From: a virus
Direction: 5' to 3' (one strand)
DNA length: 26,642 bases
IMG/VR virus record: IMGVR_UViG_3300037584_000112
Span: 1-26,642 of that record
Shown: in pieces, positions 1 to 26,642 of the stretch
How the letters are laid out: each line of letters begins with the position of its first letter
How positions within the stretch are numbered: the first letter of the stretch is position 1
Position numbers and translations under genes: made by a program
Notes under the pieces: model-generated
Seen by the model: the letters and a program-made list of their open reading frames with translations, nothing else
Database searches by the model: none
What the model was told of the DNA's origin: nothing

Positions 1-78
1 GTTGACTTGCTCACATGGGAACTTGTTAAGCCGAAAGCTGTGCGTACTCAAGCTGTTCAGCAAAAGAAACGACTGTAA
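1..78 (+). CDS. 3' end of an upstream phage gene (partial)
   Basis: Frame 1 is open from the window edge to a TAA at 76-78 and encodes 25 residues ending in the basic tail QQKKRL. The stop shares its last base with the ATG of the next gene (TAATG), the same packing seen through the rest of this operon, which supports it as the real end of a gene. Too little is present to name it. From its position upstream of a lysis and tail cassette it probably belongs to the virion module. Confidence 0.6.
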   Translation, partial: VDLLTWELVKPKAVRTQAVQQKKRL

Positions 79-302
79 TGGACGCCGCCCCTTTCCCAAA
101 TAGCGTTAACGCTCCAGTGCCTACTGTCGTGAAAAACAAAATACACGACAGCTTTCGTATCAATCAACTGTCAAATGTGCGCACGGATAAAGTGGCTGCG
201 ACCACTAAGTACAGTGAGTTTGTCTACGAGTATCGTAGCGGTGAGGTGCTGACAACGACCCTCAAAGTCTATGACCAGTTTCTTTTGGACATCAGCGCAT
301 GA
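78..302 (+). CDS. Conserved-looking small phage protein, unknown function
   Basis: This 74-aa protein starts at the ATG that overlaps the previous stop by one base and ends in an ATGA overlap with the next gene, so it sits inside a translationally coupled chain. I do not recognise a domain. The N-terminus is Pro/Ala-rich, and the rest is polar with alternating hydrophobics (for example TTTLKVYDQFLLDI), suggesting a small beta-rich or mixed fold. There is no signal peptide, membrane segment or cysteine. Location between an upstream virion gene and the lysis cassette suggests a minor structural or accessory protein, but that is inference from position only. Confidence 0.6.
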   Translation: MDAAPFPNSVNAPVPTVVKNKIHDSFRINQLSNVRTDKVAATTKYSEFVYEYRSGEVLTTTLKVYDQFLLDISA

Positions 303-541
303 CTATGATGATTTTTGTGCTGATACTGGTTGAGAAGGGCCAGCCCACGGGAGAAGAGTTTTACTTTCAAGAACTTACGTCGTGTTTGGAATATTCAGAC
401 GCTTTAAACAATCAGTCAGTAGGTTTTCAAAACGGCAGCAGAAACAGGTTCTTTGAATCGTATTGCCGTGTTCGTCAGATCAATGTCGCGGATGCTGGTA
501 CTAAGATACTATTTAGAGACCCAAAGAAGTCGGAGGATTGA
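299..541 (+). CDS. Small phage protein, unknown function
   Basis: This 80-aa product begins at ATG 299 inside the stop of the preceding gene and ends in a TGATG overlap with the next. It opens with a hydrophobic beta-strand-like stretch (MIFVLILV), has two cysteines about 27 residues apart (in TSCLEY and ESYCRV), and ends in a charged tail. The N-terminal stretch is short and is followed at once by charged residues, so it is more likely a buried strand than a membrane anchor. Small proteins with an initial MIFVL-type strand are common in marine phage genomes, usually unannotated. No function is assigned. Confidence 0.6.
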   Translation: MTMMIFVLILVEKGQPTGEEFYFQELTSCLEYSDALNNQSVGFQNGSRNRFFESYCRVRQINVADAGTKILFRDPKKSED

Positions 542-861
542 TGAGTCCTAAGAAGTTAGAACCAAAATCACGGTATGCTCAGTACGACCTCGACGGAGAT
601 GGAGTGGTCACTGATGAAGAACTTACAAGAAATCAAGAACTTGTTGAGATCGAATTGCGTGAAGAAAAAGCAGATAGTCAACGCCGAATGGCTTGGGTGT
701 CTCTTGGTAGTATGGTGGTTTACGCTCTTCTACCACTTATGCCTTTTATCCCTGAGTCCCGTTTGTCCACTCTGGCTTCTTTAAGCGACATGCTATTTCT
801 TAGTCAGGCAAGCATTGTAGGGCTATACTTTGGCGCTACTGCGTATATGGCAAAACGATGA
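541..861 (+). CDS. EF-hand membrane protein, possible accessory lysis protein
   Basis: I start this 106-aa protein at ATG 541, which overlaps the previous TGA (TGATG); a TTG lies one codon upstream but the ATG fits the operon style. Residues 16-27 (DLDGDGVVTDEE) form a textbook 12-residue EF-hand loop with Asp at 1, 3 and 5, Gly at 6, a hydrophobic residue at 8 and Glu at 12. A charged helix follows, then two membrane-spanning segments at about 51-70 and 84-104. The gene lies directly upstream of a holin and a lysozyme with a 4-base overlap, so a role in the inner membrane during lysis, perhaps as a second holin or a calcium-responsive regulator, is plausible. That role is inferred; the motif and helices are seen. 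Confidence 0.8.
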   Translation: MSPKKLEPKSRYAQYDLDGDGVVTDEELTRNQELVEIELREEKADSQRRMAWVSLGSMVVYALLPLMPFIPESRLSTLASLSDMLFLSQASIVGLYFGATAYMAKR

Positions 862-1241
862 GCATACTCGGATCACTGATAGGCCCAGCTACTCAGCTAC
901 TAGACAAGGTAATTGAGGACAAAGACCAGAAGAATGCGTTGGCGCACGAGATTGCGACAATGGCAGAGCGGCATGCGCAGGAACTGGCAAAGGGTCAGTT
1001 AGAAGTAAACAAGGTTGAAGCCGCGCATCACAGTATCTTCGTGTCCGGGTGGCGACCTTGTATTGGTTGGGTGTGTGCTTTGGGTCTTTTATACAATACG
1101 ATTCTTTCAAGCATATTGGGCATCTGGGTAGAGGTGCCAGAAATAGATACTACGCTGCTTGTCCCCGTTATGATGGGAATGTTGGGTCTCGGCGCTATGA
1201 GATCCTACGAAAAGGTACAAGGCGTAAGCCGGGAGAAGTAA
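858..1241 (+). CDS. Holin of the 3TM / gene-transfer-release type
   Basis: This 127-aa protein begins with an amphipathic N-terminal helix (ILGSLIGPATQLLDKVIEDKDQ), continues with a charged helix rich in A, E and K, then the family hallmark GWRPCIGWVCALGLLY at about 64-79 running into a membrane segment to about residue 90. A second hydrophobic segment lies at about 97-118 (TTLLVPVMMGMLGLGAM). This order and the GWRP-IGWVCA motif match the holin family found with gene transfer agents and many marine phages (GTA_holin_3TM). It would form pores in the inner membrane to release the lysozyme encoded immediately downstream. It starts in a 4-base overlap with the EF-hand gene and ends directly before the lysozyme ATG. 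Confidence 0.88.
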   Translation: MSILGSLIGPATQLLDKVIEDKDQKNALAHEIATMAERHAQELAKGQLEVNKVEAAHHSIFVSGWRPCIGWVCALGLLYNTILSSILGIWVEVPEIDTTLLVPVMMGMLGLGAMRSYEKVQGVSREK

Positions 1242-1664
1242 ATGTCAGATCAATTGATTGATATGTTGAAACGGCACGAGGGCGTGCGCTCTAAGGTTTA
1301 TATGTGCTCTGCTGGTTATGAAACCATAGGGGTTGGACGCAATATTGCTGAATCTGGTCTTGGACTGTCTGATGATGAGATAGAATACCTTTTGAACAAT
1401 GACGTTAACCGTGTGCGTGAAGAACTAGAGGACACCTACTTCTGGTTTGCAGCACTTAACGAAGCCCGTCAGGACGCTATGATCGACATATGCTTCAATC
1501 TTGGCATTACAAGACTACGAGGGTTTGTGAAAGCTGTTGAGGCCATGTCCCGCGAGCAGTTCGACATTGCCGCTGATGAATTCATGGACAGCCGCTGGAG
1601 CCAGCAGGTGGGCAGTCGTGCCGTAGAAGTCACTGAGATGATACGCACAGGGGAGTATCAGTAA
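1242..1664 (+). CDS. Endolysin, T4-type lysozyme (GH24 muramidase)
   Basis: At 140 aa this is a compact GH24 lysozyme that cleaves the beta-1,4 bond between N-acetylmuramic acid and N-acetylglucosamine. The catalytic triad is readable as Glu13 (HEG), Cys22 and Thr28, giving the family spacing E-8-(D/C)-5-T; T4 lysozyme has Asp at the second position. GYETIGVGRNI matches the T4 GYYTIGIGH region, and the C-terminal half keeps the ALNEARQDAMIDICFNLG helix and a final SRW...RA...EMIRTGEY block. No signal peptide or SAR anchor is visible, so export should depend on the holin upstream. The start is adjacent to the holin TAA, and the stop overlaps the next ATG (TAATG). Confidence 0.93.
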   Translation: MSDQLIDMLKRHEGVRSKVYMCSAGYETIGVGRNIAESGLGLSDDEIEYLLNNDVNRVREELEDTYFWFAALNEARQDAMIDICFNLGITRLRGFVKAVEAMSREQFDIAADEFMDSRWSQQVGSRAVEVTEMIRTGEYQ

Positions 1665-3505
1665 TGCCACTACAAAAAATGGTCTTCAAGCCGGGAGTGG
1701 ATAGAGAGAACACACGCTACACAAGTGAGGGTGGTTGGTACGACTGCGACAAAGTACGGTTTAGACGGGGTATGCCGGAAAAGCTGGGTGGGTGGAATCG
1801 TATTTCTACTAATTCTTTTTTGGGTGTCGCTAGGTCTTTGTTTTCTTGGGTCACGCTAGGTAGTCAAAAGCTACTTGGTGTGGGCACTAATCTTAAGTTT
1901 TATATAGAACAGGGTGGAACATACTACGACATCACGCCTATACGAGCCGCTGTGTCGCTCACAGATCCTTTTACCACCGTAAGTGGGTCTACTACAGTTA
2001 CAGTTACAGACGCTGCTGGGGGCTATATAAACGGTGATTTCGTCACATTTAGCGGTGCTTCTGCGGTGGGAGGGCTTACCCTAAACGGTGAGTTCCAAAT
2101 AACATACTTAACGGGTAATACGTACACCATAACCGCTAGCGAAGCCGCAAGTTCTTCAGCTACAGGCGGGGGATCGGTTACTGCCACGTACCAAATAAAC
2201 ACTGGCCCCGCTGTCGCAGAGGCTTTGGTAGGTTGGGGCGCTGCTGGTTGGGGTCTTGGAACGTGGGGTGTAGGTATAACGTCCACTGACGCATTACGGC
2301 TATGGTCTCAGTCTAATTTTGGCGAAGATCTTATCTTTGCTGCGCGGGGAGGCAGTCTGTTTTTCTGGGATGCAACCGATGCATTAACAACTCGCGGTGT
2401 ATTGCTGTCTAGTGAAAGCGGTGCCTCTAATGTTCCCGTGAAAGTAAACACCGTGCTTGTGTCAGATAATCGTTTTGTCTTTTGTTTTGGCACAAACGTG
2501 CTTGGTAGTAGTGATATAGACCCAATGCTTTTGCGTTGGTCAGACCAAGAAAATGCAGTCAATTGGACGCCCTCTGCTACTAATCAAGCTGGAGATCTTA
2601 GACTTTCTAAAGGCTCTGAGATAATAACGGCCATACAAGGTAGGCAGGAAATACTTGTTTGGACTGACTCCGCGCTCTACGCATTGCAGTACGTTGGTGC
2701 TCCTGCAGTATGGGGGGCACAGACAGTTGGAGAAAACTTATCTATCGCATCGCCGAATACGGTTGCCTATGCAAATGGTGTGGCCTACTGGATGGGTGTA
2801 GGCGGATTCTACTTATACGATGGGCGCGTGCAGACGCTGCCGTGCACACTGAAGCGGTACATATTTAACGACTTTAACGTAGAACAGTACGACCAAGTAT
2901 TTGCAGGCACAAACGAAGGGTTCAGTGAGATTTGGTGGTTTTACTGTTCTAGCGGTGCCACAACCATAGACCGATATGTCATCTACAACTATGAGCAAAA
3001 TATCTGGTACTTCGGCAATTTAGGTAGAACGGCTTGGATTGACTCCGGTATACGTGATTTTCCTATGGCGGCTACGTATAACAACAATGTCGTAAACCAC
3101 GAAGATGGCATTGATGATAATGAGACCGGCACGACTGCAGGTATAGATTCGTTTATATCTTCAGCGCAGTTTGACTTAGATGATGGTCACAGATTTGCAT
3201 TTATACAGAAAGTGTATCCAGATGTGACGTTTGACGGATCTACTGTAGACAGTCCCAGTGCTACGTTATCTTTGTTTGCGGCGCAAAACTCTGGATCGGG
3301 GCGTAACTCGCCTGCTTCTGAAGGAGGCACAAACACAGGCTCTATAACTAGAACAGCAACCGCGCCGATTGAAGCGTTTACCTCTAGACTCGACTTACGA
3401 GTACGTGGCAGGCAGTTAGCATTAAAGATAGAATCTAGCGATCTTGGAGTGAAGTGGCAGCTAGGCTCTCCTAGACTAGATATGCGGCCTGACGGGAGGC
3501 GGTAA
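1664..3505 (+). CDS. Tail nozzle / head-completion-like structural protein with a beta-domain insert
   Basis: This 613-aa protein opens with the block GVDRENTRYTSEGGWYDCDKVRFRRGMPEKLGGW, a style I associate with marine podovirus virion proteins annotated as tail tube, stabilisation or hypothetical structural proteins. The body is beta-rich with many W, Y and G residues and repeated strand pairs, fitting a beta-propeller nozzle such as T7 gp12 or P22 gp10. About residues 101-178 form a Thr/Ser/Gly-rich insert (DFVTFSGASAVGGLTLNG...NTYTITAS) resembling the FCCH-like beta domains often inserted in phage proteins. A WGAAGWGLGTWGVG run follows. The ATG overlaps the lysozyme stop and is preceded by an AGGGGAG ribosome binding site. 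Structural role is likely; the precise tail part is inferred. Confidence 0.65.
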   Translation: MPLQKMVFKPGVDRENTRYTSEGGWYDCDKVRFRRGMPEKLGGWNRISTNSFLGVARSLFSWVTLGSQKLLGVGTNLKFYIEQGGTYYDITPIRAAVSLTDPFTTVSGSTTVTVTDAAGGYINGDFVTFSGASAVGGLTLNGEFQITYLTGNTYTITASEAASSSATGGGSVTATYQINTGPAVAEALVGWGAAGWGLGTWGVGITSTDALRLWSQSNFGEDLIFAARGGSLFFWDATDALTTRGVLLSSESGASNVPVKVNTVLVSDNRFVFCFGTNVLGSSDIDPMLLRWSDQENAVNWTPSATNQAGDLRLSKGSEIITAIQGRQEILVWTDSALYALQYVGAPAVWGAQTVGENLSIASPNTVAYANGVAYWMGVGGFYLYDGRVQTLPCTLKRYIFNDFNVEQYDQVFAGTNEGFSEIWWFYCSSGATTIDRYVIYNYEQNIWYFGNLGRTAWIDSGIRDFPMAATYNNNVVNHEDGIDDNETGTTAGIDSFISSAQFDLDDGHRFAFIQKVYPDVTFDGSTVDSPSATLSLFAAQNSGSGRNSPASEGGTNTGSITRTATAPIEAFTSRLDLRVRGRQLALKIESSDLGVKWQLGSPRLDMRPDGRR

Positions 3506-3699
3506 TGGCTATAGATAAAACAAGTTATGGCATAGACTTCAAAGCGCCAGTCCTTCCAGACCCATTGAACGAGTATGACGTGCGAATGTTCAATCAGCTA
3601 AACAACACGTTGCGCATATACTTCAATCAGCTTGACAAAGGAATACGGGATGCTTCGATGTCCCCCGCTGCACAAGCCACCGCTTGGTTTTTAGGTTAG
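3505..3699 (+). CDS. Small virion-associated phage protein
   Basis: The 64-aa product starts at the ATG overlapping the previous TAA, with GGGAGGC just upstream. It reads as an extended Pro-rich leader (DFKAPVLPDPLNEYD), then a helix RMFNQLNNTLRIYFNQLDKGIRD, and a short Ala-rich tail. The helix with LRxYFNQLD is a recurrent element in small marine phage proteins placed between tail genes, where it could be a short coiled-coil linking a tail fibre or nozzle. I assign no defined function. The stop TAG overlaps the GTG start of the next gene. Confidence 0.65.
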   Translation: MAIDKTSYGIDFKAPVLPDPLNEYDVRMFNQLNNTLRIYFNQLDKGIRDASMSPAAQATAWFLG

Positions 3700-4022
3700 T
3701 GGCTAACGTATACAAAAACGCTAAAGTGGATTTGACGGCCACCACTGCGACTACGCTGTATACATGCCCAACAGCTACTACAGCAATTATTAAGTCTATT
3801 CTTGTGTCTGAGGACTCAGGCAACGCTGACACGATTACCGTAACTATTACCGATTCTGCTTCGGCAGTATTTAGCGTGTTCAAGGTCAAAGCAGTGGGTG
3901 CGAACACCACGATAGAACTACTTACCGCTCCGCTCGTCATCGAAGAGTCCGAAATAGTTAAGGTCACCGCAGCTACGGCCAATAGGCTACACGTAGTAGC
4001 TAGCCTGCTAGAGGTGTCGTAA
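3699..4022 (+). CDS. Small beta-sandwich virion protein (decoration or tail-tip type)
   Basis: I place the start at GTG 3699, which overlaps the previous TAG (TAGTG), rather than the TTG at 3684; this gives MANVYKNAKVDL and a 107-aa protein. It is almost entirely short beta strands rich in T, V, A and I (TTLYTCPTATTAIIKSILVSEDSGNADTITVTITDSA), the signature of a single jelly-roll or Ig-like domain. The VYKNAKVDLT...TLYTVP-type opening is frequent in small marine phage structural proteins. It could decorate the capsid or cap a tail protein. It has no membrane or catalytic signal. The stop shares a base with the next ATG. Confidence 0.7.
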   Translation: MANVYKNAKVDLTATTATTLYTCPTATTAIIKSILVSEDSGNADTITVTITDSASAVFSVFKVKAVGANTTIELLTAPLVIEESEIVKVTAATANRLHVVASLLEVS

Positions 4023-7000
4023 TGGCAGTTGAAGACTTAGCAGCGCTTACACCAGAAGAGTTGCAAGAAAAAATAAACGCTTATTTTGATAGCGATGAGG
4101 GCAAAAGCTATCTTGATGACATTACAGCCAACACGTCTGACGAGTATACAAAAGCCTCGCTTGAGGAATCGGGAACATCCAACATTGCAGGGGCGCTTAG
4201 TTTTGTTAAGCCGCTGGATAGTGATGCACTGGAGACATGGAAAAGCCAAAACCAAGTCACAGATGACAATAACAATAGTTTTTTAGAAAACGACCAACTG
4301 TATCAACTTAAGGTATTTGCAGCTTCACAGCCTAAGTATGTGCCTATAGTGCCCGGAGAGGGGAACAGACGGCAACAAAGAATGGCAGAAGCATCAAAAA
4401 CCCCCGGTGCTATTTACTCTGACTTCGGTGCTTATTCTTTGGCGTTACAGGCGCACAACAAAAAGATAACTGAATACGTAGAACAAGAAGATATACCTAC
4501 ATCCGTAACTACTCCTGATGGGGTAGAGATGAGCTTAAATCTAGGCATATCGCCCATGTATTACAACGAACAAAATGACGGCGGTAGGGTCTCACAAAAA
4601 TTTAAAAACGGCGCTACTGGAGACTACTACAAACAGCTAGGTGGGGTAGGTGAGTACGGCACATATTATGTAAAAGAAAAGAAAACTGATTGGCGAGACA
4701 GCCTTGAAGCCTCTATACCGTTTGTAGCTGCATTTGTTGGTATATCAGTAATAGGGCCAGCAATAGCGGCAAAGGCTGCAGGAACGAGTACAGCGGGGGT
4801 AGGGGCAGCAGGTGAATTAACCTACGCGCAAGTTATTTCTCGCGTGCCTACAGCGGCTAGTTACAACACTGCCACGGCTGGTGTAACCAGCACCATATCA
4901 AACGCTATAAACGCCGTTGGCTCTACAATAGGTTCGGTTGCAAGCGCTGTAAGTGGGGCAATAGCAGAGGGTATAGCGACAGTTCTTCCGGGTATTAGTG
5001 CAGAAGCAATAGCTCCAACCATAGATGTTTTGGGGTCGATAACCGCTGCAGCTACGGGCGTATCTTATGTTGAATACGCTAAAAATAAAGCAGCGGCAGA
5101 TGCTATAGGTGGAGCTATTAGTGTAGCTGCAAACGGACTTCCCGGTGGGGGTGTTATTTACTCTGGCCCCGGTGCTGGTGGTGACGGTGTATTTGACCCA
5201 AATGTTATTTCCAACCTTACTACGATAGCTGCAGCGAATAACGGAGCAGCGGAAGACGAAGAAGCAGCCGCAGCAATAGATGTGACAGAGTTAGCCGCAG
5301 CAGCCATAGCCGCCATAGATAACCCAGATGACGACGAAGCTGTTGTAGCTGCAAATACTGCAGTAAGCGAGGCAGAGGCAGGAGTAGAAGAAGCCGCAGG
5401 CAATGTAGCCACCGTGGTGGAAGAAGAGAATGCTAAAGCAGATGGTGCAGAGTCGTATGCTAGGTATGTAGCTAGTCGTTATGGCACACGCAGTTATTCT
5501 TATAGAAACGCAAAGAAACGAGCGGATAAAGCTAAACTAGACGCGCAGAATAAAATAAATAAGGCACGAACTGCGGCTAGTGTGGCACAAGCTGAGTTGG
5601 AAGACGCTAGAGAAGCACAGGCGGGCGCTGCCCGAGACGCAGACGATGCGTATAAAAGTGCTCGCGCCCAAGCTATTCGTGACGCTGAAGCTGAAGCTAA
5701 CAAACGACGATCAGAGATAGACGCTAGAAATGCGGCTAGAAAAGAAAAACTAGAAAAAATACAAACCACTACAACCACAGATCAAGAGGCGTATAACAGC
5801 GCCTTAGAAGAGTCCAACACCAACGCAAATAACTCTGCTGCTGAGACGGTAGGAGACATAACGACCCTTACAGATGCCGTAGAAGAAGTTACAAACAAAG
5901 TAACAGAAGAAGTTACAACAGAGGCGGATAAATCTGCAGAAGAAGCTAAGCCTGTAGAAGAAATAGTAGAAGAGGTAGTAGAAGAAGTAGCAGAAGAAGC
6001 TAAGCCTGTAGTAACTACTTCAGACGGAACCGATGCGCCTACTACGGAAGTTAAATACGAAGAGCCAGACGAACCGATAGAAGTCACTACTGAGGTCGAG
6101 CCGGTTGAAAAGCCCGAAGACCCGCCGTTAGAAATAGAAAAGCCTGTTGTAGAAAAGCCTGTAGAAGAAGTTAAAACCGATGATGGAGGCGGTGGAGGCG
6201 GTGGAGGCGGTGCTGGTGAAGGTGCCGGTGCTGGACAGGGTGGTGATACAGGGGCCGATGCTGAAGTAGGCACCACTACGGCTGCAGAAAAAACTAAAGT
6301 AGAAACAACAGAAACAACAGAAACTCCAGCGAAGACTGCTGATGTAGGTTTAGGGGCAAGTGAACCAATAGACGGCAAATGGAGACGAGATCCTGATGAC
6401 CCTAATGGGTGGATTCATATTCTTACCGGCACCACTTTTGAAGAAGGGCAGGGGGGAAAGTGGAGAAATAAAAGCACTGGAGAGGTAGTTGAAGAGTTTA
6501 CTGAACCCACAGAAAGCACAGATGAAGATAAAGAACTTATAGAAGTTACCGGGGCAGGAACTGGACTAGGTGGAGGGGCAGACACTCCCAGTTCTACAGA
6601 CACTACAACTGCGCCTTCTGAAACAACAGGTGACATTGATTTAGGAACACCGGCTTCCTCCACAACTGGGGTTAGTTCTACAACCACTGCAGGTGCTGCT
6701 GCAGGCACGGATACTACAACCACGGCTACTACGTCTACAGGCACGGCTGGTGCAACTACAACACCTACCGAAACGACCACAGGTGGGGCTGGTACAGGTG
6801 CGGATCTAGGTACAAGTGATACCGCTGCGAATGAAGATCAGGCAGGTGCAGGTGCTGACGGGGCAGGCACAGGAACTACTGGCCCTGCGGATGAGGTGGG
6901 TACAAGTGCTGCCGATGTTACAGGTACAGGTACAGAGGTTTCTGATGTTACAGGTACAGGTACAGGTGCTTCTGGTACTCCCGGTGTAGGTGCTGGCAAT

Positions 7001-7405
7001 GTAGGCAATCCCGGTGATGTAGGCGAAGGTACGGGTGCAGGAGCAGGTACGGGTAGTGGTACGGGGAGCGGTACAGGGGCAGGAGAAGGGCCGGGAGAAG
7101 GTAGTGGCCGAGGGTCAGGCAGGGGCACAGGCATAGGTAACCAAATATTTGCTGCTCTTATGCAACCGCAACAGGTTCAAGTAAAGGCAGGGCCAGTTGC
7201 GGGTGATATAACTCCATACGATTTCAGTAGTATATTTGCAGACAAAGAACAGGCGAGTAAATTTATTACGCCTTATGGTGTGCGCAAGGCCGCTGCAGGT
7301 GGCGTGATACGCTCAGACACTGATACTATAATAAAGCAGTTAGAACGTAAGAAAAAACCTGCTGATACGATGGAAGATTTGTTCCGTATCATTGGAGGAA
7401 AGTAA
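4022..7405 (+). CDS. Giant low-complexity internal-virion-type protein
   Basis: The 1127-aa product has ordered ends around a repetitive centre. Residues 1-220 are acidic and mixed; about 230-255 is hydrophobic (SIPFVAAFVGISVIGPAIAA), followed by Ala/Gly-rich helices to 370. About 480-580 is a charged K/R/E/A coiled-coil, 600-715 is E/V/K/P-rich with repeated AEEAKPV and VEKPV units, then come a run of nine glycines, a small WRRDPDD...KWRNKSTGE segment with paired KWR motifs, and a Gly/Thr/Ala tract to about 1040. The C-terminus returns to a conserved-looking domain (SIFADKEQASKFITPYGVRKAAAGGVIRSDTDT). Position next to three ejection-type proteins and the shared AGGV motif suggest an internal virion or tail-length role. 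Function is not demonstrated. Confidence 0.7.
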   Translation: MAVEDLAALTPEELQEKINAYFDSDEGKSYLDDITANTSDEYTKASLEESGTSNIAGALSFVKPLDSDALETWKSQNQVTDDNNNSFLENDQLYQLKVFAASQPKYVPIVPGEGNRRQQRMAEASKTPGAIYSDFGAYSLALQAHNKKITEYVEQEDIPTSVTTPDGVEMSLNLGISPMYYNEQNDGGRVSQKFKNGATGDYYKQLGGVGEYGTYYVKEKKTDWRDSLEASIPFVAAFVGISVIGPAIAAKAAGTSTAGVGAAGELTYAQVISRVPTAASYNTATAGVTSTISNAINAVGSTIGSVASAVSGAIAEGIATVLPGISAEAIAPTIDVLGSITAAATGVSYVEYAKNKAAADAIGGAISVAANGLPGGGVIYSGPGAGGDGVFDPNVISNLTTIAAANNGAAEDEEAAAAIDVTELAAAAIAAIDNPDDDEAVVAANTAVSEAEAGVEEAAGNVATVVEEENAKADGAESYARYVASRYGTRSYSYRNAKKRADKAKLDAQNKINKARTAASVAQAELEDAREAQAGAARDADDAYKSARAQAIRDAEAEANKRRSEIDARNAARKEKLEKIQTTTTTDQEAYNSALEESNTNANNSAAETVGDITTLTDAVEEVTNKVTEEVTTEADKSAEEAKPVEEIVEEVVEEVAEEAKPVVTTSDGTDAPTTEVKYEEPDEPIEVTTEVEPVEKPEDPPLEIEKPVVEKPVEEVKTDDGGGGGGGGGAGEGAGAGQGGDTGADAEVGTTTAAEKTKVETTETTETPAKTADVGLGASEPIDGKWRRDPDDPNGWIHILTGTTFEEGQGGKWRNKSTGEVVEEFTEPTESTDEDKELIEVTGAGTGLGGGADTPSSTDTTTAPSETTGDIDLGTPASSTTGVSSTTTAGAAAGTDTTTTATTSTGTAGATTTPTETTTGGAGTGADLGTSDTAANEDQAGAGADGAGTGTTGPADEVGTSAADVTGTGTEVSDVTGTGTGASGTPGVGAGNVGNPGDVGEGTGAGAGTGSGTGSGTGAGEGPGEGSGRGSGRGTGIGNQIFAALMQPQQVQVKAGPVAGDITPYDFSSIFADKEQASKFITPYGVRKAAAGGVIRSDTDTIIKQLERKKKPADTMEDLFRIIGGK
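5936..6011 (+). repeat. 22-base direct repeat, two copies
   Basis: The same 22 bases occur at 5936-5957 and 5990-6011 with a spacing of 54 bases, in frame. They encode AEEAKPV twice, within a stretch dominated by GAAGAAGTA-type codons. This marks slippage- or recombination-driven expansion in the acidic linker of the 1127-aa protein. Confidence 0.85.
6184..6210 (+). repeat. Triplicated 9-base unit encoding nine glycines
   Basis: GGAGGCGGT is repeated three times in tandem and encodes an uninterrupted Gly9 tract. It separates the acidic E/V/K/P-rich linker from the Gly/Thr-rich half of the 1127-aa protein and is a probable flexible hinge or replication-slippage hot spot. Confidence 0.8.
6914..6965 (+). 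repeat. 30-base period repeat encoding DVTGTGT twice
   Basis: A 22-base stretch at 6914-6935 recurs exactly at 6944-6965, giving a 30-base (10-residue) period, DVTGTGTEVS then DVTGTGTGAS. It lies inside a wider ACAGGTACAGGTACAG-rich tract (about 6790-7140) that encodes Gly/Thr/Ala/Ser low complexity. Confidence 0.8.
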
Positions 7406-8157
7406 TGGGTTGGTTTGATGAGTTCATAAACGAGCAGATAGAAGATGCCGGTGATTTCTTTACAGAGGACATAGGCAAATATGTTGGAGATGCTGACAAT
7501 TTGGGAAGCACTCTGCTTGGTTTAGGTCTTGGGTATCTTGCAGATAGATCTGGTATAGCTGATCCAAAAATACCTACCACTGGGTATCAAGGCAGTATTC
7601 CTGAGTATACTGCAGTGCGTGAGCGCGTGCCTATGCAAGCAGACCCTAACAGAAGGCCCGGATCAGCAGGGCGCAGATACTTTTCTGACACTATATTTGC
7701 ACAAAAACCTGAAACAGAACCCATGACTGTAGAGCAAGCTCGCACACAAGCAGCGGCGCAAGCTAAAGGTATAGCTGCTGGACAACCTCCAGTGGCTGCT
7801 CCGATAGAAAAAGAATACGATCCTGATGCAAAAGAGGTGGGCATGGCAGGGCCAGACCGTATGTATGCGTCTGGAGGCATAGCAAATCTCTCACAGGGTA
7901 GGTATTTAGGTGGCACCACAGACGGGCAGGCTGACAAAGTGCCCGCTAGAATAGATAACGGACAAGAAGCTAGGCTTAGTGACGGTGAGTTTGTACTACC
8001 TGCTGATTTAGTGGCGCTTCTAGGTAACGGCAACTCTAATGCAGGTGCTAGAAAACTGCATGAGTTTATGGACAGAGTGCGTAGACAAGGCACAGGTAGA
8101 GAAACACAACAGAAAAACATAGATGCAAACAAAGAGCTATCTATGCTTCTAGGGTAG
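7405..8157 (+). CDS. Internal virion protein with an SDGEFVLPAD motif
   Basis: This 250-aa protein starts after a strong GGAGGAA site (7394-7400), with its ATG overlapping the previous stop. It has an acidic N-terminal helix, a glycine-rich segment (LGLGLGYLADRSG), an Ala/Gln helix at about 108-125, and YASGGIANLSQGRYLGG at 154-170. Then comes TTDGQADKVPARIDNGQEARLSDGEFVLPADLVALLGNG. The last block (DKVPA-LSDGEFV-PADVV) is widespread near the C-termini of phage tape-measure and ejection proteins, where its role is unknown. A basic helix (KLHEFMDRVRRQ) closes the domain. With its neighbours it probably forms part of the core injected with the DNA. Confidence 0.7.
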   Translation: MGWFDEFINEQIEDAGDFFTEDIGKYVGDADNLGSTLLGLGLGYLADRSGIADPKIPTTGYQGSIPEYTAVRERVPMQADPNRRPGSAGRRYFSDTIFAQKPETEPMTVEQARTQAAAQAKGIAAGQPPVAAPIEKEYDPDAKEVGMAGPDRMYASGGIANLSQGRYLGGTTDGQADKVPARIDNGQEARLSDGEFVLPADLVALLGNGNSNAGARKLHEFMDRVRRQGTGRETQQKNIDANKELSMLLG

Positions 8158-8165
8158 GAGGCGTT

Positions 8166-9128
8166 ATGACAAACGGAACTGGTGATGGTACTGGTGGAAA
8201 CGCTGGAGCAGGTGAATACACAAACTTTACGCCTCAAAGAACAGGTAGCTCAGATTCACTTGCTACCTATGCTGGCCCCTATGTTACCGATATGTTGGGC
8301 AGAGGTCGGGCACTTGCTGACCAAGGCTATCAAGCCTACACAGGGCCGCTTACCGCAGGGCAATCTCAACTACAAGACACAGCGTTCCAAGGTATAGCTA
8401 ACCTAACTGTACCTACTACGAGTATGGGTGCGTTTAACCCCGGAACTTTTGCTGCGTCTGGCGCTCCTACAATGACCACAGAGGGGGCTAATGCTGCTGC
8501 CGCTACAGGTATAGTGGGTGAGTACATGAACCCCTACCTATCCGCAGTGCTAAACCCGCAACTAGAAGAGGCACGTAGACAGGCAGAGATAAGTAGGCAA
8601 GCAGAAGCGGGTAGGTTCACTAGATCGGGTGCATTTGGCGGCTCCCGCCAAGCCATTGCAGATTTAGAACGCGACAATATTCTACAACGCAATTTAGCTG
8701 ATATAACAGGTAAAGGGTATGCGTCAGCATTCGATGCCGCTAGACGGCAATTCAATGAAGAACAACAACGACAGCAGACAGCTAGAGATGCTGCAAATCG
8801 TTTTGGGCTTGATGCACTTGCAGCGCAGACCAGAGCGGGAGAGATACAACGCGGTATAGAGGCAGAAGGTATTGCTGCTGATTTAGCACAGTTTGAAGAA
8901 GAACGAGACTTCCCATACAAGAACGTACAGTTTATGCAGTCACTGCTTGGTAAGCTACCACTTACAACACAGTCTTACACTTATTCACAACCTAGTCAGT
9001 TGAGCAACATACTTGCTGGTGGCGGAATAGCTGATGTAATAGCGTCATTGCTTGGCGGGGCTGGCGGTAAAAAAGAAGAAAAAGAAGAAGAAACTACTGA
9101 CCCCAATGTTGGGAGGCAAATTACATGA
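8166..9128 (+). CDS. Probable DNA-ejection (internal virion) protein
   Basis: This 320-aa protein is preceded by AGGAGG (8156-8161). After a Gly/Thr-rich start comes DMLGRGRALADQGYQAYTGPLTAGQSQLQDTAFQGIANL, then MNPYLSAVLNPQLEEARRQAEISRQAEAGRFTRSGAFGGSRQAI. A long Ala/Arg/Gln/Glu helical region follows (about residues 170-250), then a Gly-rich segment (LAGGGIADVIASLLGGAGG) that could insert in a membrane, and a charged tail. This architecture is very common in marine podovirus genomes between tail and giant ejection genes. By position and helix content it resembles the T7 gp14/gp15 or P22 gp7/gp20 class, though sequence alone does not prove that. Its stop overlaps the next start by four bases (ATGA). 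Confidence 0.72.
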   Translation: MTNGTGDGTGGNAGAGEYTNFTPQRTGSSDSLATYAGPYVTDMLGRGRALADQGYQAYTGPLTAGQSQLQDTAFQGIANLTVPTTSMGAFNPGTFAASGAPTMTTEGANAAAATGIVGEYMNPYLSAVLNPQLEEARRQAEISRQAEAGRFTRSGAFGGSRQAIADLERDNILQRNLADITGKGYASAFDAARRQFNEEQQRQQTARDAANRFGLDALAAQTRAGEIQRGIEAEGIAADLAQFEEERDFPYKNVQFMQSLLGKLPLTTQSYTYSQPSQLSNILAGGGIADVIASLLGGAGGKKEEKEEETTDPNVGRQIT

Positions 9129-10804
9129 TCCCGATGGACAGAGAAGTCGATGAGCTTGCTGAAGTATACAGCCCACAGCAGCTACAACAAAAATATAAAG
9201 TTACACAAGAACTTATGTACCTGCTTGCTTTGCAGAAAGTTCAGTCAGATATGAAGGCTGCACAAAACCAACTGGCTATGAGCCAACAGCAGCAGCCCGG
9301 AACTATAAAAGACCAGATGGAAGGACAAGTCTTTCAAGAAAAACTACGTCAAGTGTCTGGCACTATAGCTCAACAAGAGGCCCAAAGAAGACAGCGACAG
9401 CAGCGCATGATGGCTAGCGGCGGTATTGTTGGGTTTAATAGAGGTATGTCTGTTTCTGCCCCAGAAAAACCGGGGCTTTTTAGTCAGTTTAGTTTTCCAG
9501 ACATGACTGCCGTTAGGCGTATGGAAGAGAGAAAAGAGGCTGAGAAACAACGCTTACGCGATGCAGGTGTTGAAGTACCAGAAAACATAACTTTAGAAGA
9601 GATAGAAGAAAAACTAGCGCAAATACCAGAAGATATAAATGAAGCTCTTGCTGACCCAGTAACTAAAAAACGAAGGGCAGAAGCCAAAGCAAGAAAACAA
9701 GCGGAACTAGATGCTATACGTGCAGAAGAACCCGATCTAGCGGGGTTAGCCGGTATAGAAGCAGCTAAATTAGCAGCAGAAAAGCCACAACAAAAAAAGC
9801 CATCAACAACCACTCCTAAAACTAATGACGGTGGGATTGCAGATGTAACTCCAACGACAACCCCATTTACAAAGCCTGATAAGGTAATAGATCAGTTACC
9901 AGCAGGGCTTAAAGATAGCCTAACAACTATGGCTGGTATGGGGTCAGAAGGTATAGCGGCGGTTGCAGGCGAAGCAGAGCGTAGAGCAGAAAGAATTGCA
10001 GGCAGGGCAGACAAAGCACAGAAGTTTGAGCGTATGCGTGAAGAACAAGAACGCTTGTACAACGAACTGCAAGATCCCGACAAGCAACAAGCACAAATGC
10101 GCCGTAACATCTTTGCAGCGTTTGGTCGTGGCGGTAATTCGTTTGGTCAGTTGATGGGTAATGCTTTAACTGCGATAAGTAGAACTGAGGCGGGGCAAGA
10201 TCAGCTTAAGCAGCTAGCACTATCTAAGAAACAGGGTGTTGATACGCTTGCGATGGAGCTAGATGTAAAGGTTGCGGATCAAACAAATCAGTCTATAAAC
10301 GCTGCTATAGACGCTGCTAAAGCAGATAGACGACAAGCGATGAATACTATATCTAATTTAACAGCCGAAACTGCTCGTCAGAACAGGCAGTTTGTACGCG
10401 ACCAATTTGACTTCCAAAGTGAAAGAGCATTACAAGCGTTTAGAAGGGCTGAGCTAGTTAGTAGGCAGTTAGATAGGCAAGTGAGTAGAGACGTAACAGA
10501 TCTTAATACACTAACTTCTGCTATAAACGATATTAGGGCTACTAGAGCAGACGTGCTTAAAGAAGTACTTAGTACCAATCAAAGATACCTACAGTTAAAA
10601 GCACTAGAGCGGCAAGGTAAATTAGACGAAGAAGAAGCAGAAGAGCTTAACGAACTTAAAAAATCTGTAGAGACGGTAATATACGAAAGGTTAGGTGCAA
10701 GCGACGAAATACTACAACGTCTAACTGAGCAGGCCGATGCCGTAAGAAGTAAGCGAGAAATTTCTGTTGACCAAATAGAGAATTTTGCTGCACTGCCGCA
10801 GTAG
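9125..10804 (+). CDS. Coiled-coil internal virion / ejection protein
   Basis: The 559-aa product is highly helical and charged. It opens with LAEVYSPQQLQQKYKVTQELMYLLALQKVQSDMKAAQ, passes through a Gln/Arg stretch into RMMASGGIVGFNRGMSV (about 94-110), and then has an E/K/A-rich segment, a Pro/Thr linker at about 225-260, and a long heptad-like region from about 275 to the end (ERRAERIAGRADKAQKFERMREEQERLYNEL and others). No enzyme motif is seen. The start lies in an ATGA overlap with the previous gene. Such elongated helical proteins placed before a giant gene fit the T7 gp15/gp16 core arrangement. Role in ejection is inferred from order and composition. Confidence 0.7.
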   Translation: MIPMDREVDELAEVYSPQQLQQKYKVTQELMYLLALQKVQSDMKAAQNQLAMSQQQQPGTIKDQMEGQVFQEKLRQVSGTIAQQEAQRRQRQQRMMASGGIVGFNRGMSVSAPEKPGLFSQFSFPDMTAVRRMEERKEAEKQRLRDAGVEVPENITLEEIEEKLAQIPEDINEALADPVTKKRRAEAKARKQAELDAIRAEEPDLAGLAGIEAAKLAAEKPQQKKPSTTTPKTNDGGIADVTPTTTPFTKPDKVIDQLPAGLKDSLTTMAGMGSEGIAAVAGEAERRAERIAGRADKAQKFERMREEQERLYNELQDPDKQQAQMRRNIFAAFGRGGNSFGQLMGNALTAISRTEAGQDQLKQLALSKKQGVDTLAMELDVKVADQTNQSINAAIDAAKADRRQAMNTISNLTAETARQNRQFVRDQFDFQSERALQAFRRAELVSRQLDRQVSRDVTDLNTLTSAINDIRATRADVLKEVLSTNQRYLQLKALERQGKLDEEEAEELNELKKSVETVIYERLGASDEILQRLTEQADAVRSKREISVDQIENFAALPQ

Positions 10805-10814
10805 TTAAGTACTC

Positions 10815-13800
10815 ATGCGCTTATATAACGTACTGTTAAATGATGGCACTAGCGAAACAGTAGAGGCTCCCGAGAACGCTACTAGAGAGCAGTTAGCCGA
10901 AGCTATAAATAGAAAGCGTGTTGGCCCTTCTATATATGAAGCCTACAGTAAAGAGGCGGTAGATAGACGGCGTACTAAATTAACACAACTAAGAAGCGAA
11001 TTAGCTGAAGCTAGAGAAAAAGCTAGTGAAGCGCAAAGAGGTAGTTTTTCTCGCGGTCTAGATATAGGAACTGATCTTGTAGCTCAAGCTACTGGCTCTG
11101 GTTTAGAGGGTATAGGTAGCCTACTTGGGTTAGAAGGGCTTGAAGAGTATGGTGCTGAAGTAGCCCTAGAGAACGAAGCTGATATACAGCGTAAATCTCG
11201 TTACCAAACTAAGTTTGACGATATTGAAGGTGCTGAAGATTTTTTCTCTTATCTTGGTGGTGTAGCTGCCGAGAGCGCCCCTGCTACGGCTGCTGGTATT
11301 GCTGGTGGTATTGCTGCCGCTGCCGCTGCTCCCGTTATAGGCGTAGGTGCTGTCGCTGCCGGTATTGCTGGTGCTACCCTTGCAAACCTGCCGTTCTTCT
11401 ACGGTATGAACCGTGAACGTCAAAAAGAAGCCATAGAACAAGGGTTTAGAACCGAAATAAGTGAAGGCGCTGCTTTTCTTACTGCACTGCCTCAAGCGTT
11501 GTTGGACGGTATTGTTGACCGCTTGTTAGTTGGTGGTGTTTCTAAGTTAGGTGTTACAGAAAAAGCACTTACCGGCGGCGGTATATTTACTAGAAGTACA
11601 AAGGGCGCAGGTTTAGGTGCGGTTGTAGAGGCACCCACAGAGATAGGTCAACAGATACTGGAGCGTGCCCAAGCTGGTTTACCTTTAGATAATGAAGAAG
11701 CACTTGCCGAATATAGAGAGGCAGGCATAGCAGGCGGCTTATTAGGTGGTGCCATTAGAGGAACCACAAGCGCTGCCGGTATTGGTATTGATACAGACGA
11801 TACTTCAGATACAACGCCAACTCCTACACCCATCTCTGACCCCGATGTAGGTGTAGAGGCTGCGGATGACACAGGCGGCATTGCTAGTCGCTTCTTAGAC
11901 CCAGAGTTTGTAAGTTCTCAAGAGCTTGAAGGCGCGGACAGGACTGCTACAAAGCTAGCTTTAGAGGAGATATTAGCTAGAGACCCCACAGCCACACGGG
12001 AAGAAGTTAAAGCAAAGGTAGCCGCAGACCCTAGAGTCGTGGAGGCTGCGCAAAAAGAAAGAGAAGAAATCACCTCAAGATTGGCTGCAGGGGCAGAGCT
12101 TACAGAAGAAGAAATTAGTCAAAGAATGGCTGCTGTAACTGATGAAACACTAGCAGCTACCACCGAGACAGAAGCGGCACGCGAAGCTACTGAAACTGGC
12201 GGCGTTGAAGAAGCGGCAGTAGAGACCGCCCCCGAAGTAGAAACAGAAGCGCAGCCCGCACCAGAAAGACCCATAACTGCTGAAGATCTTAAAACTTTTG
12301 GTATTCGTAAAGGTTCAAAGGCAGCGAAGTTTGTAGGTCAAGACTTAAACAACGCAGAAGTAAGAAGTGATTTTAAGGCTGCTGTTGGTAAGTTAAAGAA
12401 CAGCTTGGCAATACAAGACAACATAGCTAGGACTCTTGAAAATGAACGACAAGCCCAAGTTACGGAAGTTACAGAAGAGTCAAGTGGAGTCAGCGTTCCG
12501 AGTGATATACAAGGCGCACCAGAGCCAGAAGGAGACGGTGATACCGCCAGCACTGTTGAGTCTGGACGAGGAACAGTGGGAGATGTTGACGATAGCTCTG
12601 GACGACCTGCTACTGGAACTGGAAGAAGCGACCCTGCACTAGCCCCAGCAAGTAAAATAGAAACACTTGAAGGTATGGGCTTTAAGATTAACGGCAGGGA
12701 GGGTAAGAAAAAGAAGCAAGAGCCAAAGCCTCAACAGGTAGCTGGTGTAGAAGCACCCACAGTAACAGAACTACCTAACAACGAACTTGAATTTAAGTTT
12801 GGCGACACAGGGCCGGTATTTAGAGGTAAGCAAAAAGAAGGTGTCATAGATATAGAAGGCGCACCAGAAATTACAGCGTTTTCTAAGAACGAAGCGGTAA
12901 GAAAGCTACAAACAAAAGTAGCGGGTGCTGGGTTAGAAGCACAAGCGGGTAGAGCTATAGCAGGGCAAGCAGAACTACCCGCAGTAGAAACTGAAGAGAC
13001 CGTAACTCCTACAGAAGATGTAGTCGAAGGCATATCAACCAAAAGAGAAGTAGCGCTATCTAAAGAAGATACAGGCGGAGAAGCCGTACTAAGCCGTAAA
13101 GAACTAATGCAGGAAGCTAGGGCTATGGGGCTGTCCACTGCAGAGGCTAAAGAATACACAGATGCAGTGCTAGCTGGTATAGAAGGCTTAAACCTAGATG
13201 TTGGCGAACTATATCTACTAGGCAGGGGCGTAAAAGGTCTGGACGCACCGCTACCGAGCAATGCTGTCACGGCGTTACAGGCCGGTGATATAAAAAGTGC
13301 TCTAGAAACTGTTGCAAAAAGTACGTCTAACAAGGATATACGGCAAATTGCTAGGAAGTTAATACCTTTAGTGGGCACCACTAGGGTAAGGCTTGCGCGA
13401 CTACAAGAAAACTTACCAGAAAACGCTTCTGCAATAGACAGATTCTTGTCCAGAAAAGTTAGTCGTATCACAGAAGGTAGCCCTGTGTTCGGACAGTACT
13501 ACCCCGGTGCAGAAAGTGTATTAAACCAACTGTCTGCTGATGCGACTATAGAGGAAGCTAGAATACAGGCTAGGCTTGCTGACGAGATAGAAAACACCAT
13601 AGTCCTAAATCAAGACACTGCAGAAGGTATGTCTGTGGTTACATTGCTACATGAGATGACGCACGCAGCTACAATAAATACATTGGCTCAACCGTCAAAC
13701 CCAGTAACGACGCAGTTACGAACCATATACAATAGTGTAAAAGAGCAGTTACAGGGGCTGTATGGTTCAGAAAGCCTAGAAGAGTTTGTGGCAGAAGCGT

Positions 13801-16800
13801 TTAGTAACCCCATGTTTCAGCAGAGGCTCGCTAGGATAAACATAAAAGGCGAGCAACTAAGTGCCTTTGACCGATTCAAGAACGCTATACGCAGGCTATT
13901 TAGACTCCCCATAAAAAAAGATACTAAGCCCGTATCCAAAGAAGTTAATGCCCTTATAGAACAAATACTAGCGCCCGCTCCACAGTATAGAGGGCTAGGC
14001 ACAATATCTAATAGTTCTTCGCCTAGAGAAGTGGCTGCTATAGGTGAGGCTTTGAAGAACCGCACTGCGGGCGCGTTTAGTAAAACGAGTAGGGAAGTCT
14101 TAGCAAACAGGATAAAGGGTATATTTTCTGGCCCCCAAAACCCTGCTTCTGTAGCAGCCAAAAGGGTAGTAGGTGGATTCTTACCGAACAGTAGTATTGG
14201 GGATTGGGCGGACTCACTAGGTTTAGACGGTGCCACAGACGTACTTGAAGCTATAGAAAATCAACGGGGCGATCTTAGTAGGTCAGAGCAAGTCACACGA
14301 AGAAAACTGCTGCCCATACTGCAGTGGGGCAACAAAGCCACTAAAGAGATAAGAGACAGATTTAACGATGTTGTATACATCAGCACCATAGAAGGAGTAG
14401 ACCCGTCAAAAGATTTGTCTGCTTATACAGGTAAAAAGTTAACCATATATAAAGAGCTTAGAAGAGAGTTTGATAAGTTAGGCCCAGATGGACGAAGGGC
14501 GTATACCAACCTGCGTGACTTCTACAAGTACCAATACAACCAACTGCTAAAAGCGCTAGAGGGCAGGATAGACGAGCTAGAAGCACCCCAAGAAGTTAAG
14601 ACTAATCTTAAGAACGAACTGCTTGGTCAACTACTGCGACAAGCAAAAGAAGACCCATACTTTCCTCTGACTCGTAAAGGTACATATTTCTTAGCTGTTA
14701 AAGACCCCAAGGCACAGGCTAATTCTGCCGTGTTTTCGTTTGAGAACAATGGCGACAGAAACATGGCTATAGATGAGTTTACAGAGATGGGCATGGACGT
14801 TGAGATCTTTGACCCTAATGACTCAACTATGTATACGGGTGACTCGGTGCCCCCAGCGTTTGTCGCTAATGTCCTGCGGACACTAGACGCTCAAGTAGGC
14901 GCATTAGAACCAAACCAAAAAATAGGCTATGAAGCGGCAAGAGAGCAGATAACTAAGTTATTTATACAATCACTGCCAGAATCTTCTTTTGCGAAAGGGC
15001 TGCAGAAACGTAAGAAAACAGAAGGCTACGACAAAGATGCGTTAGAAGCTGCTAGAACAAAAGGCTACGACCTAGCTAGACAGGCCTCACGCATAAAGAA
15101 CAGCGCTATAATTCAATCCAAACTAACGTCGTTTTTAGAAAAAAGTAAAGGCGGAGATGTAGAAGTAGTTAGAGAAATACGCGAACGAGCGAAGTTTGCG
15201 ATGAACCCGCCCAAAGACAACTTTGCAAAGAACTTAAATCGCATGGCGTTCTTGTGGACTATCGGTTTCAATGCCTCTTCTGCCTTGGTCAACTTATCTC
15301 AGATACCACTTTTTGCGTACCCAATGCTCGCTGGTAAGTATGGTTATGCCAACACAAGTGCGGCTATAAAAGATGCGGGTAAGTTGTTTGTAGGCACACC
15401 CCTAAACCAAACACAAGAAACTTTGTTTGGCGGTACTCGTAATGCTAGATCAATAAGAGAAGCGTTAAAGGGTAGAGATAAACTTAAAAATGTTATGGAA
15501 GCTACGCAGGATAAAGCGCAGCCTTCATTGGAGAACTACTACACAGTTACAGAGTCTGACGGTCAACTTACATATGCGGTGCGAGAAGACCTAGACCTTT
15601 CGCAAGAGATGAAGACAGAGCTTGAAAACTTGGTACCTCTAGTTCGCTTAGCTGCTAGACGTGGGCAGTTGGGTTCTTCTTTCATAGCAGAGACACTTAG
15701 CGTAGATACTTCTGGAAGAGACATAAGTAGAGCCGATTTTATAACTAATATGTCTGCTTTGATGTTTCATACCGCAGAAGTTATGAACCGCCAAACTACA
15801 TTGGTAGCAGCGTACAAACTTGCTTTGGACAAGGCTACAAAAGGTAAAGATCTTACAGAATCTCAATTAAGAGAAGCAGAACAGAAAGCCGCTGCAGACG
15901 CAGTGTATGAGACCCAACAGATAAACGGCGGGGCTAACCTAGAAACTGGGCCAAGATTTGCACGCTCTGGTGTTGGTCGTGTGGCTCTTATGTATAAGAA
16001 CTACGGCATCACCATGTACTACAAGATGCTGAAGACCGCATGGGAGGGCACAAAAGCAGCTTACGGTGGGGACACAGAGGCAGCTAAAGTGGCATTTAAG
16101 CAGTTGGCAGGGGTGCATATGTCCGCATTGCTGCTAGCAGGGGTGCAGGGATTACCACTGTACGGCGCAGCCACAATGATATACGACATGCTGGTAGGTG
16201 ATGAATCAGAAGAAGACTTTGAGACGTTTGTACGCCGATCTTTAGACAACGAGATGCTATACAAGGGAGTTCTGTCAGAAGTAACTGGGCTGGATGTATC
16301 TAAACGTGTGGCGTTAACTAACTTGTTATTTGAAGCAGACAGATTTAACTCTAATCCATCACCCGAAGAGTCGTTTATGCACTTCTTTGGTGGCCCAGCG
16401 TGGAGCGTAGGCTCTAGGGCTTGGGAGAGTTTTGAAGATCTTTGGCGTGGAGAAGATATGGAGCGAGCGTTTGAGGGTATGGCACCGGGAGCCATACGTA
16501 ACGCTTATCGTGCTCTGCGTAGATACCCCAGAGACGAAGGCATCCTCACTCGTAGAGGTGACCCCATGTACGACGATATAACCGGCGGACAGTTGTTCGC
16601 GCAGTTGCTTGGGTTCCCGCCTACAGAGTATATGAACAACATGGAAGAGTCCTCTAAAGCCAAGCGTATGAATGACGCCGCTGCAAACAAACGAAGAAGA
16701 TTGTTAAAAAGATATTATGTAGCAATGCGGTTTGGCGATTTCATGGAGGCAGACAACATACGACTAGAAATGGCTGAATTTAGTAACTCTAGGGCGGTGC

Positions 16801-16943
16801 AGCAAGATCCAAAACTGGCTATAACACCAGAGACTATTGAACGGTCTATGAAAGCTCACGAACGTACAACCACTAGAATGCACAACGGTGTGTTGTTATC
16901 TCCTGCCACGCGAGCGACTGTGGAAGCTGAAGGTTTTTTCTAG
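10815..16943 (+). CDS. Giant polyvalent ejection protein with HEMTH zincin domain
   Basis: The 2042-aa protein begins with a short beta-hairpin/helix leader (residues 1-35) typical of phage virion giants. Ala/Gly hydrophobic stretches at about 153-190 and a glycine zipper at about 303-325 could enter a membrane. Acidic linkers follow to about 640. Residues 946-950 are HEMTH, with EEFVAEAFSNP at 989-999 offering Glu990 or Glu994 as a third zinc ligand, a metallopeptidase pattern seen in phage polyvalent proteins. The C-terminal 550 residues contain FLWTIGFNASSALVNLSQIPLF and SGVGRVALMYKNYG...MYYKMLK, resembling large polyvalent-protein-associated domains (LPD38-like). As the last gene before the convergent terminator it is the probable counterpart of T7 gp16: packaged, injected and possibly proteolytic. 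The ribosome binding site is weak. Confidence 0.75.
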   Translation: MRLYNVLLNDGTSETVEAPENATREQLAEAINRKRVGPSIYEAYSKEAVDRRRTKLTQLRSELAEAREKASEAQRGSFSRGLDIGTDLVAQATGSGLEGIGSLLGLEGLEEYGAEVALENEADIQRKSRYQTKFDDIEGAEDFFSYLGGVAAESAPATAAGIAGGIAAAAAAPVIGVGAVAAGIAGATLANLPFFYGMNRERQKEAIEQGFRTEISEGAAFLTALPQALLDGIVDRLLVGGVSKLGVTEKALTGGGIFTRSTKGAGLGAVVEAPTEIGQQILERAQAGLPLDNEEALAEYREAGIAGGLLGGAIRGTTSAAGIGIDTDDTSDTTPTPTPISDPDVGVEAADDTGGIASRFLDPEFVSSQELEGADRTATKLALEEILARDPTATREEVKAKVAADPRVVEAAQKEREEITSRLAAGAELTEEEISQRMAAVTDETLAATTETEAAREATETGGVEEAAVETAPEVETEAQPAPERPITAEDLKTFGIRKGSKAAKFVGQDLNNAEVRSDFKAAVGKLKNSLAIQDNIARTLENERQAQVTEVTEESSGVSVPSDIQGAPEPEGDGDTASTVESGRGTVGDVDDSSGRPATGTGRSDPALAPASKIETLEGMGFKINGREGKKKKQEPKPQQVAGVEAPTVTELPNNELEFKFGDTGPVFRGKQKEGVIDIEGAPEITAFSKNEAVRKLQTKVAGAGLEAQAGRAIAGQAELPAVETEETVTPTEDVVEGISTKREVALSKEDTGGEAVLSRKELMQEARAMGLSTAEAKEYTDAVLAGIEGLNLDVGELYLLGRGVKGLDAPLPSNAVTALQAGDIKSALETVAKSTSNKDIRQIARKLIPLVGTTRVRLARLQENLPENASAIDRFLSRKVSRITEGSPVFGQYYPGAESVLNQLSADATIEEARIQARLADEIENTIVLNQDTAEGMSVVTLLHEMTHAATINTLAQPSNPVTTQLRTIYNSVKEQLQGLYGSESLEEFVAEAFSNPMFQQRLARINIKGEQLSAFDRFKNAIRRLFRLPIKKDTKPVSKEVNALIEQILAPAPQYRGLGTISNSSSPREVAAIGEALKNRTAGAFSKTSREVLANRIKGIFSGPQNPASVAAKRVVGGFLPNSSIGDWADSLGLDGATDVLEAIENQRGDLSRSEQVTRRKLLPILQWGNKATKEIRDRFNDVVYISTIEGVDPSKDLSAYTGKKLTIYKELRREFDKLGPDGRRAYTNLRDFYKYQYNQLLKALEGRIDELEAPQEVKTNLKNELLGQLLRQAKEDPYFPLTRKGTYFLAVKDPKAQANSAVFSFENNGDRNMAIDEFTEMGMDVEIFDPNDSTMYTGDSVPPAFVANVLRTLDAQVGALEPNQKIGYEAAREQITKLFIQSLPESSFAKGLQKRKKTEGYDKDALEAARTKGYDLARQASRIKNSAIIQSKLTSFLEKSKGGDVEVVREIRERAKFAMNPPKDNFAKNLNRMAFLWTIGFNASSALVNLSQIPLFAYPMLAGKYGYANTSAAIKDAGKLFVGTPLNQTQETLFGGTRNARSIREALKGRDKLKNVMEATQDKAQPSLENYYTVTESDGQLTYAVREDLDLSQEMKTELENLVPLVRLAARRGQLGSSFIAETLSVDTSGRDISRADFITNMSALMFHTAEVMNRQTTLVAAYKLALDKATKGKDLTESQLREAEQKAAADAVYETQQINGGANLETGPRFARSGVGRVALMYKNYGITMYYKMLKTAWEGTKAAYGGDTEAAKVAFKQLAGVHMSALLLAGVQGLPLYGAATMIYDMLVGDESEEDFETFVRRSLDNEMLYKGVLSEVTGLDVSKRVALTNLLFEADRFNSNPSPEESFMHFFGGPAWSVGSRAWESFEDLWRGEDMERAFEGMAPGAIRNAYRALRRYPRDEGILTRRGDPMYDDITGGQLFAQLLGFPPTEYMNNMEESSKAKRMNDAAANKRRRLLKRYYVAMRFGDFMEADNIRLEMAEFSNSRAVQQDPKLAITPETIERSMKAHERTTTRMHNGVLLSPATRATVEAEGFF
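12442..12642 (+). CDS. Candidate overprinted 66-aa gene inside the giant ejection gene
   Basis: In the frame shifted by one base relative to the 2042-aa gene, an ATG at 12442 opens a 66-aa protein ending at TAG 12640-12642. It starts MNDKPKLRKLQKSQVESAF and continues with a helical stretch, a PPALLSL turn and an amphipathic helix DEEQWEMLTIALDDLLLELEEA. This looks like a compact folded protein, with Trp, Tyr, Met and regular hydrophobic spacing. The host frame here encodes only a Ser/Gly/Asp/Glu/Thr linker (about residues 543-610), so it is free to tolerate an overlap. A TTG lies two codons upstream, and AGGACT at 12429-12434 is a weak ribosome binding site. It may instead be a chance open frame; no other frame embedded in this window looks as protein-like. 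Confidence 0.45.
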   Translation: MNDKPKLRKLQKSQVESAFRVIYKAHQSQKETVIPPALLSLDEEQWEMLTIALDDLLLELEEATLH

Positions 16944-16948
16944 GGTGA

Positions 16949-16984
16949 CCCACCCCCTCGGTGGGAAGAGGGTGGGCCGGTTTT
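16949..16984 (+). terminator. Probable terminator of the rightward virion operon
   Basis: Just after the stop of the 2042-aa gene, CCCACC (16949-16954) pairs with GGTGGG (16960-16965) around a 5-base loop. The same left arm can pair alternatively with AGGGTGGG at 16969-16976, making a GC-rich stem that ends near TTTT at 16981-16984. It sits between convergent operons. The T-run is short, so strength is uncertain. Confidence 0.6.
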
Positions 16985-17034
16985 GGAGAACCACAGCGTT
17001 CCGCTGCGTGTCATATGGTATCACGTAGTTCTCC
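16985..17034. other. Three-way-junction-like nested inverted repeat at the convergent boundary
   Basis: GGAGAAC (16985-16991) pairs with GTTCTCC (17028-17034). Between them, CAGCG-TTC-CGCTG (16994-17006) and CGTG (17007-17010) with CACG (17022-17025) form two abutting hairpins, giving a three-way-junction layout with only two-base joints. It overlaps the last codons and stop of the leftward 87-aa gene. It may act in termination or 3' end protection of the leftward mRNA. Confidence 0.4.
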
Positions 17035-17284
17035 AGAGTCTCACACCTAATTTATTGCCCTCAGTTCGGACTTGGTGCTCAAAAGTCCACCCTTTAGACT
17101 CCATAACTTGTTTTGCTTGTAGGTATGTAGCTTGTGTGTCGATACAGGGAATGAATACAGACATCCCCACTAACATCTTACTCCAGTACACTACTACTCT
17201 TACCCCATCCGGGCAGAGATCATCAGTAAGTATTACTTCGTCGCTGACGTTTTGTTTGATTCTACTACTTCTAATGACCGCCAA
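17021..17284 (-). CDS. Conserved small phage protein, last gene of the leftward operon
   Basis: The 87-aa frame on the minus strand starts at a TTG (17284) and overlaps the upstream 57-aa gene by 52 bases; an internal start is possible. The conserved-looking core is DGVRVVVYWSKMLVGMSVFIPCIDTQATYLQAKQVMESKGWTFEHQVRTEGNKLGVRLWRT. I associate the SVFIPC-(I/L)-(N/D)T ... GVR-WRT pattern with small proteins of unknown function in replication modules of podoviruses, probably a compact alpha/beta fold. The competing + strand frame over the same bases is less protein-like. No catalytic motif is seen. A nested inverted repeat covers its stop. Confidence 0.6.
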   Translation of the reverse strand: MAVIRSSRIKQNVSDEVILTDDLCPDGVRVVVYWSKMLVGMSVFIPCIDTQATYLQAKQVMESKGWTFEHQVRTEGNKLGVRLWRTT

Positions 17285-17406
17285 TCCTCACCCATGTGTT
17301 TACGGGCTTCGTCCGTGGCTTTGCTTTTAGCTTCCTCTAAAGACTCTGCTTCAACTGCAAAATACTTAACTGTCGTTAGATAAAGCTCAAGCTCATACCG
17401 CTTCAT
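17233..17406 (-). CDS. 57-aa phage protein downstream of the primase-ATPase
   Basis: Reading the minus strand from ATG 17406 gives a 57-aa protein, opening MKRYELELYLTTVKYFAVEA and continuing SLEEAKSKATDEARKHMGEDWRSLEVVE before a polar tail, with TAA at 17233-17235. An AAGGAGAT site lies five bases before the ATG, and the start overlaps the end of the primase-ATPase gene by 14 bases, both signs of a real coupled gene. The pattern (two strands, a charged helix, a final strand) is a small alpha/beta fold, and similar MKRYEL-type proteins with an EA-SLEEAK helix are frequent in phages. No function is known to me. Confidence 0.75.
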   Translation of the reverse strand: MKRYELELYLTTVKYFAVEAESLEEAKSKATDEARKHMGEDWRSLEVVESNKTSATK

Positions 17407-20215
17407 CCACATCTCCTTGTGGTAATTGTACAGAACAGTCTACGACTATAACGTCGGTGGGCGGCAGACGTAGATGCGTACCTTTACTCAATCGCATCTT
17501 TGACTTTTTAGCACTCATCTTAGACTTCAAGTCTTGAACGAAAGATGCATAGTTTACTTGGTGCTTACCACACCACTCTCGCAGCGGTTTCGGCACAAGG
17601 TAGGCACGCTTCACGTCTGTTTCGTACCTAGCCACAAGTCTAGCGCGTGGGTTCAAGTCAGGTATTACAAGCTCATCTAGCCCGTTGTTATTGGCTTTTC
17701 GTAAGTCATCCGTACTCTTAATCCAAAGCACGTTGCCGTAATGATCGTTCAAATAATCATTAAGCACTTGTTCTGCAGAACTACTCATATCAGCAACACT
17801 CCTTTTGTTTTCTTCTAACACGCTCAATATCCATCTATATACCTTCTTTGTGCTGTAGGGTAATAAGCCCATATTCTTGCAGATCACCAGCGCAGTAAGC
17901 GTGCACGCTGCACCTGCAGACCAAAACCTGTTCTCAGCAGCCAAGCCAGCCTTAGAGTCCACCTTCAACTGCGTGGCCTTTAGTAACTCTTTAACGTCAT
18001 CTAGGTTGTTTATGACGTACTGCACAAACGGCACACCCGCATGGCCGTAATCGCTTTGTAGGGCTAGAGCGAATGCATCGGTAGCTTCTTTAGTGTTTGC
18101 ACTCTTGTAATGCTTATTTACTTTGTACTCAAGTATGCGCTGTGCTTCTGCTTTCGGCGCTTGCTTGTCCATCATTATCTTTTCTATCAGGCTAGTGTTC
18201 GCGCTGGATACGGTCATAAAGCTCCATGCATATCCATTGAAACGCTCTATGTTTGCACTGCTAGTTAGCCTACGCCGCTGCTTACCGCTATATAACTGGT
18301 AGGCCATATCACTAAGCTCGCTAGAGTTCATGTTTGTAACTTCGTCCATGAAGAACGGTAGGTTGTTATAAATTTCAGCCCTATTCATCTTGGCTAAGTA
18401 TTTGTCCTCTTTGCTCAGGATAAGTTCTTCTGGATTACCCCATACACCCAGCCCTGCGAATTGTGCAGTAGTTTTACCAAGCCCAGAATCATCGCTATGT
18501 AGATGAAGCATGGAGCAAGACACAGGCATGAGTTTCATTAGTATGGAGCCGAATGATGCACCTAAGACGTACTGATATGCCTCCTGCCCGTCTTGGTTTA
18601 GAAAGGCCATTGTTTCTTTCCAGCCTTCTAACGTGCCTTTAGATTCAAATGCGGGGAACATAGAAATAGTATTTGACGCAGGGGGGTTGAAGTCCACGCG
18701 GTCACCAAATATCTCTTGGTTACCTAGTATAAACGACTTCATATCATCATCTGTCCAACCAAACTGACGATGGGCGGTTTCCGCCACAGACTTAGCCTGT
18801 AGCTCGTTTACCCACGTAGTTGTGTAATCCATGAGTTCATCCATCCTCTTTATAGCTACGCCTTGGGCGCTCATGTTTTTACGGAACTCTTCCCGTGAAG
18901 TAACAGCAGTCAAAGGAAGCGTAAATTCACGCATACCGTCTTTTGGTAAGTGCAAGCACATAACGACAGATTCACCAAGTTCGGGGTCATGCACGCGCTT
19001 AACCACATATATGTCATTATGATAAATAAGTTTATCTTCTGGCTCACCATCTGGGCCGTTCGCTCTTACGTATATACCGCCATTCGCCCCACGAAAGTAT
19101 GGTCTTGGGTACTCAGGTATCACATACGTTTTAGTAGGTGCGTTTGGTAGCGAAGCAGATACTGTTTCTACTACGTTATCTTTATCAGTCGCTTCGATTA
19201 TGTGTCGGCCTAACACTATGGGAGACTTTATCTTGCCCCAGTACGGGCACTTTCGACATATTTTTGGGTTGAACTCATCAAACTTAATGCACTGGTACGG
19301 GCCTTTTATCAAGTCCATTTTGTACGCTGTGTCTTCTGGTGTGTAGCCTTCGTGCCCCCTAGATATAAAGTGCGCTGCTTTTTCTGAATCAGAGCAAAAC
19401 TTTGCTATAGATAGCCCCGCTCTCCACATAGGCTCAGAGCAGTTTTCTTGGTCATTTATTATCATCTCTAGTTGCTTACAACCAGATTCCATCTTTATTT
19501 TGTTTACTATCGTCCCAAACTTGTTCTCGCTGTTACCCATCAGGGCTTGCGTTACAGCATTTACGCCGTTACGCGGACTGCGTTGAGGTACAGGCAGTGG
19601 GTTATTACCCAGTAATTCTGAGAACTCATCAAAATCTACAAGTGGTGGAGGCTCCACCCCATATATGACTACCTTGCTAGGCGGGTCAGTCTTGTGATTG
19701 TGCGTGCTGACTACACGTAAAACTCTAGCGGCATCGGCAGTAACAGCAGGATCTGCTAAGAAGTTATGTTCTGCGCACTGCGCCTTGAGTTGTTCTGCTA
19801 CAGGCACCCAATCATCTGTAGGTACAGACTCCTGTAAAGCCCAGTAAACGTGTATCCCACGCCCTGAGTTAACCATCAGGGGTTTAGGCAGCTTAAGCGC
19901 TTTGCAGAACCTACGTAGTTCAGCTACCGCTTCTTCTTGTGTTGCGAAGTCCTTACTAGGCCCACAGTCTAGGTCTAAGAAGAACGCCTTAAATGACAGC
20001 GTATTATCTACACGACGTGACCCAGCTTCAGAAAACGTAGCCAGCGCAAAGTAAACATCGTAACCCTGCGCATCAAGGTCATTAGCGGTGTCTACCACAT
20101 CGTCCAGCGACGTGAAAAACATCTGTTTTCTTTGGTCGTTTGCTAGGTGGTTGGCGAATATACAGTAGTTACCTGTATCACTGAGCACCCTGCTTAAAAA
20201 TTGCTTGGTGTGCAT
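17393..20215 (-). CDS. AEP-type primase fused to a P-loop (DUF927-like) helicase ATPase
   Basis: This 940-aa protein combines priming and unwinding. The N-terminal archaeo-eukaryotic primase domain shows FFLDLDCG (metal ligands Asp81 and Asp83), SGRGIHVYW (Ser117-His122 nucleotide-binding motif) and ARVLRVVSTHNHK around 163-175. A linker carries Cys246, Cys309, Cys320 and Cys323 (ICRKCPYWGKIKSP), a possible metal site. The C-terminal ATPase has Walker A SDDSGLGKTT (Lys581), Walker B FFMDEV (Asp624, Glu625) and a GKQRRRL block, like DUF927/D5-type helicase domains. It replaces the TOPRIM primase-DnaB helicase of T7-like phages. ATG 20215 has no clear ribosome binding site and follows a structured 78-base intergenic element. 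Confidence 0.85.
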   Translation of the reverse strand: MHTKQFLSRVLSDTGNYCIFANHLANDQRKQMFFTSLDDVVDTANDLDAQGYDVYFALATFSEAGSRRVDNTLSFKAFFLDLDCGPSKDFATQEEAVAELRRFCKALKLPKPLMVNSGRGIHVYWALQESVPTDDWVPVAEQLKAQCAEHNFLADPAVTADAARVLRVVSTHNHKTDPPSKVVIYGVEPPPLVDFDEFSELLGNNPLPVPQRSPRNGVNAVTQALMGNSENKFGTIVNKIKMESGCKQLEMIINDQENCSEPMWRAGLSIAKFCSDSEKAAHFISRGHEGYTPEDTAYKMDLIKGPYQCIKFDEFNPKICRKCPYWGKIKSPIVLGRHIIEATDKDNVVETVSASLPNAPTKTYVIPEYPRPYFRGANGGIYVRANGPDGEPEDKLIYHNDIYVVKRVHDPELGESVVMCLHLPKDGMREFTLPLTAVTSREEFRKNMSAQGVAIKRMDELMDYTTTWVNELQAKSVAETAHRQFGWTDDDMKSFILGNQEIFGDRVDFNPPASNTISMFPAFESKGTLEGWKETMAFLNQDGQEAYQYVLGASFGSILMKLMPVSCSMLHLHSDDSGLGKTTAQFAGLGVWGNPEELILSKEDKYLAKMNRAEIYNNLPFFMDEVTNMNSSELSDMAYQLYSGKQRRRLTSSANIERFNGYAWSFMTVSSANTSLIEKIMMDKQAPKAEAQRILEYKVNKHYKSANTKEATDAFALALQSDYGHAGVPFVQYVINNLDDVKELLKATQLKVDSKAGLAAENRFWSAGAACTLTALVICKNMGLLPYSTKKVYRWILSVLEENKRSVADMSSSAEQVLNDYLNDHYGNVLWIKSTDDLRKANNNGLDELVIPDLNPRARLVARYETDVKRAYLVPKPLREWCGKHQVNYASFVQDLKSKMSAKKSKMRLSKGTHLRLPPTDVIVVDCSVQLPQGDVDEAV

Positions 20216-20223
20216 GACTATTA

Positions 20224-20301
20224 CTCATAACCGAAAGACACCGTGGCAGGGGCGTCGGTACACCCTCTTCGATTGCTCTAGCCACGATGGTAGTTATGGA
20301 G
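20224..20301 (-). other. Nested hairpin filling the gap between SSB and primase genes
   Basis: Read on the minus strand, CTCCATAAC (20301-20293) pairs with GTTATGAG (20231-20224) with one bulged C. Inside, CGTGGC (20286-20281) pairs with GCCACG (20247-20242). Inside that, GGGTGT-ACCG-ACGCCC (20265-20250) forms a tetraloop hairpin with one G-U pair. The element begins two bases after the SSB stop and ends eight bases before the primase ATG, which lacks a visible Shine-Dalgarno. It could control primase translation, act as a processing site or attenuate transcription. Confidence 0.45.
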
Positions 20302-20303
20302 CT

Positions 20304-21029
20304 TTAGTCGTCCCACTCATCAATCACAGCCGTGACTGCTTCTTTCTCCTCCTTTGGAGCTGCGGACTTCTTCACCATCTTCTTAGGTTCTTTTACTGGA
20401 ACCTCCTCTTCCCACTCGTCTTCTGCGGGAGTAGCCGCTACAGGTTCTGGTGTTGACTCAACAGCGAATGCACCACCATCACCACCTTCAATGGTGAACC
20501 CTTCTTCTTCCTCAAACGGATCTCTGGTTGGCATTGGTGCATACTTGAGCACCTGCACTGCCCTTGGTCGGAGTTTGACCCCCGCTTTATCATCTTTCTT
20601 TATATAGTACGGGTGCAGTGATACTTGTAAGTTAATTGTGCTGCCGCCGGTCAACATAAACCCGTCAGGCAGTGGCGTTCTCTTTGCATCCACATGGGAG
20701 GGCGGTCTGCTAGCCTCACCGTTGTAGGCACCCTCCGTAGCCGCTTTATGCACCCAATTACCGTCGTCGTCTTGGTCAAAAGGCTTATCAAACTTTTTCG
20801 GCCAGTTATTTTCTTGTCCTGCTTCCTCCGTATATGCTTGCCTCATAGCAGCCCAAAGACCCTTCTGCCCTTCGTCATCCATAACAAAGTTTAAAGAAAA
20901 CTCTGCGCCGACTTCTTTTGGGTCACAGGGGACGCTTTTGTTTTTTGCGTCACTCCATTTATACGTTTTATCCATCCTTGGGTGTAGCGCTTTCACGCCC
21001 TTAACTATGTATGTCGGTCTATTAGCCAT
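20304..21029 (-). CDS. Single-stranded DNA-binding protein, T7 gp2.5-like
   Basis: The 241-aa protein has an OB-fold-type N-terminal region (about residues 1-165) with many strands and aromatic residues, including TYIVKGVKALHPRMDKTYKW, FMLTGGSTINLQVSLHPYYI and GVKLRPRAVQVLKYAP. A disordered acidic tail follows (EEEEGFTIEGGDGG...EDEWEEE...AVIDEWDD). The acidic tail ending with an aromatic-acidic tip is the hallmark of phage and bacterial SSBs and contacts the polymerase and helicase-primase. The overall layout matches phage SSBs often annotated gp2.5-like or DUF2815. A clear AGGAGAAC site (21036-21043) lies six bases before the ATG. It sits between the four-Cys protein and the primase, as expected in a replication operon. 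Confidence 0.8.
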   Translation of the reverse strand: MANRPTYIVKGVKALHPRMDKTYKWSDAKNKSVPCDPKEVGAEFSLNFVMDDEGQKGLWAAMRQAYTEEAGQENNWPKKFDKPFDQDDDGNWVHKAATEGAYNGEASRPPSHVDAKRTPLPDGFMLTGGSTINLQVSLHPYYIKKDDKAGVKLRPRAVQVLKYAPMPTRDPFEEEEGFTIEGGDGGAFAVESTPEPVAATPAEDEWEEEVPVKEPKKMVKKSAAPKEEKEAVTAVIDEWDD

Positions 21030-21035
21030 TCTTAT

Positions 21036-21043
21036 GTTCTCCT
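21036..21043 (-). promoter_or_regulatory. Ribosome binding site AGGAGAAC of the SSB gene
   Basis: AGGAGAAC lies six bases before ATG 21029 and is the strongest Shine-Dalgarno in the leftward operon. This is consistent with the large amounts of SSB a phage needs. Confidence 0.7.
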
Positions 21044-21055
21044 AAACATTTGTAT

Positions 21056-21733
21056 TTATGCTATTTCACTCACGGTAAACCCCTCCACCTCATCGAATGG
21101 CGATGCTGCACTACTCCACACTGGTGGGGCACTGAAGGTAATCGCTTTCAATGTATCGGGGTGTCTCTCAAGCTCCATAGCAATCTTAAGTTCGGCCTCG
21201 TCTAACACCCGCATGGGTCTAAAACGTAGCCTTGGCGCGTAACTTGTCTGCTCAAAACAGATCCTAGTTACGACGGTTGTAGCAGACGTATCGTGTTTCA
21301 CTAAGTGTTTTACATAGTTCTGCATCGACATCCAACCGCGTTCAGCCTCACCAAACAAACTCGTTGCTGGTAGTTGTAGCTGAAATACGTCGTATAGATT
21401 GTCCTCTACAAAAGTAATAGCGATCCGTTGTAAGAACTTACAAGCTCTTGAACCGCCTCCTCCTGACCCCCGTATATTTTGCTCGCAGTCTATGCAGCGT
21501 GATGACTGCCTAGTTCCCGCTGGAACATCTGGATCGGGTGCCTGTGTGTTAGATGACCAACAGCTAGGAGTAGCTGCTCGGTTTGGGTCATAGACTCCTG
21601 AGTAAAACATACGTGACATGCCTGCTGCATTTACGATCACTACATCTAGAACATCAGAGCCTACTTCTACCTCTTTACCGTCTACTACCTTACGAAACTT
21701 ACCGTCCCGTATGCTGATCTTCTTAAACCCCAT
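21056..21733 (-). CDS. Conserved phage protein with a four-cysteine (zinc-type) insert
   Basis: The 225-aa protein is conserved in style with proteins that sit beside the SSB in marine phage replication modules, but its function is not known to me. Residues 58-98 hold Cys58 (PSCWS), Cys80 and Cys83 (RCIDCEQN) and Cys98 (RACKF) around a GSGGGGS loop, a likely zinc site. Flanking regions are beta-rich (VLDVVIVNAAGMSRMFYSG; YDVFQLQLPATSLFG), followed by a helical stretch (WMSMQNYVKHLVKHD) and an acidic end. The acidic C-terminus and location suggest it works with SSB or the primase on DNA. The ATG at 21733 lies two bases after the stop of the HTH gene. Confidence 0.7.
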   Translation of the reverse strand: MGFKKISIRDGKFRKVVDGKEVEVGSDVLDVVIVNAAGMSRMFYSGVYDPNRAATPSCWSSNTQAPDPDVPAGTRQSSRCIDCEQNIRGSGGGGSRACKFLQRIAITFVEDNLYDVFQLQLPATSLFGEAERGWMSMQNYVKHLVKHDTSATTVVTRICFEQTSYAPRLRFRPMRVLDEAELKIAMELERHPDTLKAITFSAPPVWSSAASPFDEVEGFTVSEIA

Positions 21734-21734
21734 A

Positions 21735-22031
21735 CTACAGATCTTCGTCCAGATCCCCTACCTCTTCGACACGCTCTTTAATATCTTCAGCAAGTTCTTT
21801 TGCCAAAGTGTTAATAGCCATGTCCTCTACAACAGTATTGGTTTCATTCAAATCTGTGTTTAGCAGGGCAAACACCACACGATTTAGATCAAAACGGTAC
21901 GTCTTGCCTACGTGTATGTAGGTGTTTTCGGGTATGAGATTAGCTCGTAACCATGAACGAACGGTGCTCACGGACACTTTGAGGTGCTTCGCTACCTCGT
22001 CTATGTCTACCAAGTTTATTTCAGCCGTCAC
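21735..22031 (-). CDS. Excisionase-type helix-turn-helix DNA-binding protein
   Basis: The 98-aa product begins at GTG 22031 in a GTGA overlap with the upstream gene, preceded by AAGGA. Residues 8-57 (VDIDEVAKHLKVSVSTVRSWLRANLIPENTYIHVGKTYRFDLNRVVFALL) match the winged MerR/excisionase HTH pattern: EVAKHLKVS as helix 2, STVRSWLRAN as the recognition helix, then a short wing and the R-F-D strand. The tail is a charged helix ending in DLDEDL, which may mediate dimers. No integrase is seen in the window, so a transcription-regulator or replication-accessory role is as likely as excision. It lies about 420 bases downstream of a palindrome in a candidate promoter and could regulate it. Confidence 0.8.
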   Translation of the reverse strand: MTAEINLVDIDEVAKHLKVSVSTVRSWLRANLIPENTYIHVGKTYRFDLNRVVFALLNTDLNETNTVVEDMAINTLAKELAEDIKERVEEVGDLDEDL

Positions 22032-22429
22032 TTCTTTTTCCTTACATTGATTGTGTACTCAGTATTAGCATTCAAACCTTTAGGTAGTTTCTCAGGGTTC
22101 TCCTCCAGCCATTCTTTGATGGCTTTTTGGTGGAGCCGCTGCTGTAAGAACTCTGGCACTTGCTCTTCTATTATGAACTCACGCATCTCTTCCCAGTTGT
22201 TAGTCTGGTACACGGTCTTAGTGGTCTTATAAAAGGTGCCTGTGTCGGTTGACACGTTCTTAGCTTTGGTAGCGTCAAGATGCTTCATCATTTCGTCTTT
22301 GATGAGATCCTGCTGTTCACTGAGTTTGTTGTCTTCTTTATCAAAATCAGACTTAAGCTCAACACGCTTGTCCCTGATCTTCAGATAAACCTTTATCAGC
22401 TTATCTGTATCCACGCTGTTTGATTGCAT
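22028..22429 (-). CDS. Conserved podovirus small coiled-coil protein, unknown function
   Basis: The 133-aa protein starts at ATG 22429 behind GGAGAAC (22434-22440). Residues 8-55 form a charged coiled-coil (LIKVYLKIRDKRVELKSDFDKEDNKLSEQQDLIKDEMMKHLD). A small domain follows with VSTDTGTFYKTTKTVYQTNNWEEMREFI, then LQQRLHQKAIKEWLEE, ending LPKGLNANTEYTINVRKKK. This order, with the final LP-G-N-TEY-I-VR strand, recurs in podovirus replication modules in my recollection, always without a defined role. It is coupled by overlap to the HTH gene and sits after the SNF2 helicase, so a DNA-transaction accessory role is likely but unproven. Confidence 0.7.
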   Translation of the reverse strand: MQSNSVDTDKLIKVYLKIRDKRVELKSDFDKEDNKLSEQQDLIKDEMMKHLDATKAKNVSTDTGTFYKTTKTVYQTNNWEEMREFIIEEQVPEFLQQRLHQKAIKEWLEENPEKLPKGLNANTEYTINVRKKK

Positions 22430-22433
22430 TTAG

Positions 22434-22440
22434 GTTCTCC
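22434..22440 (-). promoter_or_regulatory. Ribosome binding site GGAGAAC of the 133-aa gene
   Basis: GGAGAAC lies four bases before ATG 22429. The same heptamer precedes the SSB and helicase genes, marking a stereotyped initiation leader in the leftward operon. Confidence 0.7.
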
Positions 22441-22456
22441 AATTACCTAGCAGTAC

Positions 22457-22485
22457 ACTTTAGTTGTAAGCAACTATCTAATCAA
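22457..22485 (-). promoter_or_regulatory. Candidate sigma70-type promoter with internal palindrome
   Basis: On the minus strand TTGATT (22485-22480) and TAAAGT (22462-22457) are spaced by 17 bases, a fair -35/-10 match that would fire toward the 133-aa and HTH genes. A perfect 6-4-6 palindrome, TAGTTG-TAAG-CAACTA (22461-22476), lies in the spacer, where a bound repressor would block polymerase. The -10 matches TATAAT at only four of six positions. Confidence 0.3.
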
Positions 22486-24013
22486 GTATTTCCTTGTATA
22501 AATCTATCATCTTTGTGTGGTCGTCAATTCTATTATCTAATAATGAGTACACACGTTTCTCTGCGAAGGAGCCTTGCAACTGCACCACCGTACACTTGTG
22601 ATCCTGCCCAGAGCGATGCACGCGAGCATTAGCCTGCGCGTAAGTTTCTAATGAACTTGTCGGCCCCCACCATACCACTGTATTCGCCGCAGTAAGTGTG
22701 ACTCCGTGAGCCGCTGCAGCGGGTTGTATAACTAACACTTGTGGCGCGGCGTTAGTCTGAAATCGTTTGAATATGTCCGTGCGTTTGGCCGCACTCACGT
22801 CTCCCCTAATGACCTCAGTGGGTATACCGTCGTTTATAAGTTTGTCGGTCAGTATGTCTATAACGTGCTTGAACGGCACGAACACCAAGACTTTCTTGGT
22901 TGACTCGTCTATCACCTCACGAAGAACTTTATAACGATGCTTGATGTCAAACTCTAAAGAGTCACCGTCATCCGTGTACACGGCACCACTTGAGATCTGC
23001 AGTAACTTGTTCATGTTTACGGCAGCATTAGCCGCAGTTATCTGTTCTCCAGCGGCCTGCATGACCATAGTATCTTTAAGTTGCTTGTAGTATTTCTTCT
23101 GCTGCCTAGTCATTTCCACCGTGCGCTTGACGTAGACCATGTCTGGTAGGTCAAGACACTCTTCTTTTGTGAACCTAATCGCTGGCTGCAGTGCTTTGAA
23201 TACGGTGTCTGTAGCGTTTTCTTTAGGCACCCACTTAAAGTTAGTGACCTTCTGCATCACCATGTCACGGAAAGAACTAAAGAATCTAGGCACTGCGTTC
23301 GGGTTGACCAGCTTTGCCAGACCAAACGCATCGACAGGACTTTGTGCTGCTGGTGTGCCCGTCATCATCCACAACCACATGTGCGGAGCTAACAACTTAT
23401 TCAGCACCTTCCAACGTCGGGTCTGCGGGTTCTTATAGTGTGTAGCTTCATCCACGATGATTAGATCAAACCCACCATTAGCTATGGCATCTGCAACTAT
23501 CTCTACACCGTCGTAGTTAATAATCACGAACTCGGCACCGCTTTCTATTATCTTTCGACGCTTCGGTGCAGCGCCGTAGGCTACATCCGCAGTTCTGTGC
23601 ATGGCGAAGGTAAACAGATCATCCATCCACGCTGATTCCATGATGGATAAGGGGCATATCACGAGTACACGCGAGACATACCCTTTGTTCATCAGGTAGT
23701 CAGCGGCCCATATAGCACTTGCTGTCTTGCCAGTGCCTTGCTCGTTAAAGCAGAACGCTCTTTTATTCAAAGTGAAAAACTCAGAAGTAGTCTTCTGGTG
23801 CTTCATCGGTGTGTGCTTACCCGTCCAATCGTATCGTGTACGTATCGGAGACGGCACGTTTATATTTAAGTTCTTTAGAACGTGAGCTTCTTCTAGCCCC
23901 CAGTTCACAATCACTTTGTTGTCTTGAAGCTCTTTGCTCTTGGGTATAACGCTCGTAACTTTTTTAGGGTCACGCAACCTAAGCAACAGGGCTTTGTTAT
24001 CTACAACCTGCAT
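22478..24013 (-). CDS. SNF2-type superfamily 2 helicase / DNA translocase
   Basis: I start at ATG 24013, behind a good GGAGAAC site, rather than the TTG four codons upstream; the product is 511 aa. Motifs in order: a Q-like PMKHQ near 70, motif I NEQGTGKT (Lys96), motif Ia VLVICPLS, motif II DEAT (Asp188, Glu189), motif III MMTGTP (218-221), then the second RecA lobe with KVLVFVPFKHVIDIL, VLVIQPAAAAHGVTL as motif V and QANARVHRSGQ as motif VI (460-470). The QA-R-HR-GQ form is diagnostic of SNF2/RapA-like enzymes. It is ATP-driven and probably remodels DNA forks or strips proteins. A DnaB-type helicase is absent from the window, so this and the primase-ATPase may share unwinding. Confidence 0.9.
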   Translation of the reverse strand: MQVVDNKALLLRLRDPKKVTSVIPKSKELQDNKVIVNWGLEEAHVLKNLNINVPSPIRTRYDWTGKHTPMKHQKTTSEFFTLNKRAFCFNEQGTGKTASAIWAADYLMNKGYVSRVLVICPLSIMESAWMDDLFTFAMHRTADVAYGAAPKRRKIIESGAEFVIINYDGVEIVADAIANGGFDLIIVDEATHYKNPQTRRWKVLNKLLAPHMWLWMMTGTPAAQSPVDAFGLAKLVNPNAVPRFFSSFRDMVMQKVTNFKWVPKENATDTVFKALQPAIRFTKEECLDLPDMVYVKRTVEMTRQQKKYYKQLKDTMVMQAAGEQITAANAAVNMNKLLQISSGAVYTDDGDSLEFDIKHRYKVLREVIDESTKKVLVFVPFKHVIDILTDKLINDGIPTEVIRGDVSAAKRTDIFKRFQTNAAPQVLVIQPAAAAHGVTLTAANTVVWWGPTSSLETYAQANARVHRSGQDHKCTVVQLQGSFAEKRVYSLLDNRIDDHTKMIDLYKEILD

Positions 24014-24016
24014 GTT

Positions 24017-24023
24017 GTTCTCC
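24017..24023 (-). promoter_or_regulatory. Ribosome binding site deciding the helicase start
   Basis: GGAGAAC, three bases before ATG 24013 when counted from its last base, overlaps the alternative TTG start at 24025 and therefore supports the ATG as the real start. Confidence 0.65.
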
Positions 24024-24035
24024 AAATGCCGCCTT

Positions 24036-24121
24036 TAACACCCACGGACGGCGCGTGGTCTACCCCCTCTGACTTCGCAATGCGTGGACTTGCTTTCCAA
24101 GCAAATCAGAAGGGCGTGTTA
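24036..24121 (-). other. Multibranched structured element between the HNH-like and helicase genes
   Basis: TAACAC (24121-24116, including the TAA stop of the upstream gene) pairs with GTGTTA (24041-24036). Inside are a 5-bp stem with a 7-base loop (24042-24058), and an 8-bp helix CCC-TCTGA/TCAGA-GGG with one bulge (24065-24072 with 24106-24114). That helix encloses a 6-bp hairpin, TTGCTT/AAGCAA with a 3-base loop (24090-24104). The hairpin also reads on the minus strand as a tRNA-Ser-like anticodon arm with loop TTGGAAA. No open frame of credible length occupies the gap. The strand of function is presumed to be the operon sense. Confidence 0.45.
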
Positions 24122-24388
24122 TCTCTTTGTACTGTGACCGTTTCTACTACGGTTCTTGCTTCGGCTCTCCACCTTGTAGCCATCTTTGTTAGTACCACCT
24201 CTACTTAACATTTTGTTATGGCTTACGTCTTTGCCTTCGCGTTTGTCTGCTTTGCCGTTCTTGTTGGCATCGCGTCCTGTTTTATCCATTGCTCGGCGTG
24301 CGCGTTGTCGCTCCATGCGATCTCCATGCTCGCCCCTTGCCACCTGCTGGCGATACTCTTTCTTGTAGTTTCGTTGTCGCCTACGCAT
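24119..24388 (-). CDS. Basic HNH-like protein with a degenerate active site
   Basis: The 89-aa protein is very basic (RRRQRNYKKEYRQQ...ERQRARRAMDKTGRDANKNGKADKREGKDVSHNKMLSRGGTN...VESRSKNRSRNGHSTKR). The block GKDVSHNKMLSRGGTN followed by SKNRSRNG mirrors the HNH endonuclease core DHIxPLSKGGTN...NRSKG, keeping the central His57 and the final Asn79. The usual Asp before the His is Ser, the middle Asn is replaced near Tyr71, and the upstream CxxC zinc pair is absent. It may bind DNA without cutting, or use a variant chemistry. Its ATG overlaps the stop of the Cas4-like nuclease (TGATG), with AAGGAAC as ribosome binding site, so the two are coupled. Confidence 0.7.
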   Translation of the reverse strand: MRRRQRNYKKEYRQQVARGEHGDRMERQRARRAMDKTGRDANKNGKADKREGKDVSHNKMLSRGGTNKDGYKVESRSKNRSRNGHSTKR

Positions 24389-25059
24389 CAGTTCCTTCCA
24401 TTATGTGGACACTCAACAACCTGACACCACTTTTTGCATAGCCCATTAGGTTTAGGGTTCCACACATCATTGTCGAAAGCAGACTGCATGTTGTCATAAT
24501 TATTCATCCACTTATCCCACAGCGCGGTTTCATCTTCAAGTACATAGCGATCTCTTATGAGGTCTTCGCTTACAACAAATAAAAGTCCCGCTCGGACAGT
24601 TTCTACTTCGGGGTAGTGCTTAAACGCGGATAACGCCATAAGCTCTAACTGCCCCTTGTCTGCATATCTTGCCGACTTGCCTGTCTTGTAGTCAATGACC
24701 CAAGCCAACTTATCTTCTTTATTTAAGATCAATAAGTCCGCTATGCCTCTAAACCAAACGTCACTGTCATAGAAGCTGCACGGCTCTAAGTTCTCAGTAA
24801 GCCCCATCTTAATTTCACACAGTTTCTCGCCTTTCTTGGCGTTGAGTGCGTCAAGCATACCCTGTGCGTACTTAAACCTTGGGTCTAGCTCACCCCCGTC
24901 ACGTATGTATATCTCCGCTGCTTTGTGGAACTCGTCGCCATAGCGTATGGCGTCACTCATCTTAAACGGATACTTCTTTACTACTTTCTCATAGTAAAAC
25001 TGTTTCGGGCACTGCTGAAACGCTTTGATCCTACTGAACGACCACGGTGCAGCACTCAA
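24388..25059 (-). CDS. PD-(D/E)XK nuclease, RecB/Cas4-like with Fe-S cysteines
   Basis: This 223-aa protein starts at TTG 25059 directly after the polymerase stop; the next ATG (residue 34) would delete Cys17, so the TTG is preferred. SFSRIKAFQQCPKQFYYEKV is the RecB/AddB/Cas4 N-terminal signature with Cys17. The nuclease core is FRGIADLLI (Asp108), VIDYKTGK (Asp123, Lys125) and KGQLELMAL (Gln137). The C-terminus GLCKKWCQVVECPHN has Cys208, Cys212 and Cys217, which with Cys17 would hold a 4Fe-4S cluster as in AddB and Cas4. It probably processes DNA ends during recombination-dependent replication or packaging. No CRISPR array or cas1/cas2 is nearby, so the role is phage DNA metabolism rather than spacer acquisition. 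Confidence 0.88.
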   Translation of the reverse strand: MSAAPWSFSRIKAFQQCPKQFYYEKVVKKYPFKMSDAIRYGDEFHKAAEIYIRDGGELDPRFKYAQGMLDALNAKKGEKLCEIKMGLTENLEPCSFYDSDVWFRGIADLLILNKEDKLAWVIDYKTGKSARYADKGQLELMALSAFKHYPEVETVRAGLLFVVSEDLIRDRYVLEDETALWDKWMNNYDNMQSAFDNDVWNPKPNGLCKKWCQVVECPHNGRN

Positions 25060-26642
25060 CTACTCACAGTCTCCATACGCTCTAGCCACACCGCTCTCGC
25101 AATCAAGCGGCAGTCCTTCTGCCCAATCTGGCACGAACCGCATACACTCTTCAATGTACTGCTGTGCTTCACTAACTTCTTCCTCTGGTACACACGCGAT
25201 TATAGAGTCATGCACCGTTAGTACAGGTGCGTACCTCTTACTTATTAGTAGCATCTGATCGGCTATGATGCAACGTGCCACTGCCTGACATATGTTCTCT
25301 ACACATTTTCCGCCGTATATCTTGGTGCGACCTCGTCTAGTCTTGTATGTGAACTCTAGCCCTCTTTCGTTTTGCTCAGCCTTAAGATCTTCATACCGCA
25401 TCACTAAATCTGATGGCAGCCGAACGCCTTGTAACGCAGCTATGGGTTCTATAACAGACTGCTCGCCTATGTTGACCACTGAGTTCTTAGACAACTCTTC
25501 CAGCATAACATTAGCATCGCGCCATAACTTGCTGATCTTCCAGTTAACATCACGGTAGATACTAATAACCCTACGGCACTGATCCATGGGTAGCTCAACC
25601 CCAAAGTTCTTAAGCTGTGCTTGAAAGCGTAGAGCGCCCATACCATACCCAGCGCCAAGTATTGTAGTCTTACCGACGAACCGCTGCTGTGCAGTTATGT
25701 CCTCCTCCCGCACATCATAGATCCTTGCAGCCATCTTGACGTAGACATCCTCCTTGTTGCGGAACGCCTCGGTCAGATCATCCTGCCCAGCGAACCATGC
25801 CAACACCCTCGCCTCTATTTGCGATGAGTCACAGTCTATGAGCATGTAACCTTCGGGGGCCATAATGCTCTTCTTTAACATCTTACCGTCAGGCCCACGG
25901 CTCGGTAGGTTCTGTAGGTTTATCTTGTCTGCCCCGCCCCATCTACCTGTGTGCGCTGCGTAGTACCTCACTGGAACCGGCAATGTTCCGCGCTTCGCGA
26001 TGTCTATAAAACGCTGCGTGCGTGTCTCTTCTAACGTACTCTTGTTCCCAAGACGTGCAGCTACTAAGGCTTGTACGTTCAAATTATCGTGTTCTTCCAA
26101 TGCTTTGAACGCTTCATCTGTCTTAGCGAACGCATAAGTTTCTTTGCCTGTTGCTGGGCTTGTCTTAGTAGGAGGTACAACACCTTGCTCTACAAGAAGT
26201 TCTGCAAACTTGTCGTTACTCATCAACTGCTTCTTGTCAGTTATGTCCGCAGCTTCTAGTAATTCGTCCTTACGGTCACGTATGCTGATTAGGTGTTGTT
26301 CCAACAGGCCGAGATCTAGCTCAAGCATGGGGTGTATAAACATACGCAACGTGCAATCAATGATCTTAAGTTCTTTCTTAGGAAACGATTGATTCATTAT
26401 CGAGAACAGCTTGTAAGTAAGCTCTACATCGTTGATGCAGTAGTCACCGTACTTATCTAGTTCCGACTCCGTAAAGTCTTCGCGTCGTTTACCGAGTGCA
26501 TTGAGCACCTCAGTTCCTTTCTCGCCGACTCCGTACCGTTCTGCCAATGCCTTGAGGCTTGCACCAACCTCCACGCCATGTAAGCCACGCCCCATGCACA
26601 TAGTATCAGCCCAAGCGCGAGGGCGAATACCAAATAGCCAAG
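25060..26642 (-). CDS. polA: DNA polymerase family A (PolA), 5' end beyond the window
   Basis: The frame stays open to the right edge (…WLFGIRPRAWADTMCMGRGLHG), so the first ATG in view is internal. The upstream part is the end of a 3'-5' exonuclease domain, with YCINDVELTYKLF as Exo III. Counting from the first ATG in view at 26601, polymerase motif A is LIDCDSSQIEAR (catalytic Asp258, Glu263), motif B is RFVGKTTILGAGYG (Arg307, Lys311, Leu315, Tyr319) and motif C is TVHDSI (His464, Asp465), with Ser in place of the usual Glu. Arg-x3-Lys-x3-Leu-x3-Tyr puts Leu at the E. coli Phe762 position. This is the replicative polymerase of the phage and leads the leftward operon seen here; the nuclease gene follows at once. 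Confidence 0.95.
   Translation of the reverse strand, partial: WLFGIRPRAWADTMCMGRGLHGVEVGASLKALAERYGVGEKGTEVLNALGKRREDFTESELDKYGDYCINDVELTYKLFSIMNQSFPKKELKIIDCTLRMFIHPMLELDLGLLEQHLISIRDRKDELLEAADITDKKQLMSNDKFAELLVEQGVVPPTKTSPATGKETYAFAKTDEAFKALEEHDNLNVQALVAARLGNKSTLEETRTQRFIDIAKRGTLPVPVRYYAAHTGRWGGADKINLQNLPSRGPDGKMLKKSIMAPEGYMLIDCDSSQIEARVLAWFAGQDDLTEAFRNKEDVYVKMAARIYDVREEDITAQQRFVGKTTILGAGYGMGALRFQAQLKNFGVELPMDQCRRVISIYRDVNWKISKLWRDANVMLEELSKNSVVNIGEQSVIEPIAALQGVRLPSDLVMRYEDLKAEQNERGLEFTYKTRRGRTKIYGGKCVENICQAVARCIIADQMLLISKRYAPVLTVHDSIIACVPEEEVSEAQQYIEECMRFVPDWAEGLPLDCESGVARAYGDCE

Follow-up and report, generated by a model that had tools for sequence, protein, structure and literature searches.

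A family of small proteins overprinted in the +1 frame of giant PLxRFG-type phage genes

Known gene overlaps and the locus in the window

Embedded spanins such as lambda Rz/Rz1 consist of a small late gene inside another gene, often in the +1 frame and with its own Shine-Dalgarno (SD) site, and they are commonly missed by gene callers; in a survey of two-component spanins, 182 of 528 systems were embedded (PMC6139136). The 66-aa protein described here is nested in a similar way. However, an Rz1-type o-spanin was rejected as its identity, since it has neither the signal peptide nor the lipobox Cys of Rz1 and its host is a 2042-aa PLxRFG protein, not an inner-membrane spanin (i-spanin). Gene E within gene D of PhiX174 is the classic internal phage overlap and resembles the nested gene in this respect (PMC8227390). 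The embedded architecture itself is thus of a known kind, and the overprinted phage protein family that it houses here is new and unannotated. PhiX174 E is a membrane lysis protein of a compact 5-kb genome, whereas the nested protein is predicted to be soluble and helical, and the contigs that carry it reach about 64 kb. Overprinting on disordered regions of eukaryotic viruses (PMC8227390), including the HBV polymerase spacer (PMC9093120), likewise has a disordered partner that relaxes the constraint on shared bases, and overprinted novelties are expected to lean to disorder (PMC8227390). In contrast to the eukaryotic-virus cases, the guest looks folded and complex in the structure model, and the disordered segment appears to be that of the host.

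The window, the whole 26,642-nt stretch of DNA that was analysed, carries the features collected in Table 1. The sequence-only reading had placed a 66-aa ORF in a second frame of the 2042-aa gene, and its coordinates proved exact: the ORF runs on the + strand from ATG 12442 to the TAG at 12640-12642 and encodes MNDKPKLRKLQKSQVESAFRVIYKAHQSQKETVIPPALLSLDEEQWEMLTIALDDLLLELEEATLH. Because a TAG shuts the nested frame upstream, the start codon must fall in the six codons that follow it. An alternative start at TTG 12436, which would add two residues, was set aside, as the homology to the relative L004 begins at the ATG. Across the same bases the host frame is a Ser/Gly/Asp/Thr/Pro linker (NERQAQVTEVTEESSGVSVPSDIQG...), and the contrast drawn in that reading, which set a helical nested product of high complexity against a Ser/Gly/Asp linker in the host, was real.

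Table 1. Features of the giant gene, its nested frame and its neighbour (window coordinates)
Feature	Position	Strand	Evidence
Upstream neighbour gene, 'DNA ejection protein' PHROG 4287, late virion block context	8166..9128	+	E=5e-7
Giant host gene, 2042 aa, PLxRFG/tail-700-type virion or ejection-like protein	10815..16943	+	NCBIfam NF032893 E=2e-98; PHROG 10089 'DarB-like antirestriction' E=1e-50
TAG shutting the nested frame upstream	12424..12426	+	sequence
AGGA, weak SD-like site 9 nt before the ATG	12429..12432	+	-3.9 kcal/mol, one of the family's four weakest
Overprinted CDS, 66 aa, +1 frame of the giant gene, ATG to TAG	12442..12642	+	conservation
LPD39 (large polyvalent protein associated) domain, host residues 1169-1261	14319..14597	+	Pfam PF18858 E=1e-9
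Tail-700/PLxRFG domain, host residues 1281-2031	14655..16907	+	NCBIfam profile

The C-terminal tail-700 domain of the host protein scored 330 bits against a curated cut-off of 100, and the host gene belongs with the PLxRFG/'DarB-like antirestriction' giants (NF032893, PHROG 10089). Its identity as an ejection protein is plausible on the grounds of the PLxRFG/tail-700 domain, the LPD39 domain and a position at the end of the virion gene block. Comparison with L004, L017, and L021 showed the giant to be mosaic: identity to L004 is 93-95% over residues 100-300 but 13-55% over most of the remainder, and the gradient against L017 runs the other way.

As a bare observation, the 66-aa ORF is modestly unusual and of only mild interest. 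Of 2000 synonymous recodings of the giant, 34% produced an open +1 stretch of 71 or more codons at some point along the gene, and 2.2% produced one of 66 or more codons within this linker; length is therefore poor proof and was set aside as evidence for a gene. Longer antisense ORFs also lie within the giant gene (for example, 12731-13471, 246 aa). The case for a real nested ORF rests on comparative evidence rather than on length or composition.

Relatives of the nested protein

Apart from a contig identical to the window, the same giant with its cassette was present in four other distinct virus contigs. A profile built from this close set detected diverged copies (~40-45% identical) in giants that had been retrieved through their N-terminal part, and it was then taken through two more HMM rounds against IMG/VR. 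The family after iteration comprised 47 distinct nested proteins, all from uncultured metagenomic virus contigs and some of them near-identical. Every one of the 47 lies wholly inside a giant ORF and in its +1 frame, as an overprinted gene should. The host ORFs span 970-2468 aa, some being ended by contig ends, and homology to the conserved C-terminal part of the window giant was detected in all hosts that extend far enough, except L160. Searches of whole records found a single copy in each positive record.

No stand-alone relative of the 66-aa protein was found among the 47 members or in any collection searched. The nested profile detected no copy in 24 records with a cassette-free homologue of the giant, indicating that the nested gene is accessory, nor in ten named phage records searched whole, four of which were matched by the giant. 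The named-phage relatives of the giant (Skulduggery, douglas 12A4, POI1126, and Itty13) thus differ from the window in the absence of a nested copy. In the cassette-free homologues the entire cassette was missing and no broken remnant was recognisable; in the cassette-carrying homologues the nested frame contained no stop or frameshift. The sequence-only reading had held that broken nested frames and a lack of stand-alone relatives would together count against a gene; the second was observed and the first was not, and both were needed.

The cassette has been exchanged between giants that share just 25-35% identity over their C-terminal parts. The divergence of the nested proteins was weakly congruent with that of the host C-terminal parts (rho 0.20), and we therefore make no case for simple vertical inheritance. 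Between L004 and the window, the DNA from the nested ATG to the TAG is ~88% identical, and the host flanks on both sides cannot be aligned. The cassettes of L047/L052 and of L048/L049/L050 are ~99% identical downstream of unrelated host sequence, and the recombination junction between L047/L052 and L048/L050 coincides precisely with the nested start codon, ATG being replaced by GTG.

Selection on the nested frame and its translation signals

As a check, the sequence-only reading had proposed looking for fewer synonymous substitutions in the host frame across 12442-12642, and a strong reduction was found. Between the window and L012, host positions 1/2/3 differed at 11/3/1 sites inside the ORF (65 host codons), and synonymous host changes there amounted to zero; the corresponding counts over the remaining 1968 codons were 132/77/384 (Fisher p = 6e-6). 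The inside/outside comparison of L015 with L012 gave a similar result (Fisher p = 4e-7). Since host position 1 corresponds to nested position 3, the changes fall where the nested protein tolerates them. When the whole giant was scanned with a sliding 60-codon window, the cassette ranked as the most extreme segment against both L012 and L004; against L013 it was among the two lowest windows, and the top window partly overlapped it. The nested stop is TAA in three relatives and TAG in the window, a silent stop change. The host flanks at 12294-12441 and 12675-12855 are nearly identical to those of L012, and the cassette between them holds 15 differences; on these comparisons, the contrast suggests that either the flanks or the cassette may have been exchanged recently.

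Substitutions across the family were counted in 18 non-overlapping sister pairs among the 47 members. Differences at nested positions 1/2/3 numbered 147/71/259, so that the silent position of the host (nested position 2) was the least variable and that of the nested frame (position 3) the most variable. Selection on the host alone predicts most change at nested position 2; the least was seen there, and the pattern is therefore not host-driven. In 1077 of 1081 pairs the nested frame showed the higher identity; where nested identity averaged 74%, for example, the mean for the host frame was 46%. As judged from these alignments, purifying selection is shown to act on the amino acids of the nested frame. 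A second 69-codon +1 ORF, at 9508-9714 of L042 and 6832-7038 of L044 and starting with ATG in both, served as a negative control. There the host frame was 84% identical against 75% for the nested frame and nested position 3 changed least, the host-driven pattern of a chance overlap, and this ORF was rejected as a gene. Other long +1 and +2 frames in the homologous giants look compositional or due to chance and were likewise not retained. A codon-usage test of frame age, following an idea in PMC3744397, placed the nested frame lower than the host in 25 of the 47 members and thus favored neither frame as the older.

The third sense frame was interrupted by stops in all 47 members. After random synonymous recoding of the nested protein, the host frame stayed open in only 0.24% of cases; since it is open in 47 of 47 members, both frames are kept.

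Nested starts were ATG in 34 members and GTG in 13, and stops were TAG in 28, TAA in 18 and TGA in one. SD pairing of -5 kcal/mol or stronger was found at 43 of the 47 nested starts (median -8.0), compared with 9.5% of 4425 control starts, namely out-of-frame ATG/GTG codons in the same host genes (p = 1e-29), as expected of a gene with its own translation signal. AAGGAG at 6-7 nt spacing was common among members, and unrelated upstream flanks each provide an SD of their own. The SD of the window is one of the four weakest among the 47, its group being the exception. No sigma-70-like internal promoter was found ahead of the nested gene, and the simplest route would thus be translation off the message of the giant gene.

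These data bear on three readings in which no free small protein is made. An untranslated chance frame arising from linker composition might be suspected from the recoding frequencies and antisense ORFs described above, and from the lack of a relative in INPHARED, PHROGs, Pfam, and PDB. However, 47 homologues keep the start and stop and most keep the SD, the homology to L004 ends sharply at the ATG and at the stop, and the L042/L044 overlap, a true product of chance, behaves in the opposite way; together with the position-specific changes against L012 and in the sister pairs, this refutes the chance reading, which we regard as scarcely credible. The conserved module could alternatively be the host linker itself, with the nested frame as a mere by-product: short host motifs such as SGVSVP recur, and the cassette also forms a discrete host segment. 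The substitutions run the other way, with the fewest changes at the host third position (71 of 477) and the most at host position 1 (259), and with host amino acid identity below that of the nested frame in nearly every pair; conservation of the linker as the driver is refuted by the sister pairs and is extremely improbable. Programmed +1 frameshifting would yield a truncated giant with a helical tail. SD-like sites can stimulate +1 shifts, as in prfB, and one lies ahead of the overlap; in some members (L103, L105) the nested frame is also open for 10-80 codons upstream. Nevertheless, the frame opens right at the start codon in L048, L092, and L095 and one codon before it in L004, leaving almost no room for a shift, and the SD spacing and ATG/GTG starts are kept though the flanks have been replaced, which makes frameshifting very unlikely. 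The reading that we favor, in which the embedded gene is under selection and is translated from an internal start site of its own, is highly probable. That the ORF is a real gene, as the sequence-only reading had proposed, is supported by the 47 relatives, the position-specific substitutions and the SD signals.

Predicted protein and possible roles

Alignment of the family gave the conserved core [QK]x[QE][VI]ExA[FM] ... [IVM]PxxLxxL ... [QE]WxxLxxALxxL ... [LIV]H, and E16, A18, P35, L38, L41, W46, L49, L53, L56, and H66 were invariant in 18 diverse members. The C-terminal residue is His in 46 of the 47 members, L119 with Gln being the exception. The codons for this final His and the stop (CAY TAR) also dictate Leu (YTA) in the host frame, so the constraint could come from either frame. 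An AlphaFold2 model based on 18 members showed two helices at modest confidence (pLDDT 76); the helices would span approximately residues 12-28 and 43-65, with an IPxxLxHL turn between them, in a probably soluble protein. The 66-aa protein has no Cys, signal peptide or membrane segment, and its N-terminus is basic, without a hydrophobic stretch.

Foldseek searches of BFVD and PDB with this model returned nothing significant, and neither did a PDB sequence search, tblastn against INPHARED (up to E 10, several family members as queries) or a search of GTDB contigs. The PHROGs, Pfam, NCBIfam, and PADLOC profiles gave only scattered, sub-significant matches. The best Pfam match, to DUF2922 (E=0.0009, with E<=1 in 3 of 18 members), is weak for an 18-member scan. 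No description of this overprinted gene was found in open-access papers. The whole protein family is thus absent from the annotation libraries searched, probably because gene callers suppress nested frames, although selection on it is strong in numerous uncultured phages.

In the proposed mechanism, the giant virion gene would read through a disordered linker whose +1 frame encodes a small protein of ~60-75 aa. The linker may have served as the landing site because it need only remain open and hydrophilic. To make the small protein, ribosomes would initiate internally on the late mRNA of the giant gene, at a binding site specific to the nested frame, and expression would come from the virion operon.

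Two roles were weighed for such a product. As it is encoded only in cis within this one virion gene, it might be made together with the giant and serve as its small partner in assembly, loading or solubility, a role that we put forward tentatively. The fuller account is likewise a possibility rather than an expectation: an ancient family that exists solely in overprinted form, is inherited or exchanged as a start-to-stop cassette and supplies a dedicated partner from the message of its client. Alternatively, the protein could be real but have a job unrelated to the giant, in host takeover, counter-defence or regulation, and merely occupy a permissive linker from which it moves by recombination. 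The exchange of the cassette between giants with such divergent C-terminal parts and its accessory distribution favor an unrelated job, and roles of this kind are frequent among small soluble helical proteins of similar size. However, a late-gene position is unusual for takeover proteins, the family never occurred outside this one gene in the collections searched, and the PADLOC defence library gave no match. We give the unrelated job an even chance, a weight comparable to or slightly higher than that of the partner role.

Under the favored reading of a selected embedded gene, the family offers a clean natural test of overprinting, in which a folded guest in a disordered host has persisted through deep divergence and been exchanged in one piece. 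On this example, the linkers of giant virion proteins in phages merit a scan for further nested genes. In the same virion block of the window, a 1127-aa Thr/Glu/Gly-rich protein without a PHROG match (4022-7405) contains long low-complexity stretches.
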